DNA of 64,000 bases from assembly GCF_902833045.1 (NCBI RefSeq), contig NZ_CADFDU010000002.1:558001-622000 (forward strand), written 5' to 3'. This document shows, piece by piece, positions 1 to 64,000 of this stretch; the first letter of the stretch is position 1, and the number at the start of each line of letters is the position of its first letter. Source of the stretch: Burkholderia sp. BCC0322 (GTDB lineage Bacteria; Pseudomonadota; Gammaproteobacteria; Burkholderiales; Burkholderiaceae). The notes under the pieces are model-generated. The model saw nothing but the letters and a program-made list of their open reading frames with translations. It did not search any database and was not told the DNA's origin. A program made the position numbers and the translations under genes.

Positions 1-206
1 CGATCGTCGGCGAGATCTCGTCTGCGTCGCAGGAGCAGAGCGGCGGCATCCAGCAGGTGAACGTCGCAGTCACGCAGATGGACGAAGCGACGCAGCGCAA
101 CGCGGCACTCGTCGAGCAGGCCACGGCCGCGACGCAGGCGCTGGCCGAGCAGGCGAGCGCGCTGCGGCATGCGGTGGCGGTGTTCAGGCTGCCGGAAATG
201 GCGTGA
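1..206 (+). CDS. Methyl-accepting chemotaxis protein, C-terminal end (partial)
   Basis: Only the last 67 residues are in the window; the reading frame enters at base 3 and stops with TGA at 204-206. The sequence is the tail of the cytoplasmic signalling hairpin of a chemotaxis receptor: heptad-rich, Gln/Ala/Ser-rich, with the family-typical stretch [11 protein letters not shown] followed by [15 protein letters not shown]. In the full protein this hairpin binds CheA/CheW and carries methylation sites for adaptation. The sensor domain lies upstream of the window, so the ligand cannot be inferred. It runs convergently towards alkB, about 100 bases away. Confidence 0.9.
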
Positions 207-308
207 CGGCTGCGCCGCCGCGCCGGACGTCGACGGAGCCGGGATGCGGCGCGGCACCGGCTTTGAGCGGCGCGTCGGCGCCAGTCTCCACCGGCCCTTC
301 CCCCACGA

Positions 309-1469
309 TCACGCCGCGGCCGGATATTGCGCGAGCACCCTGTCTCGGATCGACGGCTTGATGTTCGATTGCGCCATGTTGCCGCCATAGTGCGCGACGA
401 CGCGCGGATTCATCACGCGATACCAGAGCGGCGGCACATAGGCGAACAGGATCATCGTCGCGTAGCCGGCCGGCAGTTGCGGCGAATCGTCGAAGTGACG
501 CAGCGCTTGATACGAGCGCGTCGGATTCGCGTGATGGTCGGCGTGCCGCTGCAACTGGTACAGGAACAGGTTGGTGACGACGTGATTGCTGTTCCACGAA
601 TGCTGCGGCGTGCAGCGTTCGTAGCGGCCGCTCGGCAGCTTGCGGCGGCCGAGCCCGTAATGTTCGACGTAGTTCACGACTTCGAGCAGCGACGCGCCGT
701 AGACGGCCTGGATCACGAGGAACGGAATCACGACCTTGCCGGCCAGCGCGATCGCGATGCCCCATACGACGACGGTCATCGCCCACGCGTGCAGCACCTC
801 GTTGCGCCAGGTCCACGGCGAATGCCCGAGCCGTTCGAGGCGGGCCTTTTCCAGCCGCCACGCCGAGCGGATGCTGCCGGTCACGGTGCGCGGCAGGAAT
901 GCCCAGAACGATTCGCCGTAGCGCGCGCTCGCCGGATCCTCGGCCGTCGCGACGCGCACGTGGTGCCCACGGTTGTGCTCGACGTAGAAGTGGCCGTATG
1001 CGACCGGCGCGAGCGTGATCTTCGCGAGCCAACGCTCGAAGCGGTTGGTCTTGTGCCCGAGTTCGTGCGCGGTATTGATCGAGATGCCCGTCGCGGCGCC
1101 GAGCGACAGCGCGAAGCCGACGTAGTCGTACCACGCGAGCGCGTGCGTGCCGACGATCCATACGCACACGAAGAACGCGACGTATTCGACGAGGGTCGCG
1201 AGATAGACGATCAACCGGTAGTAGCGCTCCTGTTCGAGGTGCGGCACGACGTCCTCGGGCGGGTTGTCGCGATCGTCGCCGATCAGCGTGTCGAGGACCG
1301 GGATCACGCCGAACGCGAACAGCGGGCCGAACCACCAGAACACGTGCAGGCCCGTCGACAGCGCGAGCTGGGCGGCGAGGATCGGCAGCGTGATCGTCAG
1401 CGCGCCGAGCAGCCACAGGTAACGCTTGCCATCCGTCCAGCCCGAAGCCGATCCGTCGATGATTGCCAT
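309..1469 (-). CDS. alkB: Alkane 1-monooxygenase (AlkB)
   Basis: Integral-membrane di-iron hydroxylase that oxidises the terminal carbon of medium-chain n-alkanes using O2 and electrons from rubredoxin. The 386-residue protein shows all family signatures: His boxes HELGHK (about 135-140), EHNRGHH (164-170) and LQRHADHH (306-313), plus NYVEHYGL (about 266-273). Hydrophobic helices occupy about 17-60, 84-108 and 115-132 and a long segment around 223-262. The ATG at 1469 was chosen over upstream in-frame starts because AGGAGGGAG precedes it and MAIIDG begins the conserved region. No rubredoxin or rubredoxin reductase gene is adjacent, so electron-transfer partners must be encoded elsewhere. It appears monocistronic. 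Confidence 0.95.
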   Translation of the reverse strand: MAIIDGSASGWTDGKRYLWLLGALTITLPILAAQLALSTGLHVFWWFGPLFAFGVIPVLDTLIGDDRDNPPEDVVPHLEQERYYRLIVYLATLVEYVAFFVCVWIVGTHALAWYDYVGFALSLGAATGISINTAHELGHKTNRFERWLAKITLAPVAYGHFYVEHNRGHHVRVATAEDPASARYGESFWAFLPRTVTGSIRSAWRLEKARLERLGHSPWTWRNEVLHAWAMTVVVWGIAIALAGKVVIPFLVIQAVYGASLLEVVNYVEHYGLGRRKLPSGRYERCTPQHSWNSNHVVTNLFLYQLQRHADHHANPTRSYQALRHFDDSPQLPAGYATMILFAYVPPLWYRVMNPRVVAHYGGNMAQSNIKPSIRDRVLAQYPAAA

Positions 1470-2137
1470 TGTCTCCCTCCTGTCGGCGGGCCCGCGGGCG
1501 GCCGCCTGTACGGTTGTTCGAATTCTCGTCAATCCGCGACGCACGCACGGTAGTGCCGGATCGTCACCCGGTTCTGCCTGTTATACGACCCATGAGCACG
1601 CTTGCCAAACTCCGGCACTAGGCACGCGGCTCCAAACGGAGGAGCGCGTGCGGCGCAGTCAGGGATGGGCCCGCGCAAGCTGATTGAAACATGCCGGAAT
1701 CGCCGGATCGACCTGCACGGGCGGCCGGTTCGTCAGACGGATCGGGTGCCATGACGCGTGCGGGTGTCGATGCCAGTGGGTCGCAACAAATGGTGCGACG
1801 CAATATAAGGAGGGCGGCAGGTTCCCGCGAGACATGTTTTCGGGTTGCCAATCTTACGGATCGTGACGACTTCCGCGCTGAATTCCGGAGGGCCCGACGG
1901 GCAACTGCCGCATGTCGCAAGGCGACAGGCGTCATGCGTCGAATGAAGCCGTCGCAACCGTCTTTCAGCGGCATGCATCGACATGGCGATGCTGCACTTG
2001 CACACCAGCTGCCCGCATGGCCGCGGGCGGTGCATGCTGCCTTTCGATTCGCGCCGCCATTTGAAAATAACGATTTGACTCATGCCCCGCTTTCGGTTGA
2101 AGCTAGTAGCTTGCTGTCCGAAGGGGGCTGTGCCTGC
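1470..2137. other. 668-base non-coding gap between alkB and the GNAT gene
   Basis: No convincing gene. Open frames here are long-GC shadows without family resemblance or ribosome sites. A short perfect hairpin (TGTCGC-AAG-GCGACA, 1913-1927) and an AT-rich patch around 2062-2085 that could hold the promoter of the downstream acetyltransferase are the only visible structures. The gap is divergent, so it must contain promoters for both alkB and the GNAT gene, but no good sigma-70 match stands out. Confidence 0.5.
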
Positions 2138-2650
2138 ATGAGTTCGACCTTGACCGTTCGTCGTATCGTTGCCGACCAGGGCGGCGTGTATCGCGAACTG
2201 CGCGCCGCATCGCTGCGCGAGCCCTATGCGCCCGGCGAAGCGCCGGAAGCCGAATTGCTGAACGTCGAAACGGACGCGGCGTCGGCGATTGCCGCGCAGC
2301 GCGCCGTGTCCGACGAGTCGACGACTTTCCTGCTGTATACCGAAGGCCATCCGGCCGGCATGATCGGCGCGTATTTCGACAATACGCCCGATCGGCGTGC
2401 GTTCGTCAGCGAGCTGTGGGTGGCGCACGCGGTGCGTCATCTGCGCGGCGGCGTGCTGCTGCTGGAGACGGCCACTGCGTGGCTCGCCGAGCGTGGCGCC
2501 CAGGACGTCTACGCCTGGATTGCCGATGCGAACCGCAACGCGATCCGCTTCTACGAGCGTGCGGGTTTCGGCAACACCGGCGAACACGCGCCGATCGCGC
2601 GCATGCCCGGCGCGATGAAATCGCTGTACGTGTCGCAGATGAAGCGCTAA
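2138..2650 (+). CDS. GNAT-family N-acetyltransferase
   Basis: Predicted 170-residue acetyl-CoA-dependent acetyltransferase; the acceptor is unknown. The GNAT core is visible: beta-4 ELWVAHAVR followed by the acetyl-CoA pyrophosphate loop RHLRGGVLLLETA (about 94-106), and the C-terminal motif NRNAIRFYERAGFGNTGE (about 130-147) with the family Asn and Tyr. The frame is open much further upstream, but conserved sequence begins only at MSSTLTVRRI, and AGGGGGC lies about 10 bases before this ATG. The gene stands alone between alkB and minC. The closest general resemblance is to RimI-like enzymes, but nothing specific supports a ribosomal substrate. Confidence 0.85.
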   Translation: MSSTLTVRRIVADQGGVYRELRAASLREPYAPGEAPEAELLNVETDAASAIAAQRAVSDESTTFLLYTEGHPAGMIGAYFDNTPDRRAFVSELWVAHAVRHLRGGVLLLETATAWLAERGAQDVYAWIADANRNAIRFYERAGFGNTGEHAPIARMPGAMKSLYVSQMKR

Positions 2651-2818
2651 CGTGACGTCGGAGCGCGGGTTGCGTGGCGTGTCAGGATCCGGTCGCCCGC
2701 TTGTCTGCCCGCCTGCCGGTTGCGCGCCCGCCCGGGCCGCCGCTACCCGGTTTCCCAAAAATGATGGCCGCACGCGTGGACGCCTGTAAAATACGCAAAA
2801 AATTTTTGCAGAGTGTCC

Positions 2819-3592
2819 ATGTCGCTTAAAAAATCGCCATTCTTCGAGCTGCGCAGCGGATCGGTCGATACGTTGCTGTTCACCGTGAAGACGACCGATC
2901 TCGATGCGTTGCGTACCGAACTGGTCAAGCGCTTCGAAGCGACTCCCGAGTTTTTCGCCGACGATGTCGTCGTGATCGACGTCCGCCGCCTGGCTGACGG
3001 CGAACGCGTCGCGCTGGCGGACATCCGCCAGATGCTGAACGACGTGCGGATGCGCCCGGTGGGCGTGGTCGCGCTGGCAACGCAGGGCTGGGCGGGGGAA
3101 GCCGGCCTGCCGCTGCTCGAGGCGCGCGATCGCCGCGCGCCGGCCGCGAAGCACGCCGACGACGCGGAACCGGCGCCGGCGCCCGTCGCCGAAGCTGCCG
3201 CCGCTCCGGCAGCCGAAGCGGCGCAGGAGCCCGCACAGACGCTGTTGCACTCGGGTGGCCAGACGCTCGTGATCGACCGGCCGTTGCGTTCGGGGCAGCA
3301 GATTTACGCGAAAGGAGACCTCGTGGTGCTCGCGCCGGTCAGTCACGGCGCGGAGATCATCGCGGAAGGCAATATCCACATCTACGCGCCGTTGCGCGGC
3401 CGCGCACTCGCGGGCGTGCACGGCAATCACGACGCGCGCATTTTCTGCACGTGTCTCGAGCCGGAACTGATTTCGATCGCGGGTATCTATCGAACAACCG
3501 AGAACCCGTTGCCCGCCGAAGTACTGGGCAAATCGGTGCAGATCCGGCTCGAAGAGGAAAAACTGATGATCGAACCGCTGCGGCTGACGTAA
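2819..3592 (+). CDS. minC: Septum site-determining protein MinC
   Basis: Inhibitor of FtsZ ring assembly that, recruited by MinD, keeps division away from the cell poles. The protein has the expected two halves: an N-terminal FtsZ-inhibitory domain (about 1-105, starting [19 protein letters not shown]) and a C-terminal beta-helical MinD-binding domain (about 140-240, with [21 protein letters not shown] and GNHDARIFC). An Ala/Pro/Glu-rich linker of about 40 residues joins them. A GTG two codons upstream (2813) is an alternative start. First gene of minCDE, 59 bases before minD. Confidence 0.96.
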
Positions 3593-3651
3593 TACACGCG
3601 GTGCGCTCCGGATCGATCGGCTCTCATTGACGAACACAGGGTATTGGGTAA

Positions 3652-4467
3652 ATGGCAAAAATCATCGTGGTGACCTCGGGCAAGGGCGGCGTGGGCAAGA
3701 CGACGACGAGCGCGAGCTTTGCGTCCGGTCTCGCGCTGCGCGGCCACAAGACGGCCGTCATCGACTTCGACGTCGGCCTGCGCAACCTCGATCTCATCAT
3801 GGGCTGCGAGCGCCGCGTGGTGTACGACCTCGTGAACGTGATCCAGGGCGAAGCGAACCTGAACCAGGCGCTGATCAAGGACAAGAAGTGCGAGAACCTG
3901 TTCATCCTGCCGGCATCGCAGACGCGCGACAAGGATGCGCTGACGCGCGAAGGTGTCGAGAAGGTGCTGAACGACCTCGCCGCGATGGATTTCGAATACA
4001 TCGTCTGCGATTCGCCGGCCGGTATCGAGGCAGGTGCGCTGCACGCGATGTACTTCGCCGATGAAGCGCTGATCGTCACGAACCCGGAAGTGTCGTCGGT
4101 GCGTGACTCGGATCGCATTCTCGGCATCCTGTCGTCGAAGACGAAGCGCGCGACCGAAGGCAAGGATCCGATCAAGGAGCACCTGCTGATCACGCGCTAC
4201 AGCCCGAAGCGCGTCAGCGAAGGCGAGATGCTGTCGCTCGAGGACATCAGCGAGATCCTGCGCATCAAGCTGATCGGCGTGGTGCCCGAGTCGGAAGCCG
4301 TGCTGCATGCATCGAACCAGGGTCTGCCGGCCGTGCATATCGACGGCACCGACGTTGCGGAAGCGTACAAGGACGTCGTCGCGCGTTTCCTCGGCGAAGA
4401 CAAGCCGCTGCGCTTCACCGATTACCAGAAGCCGGGCCTGCTGCAGCGCCTCTTCGGCAGCAAGTAA
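3652..4467 (+). CDS. minD: Septum site-determining protein MinD (membrane ATPase)
   Basis: ParA/MinD-family ATPase that dimerises on the inner membrane with ATP, recruits MinC and is released by MinE, giving pole-to-pole oscillation. The deviant Walker A motif SGKGGVGKTT lies at residues 9-18, and a switch/Walker B region at CDSPAGIEAGA. The C-terminus (GLLQRLFGSK) is the amphipathic membrane-targeting helix. Length 271 is normal for the family. It is 12 bases upstream of minE, with which it is surely cotranscribed. Confidence 0.98.
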   Translation: MAKIIVVTSGKGGVGKTTTSASFASGLALRGHKTAVIDFDVGLRNLDLIMGCERRVVYDLVNVIQGEANLNQALIKDKKCENLFILPASQTRDKDALTREGVEKVLNDLAAMDFEYIVCDSPAGIEAGALHAMYFADEALIVTNPEVSSVRDSDRILGILSSKTKRATEGKDPIKEHLLITRYSPKRVSEGEMLSLEDISEILRIKLIGVVPESEAVLHASNQGLPAVHIDGTDVAEAYKDVVARFLGEDKPLRFTDYQKPGLLQRLFGSK

Positions 4468-4479
4468 CGGAGGCCGCCC

Positions 4480-4734
4480 ATGTCCATCCTTTCGTTTCTC
4501 CTCGGCGAGAAGAAGAAGTCCGCATCGGTCGCGAAGGAGCGCCTGCAGCTCATCATCGCGCACGAGCGCGTCGGCGGCCGGCCGCCGGCCGATTACCTGC
4601 CGGCGCTGCAGAAGGAGCTGGTCGCGGTCATCTCGAAGTACGTTCAAATTTCGAACGATGACATCCGCGTGAGCCTCGAGCGCCAGGACGATCTCGAAGT
4701 CCTCGAAGTGAAGATCGAGATCCCGCAAGCCTGA
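4480..4734 (+). CDS. minE: Cell division topological specificity factor MinE
   Basis: 84-residue MinD-ATPase activator that sets the medial division site. It begins [14 protein letters not shown] (membrane-binding and MinD-contact segment), followed by [13 protein letters not shown] (the anti-MinCD helix) and the topological-specificity domain ending [18 protein letters not shown] precedes the ATG at a suitable distance. Last gene of minCDE; a strong hairpin follows at 4753-4778. Confidence 0.98.
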
Positions 4735-4752
4735 CCATTGCCGGTATCCCAC

Positions 4753-4778
4753 CGCACGGCGGCACGCGCCGCCGTGCG
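4753..4778 (+). terminator. GC-rich hairpin after minE
   Basis: Perfect 11-bp stem CGCACGGCGGC / GCCGCCGTGCG around the loop ACGC, 18 bases after the minE stop codon. Only a weak T tract (CGTCTT) follows, so termination may be inefficient or Rho-assisted. Confidence 0.5.
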
Positions 4779-4894
4779 CGTCTTACGCCCTGTTGCACTT
4801 TCGGGCATGCCGTAACACGGTGTCTGTCGGCCGTTACCGCGCCTCCCGCATTGAACGAATACGCTCGCGTAACTTGTTCAACCAGGAGGTTGTG

Positions 4895-5296
4895 ATGGCT
4901 GTCTCTACTGCTCAACGTCGTATCGTTTCGCTCGCATTGATTGCTGCGAGCCTGTCAGCCGTCGTCGCGCCGCTTGCCGCGCACGCAGACGAGATTCTCG
5001 TGGGCGCGCCCATGGTCGTGCCGCAGGGTCGCGTGGTCGTCGCCGAGCCGGTCGCCGTGCGCACCGAGGAAATCGTCGTCGTCGCGCCGAATGCGCCGCC
5101 GCCGGTGCGCTACGAGGTCGTCCCGGCCTCGCGCGTCGGCTATGTGTGGGATCGTGGGCACTGGCACTGGGATCATGGCCGCTACGTGTGGATCGGCGGC
5201 CACTGGGAAGCCGAGCGCGTCGGCATGCAATGGGTGCCGGGCCATTGGGACCAGCGCGGTCCGAACTGGTTCTGGACCCGTGGCCACTGGGCCTGA
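4895..5296 (+). CDS. Secreted YXWXGXW-repeat protein
   Basis: 133-residue exported protein of unknown function. Residues 1-31 form a typical signal peptide ending APLAAHA. The C-terminal half consists of aromatic repeats: YVWDRGHWHWDHGRYVWIGGHW, then WVPGHWDQRGPNWFWTRGHW, matching the YXWXGXW/H repeat found in many proteobacterial envelope proteins. The ATG at 4895 was chosen because AGGAGGT lies 6 bases upstream and the signal peptide begins there. It ends 12 bases before a tiny lipoprotein gene, so the two are likely cotranscribed. Confidence 0.85.
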   Translation: MAVSTAQRRIVSLALIAASLSAVVAPLAAHADEILVGAPMVVPQGRVVVAEPVAVRTEEIVVVAPNAPPPVRYEVVPASRVGYVWDRGHWHWDHGRYVWIGGHWEAERVGMQWVPGHWDQRGPNWFWTRGHWA

Positions 5297-5308
5297 TGGA
5301 GGCGGGCG

Positions 5309-5419
5309 ATGAAAAGAACCGCAATCGCCATTGCGCTCGTCGCGATCACGCTGGCCGGGTGCGTCGTCGTGCCGGCGCGGCCCGTGTACTACCGGCCGGC
5401 ACCCGTCGTGATCTACTGA
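5309..5419 (+). CDS. Very small lipoprotein (36 aa)
   Basis: Starts with MKRTAIAIALVAITLAGC, a complete lipoprotein signal peptide with lipobox LAGC (Cys18). The mature part is only about 19 residues, Pro/Tyr/Val-rich (VVVPARPVYYRPAP). GATGGAGGCGGGCG, with GGAGG, precedes the ATG. It follows the YXWXGXW protein by 12 bases, and such pairs are seen in related envelope loci. Its last 7 bases overlap the end of the convergent ClC gene. It is too short for most gene finders. Function unknown; probably anchored to the outer membrane. Confidence 0.7.
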   Translation: MKRTAIAIALVAITLAGCVVVPARPVYYRPAPVVIY

Positions 5420-6963
5420 GCGTCGCGCGGGCCGGGCTGTGCCGGGCCGTTCGTCCCGGCCTCGGCCGGCTCGTCGTCGTGCGGTGCCGGTGCGTGCGCT
5501 GCGCCTTCGATCGGCACGGCGGTGGCCGGCGCTTCGCTGTTTTCGTCGCGCAGCGTGTCGAGCGGATCGGCGGGCGCTGCGGCCGCATCCTGCGGCTCGG
5601 TGACGCCGGTTGCCACCGTCGCGCTCGCCGCGGTTGCAGCGGCCGGTTCCGCGGCCGCGACGGGCGGCGCGAGATAGCGCAGGGCGAGTGTTTCGTAGAG
5701 CGGCGGCGCGAAAAAGCGCGAGACGCGGCTCGACACCAACGCGGTGGCCATCAGCGAAATCACGAGCGCGTGACCGTTGATCATCTCCATCACGATCACG
5801 AACGACGTGATCGGCGACTGCGTGACGGCCGCCATGTAGCCGACCATCGCGAGCGCGATCAGCATGGGCAGGCTCATGTTGCTGAACACGAGGTGCAACA
5901 GGTTGCCGAACCCGGCGCCGATCGACAGCGACGGCGCGAAGATCCCGCCCGGGATGCCCGGCAGGTACGACGCGACCATCGAGATCATCTTCAGGAACGG
6001 ATAGAACACCGACAGATGCTGGCTGCCGTCGAGCAGGCCGCGCGCTTCGGCATAGCCGCTGCCGAAGGTCGTGCCGCCCGATACGAGGCCGACGACGGCG
6101 ATCGCGAAGCCGCACAGCGCGGCGAACGTGATCGGCCGCTCGCGGTACAGGCCAAGCAGTTGCGCGGGCAGCCAGCGTCCCGTATTGAGCAGCAGCCAGC
6201 AGAACAGGCCGCCTGCGATCCCCGTCACGATCGCGGTGACCAGCACGGCGAGCGCGAGCAGTTTCGGGAAATGGGGGCCGGCATCGATCGTGCCGAAATA
6301 CGTGTAGTTGCCGTTCAGGCCGAGTGCGACGACACCGGCGAGGATGATCGCCGTGATCAGCACGCCGCTGGCGCGCGCGGAGAAGCTGCGCGTCAGCTCC
6401 TCGATCGCGAACACGATCCCGGCGAGCGGCGTATTGAACGCGGCCGACAGCCCGGCCGCCGCGCCGGCGAGCACCAGTTGGCGTTCGATCTGCGCGTTCG
6501 AGCGCGGGTAGAAGCGTCGCAGGTTGAACATCAGCGCCGCGCCGACCTGCACGGTCGGCCCTTCGCGGCCGATCGTGAAGCCGCCCAGGATGCCGAGGAA
6601 CGAGACCAGCACCTTGCCGAACAGGATGCGCAGCGTCAGCAGCCGGGAGCCGAATGCGCTCGGGCGCGCATGCAGTGTCGCGATTACCTGCGGGATGCCG
6701 CTGCCCTCGGCGCCGCGGAAGAAGCGGCGCGTGATCCATACCGACACCGCGGCGATGGCCGGCGTCAGCAGCAGCGGCAGCCACGCGGCGTGATCGCGCA
6801 TCGTGCGGAAGGTTTCGTAGCCCCAGTCGATCAGTCGCGCGTAGAGTACGGCCGTGAGGCCGACGACGATCGCGCCGAGCCAGAAAACGCCGTACTGGCG
6901 CCAGATCCTCATCGAACGACGGGTGAGGGCGGGGAACAGGGCGGGAAGGGCGGGGCGTGGCAT
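5413..6963 (-). CDS. ClC-family chloride channel / H+-Cl- antiporter
   Basis: Polytopic inner-membrane ClC protein, about 516 residues. Anion-pathway motifs are present: GSGIPQV (GSGIP), GREGPTVQ (GREGP) carrying the gating Glu, and GGIFAPSLSIGAGFG (GxFxP). About the last 75 residues form an Ala/Pro/Thr-rich hydrophilic tail without a recognisable CBS pair. The ATG at 6963 (MPRPALP) is preferred; an internal ATG at 6912 (MRIWRQYG) is possible, and longer frames upstream have no support. Nothing here identifies it as the fluoride-specific subclass, and no fluoride riboswitch was seen upstream. Ions and physiological role are not determinable. Confidence 0.93.
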   Translation of the reverse strand: MPRPALPALFPALTRRSMRIWRQYGVFWLGAIVVGLTAVLYARLIDWGYETFRTMRDHAAWLPLLLTPAIAAVSVWITRRFFRGAEGSGIPQVIATLHARPSAFGSRLLTLRILFGKVLVSFLGILGGFTIGREGPTVQVGAALMFNLRRFYPRSNAQIERQLVLAGAAAGLSAAFNTPLAGIVFAIEELTRSFSARASGVLITAIILAGVVALGLNGNYTYFGTIDAGPHFPKLLALAVLVTAIVTGIAGGLFCWLLLNTGRWLPAQLLGLYRERPITFAALCGFAIAVVGLVSGGTTFGSGYAEARGLLDGSQHLSVFYPFLKMISMVASYLPGIPGGIFAPSLSIGAGFGNLLHLVFSNMSLPMLIALAMVGYMAAVTQSPITSFVIVMEMINGHALVISLMATALVSSRVSRFFAPPLYETLALRYLAPPVAAAEPAAATAASATVATGVTEPQDAAAAPADPLDTLRDENSEAPATAVPIEGAAHAPAPHDDEPAEAGTNGPAQPGPRDAQ

Positions 6964-6990
6964 CGACGCGGGCCGGTAGGCAAAGACCAG

Positions 6991-6996
6991 ATTATA
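6991..6996 (-). promoter_or_regulatory. -10-like element upstream of the ClC gene
   Basis: Perfect TATAAT on the minus strand, 27 bases before the ClC start codon, within the 170-base divergent region shared with waaC. No good -35 hexamer lies 16-18 bases upstream. Confidence 0.4.
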
Positions 6997-7133
6997 AAAA
7001 GAACCGGATGCGGACGGGGTGCGAGAATGTTCCTGAAAGGAGATGCATTTTGTTGCAAAAGTAATTTTCACGTAATGTTTGCGCATGTAACCATCGTTAG
7101 CATGCCAAATTGGCCGGTCTATCCCCACACATC

Positions 7134-8132
7134 GTGAAACGTATCCTCATCGTGAAAGTGACGTCGCTCGGCGACGTCGTCCAGACACTGCCCGTCGTTG
7201 CCGATCTGCATCGCGCCTTTCCCGGCGTAACGGTCGACTGGGCGGTGGACGAATCGTGCGCGGAGGTGGTGCGCTGGCATCCGGGCGTCAGCCGTGTCCT
7301 TTGCGCGCCGCTGCGCCGCTTCAAGAAGCTGCGCAATCGCGGCGACCTGAAGGCGATCACGGCGTCGATCCGCGCGCTGCGGGCGCACCGCTACGATGCG
7401 GTGATCGACCTGCACGGCGTCTACAAGAGCGCGATCATTTCGGCGCTCGCGCGCGGCGCGCGCCGCGTCGGCTACCAGACGCAGGATCTCGGCGAAACGG
7501 GGGCACGCTTCGCGTATTCGCATCGTTTCGGCCCGCGGCCGGACTGCGACGCCTGGCACGGGATGCGCGTGAGCGCCGGCGAGGCACTCGGCTATGTGCC
7601 CGAGGGCATCGCCACGTACGGCATCGTCCCGCCGCAGGACGTGAACCTGCCGGCGGCCGTGATCGATGGCGCACCGTTCATGCTGCTGTTCCATGCAACG
7701 TCCAACCCCGACAAGAAATGGCCGGCCGACCGCTGGGCCGCGCTCGCCACGCAGATGATGGCGCGCGGCGTACGCGTGCTGTTGCCGTGGGGATCGCCTG
7801 CCGAGCACGACGATGCGCATGACATCGCCGCGCGCGCGCCGGGGGCGGTCGTGCTGCCCGCGATGACGGTGCGCGAGCTTGGCGCGGCGCTCGGCCGGGC
7901 TGCGCTCGTGGTGGGGGTCGATACGGGGTTCGTGCACATGGCGCACGCGCTGCAGCGGCCGACCGTGATGATTTTCGTCGCGACGTCGCGGCACCATTGC
8001 GGTATCGGTGGCGCGTCTAATGCACTGTCGATCGGCGAGCCTGGGGCGATGCCGTCCGTCGACGAAGCGCTGGATGCGATCGATGCGGTCGGTCCGGCCT
8101 ACGGCGCGCTGCGCGCGCGGCTGACCGCCTGA
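7134..8132 (+). CDS. waaC: Lipopolysaccharide heptosyltransferase I
   Basis: GT9-family enzyme that transfers the first L-glycero-D-manno-heptose from ADP-heptose to Kdo in the LPS inner core, acting on the cytoplasmic face of the inner membrane. The N-terminus (KRILIVKVTSLGDVVQTLPVVADL) and VIDLHGVYKSAIIS, RRVGY, LFHATSNPDKKWP and VVGVDTGFVHMAHAL are typical of WaaC. The GTG at 7134 is chosen because it puts the conserved sequence immediately after the start; TTG at 7110 is the alternative, and neither has a good ribosome site. It is not within an LPS cluster here. Confidence 0.93.
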   Translation: MKRILIVKVTSLGDVVQTLPVVADLHRAFPGVTVDWAVDESCAEVVRWHPGVSRVLCAPLRRFKKLRNRGDLKAITASIRALRAHRYDAVIDLHGVYKSAIISALARGARRVGYQTQDLGETGARFAYSHRFGPRPDCDAWHGMRVSAGEALGYVPEGIATYGIVPPQDVNLPAAVIDGAPFMLLFHATSNPDKKWPADRWAALATQMMARGVRVLLPWGSPAEHDDAHDIAARAPGAVVLPAMTVRELGAALGRAALVVGVDTGFVHMAHALQRPTVMIFVATSRHHCGIGGASNALSIGEPGAMPSVDEALDAIDAVGPAYGALRARLTA

Positions 8133-8151
8133 CGAAGCGAGGCGCGCCGGT

Positions 8152-8331
8152 TCAGGCGAGCAACGCCTCGACCGTGACGACGGCGGCAATCGCCGCCAGG
8201 TTCGCCAGCAGCGCCTCGAATACGAGGCCGCGCCAGGTCTTCGGCCGGAAGCGCAGTGCGAGCAGTAGCGCGCCACCCAGCGCAAGCGCGAGGATCAGGA
8301 CGAGATCGGCATTGCCGAGGCGGATGTTCAT
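8152..8331 (-). CDS. Small two-helix membrane protein (59 aa)
   Basis: Short protein with two hydrophobic helices: residues 9-26 (LVLILALALGGALLLALR) and about 40-58 (LLANLAAIAAVVTVEALLA). A basic loop (RFRPKTWRG) between them implies a hairpin topology with a cytoplasmic loop. GAAGGAG sits 9 bases upstream of the ATG. It lies between the convergent waaC and a transporter on its own strand. I do not recognise the family; the ribosome site and clean membrane pattern are the support. Confidence 0.65.
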   Translation of the reverse strand: MNIRLGNADLVLILALALGGALLLALRFRPKTWRGLVFEALLANLAAIAAVVTVEALLA

Positions 8332-8435
8332 GGCGGCGGCTCCTTCGAGGCGGAATCCCGGGGGCGCGCCGCGGCGCGCCCAGGATCGAGTATAGGCAGC
8401 GCCGGCCACCGCACAACCCGGGGCGCCCCGGAGTC

Positions 8436-9746
8436 TCAGACGAGCGATGCGTCGCGCGTTTCACGCATCAGCAGCACACCGATCAGGCTGATTGCCGCCG
8501 CAACCGATACATAACCGCCGACCCACGACAGCCCGCCGCGCGCTGCCAGCAGTTGCGCGATATACGGCGCGATCGACGCACCGAGGATCCCGCCGAGGTT
8601 GTACGCGACGCCCGCGCCCGTATAGCGGACGTTGGTCGGGAACAGTTCCGGCAGCAGCGCGCCCATCGGCGCGAACGTCACGCCCATCAGGAACAGCTCG
8701 ATCGTCAGGAACAGCGCGACGAGCGGCATCGAGCCGCTACCGAGCAGCGGCTCCATCGCAAAACCCGACAGCAGCGCGGCGATCGCGCCCACGACCAGCA
8801 CCGGTTTGCGGCCGAAGCGGTCGGATGCCCACGCGGACAGCGGCGTCGCGAGTCCCATGAACACGACCGCGAAACACAGCAGGCCGAGGAAACTCTGGCG
8901 CGGAATATGCAGCGCCGACACGCCATACGACAGCGAGAACACCGTCGAGATGTAGAACAGCGTGTAGCAGACGACCATTGCAAGCGCACCGAGCAGCGTC
9001 GGCTGCCAGTGTTGCGTGATCAGTGTCGCGACCGGCACGCGCACGCGCTCGTTGCGATCGAGTGCGGCCTGGAACGCGGGCGTTTCGGTTATCTTGAGCC
9101 GCACGTACAGGCCGAGCGCGACGAGCACCGCACTGACCAGGAACGGAATGCGCCAGCCCCAACTGCGGAACTGCTCGTCCGACAGCGACAGCGCGAGCGC
9201 GAAGAACAGGCCATTCGACATCAGGAAGCCGACCGACGGCCCGAGCTGCGGAAACATCCCGAACCAGCCGCGCTTGCCCTGCGGCGCGTGCTCGGTCGCG
9301 AGCAGCGCGGCGCCGCCCCATTCGCCGCCGAGGCCGATCCCCTGGCCGAAGCGCAGCACGCACAGCAGCACCGGCGCGAGCGTGCCGATCGCGTCGTAGC
9401 CGGGCACGAAGCCGATCGCGGTGGTGGACACGCCCATCACGAGCAGCGATGCGACGAGCGTCGATTTGCGGCCGATGCGGTCGCCGAAGTGCCCGAACAG
9501 GAACGACCCGATCGGGCGTGCAATGAACGCGATACCGAACGTCACGAACGCGGACAGCGCCTGTGCGGTCGCGGAGCCGTGCGGGAAGAACACGGGGCCG
9601 ATGACGAGCGCGGCGGCCGTTGCGTACACGTAGAAATCGTAGAACTCGATCGCGGTGCCGATGAAGCTCGCGAACACGATGCGCCGGTGGCTGACGGCGC
9701 CGGCCGAACCGGTTGCGTGTGCAACGGCCGGGGGGGATGCGGACAT
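8436..9746 (-). CDS. MFS transporter, metabolite:H+ symporter (MHS) family
   Basis: 436-residue, 12-helix major facilitator. MHS signatures include ASFIGTAIEFYDFYVY near the N-terminus, GHFGDRIGRKSTL (the helix 2-3 loop motif), RFGQGIGLGGEWGGA in helix 4 and WASDRFGRKPVL in the central loop. Relatives (ProP, KgtP, ShiA) import osmolytes, 2-oxoglutarate or shikimate; the substrate here is not evident. The ATG at 9746 has GGAGA 6 bases upstream and begins a typical N-terminus (MSASPPAV). The gene is monocistronic, with no catabolic neighbours to suggest a ligand. Confidence 0.92.
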   Translation of the reverse strand: MSASPPAVAHATGSAGAVSHRRIVFASFIGTAIEFYDFYVYATAAALVIGPVFFPHGSATAQALSAFVTFGIAFIARPIGSFLFGHFGDRIGRKSTLVASLLVMGVSTTAIGFVPGYDAIGTLAPVLLCVLRFGQGIGLGGEWGGAALLATEHAPQGKRGWFGMFPQLGPSVGFLMSNGLFFALALSLSDEQFRSWGWRIPFLVSAVLVALGLYVRLKITETPAFQAALDRNERVRVPVATLITQHWQPTLLGALAMVVCYTLFYISTVFSLSYGVSALHIPRQSFLGLLCFAVVFMGLATPLSAWASDRFGRKPVLVVGAIAALLSGFAMEPLLGSGSMPLVALFLTIELFLMGVTFAPMGALLPELFPTNVRYTGAGVAYNLGGILGASIAPYIAQLLAARGGLSWVGGYVSVAAAISLIGVLLMRETRDASLV

Positions 9747-10037
9747 GGATGTCTCCGTTTTGTCGTTGGGGCGGTCGGCTGGGCGTGCGGTCGGGCAGGC
9801 GGACGCCTGCCGGGGGCAGCCGAGCGGATGATGCGGTGGCGGCGTGGACGCGCGCCGTGGCGCGGACGTCACCCGCCGGTCGACGATGGAGACGGGTACG
9901 TCGCCGCCGCCCGGTGCCGGCGTGGTCGGCTCGCGTGCCGGATGGGGCGCGCGAACGCGCGCGGCGTGGTGGTCGCGCGATTGCGGAAAATTATAGCCAG
10001 CGCCGCCGCGCACCGGCAATCGCGGTGCGGCGACCGG

Positions 10038-10529
10038 TCAGTCGATCGATTGCGCCTGCGCCGACGCGGTGCTTTGCAACTGGAAGTGGCCGTCGTCGTT
10101 GAAGAGCCAGCCTTCCATCAATTCGAGCCGGCCGTTGCCGTCGAGCAGTCGCGACGGTGGTGGCGGCAGCGGCGCCGAGCGGCGCAGCGACGCGAGCGCG
10201 AGTGCTTCCGCTTCGCTGTCGCCATTGCTGCGATAGACGGACGCGTTGACGAGCCGGCCGCTGCCATCGACGGTGAAGGCCACGACGACGAGCGAGCGGA
10301 GCATGGCTTGTGGTGTGCCGTGCAGCATCCCGGAGGGATTGCGTTCGGCGACACGCAGCGCGACTTCGACGCGGTACTGGTCGAGGCTGCCGCTGCGGGT
10401 GATCGACGGAATCGTCAGGACCGAGCGCAGTGACGGAGGCGGCGTGATCGTGCACGCCGCGAGCATGGCGACGACGGCCAGCGCAACTGCACGCAGCCGG
10501 TCGACGCGCGGACGGGAAAGGGGGCGCAT
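10038..10529 (-). CDS. Lipoprotein with a TonB C-terminal-like domain
   Basis: 163-residue protein with a lipoprotein signal ending MLAAC (Cys26). The mature part, about 45-115, resembles the TonB/TolA C-terminal fold: YRVEVALRVAERN, VVVAFTVDGSGRLVNASVYRSNGDSEAEALALASLRRSAPLPPPP. Canonical TonB energises outer-membrane transport but carries an N-terminal transmembrane anchor; here the domain is lipid-anchored with no ExbB/ExbD nearby, so an energy-transducing role is doubtful. It lies alone behind the MHS transporter. Confidence 0.7.
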   Translation of the reverse strand: MRPLSRPRVDRLRAVALAVVAMLAACTITPPPSLRSVLTIPSITRSGSLDQYRVEVALRVAERNPSGMLHGTPQAMLRSLVVVAFTVDGSGRLVNASVYRSNGDSEAEALALASLRRSAPLPPPPSRLLDGNGRLELMEGWLFNDDGHFQLQSTASAQAQSID

Positions 10530-10826
10530 GGGAGGCTAGCCAGAAGTGACTATAAAAAAATGATAGGCGCACGGACGCGAGCCGATATCGGGAGAAACGC
10601 ATAATGCGCGATGCCGGATGATGCGATCGCTGATGACGAGAAGGCGTGCGCTTGCGCATCGCGATGTGACGCGACATGTGACAGCACGCTCGCGTGGCTG
10701 CCTTCCGTGTGCGGCCCTGCGTGCGTGTTGCACGGTTGAAAGAAAGGCGAGGAACGCGAGTGGCGCGCAGGCACGTGACGATCGTCCGGCCGCCCGCGCA
10801 CGCTTCAGCGATGCGTGCCGCCTGGT
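10530..10826. other. Non-coding gap of about 300 bases
   Basis: Between the TonB-domain lipoprotein and a 97-aa unknown gene, both on the minus strand. It holds an AT-rich spot near 10550-10562 that could carry the lipoprotein promoter. No terminator, RNA gene or credible ORF is visible. Confidence 0.4.
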
Positions 10827-11120
10827 TCAGAAGCCGTGCGTGACGAGCGACAGGATCGACAGGTCGGGATGCGTGCCGTCGATGATGCTCTTGCCGATGT
10901 GCACGGCTTCGTGGACGGCTTCATCGAGGCTCGCGAAGCTTTCCTCGCCGTCCGCGTGGAACGGCACCGCGTGACCGGGCAATGCGGGATTCGCGCCCGG
11001 ATGGCACACGTAGCCGGTGTAGGTGTAGCGCGTGTCGCTACCGGGCACGACGGCCGGCATGACATGGACCTCGAAGCCTTCGTAATCGACGTGTTCCGCC
11101 GGTGTCGACAGTTCGGTCAT
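10827..11120 (-). CDS. Conserved-looking small protein of unknown function (97 aa)
   Basis: Soluble, acidic, His-rich 97-residue protein with no signal peptide or membrane helix. Notable segments are YEGFEVHVMPAVVPGSDTRYTYTGYVCHPG and SFASLDEAVHEAVHIGKSIIDG, which suggest a small alpha/beta fold. CGGAGATCGCC before the ATG gives a good ribosome site. Transcribed alone. I do not recognise the family and assign no function. Confidence 0.75.
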   Translation of the reverse strand: MTELSTPAEHVDYEGFEVHVMPAVVPGSDTRYTYTGYVCHPGANPALPGHAVPFHADGEESFASLDEAVHEAVHIGKSIIDGTHPDLSILSLVTHGF

Positions 11121-11353
11121 GGCGATCTCCGTGTACCGCCCGCAGGGGTGGCGCGCGCGGCATCGAGTACGCGGCGGCGGTCGTGTCGCCGTGTTGATCG
11201 AATTCTAGGTGATCGAACGGCCGGCCGGGAGGCTTCCAGCGCGATGCGGCCCGACGATGGGCCCGCTGCCCGCGCCCGTGGGTCTGGTACCGCTCGGGAC
11301 CCGGCACGAACGCACGTGCCGTTTCGTCGGACGGGTTCGCGCGCGGCGCTGCA

Positions 11354-11749
11354 TCATTGTTTGCAGCGCGCGTCCTTGCGTTGCACGACGATGATCACCG
11401 GGTATTTCTGGCCGTGGTCGAGTTCCACACGCGCGACGACGGTCAGCGTCGCCGGATCGGAATCGTCGTACACGCTGACCTGTTCGTTCCGGAGGTAGGT
11501 CACACCGGTGCAGTTCGACGTGCGTCCGTCGTCCCCGACTTTGCACTGGAGGTCGTTGTCCTTCAGGTAGTTGTAGGGCGACGGACTTGCAAGGTATTCG
11601 CTCAGGCCGCGCGGCGAGCCGCCGACGCCGGTCACGTAGGCAATCGCGCACGACGCGTGCGTATCGCTGCCGGAGGTGGTGTCCGCTGTCGCCTGCGTGC
11701 TGACGGCAACCAGCAGCGCGGCGAGCGCCGAGACGATGAAGGGCTTCAT
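11354..11749 (-). CDS. Secreted protein of unknown function (131 aa)
   Basis: Exported protein: signal peptide MKPFIVSALAALLVAVSTQATA, cleaved about residue 22. The mature domain has four cysteines (SCAIAY, LQCKVG, NCTG and the terminal RCKQ), consistent with two disulfides in the periplasm or outside. Aromatic and polar segments such as YLASPSPYNYLKDND and LDHGQKYPVIIVVQRKD suggest a beta-rich fold. The ATG at 11749 is chosen because the signal peptide begins there; longer frames lack support. Function unknown. Confidence 0.7.
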   Translation of the reverse strand: MKPFIVSALAALLVAVSTQATADTTSGSDTHASCAIAYVTGVGGSPRGLSEYLASPSPYNYLKDNDLQCKVGDDGRTSNCTGVTYLRNEQVSVYDDSDPATLTVVARVELDHGQKYPVIIVVQRKDARCKQ

Positions 11750-11845
11750 GACGTGGTTTTCCCGTTTCGCGAATCGGAGCGCCGGATTGTAACGGCATCC
11801 GGCGCGATGCGTCGGAACGTGAGGGACGGGTGTGTGCGGGCCAAC

Positions 11846-11880
11846 AAAAAACCCCGTCATTCGGTGAATGGACGGGGTTT
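11846..11880 (-). terminator. Intrinsic terminator of tRNA-Ser
   Basis: On the minus strand, a long stem (AAACCCCGTC with a bulged C, then ATTC, pairing with GAATGACGGGGTTT) around the loop ACC, followed by six T. It begins 12 bases after the tRNA 3' end. Confidence 0.85.
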
Positions 11881-11891
11881 GGCGAATTTCC

Positions 11892-11979
11892 TGGCGGAAG
11901 CGGTGAGATTCGAACTCACGGACAGTTTCCCGTCGCCGGTTTTCAAGACCGGTGCCTTAAACCGCTCGGCCACGCTTCC
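11892..11979 (-). tRNA. tRNA-Ser(UGA)
   Basis: An 88-base class II tRNA with encoded CCA. Acceptor strand GGAAGCG pairs with CGCTTCC. The anticodon loop CTTGAAA gives anticodon TGA, reading UCA. There is a long variable arm (CGACGGGAAACTGTCCG) and T-loop TTCGAAT. A TACAAT -10-like box lies just upstream, at about 11991-11996 on the minus strand. Its terminator is at 11846-11880. Confidence 0.97.
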
Positions 11980-12023
11980 ACACGAGGCGGCATTGTAACC
12001 GAAATGCCGCGAGGTTCATTCCT

Positions 12024-13238
12024 TCAATCGTCGCGCAGGAACAATTCCTGCAGGTCGTTGAGGAAACGCTGGCCGAGCGGTGTCGGTGCGATCTGCGCGA
12101 AATCGCGCGCGATCAGGCCGCGTCGTTCCGCTTCCTGCAGCGCCGGTTCGATCGTGCTCATCGGCAGGCCCGTGCGTTCGGCGAAGCTGTGCACGGGGAA
12201 ACCCTCGACGAGCCGCAGTGTGTTCAGCATGAACTCGAACGGCAGGTCGCGCGCGCCGACTTCACGTTCTTCCTGTACGGCCGCGCCGGCCATCGCCTGC
12301 TCGATGAAGGTTGCCGGGTGCTTGTAGCGTGCCTGCCGCAGGATCCGGTTCGGGAACGACAGCTTCGTGTGGGCGCCCGCACCGATCCCGAGATAGTCGC
12401 CGAAGCGCCAGTAGTTCAGGTTGTGCTTGCACTGATGATTCGGCCTGGCATACGCGGAAACTTCGTAGCGTCCGTAACCGGCCTCGGCCGTGCGCGCGTG
12501 AATCCATTCCTGCATGTCGGCCGATGCGTCGTCGTCGGGCACGACCGGCGGGAACTTCGCGAACAGCGTATTCGGCTCGAGCGTCAGGTGATACAGCGAC
12601 AGATGCGGTGGCGCGTACGACAGCGCGGTCTCGATGTCGGTACGGCATTCGTCGAGCGTCTGGTTCGGCAGCGCGAACATCAGGTCGAGGTTGAAGTTGT
12701 CGAAGTTCTTCGCGGCGATCTCGACGGCCGCGCGTGCCTGCGTGGTGTCGTGAATCCGGCCTAGCGCCTTCAGGTGCGTTTCGTTGAAGCTCTGGATGCC
12801 GACCGACAGGCGATTCACGCCGCTCGCGCGGAACTGCGCGAACTTCGCGGCCTCGAACGTGCCCGGATTCGCCTCGAGCGTGATCTCGGCATCGGCGTCG
12901 AGCGGCAGCAGCGCCCGCACGTCGGACAGCATCCGTTCGAGGCCGGCCGCCGACAGCAGGCTCGGCGTCCCGCCGCCGATGAATACCGTATGCACCTGCC
13001 GGCCCCACACGAGCGGTAGCGCCTGCTCGAGATCGGCGCGCAGCGCGTCGAGATATTCGGTTTCCGGAAACCGCTCGCCCTTCCACTCGTGCGAATTGAA
13101 ATCGCAGTACGGGCACTTGCGCACGCACCACGGGAAATGCACATACAGCGCGAGCGGCGGCAGCGACGTGAGCCGCACCTGGCCGGGCGACGTGAAGGTC
13201 GCGACGACGCGCGCGCCGGTTTCCGCGGCCTGGCTCAT
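12024..13238 (-). CDS. hemW: Radical SAM protein HemW (haem chaperone)
   Basis: Radical-SAM protein of the coproporphyrinogen dehydrogenase family that in bacteria acts as a haem chaperone rather than as HemN. The cluster motif CVRKCPYCDF (CxxxCxxC) lies at about residues 37-46, with an extra downstream CDF typical of HemW. GGGTPSLLS and ITLEANPGT are SAM-binding elements. 404 residues is normal. The start at 13238 has CGGAGGT upstream. It is the third gene of rph-rdgB-hemW, 34 bases after rdgB. Confidence 0.93.
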   Translation of the reverse strand: MSQAAETGARVVATFTSPGQVRLTSLPPLALYVHFPWCVRKCPYCDFNSHEWKGERFPETEYLDALRADLEQALPLVWGRQVHTVFIGGGTPSLLSAAGLERMLSDVRALLPLDADAEITLEANPGTFEAAKFAQFRASGVNRLSVGIQSFNETHLKALGRIHDTTQARAAVEIAAKNFDNFNLDLMFALPNQTLDECRTDIETALSYAPPHLSLYHLTLEPNTLFAKFPPVVPDDDASADMQEWIHARTAEAGYGRYEVSAYARPNHQCKHNLNYWRFGDYLGIGAGAHTKLSFPNRILRQARYKHPATFIEQAMAGAAVQEEREVGARDLPFEFMLNTLRLVEGFPVHSFAERTGLPMSTIEPALQEAERRGLIARDFAQIAPTPLGQRFLNDLQELFLRDD

Positions 13239-13272
13239 GCAACCTCCGTTGGCGAACGGGTATCGAGCGCGC

Positions 13273-13899
13273 TCATGCTTCCTCCGCGAGCCGCGCCAGC
13301 AGCGCCTTCAGCGCCAGCGCGCGATGGCTGTGCGTGTTCTTCACGGCCGGCTCGAGTTCGGCGGCCGTCGCGCCGAGCGACGGCAGGTAGAAATACGGGT
13401 CGTAGCCGAATCCGTGCTCGCCGCGCGGCGTATCGACGATCTCGCCCGCCCAGCGCCCTTCGGCGAACAGCGGTTCGGGGTCGTCCGCATGGCGTACGAG
13501 CGCGAGCACGCAGCAATAGTATGCGCGCCGGTCGTCGACGCCGTGCAGCTGCTCGACGAGATACGCGTTGTTCGCCGCGTCGCCCTTGTCGCGGCCCGCG
13601 CGTTGCGCGTAGCGCGCCGAATAGACGCCCGGGGCGCCGCGCAGCACGCGCACGCACAGCCCCGAATCGTCGGCGATTGCCGGCAGCCCGGTGAGCCGCG
13701 CCGCATGGCGCGCCTTCGTCAGCGCGTTCTCGATGAAGGTGCCGAACGGCTCTTCCGCTTCCGGCACGGCAAGGTCGCCCTGCGGGACGATCTCGATGCC
13801 GACCGTCGAGAACAGCGCGGTGAATTCGCGCAGCTTGCCGGCGTTGTTCGACGCGAGAACGATGCGCGACAGCGGCGCGATGGTGTGGTCGTCCGGCAT
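13273..13899 (-). CDS. rdgB: RdgB/HAM1 non-canonical purine NTP pyrophosphatase
   Basis: House-cleaning enzyme that hydrolyses dITP, ITP and XTP to monophosphates, preventing their incorporation into nucleic acids. Motifs: VLASNNAGKLREF (SxNxxK) near the N-terminus, ETFxENAxxKA as GTFIENALTKARHAA, ADDSGLCVRVL, and the C-terminal SHRALALKAL. 208 residues fits the family. One base separates its ATG from the rph stop codon, so it is translationally linked to rph. Confidence 0.96.
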   Translation of the reverse strand: MPDDHTIAPLSRIVLASNNAGKLREFTALFSTVGIEIVPQGDLAVPEAEEPFGTFIENALTKARHAARLTGLPAIADDSGLCVRVLRGAPGVYSARYAQRAGRDKGDAANNAYLVEQLHGVDDRRAYYCCVLALVRHADDPEPLFAEGRWAGEIVDTPRGEHGFGYDPYFYLPSLGATAAELEPAVKNTHSHRALALKALLARLAEEA

Positions 13900-13900
13900 G

Positions 13901-14632
13901 TCAGGCGCCCAGCACGTCTTTCTGGAGCTGCACGAGCTCGGCGATCCCGCCTTGCGCGAGGTCGAGCAGCGCGTTCATCTCGGCGCGCGAGAACGGCACG
14001 CCTTCGGCCGTGCCCTGAACTTCGACGAAACCGCCGGCGCCCGTCATCACGACGTTCATGTCGGTGTCGCACCGCGAATCTTCCGCGTAATCGAGGTCGA
14101 GTACGGGGGCGCCTTCGTACACGCCGACCGAGATCGCGGCGACGTGGTCGGTGATCGGCGAGCGCGTGAGCTTGCCGGCCGCGATCAGCGTCGACACGGC
14201 GTCGTGTGCGGCGACGAACGCGCCGGTGATGCTCGCCGTGCGGGTGCCGCCGTCGGCCTGGATCACGTCGCAGTCGATGTGGATCGTGCGCGGGCCGAGC
14301 GCCTCGAGGTCGAACACCGCGCGCAGCGCGCGGCCGATCAGGCGCTGAATTTCCTGCGTGCGGCCGGTCTGCTTGCCGCGGGCGGCTTCGCGGTCGCTGC
14401 GCGTGTGCGTCGCGCGCGGCAGCATCCCGTATTCGGCGGTCAGCCAGCCTTGCCCGCGGTCGCGCAGGAAGTCGGGGACGCGTTCGGAGACGCTCGCGGT
14501 GCAGAGCACCTTGGTGTCGCCGAATTCGACCAGCACCGAGCCTTCGGCATGTTTCGTGTAGTGGCGCGTAAGGGCGACCTTGCGGAGTGCGTCGGCGCGG
14601 CGGCCGCTCGGGCGGGAAACGGAGGACGTCAT
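13901..14632 (-). CDS. rph: Ribonuclease PH
   Basis: Phosphorolytic 3'-to-5' exoribonuclease that trims tRNA 3' ends. The 243-residue protein shows the family pattern: [67 protein letters not shown] with the phosphate-binding Arg, and [21 protein letters not shown]. The ATG at 14632 has GGAGG upstream. First gene of rph-rdgB-hemW; divergent from yicC. Confidence 0.97.
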
Positions 14633-14804
14633 GTGGGAATCGCGGAACGAGAGGAAACCCCGATTTTAGCGCCGAACGGCGGGCGTGCCCGGCGGGGTGG
14701 TCCGCAAAAATGGGATAATGCGCGCTTCCCGCCCCGCGCTTTCCGATGCGCCGGGCGCCTCGACATATCCCGCCCGCGAGGGCACCCAGACGGCGAGACG
14801 AACC

Positions 14805-15728
14805 ATGATCTACAGCATGACGGGCTACGCGAGCGCGACGCGCGAACTCGCGACGGCCACCGGCAACGGCGGCACCAGCGTGTCGGTCGAACTGCGCACC
14901 GTGAACTCGCGCTTCCTCGACCTGAATTTCCGGATGCCGGACGACGTGCGTGCGTGCGAACCCGCGCTGCGCGAAATGCTGATGAACAAGCTGTCGCGCG
15001 GCAAGGTCGACATCCGCATCAACCTGCAGCGCGGTGAGCAGAGCATCGGCGCAGGCGCGCTGAACCAGTCCGCGCTCGGCCAGCTCGCCGAGCTCGAGCG
15101 CTCGGTGCTCGACACGTTCCCGGGCGTCGGCCGCCTGCGCGCGGGCGAGATCCTGCGCTGGCCCGGCGTGATCGCCGAGAGCGGCGTGTCGGCGGAGGCG
15201 ATCCGCGACGCGGTACTCGCGTGCGGCAAGGAAGCGATCGGCGAGCTCGTCGTCGTGCGCTCGCGCGAAGGCGCACAGCTGGCGACGATGCTGCTGACGA
15301 ACGTCACCGAGATGGAAGCGATCGTCGCACGCATCACGCCGCTCGTGCCGGAGCTGATCGCGAAGCACCAGCAGAAGATCGTCGAACGGTTGCAGGAGGC
15401 GCTCGGCATCGCGGCGCCCGAAGGCAGCTCGACGATCGTCACGCGCGAGGAAGCCGCGGAGCGCATTCGTCAGGAAGTGACGATGTACGGGATCCGGATC
15501 GACATCGCGGAAGAGCTGTCGCGGCTCACCGCGCACCTGAACGAAACGCGCCATGTGATCGAGAAGGGCGGCCGCGTCGGCAAGCGTCTCGACTTCATGA
15601 TGCAGGAACTGAATCGCGAAGCGAACACGCTCGGCTCGAAGGCGGCGGCGAAGGAACTTGCCGACGCGTCGATGGCGCTCAAGCTGCTGATCGAGCAGAT
15701 GCGCGAGCAAGTGCAAAACCTGGAGTAA
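14805..15728 (+). CDS. YicC-family endoribonuclease
   Basis: 307-residue YicC/YloC-family protein, reported in Escherichia coli to act as an endoribonuclease. The start MIYSMTGYASATRE and the C-terminal DUF1732 segment (RLDFMMQELNREANTLGSKA) are diagnostic. The ATG at 14805 is chosen because all homologues begin with this M-I-x-SMTG sequence. It precedes gmk by only 6 bases, so yicC-gmk is an operon, an arrangement conserved in many bacteria. Confidence 0.94.
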   Translation: MIYSMTGYASATRELATATGNGGTSVSVELRTVNSRFLDLNFRMPDDVRACEPALREMLMNKLSRGKVDIRINLQRGEQSIGAGALNQSALGQLAELERSVLDTFPGVGRLRAGEILRWPGVIAESGVSAEAIRDAVLACGKEAIGELVVVRSREGAQLATMLLTNVTEMEAIVARITPLVPELIAKHQQKIVERLQEALGIAAPEGSSTIVTREEAAERIRQEVTMYGIRIDIAEELSRLTAHLNETRHVIEKGGRVGKRLDFMMQELNREANTLGSKAAAKELADASMALKLLIEQMREQVQNLE

Positions 15729-16418
<690 letters not shown>

Positions 16419-16476
16419 CGCGGGGGACGAGGGACATAAGGTAGAATAAGCACTATATTCAGAAGGAATTACCAAC

Positions 16477-16680
16477 ATGGCTCGCATTACCGTCGAAGAC
16501 TGCCTGAAGCAAATCCCGAACCGCTTCGAACTGGCGCTCGCCGCCACCTATCGCGCGCGGCAGCTCGCGCAAGGCCATACGCCGAAGATCGAAAGCCGCG
16601 ACAAGCCGACCGTCGTCGCGCTGCGCGAAATCGCTGCCGGCCAGGTCGGCGTCGAGATGCTGAAGAAGGTGCCGGTGTAA
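16477..16680 (+). CDS. rpoZ: RNA polymerase omega subunit
   Basis: 67-residue omega subunit that assists beta' folding and contributes to the ppGpp site on RNA polymerase. [30 protein letters not shown] is the conserved N-terminal helix region. AGAAGGAAT before the ATG supplies the ribosome site; an AT-rich stretch (GTAGAATAAGC) just upstream may add a promoter. Lies between gmk and spoT. Confidence 0.97.
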
Positions 16681-16743
16681 CGCGCATCCGGCCCGTTCCA
16701 GCCATGTAATCCACGCGCGCAACGACTCGACCTGGAGGCGAAT

Positions 16744-19110
16744 ATGAGCACCACCCCATCGTCCGCCTCCGCGGATTCGACCACCGAAGCCACGGCCCAG
16801 TCGCCTGCGCGCCAGTACATCGACGCGGTCCTCGAACAGTCCTTCCGGCATCTGTTCGGGCCGACCGCCACACCGGAGCAGCCCCGCAAGCACGGCGTCG
16901 TTTCGATCGCGAAACTGACGGCCGCGCTTGCCGAGTATCTTCCTCCGGAGGAAATCAAAGAGGTCAAGGCGGCGTTCCACTTCAGTGACGAAGCCCACCT
17001 CGGTCAATATCGCCAGAGCGGCGAACCCTATATCACCCATCCCGTCGCCGTCGCGGAAATCTGCGCCGGCTGGAAGCTCGACGCACAGGCCGTCATGGCG
17101 GCGCTCCTGCACGACGTGATGGAAGACCAGGGCGTGACCAAGAACGAGCTGGCCGAACGGTTCGGTCCGAAGGTCGCCGAACTGGTCGACGGCCTGTCGA
17201 AGCTCGACAAGATGGAGTTCCGCAGCCGCGAGGAAGCGCAGGCGGAAAACTTCCGCAAGATGCTGCTCGCGATGGCGCGCGACGTGCGCGTCATTCTCGT
17301 CAAGCTCGCCGACCGGCTGCACAACATGCGCACGCTCGGCGCGGTGCCGATGGAAAAGCGCCGCCGCGTCGCGCGGGAAACGCTCGACATCTACGCGCCG
17401 ATCGCGCACCGCCTCGGGTTGAACAACACGTATCGCGAGCTGCAGGACATGAGCTTCGCGAACTTCAACCCGCATCGCTACGCGACGCTCGAGAAGGCCG
17501 TGAAGGCCGCGCGCGGCAACCGCCGCGAAGTGATCAGCAAGATCCTCGAGGCCGCGCAGCGTGCGATGGCCGATGCGAAGATCGACGCCGAGATCACCGG
17601 CCGCGAAAAGACCATCTACAGCGTCTACCGCAAGATGCGCGACAAGCAGCTGTCGTTCTCGCAGGTGCTCGATGTGTATGGCTTTCGCGTCGTCGTCGAC
17701 AGCCCGCTCGACTGCTACACGTGCATCGGCGCGCTGCACGCGCTGTACAAGCCCGTGCCCGGCAAGTTCAAGGACTACATCGCGATCCCGAAGATCAACG
17801 GCTATCAGTCGCTGCACACGACGCTCGTTGGCCCGTTCGGTGCGCCGATCGAGTTCCAGGTGCGCACGCGCAAGATGCACGAGATCGCCGAGGCGGGGGT
17901 CGCCGCGCACTGGCTGTACAAGAACGGCAGCGCGGATCTCAGCGACGTGCAGAAGCGCGCGCACCAGTGGCTGAAGTCGCTGCTCGACATCCAGAGCGAA
18001 GCCGGCGATTCGAGCGAATTCCTCGAGCACGTGAAGATCGACCTGTTCCCCGACGCGGTCTACGTGTTCACGCCGAAGTCGAAGATCATGGCGCTGCCGC
18101 GCGGCGCGACGGCACTCGATTTCGCGTATTCGATCCACAGCGATCTCGGCAACCAGTGCGTTGCCGTGAAGATCAACAACGAACTGCTGCCGTTGCGCAC
18201 CGAGCTGAAGAGCGGCGACATCGTCGAGGTGATCACGGCGCCGTATTCGAAGCCGAACCCCGCATGGCTCGGCTTCGTGCGTACCGGCAAGGCGCGCTCG
18301 GCGATCCGTCACTACCTGAAGACGATGCGCCTGAACGAATCGGTGCAGCTTGGCGAGCGGCTGGTCGACCAGAGCCTGAAGGGCTACGGTCTCGCGCTGG
18401 CCGATGTCGAGCCGGAAGTGTGGGAGAAGCTCGTGCAGTGGACGGGCAACAAGAGCCGTCAGGAAATCTTCGCGGACATCGGCCTCGGCCGCCGCGTGGC
18501 CGCGGTGATGGCCAAGCGCATCGAGGTGCTGATGAGCGGCCGCGATGCGGACGACGATCTGCCGAAGTCCGAGCGGCATCCGGCGCACCATGCGCCGCCG
18601 GTCGTGATTACCGGCACCGAAGGGATGTCCGTGCAGCTGTCGGCATGCTGCCGGCCGATTCCGGGCGACGCGATCATGGGTTACATCGGCATAGGCCTGG
18701 GGATGGCGATTCATACGACCGATTGCCGCGTGGCGCAGCGTATCCATCGCCGCGATCCGGGCCGCTGGATCGACGTCGAATGGGCGCCGCAGCCGGGCCG
18801 CCTGTTCGATGTCGCGGTGAAGGCGCTCGTGAAGAACACGAAGGGCATCTTTGCGCGCGTGGCGGCGGACATCACGTCGGCCGATGCGAATATCGTGCAT
18901 ATCGCGATGGACGAGGATCTGACGCACGAATCGACGGTGCTGCGCTTCGTGATCCAGGTCAGCGACCGTGTGCATCTCGCGAACGTGATGCGACGCGTTC
19001 GAACCAATCCGGACGTGATGCGGATCATGCGCGAGCGTTCGACCGACGATGGTACGCATGCGCGCCACGACGGTGGCATGCGCATCGAGCGCGAGCGGCA
19101 GGATTATTGA
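16744..19110 (+). CDS. spoT: Bifunctional (p)ppGpp synthase/hydrolase SpoT
   Basis: Controls the stringent-response alarmone. The 788-residue protein has an N-terminal HD hydrolase domain with intact metal ligands (H99 in YITHP; HDVMED with H123/D124), which argues for hydrolase activity and hence SpoT rather than RelA. The synthetase domain follows (GREKTIYSVYRKM, DVYGFRVVVD, YQSLHTTLVGP), then TGS (VYVFTPKSKIMALPRGATALDFAYSIH) and a C-terminal ACT domain. About 40 low-complexity residues lead the N-terminus. GGAGG precedes the ATG. Confidence 0.97.
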   Translation: MSTTPSSASADSTTEATAQSPARQYIDAVLEQSFRHLFGPTATPEQPRKHGVVSIAKLTAALAEYLPPEEIKEVKAAFHFSDEAHLGQYRQSGEPYITHPVAVAEICAGWKLDAQAVMAALLHDVMEDQGVTKNELAERFGPKVAELVDGLSKLDKMEFRSREEAQAENFRKMLLAMARDVRVILVKLADRLHNMRTLGAVPMEKRRRVARETLDIYAPIAHRLGLNNTYRELQDMSFANFNPHRYATLEKAVKAARGNRREVISKILEAAQRAMADAKIDAEITGREKTIYSVYRKMRDKQLSFSQVLDVYGFRVVVDSPLDCYTCIGALHALYKPVPGKFKDYIAIPKINGYQSLHTTLVGPFGAPIEFQVRTRKMHEIAEAGVAAHWLYKNGSADLSDVQKRAHQWLKSLLDIQSEAGDSSEFLEHVKIDLFPDAVYVFTPKSKIMALPRGATALDFAYSIHSDLGNQCVAVKINNELLPLRTELKSGDIVEVITAPYSKPNPAWLGFVRTGKARSAIRHYLKTMRLNESVQLGERLVDQSLKGYGLALADVEPEVWEKLVQWTGNKSRQEIFADIGLGRRVAAVMAKRIEVLMSGRDADDDLPKSERHPAHHAPPVVITGTEGMSVQLSACCRPIPGDAIMGYIGIGLGMAIHTTDCRVAQRIHRRDPGRWIDVEWAPQPGRLFDVAVKALVKNTKGIFARVAADITSADANIVHIAMDEDLTHESTVLRFVIQVSDRVHLANVMRRVRTNPDVMRIMRERSTDDGTHARHDGGMRIERERQDY

Positions 19111-19270
19111 CGCCTGGCCCGCGAGGCGATCGATCGACGGCGGCCGGTGGCCGCTGTTTTCATTTGGGCTGCCGGAGAGGCGAACGCGCGGTGTGGTCGA
19201 CGTCCTTCCGAAAAGGGGCGCCACGCAACCGTACGTTGCCGGGACGTGAGCAAGGGAAGGGTAGGCGGAA

Positions 19271-19306
19271 AAGAAAAAGGGCTTTCCCGGAGGAAAGCCC
19301 TTTTAA
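19271..19306 (-). terminator. Terminator of the tRNA-Arg cluster (possibly bidirectional)
   Basis: AAAAGGGCTTTCC and GGAAAGCCCTTTT form a long stem around a short loop; the minus-strand copy ends in TTTTTCTTTT. It sits 3 bases beyond the last tRNA-Arg and could also stop spoT transcription arriving from the other side. Confidence 0.8.
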
Positions 19307-19308
19307 GG

Positions 19309-19385
19309 TGGCGCGGCTGGCAGGATTCGAACCCACGACCCCTTGGTTCGTAGCCAAGTACTCTATCCAACTGAGCTACAGCCGC
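19309..19385 (-). tRNA. tRNA-Arg(ACG), copy 3 in transcription order
   Basis: 77 bases with encoded CCA. Acceptor GCGGCTG / CAGCCGC; anticodon loop CTACGAA gives ACG, expected to be deaminated to ICG and to read CGU/CGC/CGA; T-loop TTCGAAT. Identical to the two copies upstream. Terminator at 19271-19306. Confidence 0.97.
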
Positions 19386-19445
19386 ACGCAAAACGGTACT
19401 GCTTGACTGTCGGAACCTTCTGCGATGGGAAGGCCCCCAAAAAAG

Positions 19446-19522
19446 TGGCGCGGCTGGCAGGATTCGAACCCACGACCCCTTGGTTCGTAGCCAAGTACTC
19501 TATCCAACTGAGCTACAGCCGC
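19446..19522 (-). tRNA. tRNA-Arg(ACG), middle copy
   Basis: Base-for-base identical to its neighbours over all 77 positions. The spacer to the next copy carries an imperfect GGCCTTCC/GGAAGG-type hairpin, probably a processing structure in the polycistronic tRNA precursor. Confidence 0.97.
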
Positions 19523-19588
19523 ACGCAAAACAAAACTTCTACTGCTTCGAACTGAAAGGGCCTTCGGTTCCGAAGGCCCTCGAAAAAG

Positions 19589-19665
19589 TGGCGCGGCTGG
19601 CAGGATTCGAACCCACGACCCCTTGGTTCGTAGCCAAGTACTCTATCCAACTGAGCTACAGCCGC
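19589..19665 (-). tRNA. tRNA-Arg(ACG), first copy in transcription order
   Basis: Identical to the other two copies. A TATAAT box lies 14 bases before its 5' end. Downstream, the spacer at about 19554-19582 forms a perfect hairpin (GAGGGCCTTCGG-AACC-GAAGGCCCTTTC) before the middle copy. Confidence 0.97.
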
Positions 19666-19678
19666 ACGCAGAAGCGAA

Positions 19679-19684
19679 ATTATA
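19679..19684 (-). promoter_or_regulatory. -10 box of the tRNA-Arg cluster
   Basis: Perfect TATAAT on the minus strand, 14 bases upstream of the first tRNA. The -35 region is weak. A single promoter here would serve all three tRNAs. Confidence 0.6.
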
Positions 19685-19794
19685 GCAGGGTTGTATAAAA
19701 AGGGAAGCCTTATTCGCGAATTGTTCAGCGCGGTCTTGCCGGGGCGCCCTTCGTGTACCCTTGGAGCATCAGTCATCCATGTTGAATCCGCATC

Positions 19795-20358
19795 ATGAAC
19801 AAGGCGTTTGTCAAAGAGTCGGACGGCGACGACGACGATCTCGACCAGGCCCAGCCAGCGATCCCGGCGGGTGCGAAGAACTACATCACGCCGGCTGGCC
19901 ACAAGCGGCTGAGGGACGAGCTGCTGAACCTGATCGACGTCGAGCGTCCCGAGGTCGTGCGGCTCGTGTCCTGGGCTGCGTCGAACGGCGACCGGTCGGA
20001 GAACGGCGACTATATCTACGGCAAGCGGCGGCTTCGCGAGATCGATCGCCGCATCCGTTTCCTGACGAAGCGGCTCGATCTGGCCGAAGTCGTCGATGCG
20101 AGCCGGCAGGAGAACGTCGACCAGGTGTTTTTCGGCGCAACGGTCGATTACGAGACACCGGACGGCGAGGATCACACGATCACGATCGTCGGGATCGACG
20201 AGGTCGATCTCGATCACGGCTGCGTCAGCTGGATTTCGCCGGTCGCGCGCGCGCTGATCAAGGCGAAGATCGGCGATACCGTCATGCTGATGACGCCGGC
20301 CGGCCCGCAACCGATCGAAGTGCTCGATGTCCGTTACCCCGCGCCGGGTAACGCCTGA
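19795..20358 (+). CDS. greB: Transcription elongation factor GreB
   Basis: Reactivates backtracked RNA polymerase by stimulating transcript cleavage. The Gre coiled coil (about 28-105) carries the catalytic acidic loop in NGDRSENGDYIYGKRRLREIDRRIRFL, with the longer basic patch typical of GreB over GreA. The C-terminal FKBP-like domain follows. A 20-residue acidic N-terminal extension (ESDGDDDDLDQ) precedes the core. The start MNKAFVKE matches other GreB proteins. Monocistronic; a terminator for the facing porin gene follows. Confidence 0.95.
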   Translation: MNKAFVKESDGDDDDLDQAQPAIPAGAKNYITPAGHKRLRDELLNLIDVERPEVVRLVSWAASNGDRSENGDYIYGKRRLREIDRRIRFLTKRLDLAEVVDASRQENVDQVFFGATVDYETPDGEDHTITIVGIDEVDLDHGCVSWISPVARALIKAKIGDTVMLMTPAGPQPIEVLDVRYPAPGNA

Positions 20359-20382
20359 GCGACGCACGGCGCTGCCCGACAA

Positions 20383-20408
20383 AGAAAAAGCGCCCCGATG
20401 GGGCGCTT
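20383..20408 (-). terminator. Intrinsic terminator of the porin gene
   Basis: On the minus strand, AAGCGCCCC-ATC-GGGGCGCTT (9-bp perfect stem) followed by TTTCTTT. It lies about 35 bases after the porin stop codon and between convergent greB and the porin. Confidence 0.85.
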
Positions 20409-20441
20409 CGTCATCCGGCGTGCGGCCAATGTGCCGGTCGC

Positions 20442-21587
20442 TTAGAAGCGGTGGCGCATGCCGGCCGTGACCGCGATCTGCTTGTTGGTCGATGATGCGG
20501 CGCCCAGCCCGTTGATATTGGCGCCGAGGTCGAGGCCGTCGTTGTTGACCTTCTGGAACTCGCCCTGCAGGTAGACATCGGTGCGCTTCGACAGTGCATA
20601 GTCCGCTTGCAGGTTGAACTGGTGCCAGGTCGGCTTGTCGCCGGCCAGGCGGCCCTGCGTATACGTGTAGGAGCCGGCGAGCGACAGCGCCGGTGTCAGC
20701 GCGTAGCGTCCGTTGAGTTCGTAGTTGCTGAAGCGCGCGGTTCCGCCGAGGCCCGTGATGCCGCCGGACACGCCGGACTGCCCCGCGCTGATTGCCCGGA
20801 TGCCGGTCAGGCGCGTTTGTGTGAACACGAAGCCGACCGTGGCCGGGCCGAAACCGTAATTCAGGCCGGCGCCCCAGGTGCGCTGCACGCGCGATGCGAA
20901 GGTCCAGTCGCCGGTCACTGCGCCCGGATCGGTCGCTGCCTGCGCGAGTGCGTTCACGTCGCTGTTCAGCTGCAAGTAGGCCGCGGCGAAGTTGAAGCCC
21001 AGGTAGCTGTACGACACGCCGCCGCTATAGGCGCGGTTGTTCGCGAAAGCGGTCGAGTTCGAGAACCCGTACAACGCACCGAACTTGAGGCCGCCGTAGT
21101 TCGCGCTCTGATACTTGACCGAGTTGTTGATCCGGAACGAGTTGTTCAGGTTGTCGTTGTCGAACGGGTGGGCGAACTGGGTGCCGCCGTACTGGGTGCC
21201 GGTCAGCGACAGCGGCCCGAGATAGTCGACGACGCTGTCGTACTGCCGGCCCAGCGTCAGCGACCCGTAGCTGTCGTTGGCGAGGCCGACAAATGCTTGC
21301 CGGCCGAATTCCCGGCCGTTCTGCTTCAGCGCGCCGTTATTGATGCCGAAACCATTTTCCAGCGTGAAGATCGCTTTCAGGCCGCCGCCGAGATCTTCAG
21401 TGCCACGCAAGCCCCAGCGGCTGCCGTTGACCGAACCGCTTGTTTCCTGCCAGGCGCTATGGCCGTGCTGATTGTTCGTGTAGGTGATGCCTGCGTCGAT
21501 CAAGCCATATAGCGTCACGCTGCTTTGGGCGTGAGCTGCCGTAACGAATACCCCCGACAACGCGGTGACGATCAGGGTTTTTTTCAT
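20442..21587 (-). CDS. Gram-negative general porin (beta-proteobacterial type)
   Basis: Outer-membrane trimeric diffusion channel. Signal peptide MKKTLIVTALSGVFVTAAHA, then QSSVTLYGLIDAGITYTNN, the classic start of Burkholderia/Neisseria-type porins. Further signatures: SRWGLRGTEDLGGGLKAIFTLENGF, GRQAFVGL, LGRQYD, and the C-terminal strand TAGMRHRF ending in Phe for BAM recognition. 381 residues. An inverted repeat lies 95 bases upstream of the start. It is one of what are usually many such paralogues, so no specific symbol is given. Confidence 0.95.
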   Translation of the reverse strand: MKKTLIVTALSGVFVTAAHAQSSVTLYGLIDAGITYTNNQHGHSAWQETSGSVNGSRWGLRGTEDLGGGLKAIFTLENGFGINNGALKQNGREFGRQAFVGLANDSYGSLTLGRQYDSVVDYLGPLSLTGTQYGGTQFAHPFDNDNLNNSFRINNSVKYQSANYGGLKFGALYGFSNSTAFANNRAYSGGVSYSYLGFNFAAAYLQLNSDVNALAQAATDPGAVTGDWTFASRVQRTWGAGLNYGFGPATVGFVFTQTRLTGIRAISAGQSGVSGGITGLGGTARFSNYELNGRYALTPALSLAGSYTYTQGRLAGDKPTWHQFNLQADYALSKRTDVYLQGEFQKVNNDGLDLGANINGLGAASSTNKQIAVTAGMRHRF

Positions 21588-21973
21588 GGATCTGTCTCCA
21601 AACAGGATGATATCGATCGAACCTGCTGCGGACCGGCATGTTTTGCTTGACGTTGCGGCCGGTCCGGCAGAGCGGCGGTGCGCTTATCAATAAGCCATCT
21701 GCAGTGTACGGAGTGCGTGGAGTGGGGGAGGGATCCGCTTTAAGCAATAATATATTTTGTAATCCGCAAAGATCGATGGGGCAGCGCAAACGATTGTCCA
21801 TCAAGGGTTTGCGGCGGTGCAGCGAAGAAAAATGGCGATCAGGAGTCCGTAATGGGCGTTGCGCGATCGCGACAGGCAGTCAGCAGCAGACGGGGATGGT
21901 CATAGTCCGATTATTGACACATCGGCAATAGAGGTTTGTGTGGAGCATAACTAATGAAAGGTTGTTCTCTCGC
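21588..21973. other. 386-base intergenic region upstream of the porin
   Basis: AT-richer than its surroundings. It holds the porin promoter region (AT-rich TAATATATTTTG near 21745-21757), an inverted repeat at 21682-21695, and upstream sequence of the putative small RNA, including an orphan TTGACA at 21914-21919. No credible ORF. Confidence 0.5.
21682..21695. repeat. Inverted repeat in the porin leader/promoter
   Basis: GCTTAT-CA-ATAAGC: two perfect 6-base arms around a 2-base centre, 95 bases upstream of the porin start. The size and AT-rich core suit a dimeric regulator site, but it could also be a small RNA hairpin if within the leader. Confidence 0.45.
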
Positions 21974-21979
21974 TATACT
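21974..21979 (+). promoter_or_regulatory. -10-like box of the putative small RNA
   Basis: TATACT on the plus strand, placed so that transcription would begin at about 21984-21987, immediately at the first stem-loop. The -35 region is not a good match, so expression may need an activator or another sigma factor. Confidence 0.5.
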
Positions 21980-21983
21980 GCGA

Positions 21984-22070
21984 TCTCTGCTTTCCGAAGC
22001 AGACTTTTTCGTTGACGGAAAAGATCTCCAAACCTTTGTCGGCGCGACTTCCCAGTCGCGCTTTTTTTTT
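21984..22070 (+). ncRNA. Putative trans-acting small RNA, about 87 nt
   Basis: No open reading frame, but dense RNA structure. Stem-loop 1 at 21986-22003: TCTGCTT-TCCG-AAGCAGA, a perfect 7-bp stem. Stem-loop 2 at 22004-22023: CTTTTTCG-TTGA-CGGAAAAG, 8 bp including one G-U. An unpaired linker at 22024-22041 contains ATCTCCAAACC, whose CUCC could pair with Shine-Dalgarno sequences. Stem-loop 3 is an intrinsic terminator (22042-22070) with nine T. The terminator works only on the plus strand, and there is no plus-strand gene upstream to need it. This is the layout of Hfq-dependent regulators. I do not recognise it as a named RNA family; existence and targets are inference. Confidence 0.65.
22042..22070 (+). 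terminator. Strong intrinsic terminator of the putative small RNA
   Basis: GCGCGACT-TCCC-AGTCGCGC, a perfect 8-bp stem followed by nine consecutive T. The opposite strand has no T tract, so it is not the terminator of the minus-strand gene at 22089. Confidence 0.9.
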
Positions 22071-22088
22071 GCCCCGTCTGTCCGCGTG

Positions 22089-22361
22089 CTATTGCGGGAA
22101 CGGGCGCCGCTTGCGCTTGGCCGCAGGCGCGGCCTCCGTGGCTTCGTTGGGCGGCGGCGTGTATGTCCAGTCTTCCATCACGTAGTGACGGGCATCGAGC
22201 GGCGACGAGAGCAGGTTCTGCCAGTGATCGCCGTGCCAGGTCGTATCGAATTCGGTGTCGCACGGCGCTTCGCGCGAGGATGCGGACTCGAGCAGGGCGC
22301 GGGACTTGCGGCGTACGCGTCCGAGCCGGCTCGCGAAGCGCTTGATTCCGTCCAGCCACAT
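22089..22361 (-). CDS. Small protein of unknown function (90 aa)
   Basis: 90 residues starting MWLDGIKRFASRLGRVRRKSR: a basic amphipathic N-terminus, then an acidic/aromatic middle (DTTWHGDHWQNLLSSP, YVMEDWTYTPPP) and a basic tail KRKRRPFPQ. No signal peptide or membrane helix. GGAAGGAGAAGG precedes the ATG, a strong ribosome site that decides this start over longer frames. Its 3' end faces the putative small RNA terminator. Family not recognised. Confidence 0.65.
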   Translation of the reverse strand: MWLDGIKRFASRLGRVRRKSRALLESASSREAPCDTEFDTTWHGDHWQNLLSSPLDARHYVMEDWTYTPPPNEATEAAPAAKRKRRPFPQ

Positions 22362-22608
22362 GACCTTCTCCTTCCTTCCGACGTCATGTGAGCATCGCAA
22401 GATCCCCGGATTTCCGCAACCCGGAAAAAACCCGAGGATTTTACCGATCAGATTTGTCCCCGGTAGGAATTTCATGACTGAAAATGCCTGGACTATGATC
22501 CCGGTAATATTGACAGGTTTTTGATGCGAATCAATTAATAAAAAGCGATGGTGTACCGATTCCAATGGTATTAGCGCTTTTTTGATAAAACGATCGTCAA
22601 AAATTTCC

Positions 22609-22638
22609 TTGACGCACCCGGATTGTCCCATTTATAAA
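22609..22638 (+). promoter_or_regulatory. Sigma-70 promoter of cspA
   Basis: TTGACG (22609-22614), 18-base spacer, TATAAA (22633-22638). It predicts a start near 22645 and a leader of about 110 bases before the cspA ATG. Confidence 0.65.
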
Positions 22639-22644
22639 GTCAGC

Positions 22645-22754
22645 ACACCGTCCTCGGGCGGCGTGCTGGTGCGGGTGCTGGCGCAATGTTTCGGGATTTC
22701 GGGAAACGGCTATAAAAATAGCTTTTTTGATCTAATCGAGTGGGGAACGAAGAC
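22645..22754 (+). promoter_or_regulatory. Structured cspA 5' leader with a terminator-like hairpin
   Basis: Three successive potential hairpins: CAGCAC.CCG / CGG.GTGCTG near 22640-22667; GTTTC / GAAAC at 22688-22706; and GCTAT-AAAA-ATAGC (22709-22722) followed directly by six T (22723-22728). The last has the form of a weak AT-rich intrinsic terminator only 26 bases before the start codon. Long structured leaders are known to give cold-dependent expression of csp mRNAs; the attenuator-like element is my inference. Confidence 0.5.
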
Positions 22755-22958
22755 ATGGATACCGGTATCGTGAAATGGTTTAACGATGCTAAAGGTTTCG
22801 GCTTTATTACGTCGGACAATGGCGGTGAAGATTTGTTTGCACACTTTTCCGAAATCAAGATGGACGGCTTCAAGACGCTGAAGGAAAACCAGCGTGTTTC
22901 GTTCGACGTGAAAGTCGGGCCGAAAGGCAAGCAGGCAGCGAATATCCAGGCGGTCTGA
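22755..22958 (+). CDS. cspA: Cold-shock protein, CspA family
   Basis: 67-residue OB-fold RNA/DNA-binding protein (RNA chaperone). RNP1-like KGFGFITSD and RNP2-like DLFAHFSEI are intact, preceded by the canonical [12 protein letters not shown] start; the ATG at 22755 is chosen for this reason over a longer frame from 22740. Preceded by a long leader and followed by a clean terminator, so monocistronic. Bacteria usually have several paralogues, so whether this one is cold-inducible is not shown. Confidence 0.95.
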
Positions 22959-22985
22959 CGCGCCACGCATTGCCGATCACGTCCG

Positions 22986-23010
22986 GCCCCCGCATTGCGG
23001 GGGCTTTTTA
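22986..23010 (+). terminator. Intrinsic terminator of cspA
   Basis: GCCCCCGC-ATT-GCGGGGGC (8-bp perfect stem) followed by TTTTTATTTT, 28 bases after the stop codon. Confidence 0.95.
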
Positions 23011-23099
23011 TTTTCCGGGGACGGAACATTCCGGTTCGGGCTGGCCGCGAACGGGGATGCCGGTGCATACTCACGGAAGCATCGTTTCCCAGTCTTTTC

Positions 23100-24236
23100 A
23101 TGTCCGATTCTCCCCGTCCGTCCGATCCCGCCAGCGAACAGCCGCTCGTTTTCGTCGACCTTGAAACCACTGGCGGCTCGCCCGCCGAACACCGCATCAC
23201 CGAAGTCGGCGTGGTCGAAATCGGCCCGTTCGGCGTGTCGACATGGACGACGCTCGTCAATCCGGGGCAGCCGATTCCGCCGTTCATCCAGCAACTGACG
23301 GGTATTTCGGACGAGATGGTGCGCGACGCACCGTCATTTGCGTCGCTGGCGCCGGCGTTGTTCGAGCGGCTCGACGGCAAGCTTTTCGTCGCGCACAACG
23401 CGAGCTTTGATCGTGGCTTCCTGCGGGCCGAATTCGAGCGCGCCGGCTTCGCATTCAATCCCGATGTGCTGTGTACGGTGCGGCTGTCTCGAGCGCTGTT
23501 CCCGCGTGAATCGCGGCACGGGCTCGACGCGTTGATCGAACGTCACGGCCTCGTGCCGGCTGCCCGCCACCGGGCGCTGGCGGATGCCGACCTGCTGTGG
23601 CAGTTCTGGCGCCTGTTGCACGACATCGTGCCGCTCGAGCGGCTGCGTGACCAGATCACGCGCACGACGCGCCACTACCGTCTGGGCGGCGACCTGACCG
23701 AAGCCTGGCTCGATACCGCGCCGGCCGGATGCGGTGCGTACGCACTGTTCGGGGCGGAGGACGTGCCGCTGTATGTTGGCCGCAGCGTGCGTGTGCGGCA
23801 ACGGCTGCGTGCGTTGCTCACGGGCGAGCGCCGTTCGTCGAAGGAAATGCGGCTTGCGCAGCAGGTGCGGCGTGTCGAGTGGCGCGAGACCGGCAACGAA
23901 CTGGGGGCGATGCTCGCCGAAGCGCAATGGATCGCCCGGCTGCGGCCGTCGTACAACCGGCGCCCCGCGGCCGACGCCCGTGCCGGCGTTGCGCCCTGGC
24001 CGTTCGAAGGTGCCGTCGCGTTCGAGGCGAGCGGCGAGCGCCGCGTGTTTCATGTGATCGATGGCTGGCGCTATCTCGGCGCGGCGGAATCGCTCGACGC
24101 GGCCGCGCAACTCGCAGCCGACGGGACGGACGGTGCGTTCGAACCCTTCACCCACCGCCTGCTGCAGACGCATCTCGCGCGCGGCCTGCAACTGATTCCG
24201 CTCGCCGCGCTTACGCCTGCGGGGCAGGCGGGTTGA
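23100..24236 (+). CDS. DEDDh 3'-5' exonuclease fused to a GIY-YIG nuclease domain
   Basis: 378 residues with two nuclease modules. Residues about 16-180 are a DnaQ-like proofreading exonuclease: ExoI FVDLETTGG, ExoII HNASFDRGFL, ExoIII HRALADADLL (DEDDh set complete). Residues about 210-295 are a UvrC/Cho-like GIY-YIG domain: GAYALFG, PLYVGRS, RLRALL, the metal-binding Glu in LAEAQWI and the closing YNRRP. About 80 further residues carry no recognised domain. Such fusions are annotated as DNA polymerase III epsilon-like, but it is unlikely to be the replicative epsilon. Start at 23100 (MSDSPRPS). Probable role in DNA repair; substrate unknown. Confidence 0.85.
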   Translation: MSDSPRPSDPASEQPLVFVDLETTGGSPAEHRITEVGVVEIGPFGVSTWTTLVNPGQPIPPFIQQLTGISDEMVRDAPSFASLAPALFERLDGKLFVAHNASFDRGFLRAEFERAGFAFNPDVLCTVRLSRALFPRESRHGLDALIERHGLVPAARHRALADADLLWQFWRLLHDIVPLERLRDQITRTTRHYRLGGDLTEAWLDTAPAGCGAYALFGAEDVPLYVGRSVRVRQRLRALLTGERRSSKEMRLAQQVRRVEWRETGNELGAMLAEAQWIARLRPSYNRRPAADARAGVAPWPFEGAVAFEASGERRVFHVIDGWRYLGAAESLDAAAQLAADGTDGAFEPFTHRLLQTHLARGLQLIPLAALTPAGQAG

Positions 24237-24249
24237 TCAGGCGCGGTCG

Positions 24250-24843
24250 TCAACCGATCGCGCTTGCGCCGCCGGCCGAACAGACGTGCGACAGCGCGGT
24301 GCCGAGTGCCTGTGTTTGCGTGGAGTCGTAGCGCGTGAGCGTCTTCCAGTTGGCGATGCCGCGCGCGAGCCGCGCCTGGCAATCAGGCGCATCGCGCAGC
24401 GGTGCAACCTGCGCGAGCCCCGCGAGCATTTTCTGCGTCAGCCGGTCGAGCGCCGGGCGCGTGCTGGTCGCGAGATCGGGCGGCGTGCCTTCTGGCGGTC
24501 GCGTCGCGCGCCAGGTCGCGAACAGCGCGTTCTGTACGTCCTTGCTCGCGGCGATCTGATCCTCGAAGAACGTCCGGGCGAACGCGGGATCGACGCCGGC
24601 CTGTGCCGCGCGCCGCTCGACCGAGACGAGCAGTTCCGCCTCGCGCGGCCGGTCCTCGATTGCCTTGTGATTTGCCCATTTCCATCGAGCGACCGGTTCG
24701 GCGAGCGCGAGGCGTTGCGACGCGAGCGCGACGATGTTGGTGAGGGCGGTGTCGTCACCGTCTGCATTGGCGATGCGCGGGGACGAAAAGAGGGCGACGC
24801 CGAGCGCGGCGACAGCGAGGCTGGCACGAATGGCTTGCTTCAT
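24250..24843 (-). CDS. Secreted chorismate mutase (AroQ gamma class)
   Basis: 197 residues with signal peptide MKQAIRASLAVAALGVALFSSPRIANA. The mature all-helical region matches periplasmic *AroQ: ALASQRLALAEPVARWKWANHKAIEDRPREAELL (active-site Arg and Lys in ARWKW/HK, and the Arg-Glu of REAELL), then FFEDQIAASKDVQNALF. It converts chorismate to prephenate, but outside the cytoplasm, where no tyrosine/phenylalanine pathway is known. Two cysteines (CQAR and HVC) probably form a disulfide. Convergent with the exonuclease gene, 13 bases apart. Role unknown; in other species suggested in signalling or virulence. Confidence 0.88.
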   Translation of the reverse strand: MKQAIRASLAVAALGVALFSSPRIANADGDDTALTNIVALASQRLALAEPVARWKWANHKAIEDRPREAELLVSVERRAAQAGVDPAFARTFFEDQIAASKDVQNALFATWRATRPPEGTPPDLATSTRPALDRLTQKMLAGLAQVAPLRDAPDCQARLARGIANWKTLTRYDSTQTQALGTALSHVCSAGGASAIG

Positions 24844-25066
24844 CGGAACGATCGGGAGACCCGGGCGGGCCGGAGGTGGAAAACCAGAAGGATAGACGAA
24901 GACAGTCGCGCGGCGTAGCGCAGCGACCGGAGAATCAGCAGGCGAGCTGATCCGGCACCGTCAGGCTGTTGCGGCCCGGGTGCGAGGCGAATTGCGCGCG
25001 ATGCGCAGCGATGAACCGCACGATAGCGATGATCGACACGTAGCGGTTACAGAACCGAACAGGCGT

Positions 25067-25192
25067 TCACTTCGGCGAGTACAGCCTGTGCTGCTCGTCG
25101 AAGAATGCCCGCACGTGCTCGGGCAATTCGGCGAGGAATTCCACGCCGACGGGTTCCGGATCCGGGCTCATCACTTGCTCGGGCGGGGGCAT
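25067..25192 (-). CDS. Possible 41-aa protein
   Basis: A short frame reading MPPPEQVMSPDPEP then VGVEFLAELPEHVRAFFDEQ, ending YSPK. The composition is protein-like (acidic, one amphipathic helix), unlike the Arg-rich shadow in the overlapping longer frame. The ribosome site is poor and the start is uncertain. It lies alone between aroQ and the DUF2946 gene. Unknown function; may not be expressed. Confidence 0.35.
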   Translation of the reverse strand: MPPPEQVMSPDPEPVGVEFLAELPEHVRAFFDEQHRLYSPK

Positions 25193-25380
25193 GCGGGTTG
25201 GTCTTTCGTCCATGATTGTTTCTCCAGCAGGTTCGATGATTATCAACCTCGCGCTTGAATTTATGCCAGTGGCGAATCGTTAGATTTTGTCTCTGTTGTA
25301 TTAACGGCACATGCGCTCTGACGCGCGCTGTGATGCCGACTATTGCTTCGTGCGGAATCGGCAACAATCGGCCCACTTGT

Positions 25381-25386
25381 TATACT
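25381..25386 (+). promoter_or_regulatory. -10-like box before the DUF2946 / TonB receptor operon
   Basis: TATACT 24 bases before the DUF2946 start codon. The -35 region is degenerate. An AT-rich stretch TGATTATCAACC at about 25236-25247 is only loosely Fur-like. Confidence 0.4.
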
Positions 25387-25410
25387 TGCGCGCACTTTTT
25401 CTGGACCGCG

Positions 25411-25800
25411 ATGAAACGAACGACGCGATGGATTGGCCTCGTATGGCTGGCGCTGGTACTGAACGTACTGTCGCCCGTCATTGGCTATGCGCGTCTTGCA
25501 TCGAGCGGCGCCGGCGAGCTCACGCTCGAGTTGTGCAGTGCAGCGGGCGCCCGCCAGGTCGTGCTCGCGCAGGCGGGCGGCGATCACGATGCGTCGTCGT
25601 TCGACCATGCCGGCGTGCCGCACTGCGTGTACTGTCCCGGCTTCGCGGCGAACGTGGCGCTCGGGTCGAGCCTGCCCGTGTTGCCGGGCTTCGTGCGGAC
25701 GTTCGCCTATCGCGCGGTCGCGCCGGCCATTCCCGAATTTCCCCGCAAGGGCATCCGTTTCGCGCAGCCTCGCGCCCCGCCTGAAAACGCTTCGATCTGA
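25411..25800 (+). CDS. DUF2946-family exported protein
   Basis: 129 residues beginning MKRTTRWIGLVWLALVLNVLSPVIGYA, a signal peptide or anchor. DUF2946 features: LELCSAAG, an Asp/His-rich stretch GGDHDASSFDHAGVPHC, and the CVYCPGF motif (CxxC). His/Asp/Cys richness suggests periplasmic metal binding. Members of this family commonly sit beside TonB-dependent receptors associated with copper; here the receptor gene follows after 124 bases, and a thioredoxin-like gene follows that. The ATG at 25411 is the first one giving the signal peptide. Confidence 0.8.
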   Translation: MKRTTRWIGLVWLALVLNVLSPVIGYARLASSGAGELTLELCSAAGARQVVLAQAGGDHDASSFDHAGVPHCVYCPGFAANVALGSSLPVLPGFVRTFAYRAVAPAIPEFPRKGIRFAQPRAPPENASI

Positions 25801-25924
25801 TTGATGTCGTCCGCGCGCCCCGGTGGCGCGCGTGCCGTCCGCGGCCGGGCCGCGTGCCGCGCCGTTCGTGCGCGGTGCGCGCTCGTGTCCGGCGGCGTCC
25901 GGTCACGTTTTCAGGAATTCACTC

Positions 25925-28285
25925 ATGCCCTCTCTCTTCGCCGCGCGGTCGTTGCGCGGCCGGCTCGCGCTCGCGTGCGCGGCCGCGTTCGCGTGGTCCG
26001 CCGCTCATGCGGCCTCAACCGACGATGCACGCGGCACTGCCCCGCGTGGTGGCGCCGAGCGTGCCGCCGATGCTGCCGTTCCCGCTTCGGCTGTCGCACC
26101 CGTGGCGCCGGCGGCCGGCGATACGCTGACCGCCGTCAGCGTGACCGCGCAGCGGCAACCGATCGATCCGGATACGCCGGCCGTCGTCACGTCGATCACG
26201 CGCGAGCAGATCGAATCGCACACCAACGTGACCACCGAGGACGCGCTGAAGTACGCGCCGAACCTGATGGTCCGCAAGCGCTATATCGGCGACCGCAACA
26301 GCGTGTTCGCAGGCCGCGACTTCAACGAACTGCAGAGCGCGCGCGGACTCGTCTATGCCGACGGCGTGCTGCTGTCGAACCTGCTCGGCTCCAGCTACGC
26401 GTACCCGCCGCGCTGGTCGCTCATTCCGCCCGACGATATCGCGCGCGTCGACGTGCTCTACGGCCCCTTTTCCGCGCTGTATCCGGGCAATTCGATCGGC
26501 TCGACCGTGCTGCTCACGACGCGCCGCCCGGAAACGCTCGAGGCGTCGCTGTCGACGCAGTTCTTCACGCAGCGCTATCACGACGGCTACGGATTCGCGG
26601 ACAGCTTCGGCGGCAATCACCAGACCGCGCGGATCGCGAACCGCGTCGGCCGGTTCTGGTTCGCGCTGTCGCTCGACCGGCTCGAGAACAACGGTCAGCC
26701 GATGCAGTACGCGAGCCCCAATTCGGCGTACAACCCGAAGCTCGGCATTGCCGTGCCCGTGACGGGCGCCGTGACCGACATCGGGCCCAACGGCCGGCCG
26801 CGGACCATCGTCGGCGCGCAGACGATCGAGCGGACCGAGCAGCTCAACGAGACGGTCCGGATGGGCTATGCGTTTACCGACCACGTCGATGCAACGCTCA
26901 CGCTCGGGCACTGGGAGAACCATTACCGGCAGCACGGCGAGACCTTTCTGCGCGATGCGGCCGGCAATCCGGTCTACGGCGGCAATGTGTCGATCGGCGG
27001 CCAGAACATGACCGTCGCGCCGAATGCATTCGCGCCGCAGCGTGGCGACCAGGAGAACTGGCTGTACGCGCTCGGCCTGAACGGCCGCCTCGATTCCGGC
27101 TGGCGCCTGTCGGGCGTCGTATCCGCATACGACGTGTCGCGCGACGTGCAGCGCTCGGCGTCGACCGTGCAGGGCGGCGCAGGCACGCTGTTCCAGGGCG
27201 ACGGTACCGGCTGGCGCACGCTTGACCTGAAGGCCGAGGCGCCGGAAGTGAAGGGCCATACGTTCACGTTCGGCTATCACTACGACAATTACTTCCTGCG
27301 CAACGTCACGTACAACACGGCCGACTGGCTGGCCGGGCCGACCATGTCGCTGTCGAGCGTGTATCGCGGCGACACGCGCACGCAGGCGCTGTTCGGCCAG
27401 GACGCGTGGCGCTTCGCGCCGGGCTGGCTCGCGACGCTGGGGTTGCGTTACGAGCGCTGGGATGCGTATGGGGGCGCGCTCGGCAATGCAACGGGCACGC
27501 TCGGCTATGCGGACCGGAGCGCGAACGCGCTGTCGCCGAAAGTCGCGCTGCAATGGGATGCGACCGACGTCTGGCGCTTCCGGCTGTCGTTCGCGACCGG
27601 CACGCGTTTCCCGACGGTCGGCGAACTGTTCCAGGGCACGATCTCGAACAACGCGATCGTCAACAACAACCCGAACCTGCGGCCGGAAAAGGCGATCGAC
27701 TGGGACTTCACGGCCGAGCGCGACGTGGGTGTCGGCGTCGTGCGTGCCAGCGTGTTCCAGAGCGATCTGCGCGATTCGATCTACAGCCAGACGACAGTCT
27801 CGGGCGCGACGACGGTGACCAACATCTCGAACGTCGATCGTGTGCGTGTGCGCGGCGTCGAACTCGCGTTCAGCGGCGAGAACGTCGGGCTGCGCGGGCT
27901 CAATCTCGACGCGAACGTGTCGGCGAGCAACGCGCAGATCCTTGCCGATGCCGCGAATCCCGCGTACGTCGGCTCGCGCTTTCCGCGAATTCCGCGCATG
28001 CGTGCGAACCTGCTCGCGTCGTATCGCTTCGACGAACACTGGCTTGCGAGCGTCGGCGTGCGCTACTCGGGCCGCCAGTTCAACACGCTCGACAACAGCG
28101 ACGTGAATCCGGACGTCTACGGCGGCACGAGTTCGTTCACGGTCGTCGACCTGAAGGCGCGCTACCGTTTCGACCGTCACTGGACCGCGTCGCTCGGCAT
28201 CGACAACCTGACGGATCGACGCTACTACGTGTTCCACCCGTATCCGGGGCGTACTTTCTATGGAGAACTGAAATGGTCGCTGTGA
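25925..28285 (+). CDS. TonB-dependent outer-membrane receptor
   Basis: 786-residue receptor: signal peptide (about 1-32), an Ala/Pro linker, TonB box region TLTAVSVTAQ, plug domain (about 75-190: VVTSITREQIESHTNVTTEDALKYAPNLMVRKRYIGDRN, IARVDVLYGPFSALYPGNSIGSTVLLTTR) and a 22-stranded barrel ending in WSL after RRYYVFHPYPGRTFYGELKWSL-type strands. Substrate not directly readable. The DUF2946 neighbour hints at a metal, perhaps copper, rather than a siderophore; no siderophore synthesis genes are near. The following thioredoxin-like gene overlaps its end by 13 bases. Confidence 0.9.
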   Translation: MPSLFAARSLRGRLALACAAAFAWSAAHAASTDDARGTAPRGGAERAADAAVPASAVAPVAPAAGDTLTAVSVTAQRQPIDPDTPAVVTSITREQIESHTNVTTEDALKYAPNLMVRKRYIGDRNSVFAGRDFNELQSARGLVYADGVLLSNLLGSSYAYPPRWSLIPPDDIARVDVLYGPFSALYPGNSIGSTVLLTTRRPETLEASLSTQFFTQRYHDGYGFADSFGGNHQTARIANRVGRFWFALSLDRLENNGQPMQYASPNSAYNPKLGIAVPVTGAVTDIGPNGRPRTIVGAQTIERTEQLNETVRMGYAFTDHVDATLTLGHWENHYRQHGETFLRDAAGNPVYGGNVSIGGQNMTVAPNAFAPQRGDQENWLYALGLNGRLDSGWRLSGVVSAYDVSRDVQRSASTVQGGAGTLFQGDGTGWRTLDLKAEAPEVKGHTFTFGYHYDNYFLRNVTYNTADWLAGPTMSLSSVYRGDTRTQALFGQDAWRFAPGWLATLGLRYERWDAYGGALGNATGTLGYADRSANALSPKVALQWDATDVWRFRLSFATGTRFPTVGELFQGTISNNAIVNNNPNLRPEKAIDWDFTAERDVGVGVVRASVFQSDLRDSIYSQTTVSGATTVTNISNVDRVRVRGVELAFSGENVGLRGLNLDANVSASNAQILADAANPAYVGSRFPRIPRMRANLLASYRFDEHWLASVGVRYSGRQFNTLDNSDVNPDVYGGTSSFTVVDLKARYRFDRHWTASLGIDNLTDRRYYVFHPYPGRTFYGELKWSL

Positions 28286-28686
28286 GATCGCGCGCGGCCG
28301 ACGTCGCGCGCCTGTATGCGGCCGCGCACGAGCGGCCGCTGGCGGTCGAGATCTGGTCGCTCGATTGCGGATACTGTCGCGAGAACGCCGCGCATCCGGT
28401 TGCGTGGCAGCGTCGCCATCCGGACGTGCAACTCGCGATGGTCGCGTACGACGACAACGGCGCGGCCATCTCGCATGCGCTCACGCAGATGAAATTGCCG
28501 CCGCAGGTTGCGCAGTACGCGAACGCGGAGCCGATGCCCGCGCGTCTGCGCGCGGCGCTCGATGCGGGATGGAGAGGGGAAATGCCACGCACCGTGTGGA
28601 TTGGGCGCGATGGCGCATGCGAAGCGCGCAGCGGATTGCTGACGGCAGACGTGCTCGAGAACCGGTTGCAGTGCGCGGAGCGCTGA
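28273..28686 (+). CDS. Thioredoxin-like protein (CGYC), no signal peptide
   Basis: 137 residues with a thioredoxin-type active site CGYC at about residues 32-35 (EIWSLDCGYCREN) and a cis-Pro loop in EMPRTVWIGRDG. There is no signal peptide, so it should be cytoplasmic, unusual for a partner of an outer-membrane receptor. ATG at 28273 lies inside the receptor gene (13-base overlap in a different frame), implying translational coupling. A C-terminal Cys (LQCAER) is also present. Could reduce a metal or an exported partner's thiols; the substrate is unknown. Confidence 0.75.
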   Translation: MVAVRSRAADVARLYAAAHERPLAVEIWSLDCGYCRENAAHPVAWQRRHPDVQLAMVAYDDNGAAISHALTQMKLPPQVAQYANAEPMPARLRAALDAGWRGEMPRTVWIGRDGACEARSGLLTADVLENRLQCAER

Positions 28687-28732
28687 ACGGGCCGGCGGCG
28701 CGCGGCGAACGGGCCGCGCGCCGGCCTGATGC

Positions 28733-28754
28733 GAAAACGCGCCCGAAGGCGCGT
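28733..28754 (-). terminator. Terminator of the GlsB-family gene
   Basis: On the minus strand, ACGCGCC-TTCG-GGCGCGT then TTTTC: a 7-bp stem with a UUCG tetraloop, 12 bases after the stop. A second, very GC-rich hairpin at about 28690-28726 may stop the facing operon. Confidence 0.65.
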
Positions 28755-28765
28755 GGAGAGAAGCG

Positions 28766-29020
28766 TCAGGCCGCTCGCTTGAATAGCCGGATCACGAACA
28801 GCAGGATCACCGCGCCGACGACCGCGACGATAACCGAACCGATGAAGCCGCTGCCGATGCTGATGCCGAGCAGCCCGGCGAGCCAGCCGCCAATCACCGC
28901 GCCAACGATCCCGACGATGATGTCGACGATCAGCCCGAAGCCGCCGCCCTTGACGAGCAAGCCGGCAAGCCAGCCGGCGATCGCGCCGATGATGAGCCAC
29001 ATAATCAAGCCATGAGCCAT
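28766..29020 (-). CDS. GlsB/YeaQ/YmgE-family membrane protein
   Basis: 84-residue, Gly-rich inner-membrane protein with three hydrophobic helices: MWLIIGAIAGWLAGLLV, LIVDIIVGIVGAVIGGWLAGLL, and GFIGSVIVAVVGAVILLFVIRLF. This is the transglycosylase-associated (GlsB/YeaQ) family, often stress-induced; molecular function unknown. AAGGAGAGGACAACC before the ATG at 29020 decides the start. Confidence 0.9.
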   Translation of the reverse strand: MAHGLIMWLIIGAIAGWLAGLLVKGGGFGLIVDIIVGIVGAVIGGWLAGLLGISIGSGFIGSVIVAVVGAVILLFVIRLFKRAA

Positions 29021-29282
29021 GGTTGTCCTCTCCTTGAGTTGTATCGAATGACCGGACGTCGGCTGTGTCGCCGCAAGCTGAATGAATGCGGCATCGCGAC
29101 CCGCCGTGCCGCCCACGCAATGTACCGCGATAGACGGGTCGGAATCGTTAAGTAATGTTATGCACCCTTAACGGGATTTTCCAGAGAATTCGTCTGCGTA
29201 CGGCGACGCTCGCGCACGGGCAATGCGCGACGAAATGAATCTGTAAGAACGGGGCGCCGGTGAAGCCGGTCGGCCATGCGCG

Positions 29283-29702
29283 TCATCGTTCGCGCGTCGA
29301 TGCCTGCATGCCCGCGTCGGGCAATCCGTCGCTTGCGTCTGCGATCGGCCGTGCGACGGTCGTGGCATCGCCGATCGCCTCGATCGACGGCAGGGCGAAG
29401 CGGGCGAGAAAGCGCGACGCATCGGCTTCACCGATCCGCGTCATCGTGCGGCCGGGGTCGGTGTCGAGCGTGTCGCGTTCGGTATCCGTCATCATGCGGT
29501 TTCTTGAGGGGCGGTTGATGCGTCCGAACTCGTACGCGAAGATCGTGCATTGCACGACCGACAGCGCGTCGTCGAACAGCTTCAGCACTTCGGCTGCGAA
29601 TGCGTTCAATTCGCTGTCGCCGATCATGGCGACGAGGCGCGTCGCACGCGATACGTCCAGTTGCCCGGTGAGTTCGGTCGCGCGAGACGGCCACGTGCGC
29701 AT
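29283..29702 (-). CDS. Hypothetical protein resembling the N-terminus of a LuxR-type regulator
   Basis: About 139 residues from the ATG at 29702. Residues about 20-62 (RLVAMIGDSELNAFAAEVLKLFDDALSVVQCTIFAYEFGRINRP) look like the helix-strand start of LuxR/GerE-type regulators. The rest changes character (NRMMTDTERDTLDTDPGRTM...) and no helix-turn-helix follows in any frame before 29163. It may be a truncated regulator gene or an unrelated small protein. The ribosome site is poor. It lies downstream of tRNA-Thr on the same strand but behind its terminator. Confidence 0.45.
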   Translation of the reverse strand: MRTWPSRATELTGQLDVSRATRLVAMIGDSELNAFAAEVLKLFDDALSVVQCTIFAYEFGRINRPSRNRMMTDTERDTLDTDPGRTMTRIGEADASRFLARFALPSIEAIGDATTVARPIADASDGLPDAGMQASTRER

Positions 29703-29833
29703 GATGCTCGGAGAGGGCTGATCGGTCCGTCGATTGTGATCGGCGTGGTGCAGCGCGGGAGTCGGGTGATGCCCGCAAGCGGAGCGGACGCGGGCAGAAG
29801 GAGGGCGGCGCACGATTTGGCGCCCGGAATGAG

Positions 29834-29868
29834 AAAAGGGCTGACAAGCAATGCTTGTCAGCCCTTTA
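29834..29868 (-). terminator. Terminator of tRNA-Thr
   Basis: Perfect 15-bp inverted repeat (AAAGGGCTGACAAGC / GCTTGTCAGCCCTTT) around a 3-base loop, followed on the minus strand by TTTTCTC. It begins 5 bases after the tRNA 3' end. Confidence 0.9.
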
Positions 29869-29873
29869 TAACT

Positions 29874-29949
29874 TGGTGCCGGAGATAGGAGTCGAACCTA
29901 CGACCTTCGCATTACGAATGCGCTGCTCTACCAACTGAGCTACACCGGC
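29874..29949 (-). tRNA. tRNA-Thr(CGU)
   Basis: 76 bases with encoded CCA. Acceptor GCCGGTG, D-arm GCTCAGTTGGTAGAGC, anticodon loop TTCGTAA giving CGT (reads ACG), T-loop TTCGACT. The top anticodon-stem pair is a G-A mismatch. Its promoter (29964-29993) and terminator are both visible, so it is a single-gene unit. Confidence 0.96.
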
Positions 29950-29963
29950 ATCAGAGAAACGAA

Positions 29964-29993
29964 ATTATAAGGTGAAATTTGAAACCTTGGCAA
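29964..29993 (-). promoter_or_regulatory. Promoter of tRNA-Thr
   Basis: On the minus strand: TTGCCA (29988-29993), 18-base spacer, TATAAT (29964-29969), ending 14 bases before the tRNA 5' end. Confidence 0.7.
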
Positions 29994-30156
29994 TAGGTTT
30001 TGCGAATTTTTTTCAGCTTGCTGCTGCTGTTTCGCGAAACTCATCGACTCGGCAAACTTCCCGCTTCGTTTCACTGCGACGCGACCCGTTGGGGTCACAT
30101 CGAGAGGCGCGATTTTACGTACGTCGCGCGACCCTGTCTAGTGCTGCAGTGCAAAT

Positions 30157-31170
<1,014 letters not shown>

Positions 31171-31378
31171 GACAGACTCCAGAAGGCCAAAGAATCCTTG
31201 AATGGCCGCAATTTTACCCGTCGCGCCTCTCGTACCGCCGGGTTTTTTCGTCCGGTTACATGGCCGGGCGGCCGGCCCGGTTTCCGGAGGGGGAGACGGG
31301 CGGGACGCGCGTTGTCGCGGCGGCAGGCGGCGCGGTCGGACCCCGCGATTGCGCTCGGTTCCAGCCGTACTCGCACAA

Positions 31379-31413
31379 TAAAAAAGCCGGTGCCGCGACG
31401 GGCGGCACCGGCT
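31379..31413 (-). terminator. Intrinsic terminator of pepN
   Basis: On the minus strand, AGCCGGTGCCGC-loop-GCGGCACCGGCT (12-bp stem) followed by TTTTTATTG, 32 bases after the pepN stop. Confidence 0.9.
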
Positions 31414-31444
31414 GTATCGCACACGCGCGATGCGGGCGAGGGCG

Positions 31445-34138
31445 TTACGCGAGCGCCTTCTCGACGATTTCGCGCACGTCGCGCGATTTCGCACCGGCGG
31501 CGACCTGCTCGAGCGCGTCGCGCATCCGGTCGCGCAGTGCCGGCGTGAAGCGGCGCCACAATTCGAGCGAGCGGGCGAGGCGCGCCGCGACCTGCGGGTT
31601 GATCGCGTCGAGCGCGAGCACCTGTTCGGCCCAGAACGCGTAACCCGAGCCGTCCGCCGCGTGGAATTGCGCGGGGTTGGCCGCGCAGAAGCTGAAGATC
31701 AGCGAGCGTGCGCGGTTCGGATTCTTCAGGTTGAACGCGGGGTGCGCGAGCAGCTTGCGGACCTTCGCGAGCGTCGGCTGCGCGGGCGTACCGCGTTGCG
31801 CGGCCTGCATCGCGAACCACTTGTCGATCACGAGCGCTTCCTTCTCGAAGCGGCGATAGAAATCGTCGAGCGCGTGCTCGGCCGGTTCGTTCGTGCCGGT
31901 GGCCGCGGCGGACAGCAGCGCGCCCAGCGCCGCCGCGCGATCGGTCATGTTGTTCGCCGCATCGTATTGCGCAGTCGCGAGGCGCACGGCATCGGCCGGA
32001 TCCTCGAGCTCGGCGAGATACGCGAGCGCGAGGTTCTTCAGCGCGCGGCGGCCGGAGGCCTCCGGCGTCGGTTCGTAGGCGCCGGGCGTCTGGTGCTGCT
32101 CGATTGCGCCGAGCCAGTCGGCGCGCAGCGCGGTGGCGAGCTGGCGGCGCACGAACTGGCGCGCGCGATGCACGGCGGCCGGATCGGCTTCCGCCATCTG
32201 GTCGGCGAGGTAGGTTTCCGACGGCAGCGTCAGCGCGAGTTCACGGAACGCAGGCGACAGCGTCGCGTCGGTCAGCACGCGGCGGAATGCGGCGACGAAG
32301 TTCTCGCCGAGCGTGAGCGGCTCGTTCGCGGCCGCACGCGCGGCGAGCGTCAGCAGCGCGCGCGTCGCGAGGCGCTGGCCGGCTTCCCAGCGGTTGAACG
32401 GATCGCTGTCGTGCGCGAGCAGGAAGGCGAGGTCATCGTCGCTGTAGTCGTACTCGACGATCACCGGCGACGAGAAATTGCGCAGCAGCGACGGCAGCGG
32501 TTGTTCCGGTACGTCGACGAACGTGAAGGTCTGCTCGGTGTCGGTGAACTCGAGCACGCGCGTCGTGCCTGCCGCGGCGGCTTCGCCGTCGAGACGCAGC
32601 GGCAGGTCGCGGCCGTCGCGACCGATCAGGCCGATCGCGAACGGAATCAAGAGCGGCCCTTGCTGCGTTTCGCGCGCGGCCGGCGAAGCGTCGCCGTAAC
32701 CCTGCGCGAGGGTGACCGTATAGCGGCGCGCGGCCGCGTCGTACGCGGTGCGCACCGACACGCGCGGCGTGCCGGCCTGGCTGTACCAGCGCTCGAACTG
32801 CGCGAGATCGCGCCCGTTCGCGTCGGCCATCGCGTGACGGAAGTCGTCGCAGGTCACTGCATGGCCGTCGTGGCGCTTGAAGTACAGGTCCATCCCCTTG
32901 CGGAAGCCGTCGCGGCCGAACAGCGTCTGGTACATCCGCACGACTTCCGAGCCTTTCTCGTAGACGGTCATCGTGTAGAAGTTGTTGATCTCGACGTAGC
33001 TCTCCGGGCGCACCGGGTGGGCCATCGGGCCCGCGTCCTCGGCGAACTGCAACTGGCGCAGCACGCGCACGTCCTCGATGCGCTTGACCGCGCGGGCCGC
33101 CGATTCGATGTCGTCGCCCGCGGCCATGTCGGCCGAGAATTCCTGGTCGCGGAACACCGTCAGGCCTTCCTTCAGGCTCAGCTGGAACCAGTCGCGGCAG
33201 GTCACGCGGTTGCCGGTCCAGTTGTGGAAGTACTCGTGGCCGACCACCGATTCGATGTTCGCGAAGTCGGTGTCGGTCGCGGTCTCGGGGTTCGCCAGCA
33301 CGTACTTCGTGTTGAAGATGTTGAGCCCCTTGTTTTCCATCGCGCCCATGTTGAAATCGCCGACCGCGACGATCATGAAGCGGTCGAGATCGAGCTCGAG
33401 GCCGAAGCGCTTCTCGTCCCAGCGGATCGAGTGGATCAGCGAATCCATCGCATGACGTGTCTTGTCGAGGTCGGCCGGTTCGACCCACACCTGCAGCAGC
33501 TTTTCCTTGCCCGAGCCGGTCGTGATTTTCTCCTCGATCGCGACGAGCTTGCCCGCGACTAGCGCGAACAGGTAGCTCGGCTTGCGGAACGGGTCTTCCC
33601 ACTTCGCGTAGTGGCGGCCGTCGGGCAGGTCGCCCGAATCGACGAGGTTGCCGTTCGACAGCAGCACCGGGTACGCGGCCTTGTCGGTGCGCAGCGTGAC
33701 CGTGTACGACGCCATCACGTCCGGGCGGTCGAGGAAGTAGGTGATGCGGCGGAAACCTTCGGCTTCGCACTGCGTGAAGAAGTTGCCGCTCGACACATAG
33801 AGGCCGGATAGCGTCGTATTCTGGTCGGGTGCGCATGCGCTTTCGAGCGTCAGCTCGAAAGCTTCGGGGACGTTCTCGACGGTCAGCCCGTGTTCGTGCG
33901 CGCGCACGGCGCCATGCGGCGCGCCGTCCACGTGTGCGCCGAGGAATTCAAGCGCTTCGCCCATCAGCTCGAGGTGCGGCGCGGGCGCGGCGTCCGGATT
34001 GCGGCGCACGCGCATCGTATTCCTGACGATCGTACGGGCCGGCGCGAGATCGAATTCGAGTGCGACGGAATCGATGAGGAAGGCCGGCGGCGTGTAGTCG
34101 GCGCGGCGGATCACGGTGGAAGAGGCGTTGTCGGACAT
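31445..34138 (-). CDS. pepN: Aminopeptidase N (M1 family zinc peptidase)
   Basis: 897-residue cytoplasmic metallo-aminopeptidase of broad specificity. [12 protein letters not shown] is the exopeptidase motif; [34 protein letters not shown] contains HExxH and the third zinc ligand Glu. The four-domain length is typical of the proteobacterial type. The ATG at 34138 ([15 protein letters not shown]) was chosen; a longer frame to 34207 has no homology. Divergent from a DUF4136 lipoprotein gene. Confidence 0.97.
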
Positions 34139-34325
34139 GGTCGTCGAGATCGGTGGAGTGGGGGACGGGCCCGTGGCACGGGCCGGGCGAACCGGGCCAT
34201 TGTACAAAGGCTGGCGGCCGCGTGCCGGGCGAACTTTTTACCGGTTCCGGGAGTCCGCGTATTATCGGCATCCCGTTACGGTTCGCGCGGTGCGACGAAC
34301 GGGTGACGGATCGAAGAGGATCAAC

Positions 34326-35024
34326 ATGAAACGCCAATGGATTCAACGCGGTGCGGGCTGGGCGGCGGTGCTGTGCGTGGCGCTGCTGACCGGCTGCACC
34401 AGCTACGTGACGACCCAGGTCACGGCCTTCTCCGACTGGAGCGGCAGCGACGCGACACGCACCTATGCATTCACGCGCACCGATGCTCAGAAGAACAGCA
34501 TCGAGCAGTCGACCTACGAGCCGATCGTCGCGAACGAACTGTCCACGTATGCGTTCCGGCAGGTGCCTCAGGCGCAGGCGCGGTACCTCGTCGGGCTGAC
34601 CTATGCGGTCGGCAGCGATCTCGTGACGGTGCCGCAGCCGGTCTATTACGATCCGTGGTTTGCGCCCGGGCCGTACTGGCGGCGCGGGCCGTGGGGCCCG
34701 TGGGGGCCCTGGGGGCCGATGCCGGCCGGCTACGTCGCGCAGACGTACCAGGTGTTCGACTACACGCTCGGAATCCGCATCACCGAGCGCGCGACGGGCA
34801 AGGAGGTGTACAACGTGTCCGCGCGTACGACCGGCGACAACGGCACGCTGCTGTACGCGATGCCGTTCCTCGCGCGCAGCGCGCTCGCCGATTTCCCGCT
34901 GTCGAACGGCGCGGTCCGTTCGGTCCGGCTGCCGGTCGACAAGCGCGGCGGTCCGGCGGCGCCGGCCGCCAACGAGCGCGCGGTGCCGGTGGCGCCTGCT
35001 TCGGGCGCAGCCGCCGCGAAGTAA
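34326..35024 (+). CDS. DUF4136 lipoprotein
   Basis: 232 residues with a lipoprotein signal (lipobox LTGC, Cys24). The DUF4136 domain follows: DWSGSDATRTYAFTRTDAQKNSIEQSTYEPIVANELSTYAF, a pattern in which the family pairs each protein with an outer-membrane stress or assembly role not yet defined. A striking PYWRRGPWGPWGPWGPMPAGY insertion (about 115-135) gives a Trp/Gly/Pro loop, and the C-terminus is Ala/Pro-rich. GAAGAGG upstream of the ATG. Monocistronic; a GC hairpin at 35039-35061 may terminate it. Confidence 0.85.
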   Translation: MKRQWIQRGAGWAAVLCVALLTGCTSYVTTQVTAFSDWSGSDATRTYAFTRTDAQKNSIEQSTYEPIVANELSTYAFRQVPQAQARYLVGLTYAVGSDLVTVPQPVYYDPWFAPGPYWRRGPWGPWGPWGPMPAGYVAQTYQVFDYTLGIRITERATGKEVYNVSARTTGDNGTLLYAMPFLARSALADFPLSNGAVRSVRLPVDKRGGPAAPAANERAVPVAPASGAAAAK

Positions 35025-35078
35025 CGCGGCTACAGTCTCGGCGCGGCCGACCGGCCGCGCCTGCCATCGTCCGCCCCG

Positions 35079-35651
35079 TCAGACCCCGATGCCCAGCAGC
35101 GCCAGCGCGCCGAGCACGACGAACAGCACGGCCGCGATCCCGTGGACGAGCTTTGTCGGCAGGCGGTGCGCGAAGCGGTCGCCCAGCAGGATCGCGGGCA
35201 CGTTCGCGAGCATCATCCCGAACGTCGTGCCGGCCACGACACCGATGTAGTCCTGGAAGCGCGCGGCCAGCGCGACGGTCGCGATCTGCGTCTTGTCGCC
35301 CATTTCCGCGAGGAAGAAGGCGACGAGGGTCGCACCGAACACGCCGAGCCGCGAACGGTTGGCATTGGCTTCGTCGGCATCGAGCTTGTCCGGCACGAGG
35401 ATCCACAACCCCATCGCGATGAACGAGAACGCGAGCGCCCAGCGCATGATCGACGGGGTGACGAGCGCGCCGAGCCATTCGCCGAGCGCGCCGGCGAAAC
35501 CGTGGTTCACGAGCGTCGCGACGAGCACGCCAAGGATGATGGGGATCGGCTTGCGATAGCGCGCGGCCAGCACGAGAGAAAGCAGTTGGGTCTTGTCGCC
35601 GATTTCAGCGAGCGCGACGGCGCCGGTGGAGATCAGGAAGGCTTGGGACAC
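35079..35651 (-). CDS. GDT1/TMEM165 (UPF0016) family manganese exporter
   Basis: 190-residue, six-helix inner-membrane protein. The two family signatures are present: EIGDKTQLLSLVLAARY (about 16-32) and EMGDKTQIATVALAARF (about 113-129), the repeated E-x-G-D-K/R-T motif that forms the cation site. Family members export Mn2+, and the yybP-ykoY riboswitch directly upstream strongly supports that. The GTG at 35651 (MSQAFLISTG) is chosen because homologues begin there; the longer ATG frame would start inside the riboswitch. The Shine-Dalgarno is weak, which fits riboswitch control. Confidence 0.9.
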   Translation of the reverse strand: MSQAFLISTGAVALAEIGDKTQLLSLVLAARYRKPIPIILGVLVATLVNHGFAGALGEWLGALVTPSIMRWALAFSFIAMGLWILVPDKLDADEANANRSRLGVFGATLVAFFLAEMGDKTQIATVALAARFQDYIGVVAGTTFGMMLANVPAILLGDRFAHRLPTKLVHGIAAVLFVVLGALALLGIGV

Positions 35652-35729
35652 GTATGGGGTTCCACGGGCCGATGTTGTGCGTGCGAGCGACGATCCACGG
35701 CGCGCCGGGCCCTGATGCGGCGCACTGTG

Positions 35730-35872
35730 AACCATCGGTCTCGCCAGGCCTAGGTGGCTGCGCCCGCCATGGCCGTACGGCCAAGTCTGTTGACGGACGC
35801 CTCCGTCACGATGCGCGCCGGGGGCGCGGGACATCGAGCGGAGCGGCTACTCCCCAATGAGGGGCGAATTCT
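35730..35872 (-). promoter_or_regulatory. yybP-ykoY manganese riboswitch
   Basis: On the minus strand, in order: TTGGGGAGTAGCCG (conserved GGGGAGUAG at 35848-35856), then after a variable stem CGTCAACAGACTTGGCC (the conserved CAACAxACU loop), then GGCGAGACCG near 35738-35745 closing the element. These are the landmark sequences of the Mn2+-sensing yybP-ykoY family. It sits about 80 bases before the start codon of a GDT1-family exporter, so it is predicted to switch the gene on when Mn2+ is high. Confidence 0.85.
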
Positions 35873-36023
35873 AGCATGGCGCGTTATGCGCGGGAAAGCG
35901 GTTGGCGGGCGCTGCGCCCGGGGTCGGGGCAGGATCGGCGTACGGCGATCTCCAGCGGTACGGCAGGCCCGGCAGGCGCGGAGGCGGAGGCCCGCGCGTG
36001 CCGGGGCGAACCCCGGCAGGTCG

Positions 36024-37340
36024 TTACGCGGCGGGGCGGCGTGCCGCGCCGCGCTCGTGGACGAGCTTGCCGGCCGCATAGGTGCGGTACACAGCACGGT
36101 CGTCGCCAAGCAGCGCAAAGGCGAACAGCAGCTCCTCGAGCGAATCCGCGCGTTTCGTACGGCGCGCGAGCAGCGGCGTGGCCTGCGGATCGAGCACGAC
36201 GAAGTCGGCCTCGGTGCGCGGTGCGAGCGTGCCTACCGTATCGGTGAGGTCGAGCGCCTGCGCGGCGCCGGCCGTCGCGAGCCAGAACATCCGCGTCGCG
36301 GTCAGGTGGTGGCCCGACAGCCGCGCGACCTTGTGCGCTTCGTTCATCGTCTGCAGCATCGAGAACGACGTGCCGCCGCCTACGTCGGTCGCGAGCGTGA
36401 CGGGCACGTCGTATTCACCGGCCTTGTCGAAATCGAACAGCCCGCTGCCGAGGAAGAAATTCGACGTCGGGCAGTGTGCGACGACGGTGCGCGTTTCGGC
36501 CATCCGGCGGCGGTCCTCGTCGTCGAGGTGGATGCAGTGGCCGTACACCGCGCGCGGGCGCAGCAGCCCGTAGCGGTCGTAGATGTCGAGATAGCTGCGA
36601 TGGCCGGGGAACAGCTCGGCCACCCATTTCACCTCGTCGACGTTCTCCGCGACATGGCTCTGCACGAACACGTCCGGATGGCGGCGCGCGAGTTCGCTGC
36701 ACGCCTCGAGCTGCGCCTCGGTCGACGTCGGCGCGAAGCGCGGCGTGAGCGCGTACATCTGGCGACCCTTGCCGTGCCAGCGGCCGATCAGCTCGGCGCT
36801 GTCGTCATAACCCGATTGCGCGGTATCGCGCAGGAATTCGGGGCAGTTGCGGTCCATCAGCACCTTGCCCGCGATCATTCGCAGGTCGCGCGCGTCGCTG
36901 GCCGCGAACAGCGCATCGGCCGACTGCTTGTGCACCGTGCAGTAGACGAGCGCGCTCGTGGTGCCGCAGGCGAGCAGTTCGTCGACGAAGAAGTCGGCGA
37001 CTTCGCGCGCATGCTCGGGATCGCCGAACTGGCGCTCGGTCGGGAACGTGTACTTGTCGAGCCACGGCAGCAGGCCCGGCGCCGGCGACGCGATCATGTC
37101 GGTCTGCGGATAGTGGATGTGCGTGTCGATGAAGCCGGGCACGATCAGCTTGTCGCGCAGGTCATGGACGATCGCGTCGCGCGCGAGCGTCGCGGCGAGC
37201 TGCGCGTACCGGCCAGCCGCGACGACCTTGCCGTCGTCGACGACCAGGAGGCCGTCGGTCTCGTAGTTCGCGGCCTGGCTCGATTGCGCCGGGTCGCCGT
37301 TGAAGGTCAGCAGCTGGGAACGAAAAGCGGTTTGCGTCAT
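36024..37340 (-). CDS. guaD: Guanine deaminase
   Basis: Amidohydrolase converting guanine to xanthine. Metal ligands: FIDTHIHYPQ (HxH), SHVAENVDEV, and GHCIHLDDEDRRR; also the family stretch LATDVGGGTSFSMLQTMNEA. 438 residues from the ATG at 37340 (MTQTAFRSQL). Downstream of add and xdhC on the same strand; together they channel purines towards urate. The stop codon of a doubtful 115-aa frame overlaps its start as ATGA. Confidence 0.95.
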   Translation of the reverse strand: MTQTAFRSQLLTFNGDPAQSSQAANYETDGLLVVDDGKVVAAGRYAQLAATLARDAIVHDLRDKLIVPGFIDTHIHYPQTDMIASPAPGLLPWLDKYTFPTERQFGDPEHAREVADFFVDELLACGTTSALVYCTVHKQSADALFAASDARDLRMIAGKVLMDRNCPEFLRDTAQSGYDDSAELIGRWHGKGRQMYALTPRFAPTSTEAQLEACSELARRHPDVFVQSHVAENVDEVKWVAELFPGHRSYLDIYDRYGLLRPRAVYGHCIHLDDEDRRRMAETRTVVAHCPTSNFFLGSGLFDFDKAGEYDVPVTLATDVGGGTSFSMLQTMNEAHKVARLSGHHLTATRMFWLATAGAAQALDLTDTVGTLAPRTEADFVVLDPQATPLLARRTKRADSLEELLFAFALLGDDRAVYRTYAAGKLVHERGAARRPAA

Positions 37341-37711
37341 GACGAATGGTCCTGCATCAAGGTAAGGCGAACAGAAGAAAACGAGCGACGTCGCACGAGG
37401 GCAAGGCGGCGACTGGCGAGCGGGCACGGCACGCTGCGTGCGGCACGACCGGATGCGAAAGCGCGGGCGAACGTGGCGGCCGAAGCCGCCAGCGAGTGGT
37501 TGCCGGCGGGCCTCGCAGCCGTTGTGCTCGCGCCCGATGCGGTGGCGAGCGCAACGGCAAATCGCGACGGCAGGCACGCGCGCGCGACGACGAACGGCGC
37601 CGTCGCCGCTCGGGCACGCACGCGATCGCCCCGGCGCAAGGCCGGGCCGGGAGTCGCGAAGCGGATGCCGTAGCCGTGTTTCATCTGTCTAGCGCACCTC
37701 GATGCCGGCCG
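37341..37711 (-). other. 371-base gap between add and guaD with a doubtful 115-aa frame
   Basis: A minus-strand ORF at 37337-37684 (MKHGYGIRFATPGP...) fills most of the gap. It starts after GAGGTGCGC and stops in an ATGA overlap with guaD, which is what a coupled gene would do. But its composition is Ala/Arg/Ser-rich without domains, membrane helices or recognisable family, as expected of a random frame in GC-rich DNA. No promoter or terminator is evident. Confidence 0.25.
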
Positions 37712-38755
<1,044 letters not shown>

Positions 38756-39766
38756 TCAATAGGTAGGGGAAGCCTGCGCGGACGCGTTCGCGTTTGCCTC
38801 GACGGCCTGCAGCAATTGCGCCGCCACCGAGATCGCGATCACTTCGGGCGCCTTGTCGATGATGCCTTCGACACCGATCGGGCAGCGCATCCGTGCGACC
38901 TGGGCCGGGTCGATGCCGATGGCTGCGAGCCGATGATCGAACTGCACGCGTTTCGCGTGCGAGCCGGTCATCCCGAAGTACACATAGTCACCGCGCCGCA
39001 GGATGCGCTCGGCCAGCACGAAATCGAGTGCGTGGTCATGCGTCATCACGACGAAGTAGGACTGCGGCGGTGCCGTGTCGACCGCGTCGGCCGGGGCAGC
39101 GGCCGCTTCGATCGCGAGGTTGCCGATGCCGGCGAGCGCGTCCGCCGGCGGGAACGCCGCATCCGGTCCGTCGATCCAGCGCACGTGGCACGGCAGCGTC
39201 GCCAGTACCTTCACGAGCGCGGTGCCGATGTGCCCGGCGCCGAACAGGACGACGGGGAACGCATACGGCGCGATCGTTTCGGTCATCAGCGACACGCCGC
39301 CGGTTTCCCACAGCAGGCAGTCGGCACGTGCGGCTTCCGATTCGGGCTCGCTCAACAGCGGCGCGCCCGGCGAGGGGCCGAATGATACGCTACGCACGGT
39401 CGCGGCGCCGGCCGCGACACGCTTCGCGAGCGACATGATCCAGCCGAGATCGCCCACATCGAGCCGCTCGAAGGCGAGCACCACCGCGCCGCCGCAGCAC
39501 TGGCCGAGGCTCGGGCCGAGTGCGAGCCGCTCGAGCCGGCGCGCGTGCGGCACGTGCGCGCCATCCTTCAGCAGATGCCGCGCGATCTCGATCGCCTTCC
39601 ATTCCAGATGACCGCCGCCGATCGTATGGCGGGCCGTGTCGCGCGTGACGAGCATCTTGGTGCCGGCTTCGCGCGGTGCGGAGCCGTCGGTATGCGCGAC
39701 CGTCACGAGCACGGCCGCTTCGCCATGCGCGAGCAGTTGCTGCAGATCGCCGAGCCAGGCTTCCAT
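38756..39766 (-). CDS. xdhC: Xanthine dehydrogenase accessory protein XdhC
   Basis: Binds molybdenum cofactor, promotes its sulfuration and inserts it into xanthine dehydrogenase. The N-terminal domain has TVAHTDGSAPREAGTKMLV, GGGHLEWKAIE and GQCCGGAVVL; the C-terminal Rossmann-like domain has VVLFGAGHIGTALVKVL and VMTHDHALDF. 336 residues from the ATG at 39766 (GGAG upstream). The xdhA/xdhB enzyme genes, normally directly upstream, are not here: 575 bases without a clear gene precede it. Confidence 0.92.
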   Translation of the reverse strand: MEAWLGDLQQLLAHGEAAVLVTVAHTDGSAPREAGTKMLVTRDTARHTIGGGHLEWKAIEIARHLLKDGAHVPHARRLERLALGPSLGQCCGGAVVLAFERLDVGDLGWIMSLAKRVAAGAATVRSVSFGPSPGAPLLSEPESEAARADCLLWETGGVSLMTETIAPYAFPVVLFGAGHIGTALVKVLATLPCHVRWIDGPDAAFPPADALAGIGNLAIEAAAAPADAVDTAPPQSYFVVMTHDHALDFVLAERILRRGDYVYFGMTGSHAKRVQFDHRLAAIGIDPAQVARMRCPIGVEGIIDKAPEVIAISVAAQLLQAVEANANASAQASPTY

Positions 39767-40341
39767 CAGCACGCTCCGTTCGGGGCGACGTGGCAGGACA
39801 CGCGGCGCGGGCTGGCGAGCGTGGCGGCAACGATGACGGACGGGAGCGAGGCGGGCCGGCCGCACGGCCGATGCGGTGAGGCGGCAGCGCGCGGACGGCG
39901 TTCGCGGACGGCACCGCCGGATGCGCGGACGCCATGAGAGTGACGGATGCGGATGGTTTGCGTTGTCATGATGAATCCAGTCGACATTGCGGATCGGGCG
40001 CGCGTTACGCAGGGGGAGTGAGACCGCCTGGCCTCGCGCACGTAGATCGCCATCCGGTCATGAAGATAGCACCGCAGGGCGGCGGGAACATCGCGTGGCG
40101 GTGATCCGGGCTATCAGGAGGCGATCATGTCGATCATAGGCCCGCCGCGCGGGATCGGGGCGCCGATGCGTGCACATCGGGCTGAAACGCAGGCGTGGCG
40201 GGGAGCGGCGCGGAAGTCGCACGATGCGCGTTCGCCCGGAGATCCGGGCGGCGGCGGAGTAGGTGTTTACGCTTGACGGCCCAGATGCGGCCCGGGCGAG
40301 CAGGCGAGCGGGCCGCGTACAGGCCGGTCGAAACCGGCCGG
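39767..40341. other. 575-base gap upstream of xdhC
   Basis: Where xdhAB would be expected there is no recognisable coding sequence on either strand. A minus-strand Arg/Pro-rich frame (about 39766-39969, MTTQTIRIRHSHG...) ends in a TGATG overlap with the xdhC start but looks like a shadow. A hairpin GGCCGGT-CGAA-ACCGGCC at 40321-40338 lies at the end of dsbB and may act as its terminator. Confidence 0.4.
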
Positions 40342-40854
40342 TCAGCCCACGAGCTTGCGGCGATGGCGCCAGAGGCTCGCGACGACCGCGATCAGGATCA
40401 CGGCGAAGCCGATCAGCGACCAGCCGGGCAGCAGGATGCCGAGGATCGGCGGGTAGACGGTCTCGCACAGCCCGGCGACCTTGAACATGCCGGGGAACCA
40501 ATGCGCGGGCGGCAGGCTGTCGACGATCGGCTGCAGCGTGTCGAAGCCGCAGCTGAAGCCCGGGTTCATCTGGATCGACAGGTGCCGAGCGGCCGTGCCG
40601 ACGCCGCCGGCCGCGGCGATCGCGATCAGCAGCTCGAGCACCCAGACGCCGCGCCAGTTGCGGATCCCGGCGGCCAGGAACGCGAAGATCCCGATCGCGC
40701 AGAAGAAGTAGCGCTGGATGATGCACAGCGGGCACGGATCTTCGTTCTTCACGTACTGCAGGTAGAGCGCACCGGCCAGCAGGGCGATGCACACCCATCC
40801 GAGCAGCATCAGCAGGCGGCGTTCGCGGCGGAGTGCGAGCGTGTAGTCGTTCAT
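40342..40854 (-). CDS. dsbB: Disulfide bond formation protein B
   Basis: Four-helix inner-membrane quinone reductase that reoxidises DsbA. Both periplasmic cysteine pairs are present: C41/C44 in [10 protein letters not shown] and C102/C130 (FSCGF; AGLCET). 170 residues from the ATG at 40854 ([13 protein letters not shown]). Hydrophobic segments at about 14-33, 48-63, 70-87 and 140-162 fit the family topology. Appears monocistronic. Confidence 0.95.
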
Positions 40855-40993
40855 GTCGGCGGGGTTCCTCGTGGGTCGGTCCGGAAAACAATCGCGCGAT
40901 TTTAGCGCGAACGGTCTGGCACGAAACTGACAGCGCGCGTGCGGCAACCTGCCGCACCGCGCGTCCTGTCCGCCGGCGGTCGGTTGGCCGCGG

Positions 40994-42370
40994 TCAGCGG
41001 ATCGTGTTCAGCACGGCCTCGACCGCCTGGCCGATCGAGAGCAGCGCGTCGTCGCGATGCGGTGCGGCCGCGAGCATCAGCCCGACCGGCGCCGCGTCGC
41101 GCGGATGGCAGGGCAGCGACAGCGCGCACGCGTCGAGGAAGTTGAACGCGCTCGGGTTGCGCAGGATCAGCGCGTTGGTGCGCGTGAACGCGGCGTCGTC
41201 CGCTTCGAGATCGGCGATGCGCGGCGGCACGACCGGCACCGTCGGCGCGACGAGTGCATCGAAGCGCGACCAGACCGTGTGGGCGGCTTCGTCGAGCATC
41301 GCCGTGCGCGCGGCGAGCAGGTCGAGATAGTCGGCCGCGGTCGCGGGTTCGCCCTTCAGGATCCGGGTGAGCACGCGCGGGTCGTACTGGTCGCGATGCT
41401 TGGCGAGCAGCGGGCGATGCCATGCGTAGGCCTCGATCGGCGAGAAGCCGAAGCGGTTGATGTCCGGCAGCCGGTCGAGCGCGGGAAAGCGCACTTCCGT
41501 GACGATCGCGCCGGCGGCTTCGAGATGCTTGAGCGCGGCGTCGAGTGCCGCCACGACGTCGGCGTCGACGCCGTCCGTCACGTAGTTCGTCAGCACGCCG
41601 AGCCGCACGCCTTCGAGCGGCCGGGCGGCCGGCACGTGCGGTTCGAGGCCTGCGAGTATCCGGTCGACGAGTGCACAGCAGGCGACCGTCAGGCCGATCG
41701 GGCCGAACGAGTCGAGCGTCGTCGACAGCGGCACGCCGCCTTGCGTCGGGATCCGGCTCGCGGTCGGCTTGAAGCCCGTCAGCCCGCACAGCGCGGCCGG
41801 AATGCGAATCGAGCCGCCGGTGTCGGTGCCGAGCGCGATGGCGGCCATCCCGTCGGCGACGGACGCGGCCGCGCCGGACGACGAGCCGCCGGAAATCCGC
41901 GCGTCGCCCGGCACGTCGCGGTGGTACGGCGAGTGCGGATGGCCGAAGTGCGGATTCAGCCCGAGCCCGGAGAATGCGAACTCGCTCATGTTGGTGCGGC
42001 CGACCAGCACCGCGCCCGCGCGCTTGAGTCGCGCGACGGCGACTGCGTCCGTGCGGGCGGCCGGCGCGCCGTCGAGCACGCGCGAACCCGCGCGCGTCAC
42101 CTGGCCCGCGACGTCAAACAGGTCCTTGACCGACACGGGAATGCCCGCGAGCGGCGACAGCACGGTGCCCGCGGCGCGCAGCCGGTCGTGCGCGTCGGCG
42201 GCCGCGCGCGCGTTGTCGGCATCGACTTCGGTAAAGACGACCGCGCCCTGGCCCGACGGATCGGTGATCCGGTCGAGCGCGGTATCGACGAGCGCGCGGC
42301 TCGTGGTCCGGCCGGCGGCGAGGTCGGCGGCGAGCTGGGCGAGCGGGGGGAAGGGCGTGAACGTGGTCAT
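40994..42370 (-). CDS. Amidase (amidase-signature family)
   Basis: 458-residue serine amidohydrolase with the Ser-cisSer-Lys triad: Lys in [14 protein letters not shown] (about 84-97), cis-Ser and Ser in [36 protein letters not shown] (about 156-191). Substrate unknown; relatives act on varied amides including allophanate-like and aryl amides. It lies 7 bases after a GntR regulator gene in one operon, suggesting induction by its substrate. ATG at 42370 ([10 protein letters not shown]). Confidence 0.9.
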
Positions 42371-42377
42371 GGGCGGC

Positions 42378-43058
42378 TCAGGGGCGAAGATGTTGAAGAA
42401 GCGTGGAGCGGAACGAATCGATATGGCTTTCGACGGCCGCGCGCGCGCCGGGGGCGTCACGCGCGGATAGCCGATCGAACAGTTCGCGATGTTCGTGCTG
42501 GACGTCGGCGAGATGGTGAGGTTCGGACAGCGTGACGAACCAGAAGCGCAGCGAGCGCTCGTGCAGTGCGCGCAGGATGTCGGCGAGGACCGAATTGCGC
42601 GCGGCCGTGGCGATCGCCTGGTGGAACGCGCGGTCGAGTTCCATCATGCCTTCGACGTCGTGGGTGTCGACGCACGCCTGCCCAGCGTCGAGCAGCGCGG
42701 CCAGATGCGCGAGATCGTCCGGGGTCGCATGGCGCACGGCGAGTTCCGCGCAGTGTGCTTCGTTGATGCGCCTCACGTCGATCACCGCGACGATGTCGTC
42801 GAGCGACAGCGGCTGCACCATCAGTCCCTTGCGGGGCATCACGGACAGCAGCCCTTCGAGCACGAGCCGGTGCACGGCCTGATGTACCGGCGTGCGGCCG
42901 ATGCCGGTGCGGGCGACGAGGTCGGCTTCGTTGAGGGCGGCGCCGGGCTTCAGGCACATTGTGATGATGTCGCGCTGGATCAGCGCGTACGCCCGGTCGG
43001 CGAGGCTGCCCGACGGTGCGGCTGGGCGCTGGCGGGTGACGTCGGTCAGGGCATTCAT
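42378..43058 (-). CDS. GntR-family transcriptional regulator (FadR/FCD type)
   Basis: 226 residues: winged helix-turn-helix (about 18-85; LKPGAALNEADLVARTGIGRTPVHQAVHRLVLEGLL) and a C-terminal FCD ligand domain with the metal-binding pattern (IDVRRINEAHCAELA, LDRAFHQAIATAARN, EHRELFDRLSARD, SHIDSF). First gene of a two-gene operon with the amidase. A perfect palindrome, GTGATATATCAC at 43140-43151, lies 82 bases upstream and is the likely operator for autoregulation. Confidence 0.93.
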   Translation of the reverse strand: MNALTDVTRQRPAAPSGSLADRAYALIQRDIITMCLKPGAALNEADLVARTGIGRTPVHQAVHRLVLEGLLSVMPRKGLMVQPLSLDDIVAVIDVRRINEAHCAELAVRHATPDDLAHLAALLDAGQACVDTHDVEGMMELDRAFHQAIATAARNSVLADILRALHERSLRFWFVTLSEPHHLADVQHEHRELFDRLSARDAPGARAAVESHIDSFRSTLLQHLRP

Positions 43059-43117
43059 GCGGGGTGCGGCGCGGTGGCCAGACGGGGCACGATCATGGCG
43101 CGGGCGATCGGGAAGCG

Positions 43118-43160
43118 TGGACAATGCCTGGATATTATTGTGATATATCACTGGTGTCCA
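43118..43160. promoter_or_regulatory. Nested palindromic operator between GntR and puuD-like genes
   Basis: Core GTGATATATCAC (43140-43151) is a perfect 12-base palindrome. It is flanked by an outer inverted pair TGGACA (43118-43123) and TGTCCA (43155-43160). The core fits the dyad sites of FadR-subfamily GntR proteins. In a 281-base divergent region it could regulate both the gntR-amidase operon and the glutamine amidotransferase gene. Confidence 0.6.
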
Positions 43161-43339
43161 GTACCGGCGCGTGACGCACCCGCGTTGCCGGCGCGCTCGC
43201 GGGGACGCCGTCCGCCGCAGTTTGCCGCCGACTTGCAACAATATCGACAGGATGTTGCGGGTTTGCCGCTCGATCGTGCGCTGAAGCATAATGAATCCTC
43301 GTTTATCCATACGCGTGAGCGACGTACCAGACCATCGTC

Positions 43340-44515
43340 ATGAGCGAAAACACGCCTTCCCCGGCCGGTCTGCCCGGCACCTCCTCCGTTTCTTCCGATT
43401 CTCCCCGTACCGATTCGGCGAAAGCGCCCGATGCGCCGGCAGCCCAGGCCGCCGCGCAGAACGTCGCTGCTGACGGCGCGTCACCGGTTACGGCTGCGTC
43501 CGGTGCGACAGGCGCCGCCGTCGATGGCGCTGCTGCGGTCGCGCCGCCGAAGGCTGGAACGCCGCCACCCGGATTCGGCGCACAGCCCGATTTCGACACG
43601 CCGCGCCCACCGCCCGCGAGCGCGCAGCATGCTCCGCCTGCGTACCTGAAGCAGAGCGACACGCCGTGGTCGGTGTTCGGCCGGATCGTGGCCGCGCGCG
43701 CCCGCCGGCTGTTCGACCGTGCCGGCCAGCGCATCACGCAGCGCACGCTGCGCATCGGCGTGTCGGCGCGGATCTTCCATCCGGAGCCGGGGGCGAAGGG
43801 GCTGCGGGGCAAGACGCTGCAGTATCTCGAGGAATCGATCGCGCACTGGGTGATGTCGCGTGACGTGCTCGTGTTCATGATTCCGACCGTCGGCCACCAG
43901 GGCATGATTCACCCGAGCAACATCCGCCTGCGCGACTACGCGAAGCATCTCGACGGCCTGTTGCTGCAGGGTGGCGCCGACGTATCGCCGCAAACCTACG
44001 CCGCGTCCGACGCACGCCCGGAATGGCCGGGCGATCGCGTGCGCGACATGTACGAGCTCGAGCTGCTGCACGAGTTCGTCGAATCCGGCAAACCCGTCCT
44101 CGGCGTGTGCCGTGGCTGCCAGTTGATCAACGTCGCGTTTGGCGGCTCGCTGTACCAGGACATCGCCACCGATGTGCCGACCGCGAATGCGCACGTGAGC
44201 GAGCATTACGACCAGCATCGTCATGCAATCCGCTTCCCGGATTCGTCGACGCTCGCGAGCATGTTCCCCGGGCGCAGCGAAGCGATCGTGAACTCGATTC
44301 ACCATCAGGCGATCCGCGATCTCGGCCGCGACCTGAACATCGAGGCCGTGTCGGCCGGCGACGGGATCATCGAGGGCATCCGCCATCGGCGTTCGCCATT
44401 CGTCGTCGGCGTGCAATGGCACCCCGAGTTCCATCGTGCGGGCGGCTCGGAGCTGCTCGACTGCACGCCGCTGCTCGATGCGTTCCTGCGCGCGGCGCGT
44501 GATACCCGCCTGTAG
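43340..44515 (+). CDS. PuuD-like gamma-glutamyl-GABA hydrolase (class I glutamine amidotransferase)
   Basis: 391 residues. The catalytic domain (about 130-385) has nucleophile Cys257 in GVCRGCQLINVAFGGSLYQD and the His361/Glu363 pair in QWHPEFH, matching peptidase C26 enzymes that cleave gamma-glutamyl-GABA in putrescine degradation. The first 110 residues are Ala/Pro/Ser-rich and look disordered, unlike the compact PuuD of enteric bacteria. No other put/puu genes are nearby. Divergent from the GntR-amidase operon. Confidence 0.87.
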   Translation: MSENTPSPAGLPGTSSVSSDSPRTDSAKAPDAPAAQAAAQNVAADGASPVTAASGATGAAVDGAAAVAPPKAGTPPPGFGAQPDFDTPRPPPASAQHAPPAYLKQSDTPWSVFGRIVAARARRLFDRAGQRITQRTLRIGVSARIFHPEPGAKGLRGKTLQYLEESIAHWVMSRDVLVFMIPTVGHQGMIHPSNIRLRDYAKHLDGLLLQGGADVSPQTYAASDARPEWPGDRVRDMYELELLHEFVESGKPVLGVCRGCQLINVAFGGSLYQDIATDVPTANAHVSEHYDQHRHAIRFPDSSTLASMFPGRSEAIVNSIHHQAIRDLGRDLNIEAVSAGDGIIEGIRHRRSPFVVGVQWHPEFHRAGGSELLDCTPLLDAFLRAARDTRL

Positions 44516-44630
44516 CAAGCTACATTCTTCGTATCGCACGAGGGCCGACCGCATCCCGATAAATTCGAGATGCGGCCGTTTCGTTTTGAACGATAATCGC
44601 GAGTTCCGATTCGTTCGCCGGAGTCTGACG

Positions 44631-45320
44631 TTGGCTTTCCGAAATTTTTCCCCTGCACGATGCGCAACGTGGATCGTTGCACTGGCCGCCTGCGCGCAAG
44701 CGGGCGCGGCTTGGTCCGCCGACGCGACCGCGCCGGTCGCCGGTACGCGTCCGGCGGTTACGAGCCTGAGCGGCGATGCGGCGTCGGCGGCATCCGCCTC
44801 GGACGCAAGCGCGCTAGGCAACGTCGCCGAGCTGACGCAGATGCTGCACGACGGCCGGATCGTCGAGATGCGCACGACGTACAACGGCAGCTACGGTGCG
44901 AGCCTGATGTTCGATCCGCGCGAGATGACGTACTACGTCGCGCTGTTCCAGGACAAGCACCTGTGGCGCGTGATCCGGTCGCAGGAAAAGAATCGCGCGG
45001 AGATGGTGTACGCGAACTTCGTTCAGCAGACCGTGCAACTCGCGGATATCGAGCTCCGCCGTACCGAGCTGCAGGCGCAGAAGGCGTTTCTCGAGCGCGT
45101 GATTGCGCTGCAGGCGAATCGTGCGCAGCAGTTGCAGGCCGACCTGAGCGTTGCGCGCAGCCAGCAGGCTGAAGTCGCGCAGCGGCAGCGGTCGGCACAG
45201 GAGCAGGCACAGGCGCTGCAGGTCGAGAAACGGGCTGCACAGATGCAGTTGCGCGATCTGCAGGAGCAGGTGCGGCAACTCGAGAAGCAGACCGAGACGG
45301 GGCTGCCCTCGCACAAGTAA
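44631..45320 (+). CDS. DUF2968 exported coiled-coil protein
   Basis: 229 residues from a TTG start, chosen because GCCGGAG lies 8 bases before it and it yields a signal peptide (about 1-27, ending AAWSA); no ATG is suitably placed. The conserved DUF2968 segment VAELTQMLHDGRIVEMRTTYNGSYGASLMFDPREMTYYVALFQ is followed by a long Gln/Glu/Ala-rich coiled coil (about 125-222). Probably periplasmic; function unknown. A clean terminator follows. Confidence 0.85.
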   Translation: MAFRNFSPARCATWIVALAACAQAGAAWSADATAPVAGTRPAVTSLSGDAASAASASDASALGNVAELTQMLHDGRIVEMRTTYNGSYGASLMFDPREMTYYVALFQDKHLWRVIRSQEKNRAEMVYANFVQQTVQLADIELRRTELQAQKAFLERVIALQANRAQQLQADLSVARSQQAEVAQRQRSAQEQAQALQVEKRAAQMQLRDLQEQVRQLEKQTETGLPSHK

Positions 45321-45353
45321 CGATTCGTCGGACGGACGGAGAGAGACGAGCGA

Positions 45354-45387
45354 AACCCGGCGAAGCGATCTTCGCCGGGTTTTTTAT
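45354..45387 (+). terminator. Intrinsic terminator of the DUF2968 gene
   Basis: CCCGGCGAAG-CGAT-CTTCGCCGGG, a 10-bp perfect stem followed by TTTTTTATT, 34 bases after the stop codon. Confidence 0.95.
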
Positions 45388-45397
45388 TGGGCGACCG

Positions 45398-46354
45398 TCA
45401 GCGCGCGAACGCGTCCGGTATGTCGGTCACGCGGCGATGGGACAGTTGCGATGTCCAGTCGAAACCGGCGGCGGGCGCGTGCGTCGCACGGGCAGGTTGC
45501 GCGACGCGCAGCGCATTTGCCATTGCGATCAGCGTGACCGGATCGTCGAGCGTGTCGCGCGCATCGTATGTGTCCGTTGCGTGCGGCGGCGGGGCGAGCC
45601 GATCGCGTGTGTGGGTGTTGGCTGCATCGCTCGGGGCTGGCGGACGTGCAGCCAGCCGTGGCACGGTCGGCGACCGGTGCGGTGCTGCCGTCGTGCGCGA
45701 GCCGTTTGTTTGAAGCGGCGATGCCGTGGCGGTGCGCTGCACGCCGAACGTCGCCCCCGGTTGAGGCGACGCTGGACGAGGCGCGGCGGGGTGCGCGGCC
45801 GCTGGTGATTCTGCGGTTTCCGCGACAGGTGTCGCCACCGTGCGCTGCGGTGACGTGTTTGTCGACGTACCGGACTGAACCGCGGCAATCCGCAAGGTGC
45901 CGGTCGATAACGTGGTGTGGTCCGGCGCAACGTCGGCGATCTGGATCGTGTGTGCGGGCCCGAAGCCCGTAGGCGGTTCGTGCGCGGCGATCAGCCAGCC
46001 GATGACGCCGAACGCGCCGATGCTCCAGCAGACTGCGTACATCGCACGCCGGTCGCGAGAGCGTCTGACGGTACGTCGGATGCGCGTGCCGGCAACGGCA
46101 GCCGGCACGACCGGCGTGCCTGCCGAAATCGGCATCGATGCCGCGACGGGCCGTGGCTGCCAGCGGCACGCGCGGTGCGGCCGGTTGACGTCGATGCAGG
46201 ACGTCGTCAGCGTGGCCAGGCAGTGCTTGCCGGGCCTCGCACCGGGCGCGCCGCGAAAGGTCCATTCGCGGCCGAACGGCGGAACGTGATCCAGCGGGGC
46301 GACGCGAGGGCGGGCGAGCGCGCCTTCGACGGGGACGAACGGTGATGGGGTCAT
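45398..46354 (-). CDS. Single-pass membrane protein, Thr/Pro/Ala-rich, function unknown
   Basis: 318 residues. A basic N-terminal cytoplasmic part (about 1-103, ending RRTVRRSRDRR) precedes one transmembrane helix (about 104-124, AMYAVCWSIGAFGVIGWLIAA). The rest (about 125-318) is a long Thr/Ala/Pro-rich, low-complexity tail that would be periplasmic, with a short ordered end (VTLIAMANALRVAQ, FDWTSQLSHRRVTDIPD). No ribosome site is obvious at the ATG. The membrane pattern argues for a real gene; the family is not recognised. Confidence 0.5.
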   Translation of the reverse strand: MTPSPFVPVEGALARPRVAPLDHVPPFGREWTFRGAPGARPGKHCLATLTTSCIDVNRPHRACRWQPRPVAASMPISAGTPVVPAAVAGTRIRRTVRRSRDRRAMYAVCWSIGAFGVIGWLIAAHEPPTGFGPAHTIQIADVAPDHTTLSTGTLRIAAVQSGTSTNTSPQRTVATPVAETAESPAAAHPAAPRPASPQPGATFGVQRTATASPLQTNGSRTTAAPHRSPTVPRLAARPPAPSDAANTHTRDRLAPPPHATDTYDARDTLDDPVTLIAMANALRVAQPARATHAPAAGFDWTSQLSHRRVTDIPDAFAR

Positions 46355-46712
46355 GAGGGCGGTATACCGTGCGACACGGGCAACCGTGCTGGCTGCGGCG
46401 CGGAAAGATCGTCGGGAATCGTGACATTGTGGTCAGCAGGCGAGAGTCGGTCGATCGGACCAATCTGATTTTTGCTTCAGTATTGGGACGACTTGTACGA
46501 GATGAAGGCGCCGATGGCGACGGCCGGGGGTGCCACAAGGCAAATGTCGGCTTCGCGTGGCATCATTCGCGAACCATGCCGGTGCGCGCGTCGTTGCGCG
46601 GCGCGTCGCCGGCGGGCAGCGATGCCCGTGCGCGCCGGCCCGGCCCGGCGCCGCGAGCGTCGTCGGACCCATACGGCGCGAATTCGCGCCATCCGAGCTG
46701 AGCGAGAAAAAC
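46355..46712. other. 358-base divergent gap before the citrate-type transporter
   Basis: No gene seen. A moderately AT-rich patch (about 46465-46495) could hold the transporter promoter. Inverted segments such as CGCGAATTCGCG (46678-46689 region) are visible, but nothing is diagnostic. Confidence 0.35.
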
Positions 46713-48008
46713 ATGTCCACAGCTTCACACGCCGCCGCGCAGGAATCGAAATTCCGCACCGTGTTCCGGGTCGTCAGCGGCAACTTCCTGGAAATGTACG
46801 ATTTCATGGTCTACGGGTATTACGCGTCGGCCATCGCGAAAACCTACTTTCCGAGCGGCAACGCGTTCGCGTCTTTGATGCTGTCGCTGTCGGTATTCGG
46901 CGCGGGCTTCCTGATGCGGCCGGTCGGCGCGATCGTGCTCGGCGCGTACATCGACCATCACGGCCGCCGCAAGGGGCTGATCCTCACGCTCGGGCTGATG
47001 GCGCTCGGCACGCTCACGGTGGCCGCGATACCCGGCTATGCGACGATCGGCGTGCTCGCGCCGGCACTCGTGCTGCTCGGCCGGCTGCTGCAGGGCTTCT
47101 CGGCGGGCGTCGAGCTCGGCGGCGTGTCGGTCTACCTGTCCGAGATCGCGACGAAGGGCCACAAGGGGTTCTATACGTCGTGGCAGTCGGGCAGCCAGCA
47201 GGTGGCCGTCGTGTTCGCCGCGTTCGTCGGCGTGCTGCTGAACCGCGCGCTGCCGGTCGAGGAGATGACCGCGTGGGGCTGGCGCATTCCGTTCCTGATC
47301 GGCTGCCTGATCGTGCCGTTCCTGTTCCTGATCCGGCGTTCGCTGAAGGAGACCGACGAGTTCCTCGCGAAGCGTCATCGTCCGACGATGGGCGAGATCA
47401 TGCGTTCGATGCTCGACAACTGGGGCGTCGTGGTGGCGGGGATGGGAATGGTGATCATGACGACGGTGTCGTTCTACATGATCACCGCCTATACACCGAC
47501 GTTCGGCAAGGAAGTGCTGCACCTGTCGTCGCTCGACGCGCTCGTCGTGACCGTCTGCGTCGGGATTTCCAATCTCGTGTGGCTGCCGCTGTCCGGTGCG
47601 TTGTCCGATCGCATCGGCCGCCGCCCGGTGCTGATCGCATTCACGGTACTGACGCTGTTGACGGCTTACCCGGCCGTGCTGTGGCTCGTCGGCGATCCGT
47701 CGTTCCTGCGGTTGCTCGCGGTCGAGCTGTGGTTGTCATTCCTTTATGCGTCGTATAACGGGGCGATGGTCGTCGCGCTCACCGAGGTCATGCCGGCCGA
47801 CGTGCGCACGGCCGGTTTCTCGCTCGCATACAGCCTGGCGACGACGATCGGCGGCTTCACGCCCGCGATCTCGACGCTGCTGATTCATCAGACCGGGAAC
47901 AAGGCGGCGCCGGGGCTGTGGCTCAGCGTTGCCGCGATTTGCGGACTGATTGCGACACTCGTGCTGTATCGCACGTCCGAGGCGCGCAACCAGTACAAGG
48001 CGGCCTGA
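46713..48008 (+). CDS. MFS citrate/tricarballylate:H+ symporter (MHS family)
   Basis: 431-residue, 12-helix transporter resembling CitA/Tcu[32 protein letters not shown] at the N-terminus, [58 protein letters not shown]. The [12 protein letters not shown] pattern is characteristic of citrate-proton symporters, so uptake of citrate or a related tricarboxylate is likely. ATG 46713 chosen ([12 protein letters not shown]). Monocistronic with a strong terminator. Confidence 0.88.
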
Positions 48009-48057
48009 CCGGCACCGGGCTAACGCGCGGGGCGCCGGCCGCACGCATTGCAATGAG

Positions 48058-48086
48058 AAAGGGAGCGCGGCGCGCTCCCTTTTTTT
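48058..48086 (+). terminator. Intrinsic terminator of the citrate-type transporter
   Basis: GGGAGCGC-GGC-GCGCTCCC, 8-bp perfect stem followed by seven T, about 52 bases after the stop codon. Confidence 0.9.
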
Positions 48087-48095
48087 CGTCTGCGC

Positions 48096-49937
48096 TCAGG
48101 CTTCGCGCAGCATGTCGGCGATGGCCGCCGTCACGTCGAGCCATTGCCCCGGCGCGGGCTGGCGGGCGAGTCTGGCCTGCGGATACCACGGGCAGTCGTC
48201 GCCGGTGAACCAGCGCCAGTCGGGCGCGAACGGCAGCATCACCCACAGCGGCTTGCCGAGCGCGCCGGCGAGGTGCGCGACCGCCGTATCGATCGTGACG
48301 ACGCCATCGAGCCGCTCGATCAGCGCGGCCGTGTCGGCAAAGTCGTTCAGCCGGCCGTCGAGCCGATGCACGCGCGGATGCGCGTCGACGCGCACGCGTT
48401 CGTTGTCGTCGAGTGCGGGCTGCAGCACGATCCAGTCGATGTCGGGCAGCGCGAGCAACGGTGCGAGCGCGTCGAACGGCATCGAGCGGTTTTCCTGCGT
48501 CTGTCGGCGCCCCGACCACGCGAGGCCGAACTTGCGCTTCGACTGACCGCCGAGCGAGCCGCGAAAGCGCCGGCCGGCGCCGTCGGGCGCATCGAGGTAG
48601 CGCGCGCCTGCGACGATGTCCTCCTTCGTCTGAAGCCCGAGCAGGAACGGCAGGCTCATCAGCGTGCACGCGACATCTGCGGCAGGCGGTTTCGCGGCGC
48701 CCTGAGCGACGAGCGTCACGCGCCAGCGCGACGCGGCCGGCGCCAGCAGCGTAACGAGTTCCGGCTGGACTTCGAGCACGACGCGCGCGCAGCGTGCACG
48801 GGCAAGCGGCACGAAGCGGACGAACTGCAGCGTGTCGCCGAAGCCCTGTTCTGCCCGGATCAGCAGCGTGCGCGATGCAATCGGCTCGCCTTGCCAGCGC
48901 GGCAGTGTGCCGAGCGGCGTCGCGCCCGGCGTGTCGTGGCGCGCCTCGTAAGCGGGCAGGCCACGCGTGAAGTCGCCGAGCGTCAGCAGCGTGACCGCGC
49001 GGTGCAGCCGTGCCAGCGTGAGATCGGGCGCGACGCGCAGCGCCTGGTCGAATGCGCGCAGCGCCATCTCGTGCGCACCGAGCGCGTGGTGTGCGTTGCC
49101 GAGGTTCAGCCAGGCCAGGCTGAATGACGGATCGAGCCCGACGGCGCGCTCGTAGTAGGGCAGCGCATCGCGGTGGCGTGCCTGCGCGCTCAGTGCGTTC
49201 GCGAGCCCGAACAGCGCGAGCGGAAACGGTGGATGCAGCGCCAGCGCGGCTTCGAACGCGGCCGCCGCCTCGGCATGTCGGCCGACCGCATCGAACGTGT
49301 TGCCGAGATTGAAATGGGCGGCGACGAAACGCGGCTGCGCGGCAATCGCTGCCTGGAAGTGCGCGATCGCGTCGTCGGCGCGGCCCATCGCGTTCAGCGC
49401 CATCGCGAGGTTGTTGTGCGCCCCCGCATGCCCGGGCCGCAACTCGAGCGCACGACGGAACGCGGCGAGCGCGTCGTCGTGGCGGCCGAGCGCGTTCAGC
49501 GCGTTGCCGAGATTGTTGTGGATCGATGCATCGTCGGGCGTGAGCCGGAGCGCGCGGCCAAATGCATCGATCGCATCGTCGTGGCGCTGCAGCGCCGCAT
49601 ACGCGTTGCCGAGGTTGTAGTGCGCGAGCGGAAATTCGGGCGCGAGCGTCAGCGCATTGCGAAAGCGGTCGACCGCTTCGTCGAGCCGGCCGAGTGCCTT
49701 CAGCGTGTTGCCGAGATTGAGCTGCAGCGCGGCATCGTTCGGCCGCAGCGCGACGGCGCGGCCGACGAGATCGGCCGCCTCGGCGTGCTGGCCCTGTTGG
49801 TGCCGCAGTACGCCGAACAGGTGCAGCGCGTCGGCGTCGGCGGGGTTGGAGGCGAGCGCGTTGCGATAGCCGTGCTCGGCCTCGGCGAGGCGGCCCGCGC
49901 GGTGTGCGGCATACGCCCGGTCGAATGCGGAATCCAT
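48096..49937 (-). CDS. Tetratricopeptide-repeat protein with a glycosyltransferase-like domain
   Basis: 613 residues. Residues about 5-350 are ten consecutive TPR units (for example ALHLFGVLRHQQGQHAEAADLVGRAVALRPND and LAHYNLGNAYAALQRHDDAIDAFGRAL). The C-terminal part (about 380-610) resembles GT9/GT41-type glycosyltransferases: IRAEQGFGDTLQFVRFV, FGLAWSGRRQTQENRSMPF, and DGVVTIDTAVAHLAGALGKPLWVMLPFAPDWRW. Acceptor unknown; similar proteins modify proteins or surface glycans. Start 49937 gives MDSAFDRAYAAHRAG, the first TPR. Alone between a transporter and a monooxygenase gene. Confidence 0.88.
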   Translation of the reverse strand: MDSAFDRAYAAHRAGRLAEAEHGYRNALASNPADADALHLFGVLRHQQGQHAEAADLVGRAVALRPNDAALQLNLGNTLKALGRLDEAVDRFRNALTLAPEFPLAHYNLGNAYAALQRHDDAIDAFGRALRLTPDDASIHNNLGNALNALGRHDDALAAFRRALELRPGHAGAHNNLAMALNAMGRADDAIAHFQAAIAAQPRFVAAHFNLGNTFDAVGRHAEAAAAFEAALALHPPFPLALFGLANALSAQARHRDALPYYERAVGLDPSFSLAWLNLGNAHHALGAHEMALRAFDQALRVAPDLTLARLHRAVTLLTLGDFTRGLPAYEARHDTPGATPLGTLPRWQGEPIASRTLLIRAEQGFGDTLQFVRFVPLARARCARVVLEVQPELVTLLAPAASRWRVTLVAQGAAKPPAADVACTLMSLPFLLGLQTKEDIVAGARYLDAPDGAGRRFRGSLGGQSKRKFGLAWSGRRQTQENRSMPFDALAPLLALPDIDWIVLQPALDDNERVRVDAHPRVHRLDGRLNDFADTAALIERLDGVVTIDTAVAHLAGALGKPLWVMLPFAPDWRWFTGDDCPWYPQARLARQPAPGQWLDVTAAIADMLREA

Positions 49938-50067
49938 AACGCGATAACTGACGGAAAGCGCGTATTTTCCCACACCGCGCGGCGCTGCCGCGCATCGGCC
50001 GATCGGCATATGGCCCCGTCACGCGGAGCGGCGTAGACTTGCAGGGTCGCGTGTCATCGAGGTTCTC

Positions 50068-51711
50068 ATGGCTGACACACTGCCCGATATCCCGCCCGTG
50101 CTGATCGTCGGCGCGGGGCCGACCGGCCTTGCCGCGGCGATGAGCCTCGCGCGGGCCCGCGTGCCGGTGCGCGTCATCGATCGGCTCGCCGCCCCCGCGC
50201 CGCACTCGCGTGCGATCGGCATCCAGCCGCGCACGCTCGAACTGCTGGAGCAGCATCGCGCGGTCGAACCGTTTCTCGCGCTCGGCCATCGTGCGCATGC
50301 GGCCGCGCTGCATGCCAACGGCCGCGTGATCGCGCGGCTCGATTTCGATCCGCTGCAAACGCGCTATCCGTACCTGCTGTTTCTCGACCAGACCGTCACC
50401 GAGCGCCTGCTCGCCGAGCACCTGGCCCGGCTCGGCGTGACGGTCGAGCGCGGCGCGACGCTGACCGCGTGCGAAGCCGTCGGCGCGTCGCTCGACGTGT
50501 CGATCCGCTGCGCCGACGGTCGCGTCGAATCGTTCGCCCCGTCGTACCTGATCGCGGCCGACGGCGCACACAGCACGGTCAGGCATCTGCTCGGCCTGGG
50601 CTTCACCGGGCATGCGTTCGAGCAGACTTTCCTGCTTGCCGATTTCGCGGCGATACCCGACTGGCCGGACGAAGAGATCCATCTGTTCACGACGCCCGAA
50701 GGCATCGCCGGCCTGTTTCCCATGGGAGGCGGCCGTTACCGGCTCGTGGCCGACCGGCCGCCCGGCAGCGACGCGTCACCCGATGGGCCGACTCCGTCGC
50801 TGGCGGAATGCGACGCGATCGTGCGTGCCCGTGCCGGTGCATCGATCTCGCCGAGCGATCTCGCGTGGTCGTCCTATTTTCACCTGCACAGCCGGATGAT
50901 CGATCGGCTGCGTGACGGGCGGGTGTTCTTTGCGGGCGACGCCGCGCACGTCCACAGCCCGGCGGGCGCGCAGGGCATGAACACCGGCATCCAGGAAGCA
51001 TTCAATCTCGGCTGGAAGCTCGCGCGCGTGCTCGGCGCGGGCACGCCTGAGCGGCTGCTCGACACGTATCACGCAGAGCGTCATCCGATCGAGCGCGACG
51101 TGCTGCGGCAGACCGGTTTCGTCACGCAGATCGTCGAAGCCGAGCGCGGCGCGATGAAATTGCTGCGCGATCATGTCGTGCCGCTGCTGGCGTCGTTCGG
51201 GCCGATGCGCGACGCGGTGCGGCGCACGGTCAGCGAGCTGGGCGTGCAGTACCGGAAGAGTCCGCTCACGCTCGAGCGTGTGCTCGACGGCGGGCCGCGT
51301 GCAGGCGAGCGGGCACCCGACGCGCACGTGCGGGTGCTCGACGGGCCGCTCGGTCAGGCGCCCGGAACGGCGCGGCTATACGACCTGCACGATCCGGCGA
51401 GCTTCACGTTGCTGCTGCTGGAAGAGCCGGTTAATGCCGACACCGGCGCAGTGCCGCCGATGCCGGCCGATGCGCAGGCACTCGTGCAGGGGCTCGAACG
51501 CATCATGCCGGATGCGGTGCGCGTCTGGCGCGTCACCGATGCCGACGGCGGCGATGCCGGGCTTGCGCAGGAATACGGCCGCTCGCGGCCGTCGTTTTAC
51601 CTGCTGCGGCCGGATGGTTACGTCGCCGCGCGCGGGCGCACGGCGACCGATGCGAACGCGCTGCTGCGCCACTGCGAAAGCTGGTTCGCGGGCATGTCGC
51701 GGTCCGCGTAG
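50068..51711 (+). CDS. FAD-dependent aromatic monooxygenase (class A)
   Basis: 547-residue flavoprotein hydroxylase of the PheA/MhpA/TfdB type. Dinucleotide site VLIVGAGPTGLAAAMSLAR (GxGxxG, 12-30), the DG motif in LIAADGAHSTVR and the GD motif GRVFFAGDAAHVHSPAGAQGMNTGIQEAFNLGWKLA. A C-terminal thioredoxin-like domain (about 410-547) is typical. It would hydroxylate a phenolic compound with NAD(P)H; the substrate is unknown. GAGG before the ATG. Ends 8 bases from the convergent fdsD. Confidence 0.9.
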   Translation: MADTLPDIPPVLIVGAGPTGLAAAMSLARARVPVRVIDRLAAPAPHSRAIGIQPRTLELLEQHRAVEPFLALGHRAHAAALHANGRVIARLDFDPLQTRYPYLLFLDQTVTERLLAEHLARLGVTVERGATLTACEAVGASLDVSIRCADGRVESFAPSYLIAADGAHSTVRHLLGLGFTGHAFEQTFLLADFAAIPDWPDEEIHLFTTPEGIAGLFPMGGGRYRLVADRPPGSDASPDGPTPSLAECDAIVRARAGASISPSDLAWSSYFHLHSRMIDRLRDGRVFFAGDAAHVHSPAGAQGMNTGIQEAFNLGWKLARVLGAGTPERLLDTYHAERHPIERDVLRQTGFVTQIVEAERGAMKLLRDHVVPLLASFGPMRDAVRRTVSELGVQYRKSPLTLERVLDGGPRAGERAPDAHVRVLDGPLGQAPGTARLYDLHDPASFTLLLLEEPVNADTGAVPPMPADAQALVQGLERIMPDAVRVWRVTDADGGDAGLAQEYGRSRPSFYLLRPDGYVAARGRTATDANALLRHCESWFAGMSRSA

Positions 51712-51719
51712 CGGTGCGG

Positions 51720-51971
51720 TCAGGCGCTCGCCGCGGCGGGTACGAGTGACGCGCGGTGCACGGCGATCGCGTCGCGCACGATCGGCGCCGCGCGCTGCGC
51801 GGCTTCGCACGACGGATCGTCGAGCGCCGCGAGAAGCGCGCGGCGCATCCGCGGCTCCCAGAAGCGCCGGATATGGTCGGCGATGCCGGCCAGCGCTTCG
51901 TCGCGATCGGGCATCGATTCGAAGAATGCGCCGATCTGGTTGGCCATGTCGATCAGGTGTCCGATGTCCAT
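51720..51971 (-). CDS. fdsD: Formate dehydrogenase delta subunit
   Basis: 83-residue small subunit/assembly factor of the soluble NAD-dependent formate dehydrogenase. MANQIGAFFESMPDRDEALAGIADHIRRFWEPRMRRAL is diagnostic of FdsD. It follows fdsA by 7 bases and closes the operon; fdsC, which lies between fdsA and fdsD in Cupriavidus, is absent. Confidence 0.93.
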   Translation of the reverse strand: MDIGHLIDMANQIGAFFESMPDRDEALAGIADHIRRFWEPRMRRALLAALDDPSCEAAQRAAPIVRDAIAVHRASLVPAAASA

Positions 51972-51978
51972 CGCTTCC

Positions 51979-54930
51979 TCACTTGCCTGCCGTCACGCTG
52001 GCGGTCGCGGCTGCGCGGCGTTCGAGCAGGTCGAGTTGCTCGGCGTTGAAGCGTGCATACGCTTGCTGCCAGTCGGACGGCTGCGCGACGGGCAGCACCT
52101 GCACGGCCGTCACCTTGTACTCGGGGCAGTTCGTCGCCCAGTCCGAGCTGTCCGTCGTGATCACGTTCGCGCCCGATTCGGGGAAGTGGAACGTCGTGTA
52201 CACGACACCCGGCTGCATGCGTTCGGTCACGAGCGCGCGCAGCACCGTCTGCCCCGCCCGCGATTCGATGCCCACCCAGTCGCCGCTGCGGATGCCGCGA
52301 TCCTGGGCGTCGTGCGGATGAATCTCGAGGCGATCCTCTTCGTGCCACTGCACGTTCTCGGTGCGGCGGGTCTGCGCGCCGACGTTGTACTGTGACAGAA
52401 TGCGGCCCGTCGTCAGGATCAGCGGGTAGCGTTGCGTGACCTTCTCCGGCGACGCAATGAACTGCGTGATCACGAACTTGCCCTTGCCGCGCACGAATGC
52501 GTCGATATGCATCGTCGGCGTGCCTTCCGGCGCGTGCTCGTTGCATGGCCACTGAATACTGCCGAGCGTGTCGAGCTTCGCATACGACACACCCGAGAAG
52601 GTCGGCGTGAGCCGTGCGATCTCGTCCATGATTTCCGACGGATGCGCATAGTCCATTTCGTAGCCGAGCGCGCGCGACAGCATCAGCGTGACTTCCCAGT
52701 CCGCGTAGCCCGCGAGCGGCGGCATCACCTTGCGCACGCGCGAGATGCGGCGCTCCGCGTTCGTGAACGTGCCGTCCTTTTCGAGGAACGACGAGCCGGG
52801 CAGCAGCACGTGCGCGTATTTCGCGGTCTCGTTCAGGAAGATGTCCTGCACGACGATGCATTCCATTGCCGACAGCGCGGCCGCGACGTGCTGCGTATTC
52901 GGGTCCGACTGGACGATGTCCTCGCCCTGGCAGTAAAGCCCCTTGAAGCTGCCGTCGAGCGCCGCATCGAACATGTTCGGGATGCGCAGCCCCGGTTCCG
53001 GTTGCAGCTTCGCCGACCACGCTGCTTCGAACTGCGTGCGCACGACCTCGTCGCCGATGTGCCGGTAGCCGGGCAGCTCGTGCGGGAACGAGCCCATGTC
53101 GCACGAGCCCTGCACGTTGTTCTGGCCGCGCAGCGGATTGACGCCGACGCCTTCGCGGCCGATGTTGCCGGTCGCCATCGCGAGGTTGGCAATGCCCATC
53201 ACCGTCGTCGAGCCCTGTGCGTGCTCGGTCACGCCCAGCCCGTAGTAGATCGCGGCATTACCGCCCGTCGCATAGAGGCGCGCGGCTTCGCGTACCAACT
53301 CGGCGGGCACGCCCGTCACGTCGGCGGTCGCCTCGGGCGAGTTGTCGGCACGCGAGACGAAGTCGCGCCATTGCTCGAATGCGCGTGTCTCGCAGCGCTC
53401 GGCGACGAACGCGTCGGCGACGAGCCCTTCGGTGACGATCACGTGCGCGAGCGCATTGACGATCGCGACGTTGGTGCCGGGGCGCAGCTGCAGGTGGTAG
53501 GCGGCCTTCACATGCGGGCCGTCGACGACGTCGATGCGGCGCGGGTCGATCACGATCAGCTTTGCGCCTTCACGCACGCGCCGCTTCAGCCGCGAGCCGA
53601 ACACCGGGTGGCCGTCGGTCGGGTTCGCGCCCATCACGACGATCACGTCGGCCTGGCCGACCGATGCGAACGTCTGCGTGCCGGCCGACTCCCCGAGCGT
53701 CGTCTTGAGGCCATAGCCCGTCGGCGAATGGCACACGCGTGCGCAGGTGTCGACGTTGTTGTTGCCGAACGCGGCGCGCACCAGCTTTTGCACGAGGTAG
53801 GTTTCCTCGTTCGTGCAGCGCGACGACGTGATGCCACCGATCGAGTCGCGGCCGTACTTCTGCTGCAGCTTGCGGAATTGCGTCGCCGCGTAGGTGAGGG
53901 CTTCGTCCCAGCTGACTTCGCGCCACGGGTCGGTGATCTTCTCGCGGATCATCGGCTTCGTGATGCGGTCCTTGTGCGTGGCATAGCCCCACGCGAAGCG
54001 TCCCTTCACACACGCGTGGCCCTCGTTCGCGAGGCCGTTCTTGTGTGGCGTCATGCGCACGACCTGCGTGCCCTTCATCTCGGCCTTGAACGAGCAGCCG
54101 ACGCCGCAGTATGCGCAGGTCGTGACGACCGAGTGTTCGGCCTGCCCGAGCTGCACGACGGATTTTTCCTGCAGCGTGGCGGTCGGGCAGGCGGCGACGC
54201 ACGCACCGCACGACACGCATTCCGACGCCATGAACGATTCGCTTTCGCTCGCGGCGACGCGCGATTCGAAGCCGCGTGCGGCGATCGTCAGCGCGAACGT
54301 GCCCTGCGTTTCCTCGCAGGCGCGTACACAGCGGTTGCAGACGATGCACTTCGACGGGTCGTACGTGAAGTACGGATTCGATTCGTCCTTTTTGTCGCGC
54401 AGGTGATTCGCGCCGTCGAAGCCGTAACGCACTTCGCGCAGCCCGACGACACCTGCCATGTCCTGTAGCTCGCAGTCACCGTTGGCGGGGCAGGTGAGGC
54501 AGTCAAGCGGATGGTCGGAGATGTACAGCTCCATCACGTTGCGACGCAGCGACTGGAGCCGGTCCGACTGCGTGCGCACCTTCATGCCCGCTTCGGCAGG
54601 TGTCGTGCACGACGCCGGATAACCGCGCCGGCCTTCGATCTCGACGAGGCACAGCCGGCACGAGCCGAACGGTTCGAGCGAATCGGTCGCGCAGAGCTTC
54701 GGGACGTTGACGCCGGCTTCGATCGCCGCACGCATCACCGACGTGCCGGCCGGCACCGTGACCGGCTGGCCGTCGATTTCGAGCGTGACGTCGGTATCGG
54801 CATGCCGCTGGGGCGTGCCGTAGTCGGTATCGTCGAACGGGTCGCGGGCGCGCGCCTGTGCGGCGCTCTTGCACGCGCATTGGCCTGAGCCGCAGCCGCC
54901 TTGGCGGACGTTGTTCGTGTCGAGGGACAT
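51979..54930 (-). CDS. fdsA: NAD-dependent formate dehydrogenase, catalytic alpha subunit
   Basis: 983-residue molybdenum (bis-MGD) protein oxidising formate to CO2. N-terminal ferredoxin domain (CRLCLVEIEGRRGYPASC), histidine-containing cluster motif and LDCLTCPANGDCELQ, two 4Fe-4S sets (CIVCNRCVRACEETQG; CVSCGACVAACPT), then the catalytic domain with a further CAYCGVGC cluster and the Mo-ligand Cys in NVDTCARVCHSPTG. A short Cys-rich leader (QGGCGSGQCACK) precedes the ferredoxin domain and is unusual. GGAG before the ATG at 54930. Operon fdsGBAD. Confidence 0.96.
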   Translation of the reverse strand: MSLDTNNVRQGGCGSGQCACKSAAQARARDPFDDTDYGTPQRHADTDVTLEIDGQPVTVPAGTSVMRAAIEAGVNVPKLCATDSLEPFGSCRLCLVEIEGRRGYPASCTTPAEAGMKVRTQSDRLQSLRRNVMELYISDHPLDCLTCPANGDCELQDMAGVVGLREVRYGFDGANHLRDKKDESNPYFTYDPSKCIVCNRCVRACEETQGTFALTIAARGFESRVAASESESFMASECVSCGACVAACPTATLQEKSVVQLGQAEHSVVTTCAYCGVGCSFKAEMKGTQVVRMTPHKNGLANEGHACVKGRFAWGYATHKDRITKPMIREKITDPWREVSWDEALTYAATQFRKLQQKYGRDSIGGITSSRCTNEETYLVQKLVRAAFGNNNVDTCARVCHSPTGYGLKTTLGESAGTQTFASVGQADVIVVMGANPTDGHPVFGSRLKRRVREGAKLIVIDPRRIDVVDGPHVKAAYHLQLRPGTNVAIVNALAHVIVTEGLVADAFVAERCETRAFEQWRDFVSRADNSPEATADVTGVPAELVREAARLYATGGNAAIYYGLGVTEHAQGSTTVMGIANLAMATGNIGREGVGVNPLRGQNNVQGSCDMGSFPHELPGYRHIGDEVVRTQFEAAWSAKLQPEPGLRIPNMFDAALDGSFKGLYCQGEDIVQSDPNTQHVAAALSAMECIVVQDIFLNETAKYAHVLLPGSSFLEKDGTFTNAERRISRVRKVMPPLAGYADWEVTLMLSRALGYEMDYAHPSEIMDEIARLTPTFSGVSYAKLDTLGSIQWPCNEHAPEGTPTMHIDAFVRGKGKFVITQFIASPEKVTQRYPLILTTGRILSQYNVGAQTRRTENVQWHEEDRLEIHPHDAQDRGIRSGDWVGIESRAGQTVLRALVTERMQPGVVYTTFHFPESGANVITTDSSDWATNCPEYKVTAVQVLPVAQPSDWQQAYARFNAEQLDLLERRAAATASVTAGK

Positions 54931-54947
54931 GCAGGGCTCCTTCTGGG

Positions 54948-56525
54948 TCAGGCCGCAGCCTTGACCGGACCCGGCGCGGCATTTTTGCCGGCAGCGAGCC
55001 CGAAATCTTCGGGGAAATGGTCGAGCGCGGACAGCACCGGGTAAGGTGTCATGCCGCCCATTGCGCACAGCGAACCGGCCAGCATCGTGTCGCACAGGTC
55101 GCGCAGCAGCGTGACCTGCCGCTCCGACGTGTCGCCGTGGCGGATGCGCGCGATCGTCTCGACGCCGCGCGTCGAACCGATTCGGCACGGCGTGCACTTG
55201 CCGCACGATTCGATCGCGCAGAACTTCATCGCGTATTCGGCCAGCTCGGCGAGGTTCGATGTGTCGTCGTGGAGCACGATGCCGCCGTGGCCGACCACCG
55301 CGCCGATCGCCGCATACGCTTCATAGTCGAGCGGCACGTCCCACTGGCGGTCGGGCAGGTAGGTGCCGAGCGGGCCGCCGACCTGCGCGGCACGTGCGGG
55401 CCGGCCGCTGGCCGTGCCGCCGCCGAAGTCGAACAGCAGCTCGCGCAGCGTGACGCCGAACGCGAGCTCGACGAGGCCGCCGTAGCGGATGTTGCCTGCG
55501 AGCTGGAACGGCAGCGTGCCGCGCGAGCGGCCCATCCCGTAGTCCCGATAGAACGCCGCGCCGCGCGCGAAGATCACGGGCGCCGTTGCGAGCGTGATCA
55601 CGTTGTTGATGACGGTCGGCTGGCCGTACAGGCCGGCGAGCGCGGGCAGCGGCGGTTTCGCACGCACGACGCCGCGCTTGCCTTCGAGCGATTCGAGCAG
55701 CGCCGTTTCCTCGCCGCATACGTACGAGCCCGCGCCTTTCGCGACGTGCAGCTCGAACGCATGCGCGGAGCCGAGCACGTGCTCGCCGAGCCAGCCGGCT
55801 TCGCGTGCGCGGACGATCGCGGCTTCGAGCGTGGCGATCGCGTGCGGATATTCGCTGCGCACGTAGATGTAGCCGACCGTCGCGCCGGTCGCGATACCCG
55901 CGATGATCATTCCTTCGATCAGGCAATACGGATCGCATTCCATGATCAGGCGGTCGGAGAAGGTGCCCGAATCGCCTTCGTCTGCATTGCAGACGATGTA
56001 TTTCTGCGTGGCGCTTGCTTGCCGGACCGTGCGCCACTTGATACCGGCCGGGAACGCCGCACCACCGCGGCCGCGCAGCCCTGATTCGATCAGTGTTTCG
56101 CACGCTGCGTCGCCGTCGAGCGCGAGCGCGTTTTTCAGGCCGGCGAGGCCTTCGTATTGCAGGTAGTCGTCGATCGACAGCGGGTCGGTCAGGCCGATGC
56201 GTGCGAACGTGAGGCGTTGCTGGCGCGCGAGATAGGGCAGTGCGTCGACGAGCCCGACGCCGCTCGGATGCGTGCCGCCTTCGAGCCAGTTTGCGTCGAA
56301 CAGGCCCGGCACGTCGGCGGCCGACAGGTTTGCATAGCCGACGCGGCCGGCGGCCGTGCCGACCTCGACGAGCGGCTCGAGCCACAGCAGCCCGCGCGAA
56401 CCGTTGCGGACCAGTTCGACGGCGACGCCGCGGCGTTCGGCTTCCGTTGCAATGGCGGCGGCGAGCGCGTCGGCGCCGAGTGCCAGCGCGGACGAATCGC
56501 GCGGGACATAGATGCGGGTCGTCAT
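54948..56525 (-). CDS. fdsB: NAD-dependent formate dehydrogenase, beta subunit (NAD/FMN-binding)
   Basis: 525-residue NuoF-like flavoprotein that passes electrons from FdsA to NAD+. The N-terminal ~110 residues resemble the thioredoxin-like NuoE/F linker; the core has GLRGRGGAAFPAGIKW (FMN/NAD site), YIVCNADEGDSGTFSDR, GSYVCGEETALLESLEG, and the 4Fe-4S binding ESCGKCTPCRIGSTRG. ATG at 56525 overlaps the fdsG stop (ATGA); fdsA begins 17 bases after its stop. Confidence 0.96.
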   Translation of the reverse strand: MTTRIYVPRDSSALALGADALAAAIATEAERRGVAVELVRNGSRGLLWLEPLVEVGTAAGRVGYANLSAADVPGLFDANWLEGGTHPSGVGLVDALPYLARQQRLTFARIGLTDPLSIDDYLQYEGLAGLKNALALDGDAACETLIESGLRGRGGAAFPAGIKWRTVRQASATQKYIVCNADEGDSGTFSDRLIMECDPYCLIEGMIIAGIATGATVGYIYVRSEYPHAIATLEAAIVRAREAGWLGEHVLGSAHAFELHVAKGAGSYVCGEETALLESLEGKRGVVRAKPPLPALAGLYGQPTVINNVITLATAPVIFARGAAFYRDYGMGRSRGTLPFQLAGNIRYGGLVELAFGVTLRELLFDFGGGTASGRPARAAQVGGPLGTYLPDRQWDVPLDYEAYAAIGAVVGHGGIVLHDDTSNLAELAEYAMKFCAIESCGKCTPCRIGSTRGVETIARIRHGDTSERQVTLLRDLCDTMLAGSLCAMGGMTPYPVLSALDHFPEDFGLAAGKNAAPGPVKAAA

Positions 56526-57022
56526 GCGGCCTCCGGGGTGTGGGCGACCGCGTCGGCAAGCAGCGCGTCGAATTTCTCCGGCGTGACCTTGGCATGCAGC
56601 ACGCCGTTGACCGTCAGCGACGGCGACTGCGCACACAGTCCGAGGCAATAGACCGATTCGAGCGCGACGTCGCCAGGGGCATGCGCATCGGCGGCATGGC
56701 CGTGCGCTGCGTCGAACCGGCAACCCGTGCGGGCTTCCGCATGCGCGGCCAGCGCTTCGCAGCCCATGCTGCGGCACGCTTCGGCGCGGCACATCTGGAT
56801 CGTCACCCGCGCGGGCGGCGCGGTGCGGAAGTGATGGTAGTAAGTCAGGACGCCGTGCACTTCGGCACGCGACAGGTTGAGTGCGCGGGCGAGCGGCGCG
56901 ACGCAGCCTGGCGGCACGTAACCCGCGTCGTCCTGGATCGCGTGCAGGATCGCCACGAGTGACCGGCCGGCGCGTGCATGGCGCTCGACGAGCGCGTCGG
57001 GCGCTTGGGAATTCGGGGACAT
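56522..57022 (-). CDS. fdsG: NAD-dependent formate dehydrogenase, gamma subunit
   Basis: 166-residue NuoE-like thioredoxin-fold protein carrying a 2Fe-2S cluster: MCRAEACRSMGCEAL and the second pair in SVYCLGLCAQSPSLTVNG. Starts the operon; TTTGGAGGAGCACAACTG supplies a strong ribosome site before the ATG at 57022. Together with FdsB it forms the diaphorase module. Confidence 0.95.
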   Translation of the reverse strand: MSPNSQAPDALVERHARAGRSLVAILHAIQDDAGYVPPGCVAPLARALNLSRAEVHGVLTYYHHFRTAPPARVTIQMCRAEACRSMGCEALAAHAEARTGCRFDAAHGHAADAHAPGDVALESVYCLGLCAQSPSLTVNGVLHAKVTPEKFDALLADAVAHTPEAA

Positions 57023-57153
57023 CAGTTGTGCTCCTCCAAAGTCTCATATGCGCTCGAGATTCATATAGTGCGCATCGCGACTTCGTTCTGATTGATTTTA
57101 ACCAACGATAAGCGGAAGATTTGGCGGTCGCAATAGGAAATCGGAGTGCATAA
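57023..57153. promoter_or_regulatory. Divergent fds promoter region
   Basis: 131 bases between fdsG and its regulator. Contains a direct repeat TCATAT at 57044-57049 and 57061-57066, each followed within 10 bases by GCGC, 17 bases apart, close to the probable fdsG promoter. Likely binding sites for the divergently encoded regulator. Confidence 0.4.
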
Positions 57154-58260
57154 TTGATTCGAATCGAATGCGACGCGTATCTGACCGTACGCGACACGGA
57201 AGGCCGTGCGGCCAGCCTGTCGGATGTCGCGCCGTTGCTCGAACTCGTGGCCGACACGGGCAGCATTGCGCAGGCCGCGCAAGCGAAAGGGCTGTCCTAC
57301 CGGCACGCGTGGGGCATGCTGCGCGCGCTGGAAGCGTGCATCGGCGGGGAACTGATCGAAACCGCGCGCGGCAAGGGCTCGACGCTGTCGGCGCTCGGGC
57401 AGGCGGTGGTCGATGCGCAGCGCCTCGCGCGCAGCCGGCTCGACGGGAACCTGCGCACGCTGGCGGCCGAAGTGGCGAGCGACCTGAACCGGCGGCTCGC
57501 GCAGCGCGACGGCGCCGTGCGCATCCACGCGTCGCACGGCTACGCGGTCGCGACGCTCGTATCCGCGCTCGTCGATGCGCAGGCGGCCGTCGACATCAAG
57601 TATCGCGAGAGCGTCGAGGCCGTGCAGGCGCTTGCCCGCGGCGAGTGCGACCTGGCCGGCTTCCATCTGCCGCGCGGCGTGTTTCGCGCGCAGTGCGCAC
57701 AGATCTACCGGCCGTGGCTCGACGATACGCGCCATGTGCTGATCCACCTGACACGGCGCCAGCAGGGGCTGTTCGTTGCGCGCGGCAACCCGAAGCAGGT
57801 GCGCGGGCTCGCGGATCTCGCGCGTAGTGACATCCGCTTCGTCAACCGCCAGCCGGGGTCGGGCACGCGCATGCTGCTGGATCTTGCGCTGCGCGCGATC
57901 GGCATCGATCCCGAGCGCATCGACGGCTACGCGTCGGCCGAGCTCACGCATTCAGCGATCGCGGCGTTCGTCGCGAGCGGGATGGCCGATCTCGGCTTCG
58001 GCGTCGAACCGGCCGCTCACCACTTCGGGCTCGATTTCATCCCGGTCGTCGACGAAGATTATTACTTCGCATGCGAACGCGCGCGGCTCGATGCACGGCC
58101 GCTTGCCGGCGTACTGGCGCTGATGCGTGATGCACGCTTCGTCGAGCGCGTCGCGCATCTCGACGGCTACGATCCGGCCGCGTGCGGCACGCTGACGAGC
58201 ATTGCGACGGGGCTGGCCGGCGGCGACGGCGCGAGCACGCCGGCGGGCAATTCCCGGTAA
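57154..58260 (+). CDS. ModE/LysR-type regulator with periplasmic-binding-like domain, divergent from fds
   Basis: 368 residues. N-terminal winged HTH of ModE type (about 15-100: LLELVADTGSIAQAAQAKGLSYRHAWGMLRALE, ending LSALGQAVVDAQ). The C-terminal part is a PBP-like domain (about 110-350: IHASHGYAVATLVSAL, NRQPGSGTRMLLD, AAFVASGMADLGFGVEPAAHHFGLDFIPV), as in molybdate/oxyanion-sensing regulators. TTG start with GGAG 8 bases upstream. Position suggests it controls fdsGBAD, possibly responding to molybdate or formate; the ligand is inference. Confidence 0.85.
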   Translation: MIRIECDAYLTVRDTEGRAASLSDVAPLLELVADTGSIAQAAQAKGLSYRHAWGMLRALEACIGGELIETARGKGSTLSALGQAVVDAQRLARSRLDGNLRTLAAEVASDLNRRLAQRDGAVRIHASHGYAVATLVSALVDAQAAVDIKYRESVEAVQALARGECDLAGFHLPRGVFRAQCAQIYRPWLDDTRHVLIHLTRRQQGLFVARGNPKQVRGLADLARSDIRFVNRQPGSGTRMLLDLALRAIGIDPERIDGYASAELTHSAIAAFVASGMADLGFGVEPAAHHFGLDFIPVVDEDYYFACERARLDARPLAGVLALMRDARFVERVAHLDGYDPAACGTLTSIATGLAGGDGASTPAGNSR

Positions 58261-58361
58261 CGCGGGCGCGATCGCACCGCGATGCAGTAGCGAGGGATTT
58301 GCGCTACGCTTGCCGCTTGATCAACGTTCCAACAAGCACGCCGTTCAAGCGTCATCCCGTC

Positions 58362-58631
58362 ATGAAATTTTCCGTTCCCCTCGCCGCGGCAGCGTTGACC
58401 GCGGGGCTGCTGGTCGCTGTTTCGCCGTTTGCGCTCGCGCAGAATTCTCCCGGTGTGCCTGGCGGTATCCTGAGCGAACAGTTTCGCCTGAACGAGCATC
58501 CGCAGATGCCGTTCGCGGCGTCAACACCGTCGCAGAAATACCAGAGCGGCAAGAAGTCGGCCTTGCGCCGCAAGGGCGACTTGGGCGATCCGAACGGCTG
58601 CAACCTGAAGTGTCCGATGGATACTCAGTAA
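58362..58631 (+). CDS. Small exported protein of unknown function (89 aa)
   Basis: Signal peptide MKFSVPLAAAALTAGLLVAVSPFALA, mature part about 63 residues, Gln/Ser/Lys-rich, with two cysteines in the terminal CNLKCPMDTQ (CxxxC), suggesting metal or thiol chemistry. No recognised family. The start at 58362 gives a clean signal peptide; the ribosome site is poor. Followed 135 bases later by a strong terminator. Confidence 0.6.
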   Translation: MKFSVPLAAAALTAGLLVAVSPFALAQNSPGVPGGILSEQFRLNEHPQMPFAASTPSQKYQSGKKSALRRKGDLGDPNGCNLKCPMDTQ

Positions 58632-58765
58632 CGCGGCTGGCGGGCGCGTCCGCACGATAGTCGTGCCGCACCAGTTCGACTGGCGTGCATTGCGCCTGTC
58701 TTGCCCGTACATCGGCCTGGCTCACCGGCTACTGCTGGAATCCCGTGCGATCCCGATTCTGTCCG

Positions 58766-58805
58766 AGCCCCGCGAAGCGTTGCCGCTTCGCGGGGCTTTT
58801 GCTTT
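58766..58805 (+). terminator. Strong intrinsic terminator
   Basis: AGCCCCGCGAAGCG-TTGC-CGCTTCGCGGGGCT, a perfect 14-bp stem, then TTTTGCTTTT. It ends the transcript of the small exported protein at 58362. Confidence 0.92.
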
Positions 58806-58872
58806 TCGTCGAATCTTCATGCGATTCGACGCCGGGCGATGCCCGCACGCGCACATCGCCGACCTGACAGGT

Positions 58873-58895
58873 GATTTAGGGTTAACCCGTAAATC
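58873..58895. repeat. Long inverted repeat upstream of DUF4148
   Basis: GATTTA and TAAATC flank the perfect palindrome GGGTTAACCC (58879-58888), giving a nearly continuous dyad of about 23 bases, 120 bases before the DUF4148 start. A second small hairpin, GGAAG-GATGT-CTTCC, follows at 58897-58911. Candidate regulator site or leader structure. Confidence 0.5.
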
Positions 58896-59015
58896 AGGAA
58901 GGATGTCTTCCAGAAACCTGCCTTATTCTTAAGCATCTGCCTACATAAACTTCGGGTTGTCAGCGATGAACAAGGTGTTCACCGCGAACACAGACAAATC
59001 TGGAGGTAGGTCATC

Positions 59016-59369
59016 ATGAAGTCGCTCGTCCAAGCTGTTGTCGTTGCTGCCGCTCTCGTTGCCCCGGTCGTGTCGTTTGCTCAGTCGGGCTCGACGATCA
59101 CCCGTGCGCAGGTTCGTGCCGAACTGGTCCAACTGCAGCAGGCAGGTTACAACTCCGCTCGCGGTGAAGATCCGCATTATCCGGAAGCGATCCAGGCTGC
59201 AACGGCGCGTGTTGCAGAGCAACAGCGCAGCGCGCTGGCGCAAGCGCAAGGCGCCGACGCCAGCGGGTACGGTGCACAGGCGCAGGGCGTATCGGCATCG
59301 GGTTCGCGTGCAATCGGCGTGCGTCCGGCCACCGCTGAGGAAATGAAGTCGCTGTATCGCGGCAGCTAA
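59016..59369 (+). CDS. DUF4148 exported protein
   Basis: 117 residues: signal peptide MKSLVQAVVVAAALVAPVVSFA, then the DUF4148 core (TITRAQVRAELVQLQQAGYNSARGEDPHYPEAIQAATARVAEQ) and a Gln/Ser/Ala-rich tail. Family common and multicopy in Burkholderiales; function unknown. CTGGAGGTAGGTCATC before the ATG gives an ideal ribosome site. Confidence 0.85.
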   Translation: MKSLVQAVVVAAALVAPVVSFAQSGSTITRAQVRAELVQLQQAGYNSARGEDPHYPEAIQAATARVAEQQRSALAQAQGADASGYGAQAQGVSASGSRAIGVRPATAEEMKSLYRGS

Positions 59370-59589
59370 ATCGCGTATCGCCCGGTGTGCGTGAATGGCG
59401 GGTGCGACGAAGCGTCGCGCCCGGCACTGCAGCGCCCGGGCTTGTCGCTGCCTGGCGCGATCGACGATTGCGCGGGCGCGGCAGGACATCCGTCACCTCC
59501 TGTCGCCGGAAGCCCGGCGGCATTCCGCCCGACCCATCCGTGGCTGGGCGCTTTTTCGGAAGGAGGGGGCGCATGCGTTTCGCCGGCCA

Positions 59590-59623
59590 CAAAAAACCCC
59601 GCAGACTTGCGTCATGCGGGGTT
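59590..59623 (-). terminator. Terminator of tmRNA
   Basis: On the minus strand, AACCCCGCA / TGCGGGGTT around an 11-base loop, followed by TTTTTTGTG, 21 bases past the tmRNA 3' end. Confidence 0.85.
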
Positions 59624-59643
59624 CGTGCGGCGAGCGCGGAATT

Positions 59644-60013
59644 TGGTGGAGGCGGCGGGAATCGAACCCGCGTCCAGAAGCGCTCCACGACTAGTTCTAC
59701 ATGTTTAGTTCAGTCATTTGATTTAACCGCAGCGACGCGGACGAACACGCTGCACTACGGCGATTCGCTAGGTTTTCGACCCTGGCGTCGCGACGCCGAC
59801 AGGGCTTAACTGACGTAAATGACCTCTGGCGGTATTGCTACCGGTCTTGCGACACTAGCCCGTCAGTGAACTAGGCAGAGGACGGCGGCCCTTAGGCTGC
59901 CAGTGCGAACGTATCGTCGTTTGCAGTTACGATTTTCCCATTGATTAACGAGGTGACGGGTCCTCGACATGCCCTAGCCGCTTCACAACCCCTGTCGAAA
60001 CCAGGTCGCCCCC
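59644..60013 (-). ncRNA. ssrA: tmRNA (transfer-messenger RNA, SsrA)
   Basis: 370-base RNA that rescues stalled ribosomes by tagging nascent chains for proteolysis. 5' GGGGGCG pairs with 3' CGCCTCC over 7 bp, with encoded CCA (59644-59646); T-loop TTCGATTCC. The tag reading frame is at 59892-59924 and encodes ANDDTFALAA then stop; the resume codon GCA is intact and the tag ends in the typical ALAA. Own terminator at 59590-59623. Confidence 0.97.
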
Positions 60014-60030
60014 GCGGATAAGATCGATCA

Positions 60031-60747
60031 TTATAGCCCAACATCGCGCAGCAGTTCGCGTAGTTGCTGCGTTGTGTCGACGAGATGCTGCGCTTGCCAG
60101 TCGGCCGGCGCGGCGCCGTCGCCGCAATAGCCGTACGCAGCCGCGACCGTCGCCATGCCGGCGGCGCTGCCGGCTTGAATGTCGCGCAGATCGTCGCCGA
60201 CGTAGACGATGCGCGCAGGCGCGAGTGTCAACTGGTCGGCCGCATGCAGCAGCGGGGCCGGGTGCGGCTTCGGATGCGGCGTTGTGTCGCCTCCGACGAC
60301 GCAGGCGGCGCGCGGTGCGAGGCCCAGCAGATCGACGAGCGGCGCCGTGAGCCGCATGGCCTTGTTCGTGACGATGCCCCAGCGCACGCCGCGCGTGTCG
60401 AGTTCGTCGAGCACGTCGCCAATGCCGGGGAACAGCGTCGTATGCACGCACAGATCTGTCGCGTAGTTGGCCAGGAACTCGTCGCGCATCGCTTCATAGC
60501 CGGGTGTGTGCGGATCGATACCGAACGCGCCGCCGAGCAGGCCGCGCGCACCGGCCGAGGCCAGCGGCCGCAGCACCTCGAGCGGTGTTTCGGGCAGGTC
60601 GCGCACGCGTTGCATCTTGTTGACGGCAGCCGCGAGATCGGGGGCCGTGTCGGCGAGGGTGCCGTCCAGATCGAACAGCACGGCATCGCAGTGCAGCAGG
60701 CGCGGTTCGTCGATTGCAGCCCGAGCGGTCGAGAGGGGAGTCGTCAT
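60031..60747 (-). CDS. gph: Phosphoglycolate phosphatase (HAD superfamily)
   Basis: Removes 2-phosphoglycolate, a product of DNA repair and photorespiration-type reactions. HAD motif I VLFDLDGTLADTAPDLAAA with nucleophile Asp, motif II WGIVTNKA, motif III/IV KPHPAPLL and YVGDDLRDIQAG. 238 residues from the ATG at 60747; a GTG at 60771 overlapping ubiG is an alternative. In the ompA-ubiG-gph block. Confidence 0.94.
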   Translation of the reverse strand: MTTPLSTARAAIDEPRLLHCDAVLFDLDGTLADTAPDLAAAVNKMQRVRDLPETPLEVLRPLASAGARGLLGGAFGIDPHTPGYEAMRDEFLANYATDLCVHTTLFPGIGDVLDELDTRGVRWGIVTNKAMRLTAPLVDLLGLAPRAACVVGGDTTPHPKPHPAPLLHAADQLTLAPARIVYVGDDLRDIQAGSAAGMATVAAAYGYCGDGAAPADWQAQHLVDTTQQLRELLRDVGL

Positions 60748-60760
60748 GCCGGTTGGAAGG

Positions 60761-61456
60761 TTACGCGCCACGACGGCACGCGACGAGGTAGTTGATGTCG
60801 GTGTCGTTCGACAGCGCGAAGCGCTTGCCGATCGGGTGATACGTGATGCCCTTGATCTCCACGATGTGCAGATCCGTTGCCCGCACGAAGCCGGCCAGTT
60901 CCGACGGGCGGATGAAGCGCGCGTAGTCGTGCGTGCCCTTCGGCAGCATTTGCGCGATGTACTCCGCGCCGATCACGGCGAACAGGTAAGCCTTCAGGTT
61001 GCGATTCAGCGTCGAGAAGAACACCCAGCCGCCCGGCTTCACGAGCGTCGCACACGCGGCGACGACATCGCCGGGCGACGGCACGTGCTCGAGCATTTCC
61101 ATGCACGTGACGACATCGTAGGTGCCCGGTTCGCGCGCGGCGAGCGCCTCGGCGGCGATCGCCTCGTAATCGACCGAGATGCCGCTTTCGAGGTGCAGGT
61201 CGGCGACGCCGAGTGCTTCGGTCGACAGGTCGATGCCTTTCACCTGTGCGCCGATTCCGGCCATCGATTCGGACAGGATGCCGCCGCCACAGCCGACGTC
61301 GAGCGCGCGCTTGCCGGCGAGGTGCGCATGCGCATCGATCCAGCCGAGCCGGACCGGGTTCAGGTCGTGCAGCGGCTTGAATTCGGCATTCGGATCCCAC
61401 CACCGATGGGCGAGGTCGCTGAATTTCTGGAGTTCGTGCGGATCGGCGTTGGTCAT
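60761..61456 (-). CDS. ubiG: Ubiquinone biosynthesis O-methyltransferase
   Basis: SAM-dependent O-methyltransferase acting twice in ubiquinone synthesis. [19 protein letters not shown] is the SAM loop; [24 protein letters not shown] and [15 protein letters not shown] are UbiG-specific. 231 residues. gph starts 13 bases after its stop; ompA ends upstream with its own terminator, so ubiG-gph may have a separate promoter in the 154-base gap. Confidence 0.95.
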
Positions 61457-61561
61457 GGCGGCAAACGGGCTACGGGAGGAGGGCGGTGCTGCGGTTCGTC
61501 AGCCCCGAGTATATAAGAAGCGGACGAGCGGCGAAGCGGCGAGCGCCTGGACGGGCATCAA

Positions 61562-61590
61562 AGAAAAAGCCCCGCCGGAGCGGGGCTTTG
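61562..61590 (-). terminator. Intrinsic terminator of ompA
   Basis: On the minus strand, AAAGCCCCGC-TCCG-GCGGGGCTTT then TTCTTTG: 10-bp perfect stem with tetraloop, 21 bases after the ompA stop. Confidence 0.93.
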
Positions 61591-61610
61591 AAGCAGTCGA
61601 AAACCGCGGC

Positions 61611-62279
61611 TTAGTTTGCCGGAACGGTCGTCTTCTGGACTTCTTGCGTACCAACCACTTCGACTTCCACGCGGCGATCCGGTGCGAGGCAGGCGATGAG
61701 TTGCTTGCGGTTCTTCTGGTTGCAGCCAGTCGTAACCGGGTTGCGCTTGCCCTTGCCTTCCGTGTAGATCTTGTTGGCCGGCACACCCTTGCTGACCAGG
61801 TACGACTTCACGGCTTGCGCACGGCGCAGCGACAGACGGTCGTTGTACTTGTCCGAACCGATGCGGTCCGTGTAGCCCGTTGCGACGACCACTTCCGTGT
61901 TCATGCCTTCGATCTTCGCAGCCAGTTCGTCCAGCTTTTGCTTGCCCAGCGGCTTGAGCGTTGCCTTGTCGAAGTCGAACAGAGCGTCAGCTTGATACGT
62001 GATCTTCTGGCTCGAGATGACCGGAGCGACCGGAGCGACCGGCGGTTGCGGTGCTGTAGCGACCAGTGCGCCATCGCACTTCGCATTGGCGGTGGCCGGC
62101 GTCCAGAACGCATCGCGCCAGCAGAGCTCGTTCGTACCGTTCATCCACACCCATTCGCCCGTGCCGTTCACCCAGTTGTCATTGACGGCTTGACGCGACG
62201 CCGGCACCGACTGTGCCGAAGCGGATGCAGCCATAACTGCGGTAGCTGCAATGAACGCGAGCTTTGAAAGTTTATTCAT
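61611..62279 (-). CDS. ompA: OmpA-family outer-membrane protein
   Basis: 222 residues: signal peptide MNKLSKLAFIAATAVMAASASA, a short N-terminal domain with aromatic repeats (WVNGTGEWVWMNGTNELCWRDAFW) rather than the eight-stranded barrel of enteric OmpA, a Pro/Val linker, and the peptidoglycan-binding OmpA C-domain (about 92-210: LFDFDKATLKPLGKQKLDELAAKI, GYTDRIGSDKYNDRLSLRRAQAVKSYLVSKGV, DRRVEVEV). The C-domain Cys pair (GCNQKNRKQLIAC) probably forms a disulfide. Conserved upstream of ubiG-gph and beside gyrA in Burkholderia. Confidence 0.93.
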   Translation of the reverse strand: MNKLSKLAFIAATAVMAASASAQSVPASRQAVNDNWVNGTGEWVWMNGTNELCWRDAFWTPATANAKCDGALVATAPQPPVAPVAPVISSQKITYQADALFDFDKATLKPLGKQKLDELAAKIEGMNTEVVVATGYTDRIGSDKYNDRLSLRRAQAVKSYLVSKGVPANKIYTEGKGKRNPVTTGCNQKNRKQLIACLAPDRRVEVEVVGTQEVQKTTVPAN

Positions 62280-62820
62280 ATTTCTCCTCTCGAAATTGAG
62301 ATTACCGCAGGTTTACTGCGAGCCTGTTGACGGTGACAAGTCATACATTGCTCGAAGTATAACATTGGTGCGGCACAAAAACGCGGCACCGCTCTGTGTA
62401 GACTTCGAGCAGCGTCTAACTTTCAGTGCGTTGGCATTTTGCCATATCGTTCCCTTCCTACGAAAAAAAATCCTCCCCACCCTAAGATCGCCTCAGCGTT
62501 TGTGGTGCAAGCGCAACACCGGCCTGCCGCAACTTTCAGAGATTGTCAAGAGTGTGATGGCGAAATTGCGCCGATGAATGTATTTGTTTACTCGTGCGCG
62601 AGAAACAAGTGCGATGCGATCGCCGGTGGCGCCGAGTCGGGTGCAATTGCGGTGGGTAATTTCCGGCACGTTCGCCGCGGCTGCGATTTTCGCTGTTTAC
62701 ATATAGTGGGGGAGGCGAATTGGCGGCTGATGGGCGCATGTTAGAATCTCGCGTTGCGTTGCGCATGCAGCGCCCACGCGAAAGGCGTTCGCCGTCTTCG
62801 CTCCGAAACGATACGGATAC
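62280..62820. other. 541-base divergent region between ompA and gyrA
   Basis: Relatively AT-rich and free of credible ORFs. The ompA leader contains a stem-loop CGCAG-TAAAC-CTGCG (minus strand, 62306-62320) and a -10 box TATACT at 62356-62361. An unexplained stretch around 62450-62500 has eight consecutive A (plus strand) followed by CU-rich sequence. The gyrA promoter is at 62720-62747. Confidence 0.6.
62720..62747 (+). promoter_or_regulatory. Sigma-70 promoter of gyrA
   Basis: TTGGCG (62720-62725), 16-base spacer, TAGAAT (62742-62747). Predicted start about 62754, leaving a 67-base leader before the gyrA ATG at 62821. Confidence 0.65.

Positions 62821-64000
<1,180 letters not shown>

Follow-up and report, generated by a model that had tools for sequence, protein, structure and literature searches.

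A short interval between a minus-strand porin gene and a convergent minus-strand gene in the window (the whole 64,000-nucleotide stretch of DNA analysed here) carries two adjoining hairpins followed by a terminator, and raises two questions: whether it encodes an RNA of its own, and which gene such an RNA would regulate. The original prediction, made from the letters alone, had proposed a small RNA, with the adjacent porin as a suggested target.

The interval encodes the small RNA NcS25

The locus and its neighbours are arranged as follows:

20442..21587, minus strand: adjacent porin (Porin_4; Pfam PF13609, E 5.3e-53), counterpart of BCAL3008 by position
21986..22070, plus strand: NcS25 small RNA (RF02869, ncS025)
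22089..22361, minus strand: convergent hypothetical protein of 90 aa, without Pfam match
22740..22958, plus strand: cold-shock protein CspA-like ORF

The interval 21986-22070 on the plus strand is a small RNA gene that has already been catalogued and characterised as NcS25. In a search with Rfam cmscan, the model RF02869 (Burkholderia sRNA 25) scored 114.2 bits on it (gathering score 46), with model positions 1-85 of 85 aligned, and all 85 nucleotides are identical to positions 4050-4134 of the B. cenocepacia NCTC13227 record L106. The window's exact 85 nt were present in 15 of 120 named loci. The sequence had initially not been recognised as belonging to any named family, a point that the Rfam search corrects; the small RNA call itself is borne out by this score and by the covarying stems of the divergent set (below), so that a working sRNA could be recognised from raw sequence. 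The further statement that no ORF occupies the interval does not hold for mechanically called frames, as ORFs of 145 aa (plus strand) and 128 aa (minus strand) cross the sRNA and one of 57 aa overlaps it.

Across positions 20442-23000 the window is 95.7% identical to G001 (L181), the nearest genome compared, and 94.7% identical to B. lata (L084), which we take to be a member of the Burkholderia cepacia complex; because of these identities we assign the window to a strain of that complex. Compared with the B. cenocepacia record L106 the same region is only 83.5% identical, whereas the RNA itself shows no difference, and the three-stem layout, the gene neighbours and the seed are also shared. 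The ORF at 22740..22958 (+) is presumably of the CspA family. With that assignment, the order porin, sRNA, hypothetical protein and CspA matches the one described in PMC10117139. The target porin is likely common to both strains.

Matches to RF02869 were found in 37 of 37 genomes of the same genus. Within the family, 219 of 398 genomes had one, 209 of them above the cut-off, and these represent 8 of 25 genera; none of 24 genomes from other families of the order had a match, nor did any of 14 control genomes. Two other families resemble the window's RNA in part. The Burkholderia sRNA ncS54 (RF02871) likewise has a GC terminator, but its match of 19.1 bits lies below the gathering score of 43 and aligns mainly the terminator; mmgR / suhB (RF00519) shares a CUCC-type stretch 5' of the terminator, but with 18.7 bits it too falls below its gathering score of 41.

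NcS25 was discovered in B. cenocepacia in 2017 by dRNA-seq and a deletion-controlled Northern blot that showed an RNA of the expected size (PMC5688073), was characterised in 2023 as a repressor of the porin BCAL3473 (PMC10117139), and had these findings restated in a 2024 review (PMC10987360); all three sources are cited here from excerpts of their text. In the excerpted text of PMC5688073, the 84-85 nt transcript is given for B. cenocepacia only. Identity, structure and conserved pairing were computed here; the experiments that demonstrated repression of BCAL3473 were done in B. cenocepacia J2315 (PMC10117139), and for the present strain we infer the same. Taken together, we hold it to be nearly certain that this strain, close to B. 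lata, carries an NcS25 gene that would be transcribed from a TATACT promoter as an RNA of 84-85 nt, whose exposed linker would bind the Shine-Dalgarno sequence of the BCAL3473 counterpart, a porin gene located far away; base pairing would extend into the 5' arm of hairpin 2, across the start codon and first codons, and would block translation and lower the mRNA.

Promoter, stems and terminator

The elements of the sRNA gene, with the evidence behind each, are:

21974..21979, plus strand: TATACT, the promoter's -10 box (positions -12 to -7 relative to the sRNA start)
21986..22003, plus strand: hairpin 1, 7 bp (fold, model, divergent alignment)
22004..22023, plus strand: hairpin 2, 8 bp including one G-U (fold, model, target pairing, divergent alignment)
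22024..22040, plus strand: single-stranded linker AUCUCCAAACCUUUGUC, 17 bases, anti-Shine-Dalgarno seed (fold, conservation, target pairing)
22041..22070, plus strand: intrinsic terminator of the sRNA (scan, model, compensatory changes)

The predicted layout of adjoining 7-bp and 8-bp hairpins, an unpaired linker and a terminator with nine T was recovered by the fold and the terminator scan, with coordinates correct to within one base; the linker has 17 bases (22024-22040) rather than 18, and the terminator stem, 22041-22062, has 9 bp counting a closing G-U, with the nine T at 22062-22070. The predicted fold has an energy of -30.1 kcal/mol, and 3 of 200 dinucleotide shuffles fold equally well or better (z -2.68). 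The TATACT noted 5' of the hairpins is confirmed at 21974-21979. Among the matches listed, all 150 loci examined (L001-L150) have it at -12 to -7; these loci were selected by linker pattern or best Rfam score, and their linker conservation is thus partly a product of selection. In the part of the window that was scanned, the consensus search found no -35/-10 promoter pair.

Among close relatives the hairpins and linker are nearly invariant, and covariation is weak: in an alignment of the window with 28 of 63 distinct RNAs, chosen by eye, 3 of 24 pairs changed on both sides, a number equalled by 200 of 500 shuffles, while the 13 cells with changes on both sides were reached by none of the 500. 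Once divergent genera are included, the stems covary strongly, and the terminator too shows compensatory changes. This divergent set comprises 30 sequences, four of them second copies that score under the Rfam cut-off, and was fitted to the RF02869 model, which itself favours pairing; 20 of its 24 pairs changed on both sides and pairing is kept in 92.1% of cells, exceeding all 500 shuffles and all slid controls. In the same rows, mostly not selected by linker and counted by eye, TCTCC is kept in 27 of 30 and TCTCCAA in 24 of 30.

The terminator stem lies between the sRNA and the convergent gene, close behind the stop of the latter (18 bases separate 22070 and 22089), and PMC10117139 describes the terminator as common to both. 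The whole interval might accordingly be read as only a terminator of the minus-strand convergent gene accompanied by chance hairpins, a reading to which we attach practically no probability: the T run serves the plus strand, whereas the minus-strand reading has no T run after the stem, and the terminator scan found no minus-strand terminator at this stem. The TATACT of the 150 listed loci and the covariation of the stems also speak against it, and for the identical B. cenocepacia sequence it is refuted by the RNA of expected size seen by dRNA-seq and by deletion-controlled Northern blot (PMC5688073).

The seed probably pairs with a distant porin rather than with the neighbour

With the interval thus read as the NcS25 gene, the question becomes which porin its linker addresses. 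In B. cenocepacia, deletion of ncS25 raised BCAL3473 mRNA 83-fold in planktonic cells and 27-fold in biofilm, and repression was restored by the native RNA but not by a seed mutant; five other candidates tested there, including the adjacent porin BCAL3008, were unchanged, and the reporter effect was small (PMC10117139, excerpts). The pairing published in that report covers target positions -14 to +16, and the BCAL3473 protein has 383 aa. The word Hfq occurs four times in the excerpted text, each time in the introduction or among the references, and the excerpts of the papers cited here contain no assay of Hfq binding or dependence.

Of the 74 porin matches in G001, all but the four at the end of the list were scored for pairing with the window's RNA, which gave 70 starts; the energies include what it takes to unfold both partners. 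A porin of 383 aa, L193, about 0.52 Mb from the sRNA in that genome, ranked first of the 70 starts with -17.4 kcal/mol, pairing sRNA positions 19-47 with target positions -15 to +8 (0 being the A of ATG). Its length, position and start sequence indicate that L193 is likely the counterpart of BCAL3473. The target has TTGGAGATC as Shine-Dalgarno before ATGAAAAAGTCGC, with a 9-nt complement to the linker, and the 5' arm of hairpin 2, CUUUUUC, is complementary also to GAAAAAG at the target's first codons. The second-ranked porin of G001, L190, rests on a start codon that is probably mis-assigned. Duplex energy without folding cost did not discriminate, placing the expected target only third of 70, and accessibility was added for this reason.

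Conservation of the match was compared in 26 genomes with their own sRNA (G001 added, G322 absent). Of the 16 genomes, G001 included, whose porin relative was at least 67% identical, 15 had a target with at least 8 nt of complement to their own linker; G284, whose linker has diverged, retains a match of only 6 nt at the target. Where the best porin relative was below 67% identity, and orthology is doubtful, 4 of 10 genomes had such a complement. In G104, the best partners of the genome's own RNA did not include the porins nearest to the target; in G322 the search yielded no porin relative within its limit. As judged from these sequences, the target may have been lost, or may be another one, in G322 and in those genomes with a relative below 67% that lack the 8-nt match.

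The adjacent porin, the target first suggested, also has a Shine-Dalgarno region with a 9-nt match to the linker (GUUUGGAGA; minus-strand reading, plus-strand coordinate 21595), a match present in G001 and G017 as well. That NcS25 acts mainly on this neighbour nevertheless appears very improbable. A match of at least 8 nt was found in 2 of 25 genomes, no adjacent porin start being found in the 26th; in G001 the neighbour ranked 25th of 70, with -6.3 kcal/mol; and deletion of the sRNA left BCAL3008 unaltered (PMC10117139, excerpts). We rejected it as the main target on the published qPCR and the lack of conservation. Since the distant porin keeps the match in 15 of the 16 genomes with a relative of at least 67% identity, and the neighbour in 2 of 25, pairing with the former seems to be held by selection; this amounts to an independent check of the published target, across genera. 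The idea that the unpaired UCUCCAAAC linker serves as an anti-Shine-Dalgarno seed for a porin is supported by the rank of L193 and by the conserved complement.

The upstream region

Upstream of the promoter lies one further element:

21914..21928, unstranded: TTG-N9-CAA inverted repeat in the region that separates the divergent porin from the sRNA, 72 nt ahead of the sRNA start

Of 133 distinct upstream regions, 95 contain the repeat, usually at -72 or -73; shuffles gave a mean of 1.06 and a maximum of 5. We take it to resemble the site of a LysR-type regulator, and its sequence makes it a possible, putative site of that kind. Knockdown of the LysR-type BCAL0461 lowered BCAL3008 and left NcS25 unchanged (PMC10117139, excerpts), and the site may therefore be an element of the divergent porin gene or serve some other regulator.

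Diverged seeds and a shorter relative in Paraburkholderia

A more tentative proposal, to which we give somewhat less than even weight, is that Paraburkholderia holds a second branch of NcS25-kind RNAs, shorter and at another locus near a two-component signalling gene, with the GUCUCCAAAU linker kept, with its own promoter and stem and passing no Rfam cut-off, which might divide the porin repertoire with NcS25 or act on other targets; and, as a second part of the same proposal, that the altered seed of genome G127 (GGUCUCCGAG), with its 10-nt porin match, may have drifted together with its target.

In G127 (C18; sRNA locus L172), a single case, the NcS25 linker is changed to GGUCUCCGAG, which matches the Shine-Dalgarno region of a porin (L301) perfectly over 10 nt. 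This porin is the best of 12 scored (13 were found, one being dropped for want of a start), with only -7.2 kcal/mol; the window's RNA reached -7.4 kcal/mol on the same porin and -12.1 kcal/mol on another porin of that genome. Scoring in G104 covered 30 of 32 porins; among them L320, related to the G127 target, has an identical Shine-Dalgarno sequence though the linker of G104 differs, and the case for a joint change of seed and target is therefore weak. A drift pattern considered for genus g49, GGAGACGTC before ATGAA, occurred in 10 of 12 genomes but also in 4 of 4 of other genera, and 4 of its 17 hits were the antisense of the sRNA itself; it lends no support.

A second, weak RF02869 match was seen in 5 of 26 genomes, these five having been included because of two matches found earlier. 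One such copy, L177:1501-1562 (+), retains hairpin 1 and the terminator, lacks hairpin 2 as well as the linker, and adjoins an ORF that begins like a porin, so that it is apparently a decayed second copy of NcS25; another, L178, looks like a chance match. The shorter RNA is found at:

L180:1503-1580 (plus strand), L179:1503-1578 (minus strand), also L352-L370: NcS25-like RNA of about 76 nt, linker UCUCCAAA, genus g44

We identify g44 as Paraburkholderia because a locus from it, L151, matches the P. ginsengisoli record L031 at 100% identity. BLAST matches to the RNA, some to the terminator only, were obtained in 131 of 144 Paraburkholderia genomes, and a copy in G208 is of the same kind as L179 and L180 by BLAST and model. 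All 20 sequences of its alignment contain TGCGAGAAGTGACTCCTTCATCG and GUCUCCAAA, TATGCT stands upstream in 21 of 22 rows (two rows being one locus), and 2 of 200 shuffles fold equally well or better. Of 200 family genomes, 126 gave a hit to a model of this RNA with E no higher than 0.001, many of these matches being weak or NcS25 itself. Scores of at least 68 bits were reached in 21 genomes (19 of g44 and two of g37), the next being 54 bits in g31; the genus Burkholderia gave four weak matches, of which the two with coordinates, at about 30 bits, are NcS25. The RNA stays below every Rfam gathering score.

At both of the two loci scanned, a gene with a response-regulator receiver domain lies on one side, and two ORFs on the other side had no Pfam match. 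A search of one open-access library by NcS25 names and general terms returned no recognised report of this RNA. If it is a regulator, its mRNA targets would be complementary to GUCUCCAAAUCUUU. For the target pattern ATTTGGAGAC-N{2,10}-ATG, tried in 10 genomes and rejected, 8 of 14 hits were the antisense of the RNA itself, and 6 remain. NcS25 itself being known, this relative is the only part that we consider worth further study.

Other RNA features of the window

Three further RNA features were observed elsewhere in the window, all on the minus strand: a manganese riboswitch (yybP-ykoY, RF00080) at 35730-35867 with 61.2 bits, a tmRNA gene at 59644-60013 with 218.5 bits, and three consecutive tRNA genes with equal scores at 19312-19665, between RelA/SpoT-type and GreA/GreB-type genes.
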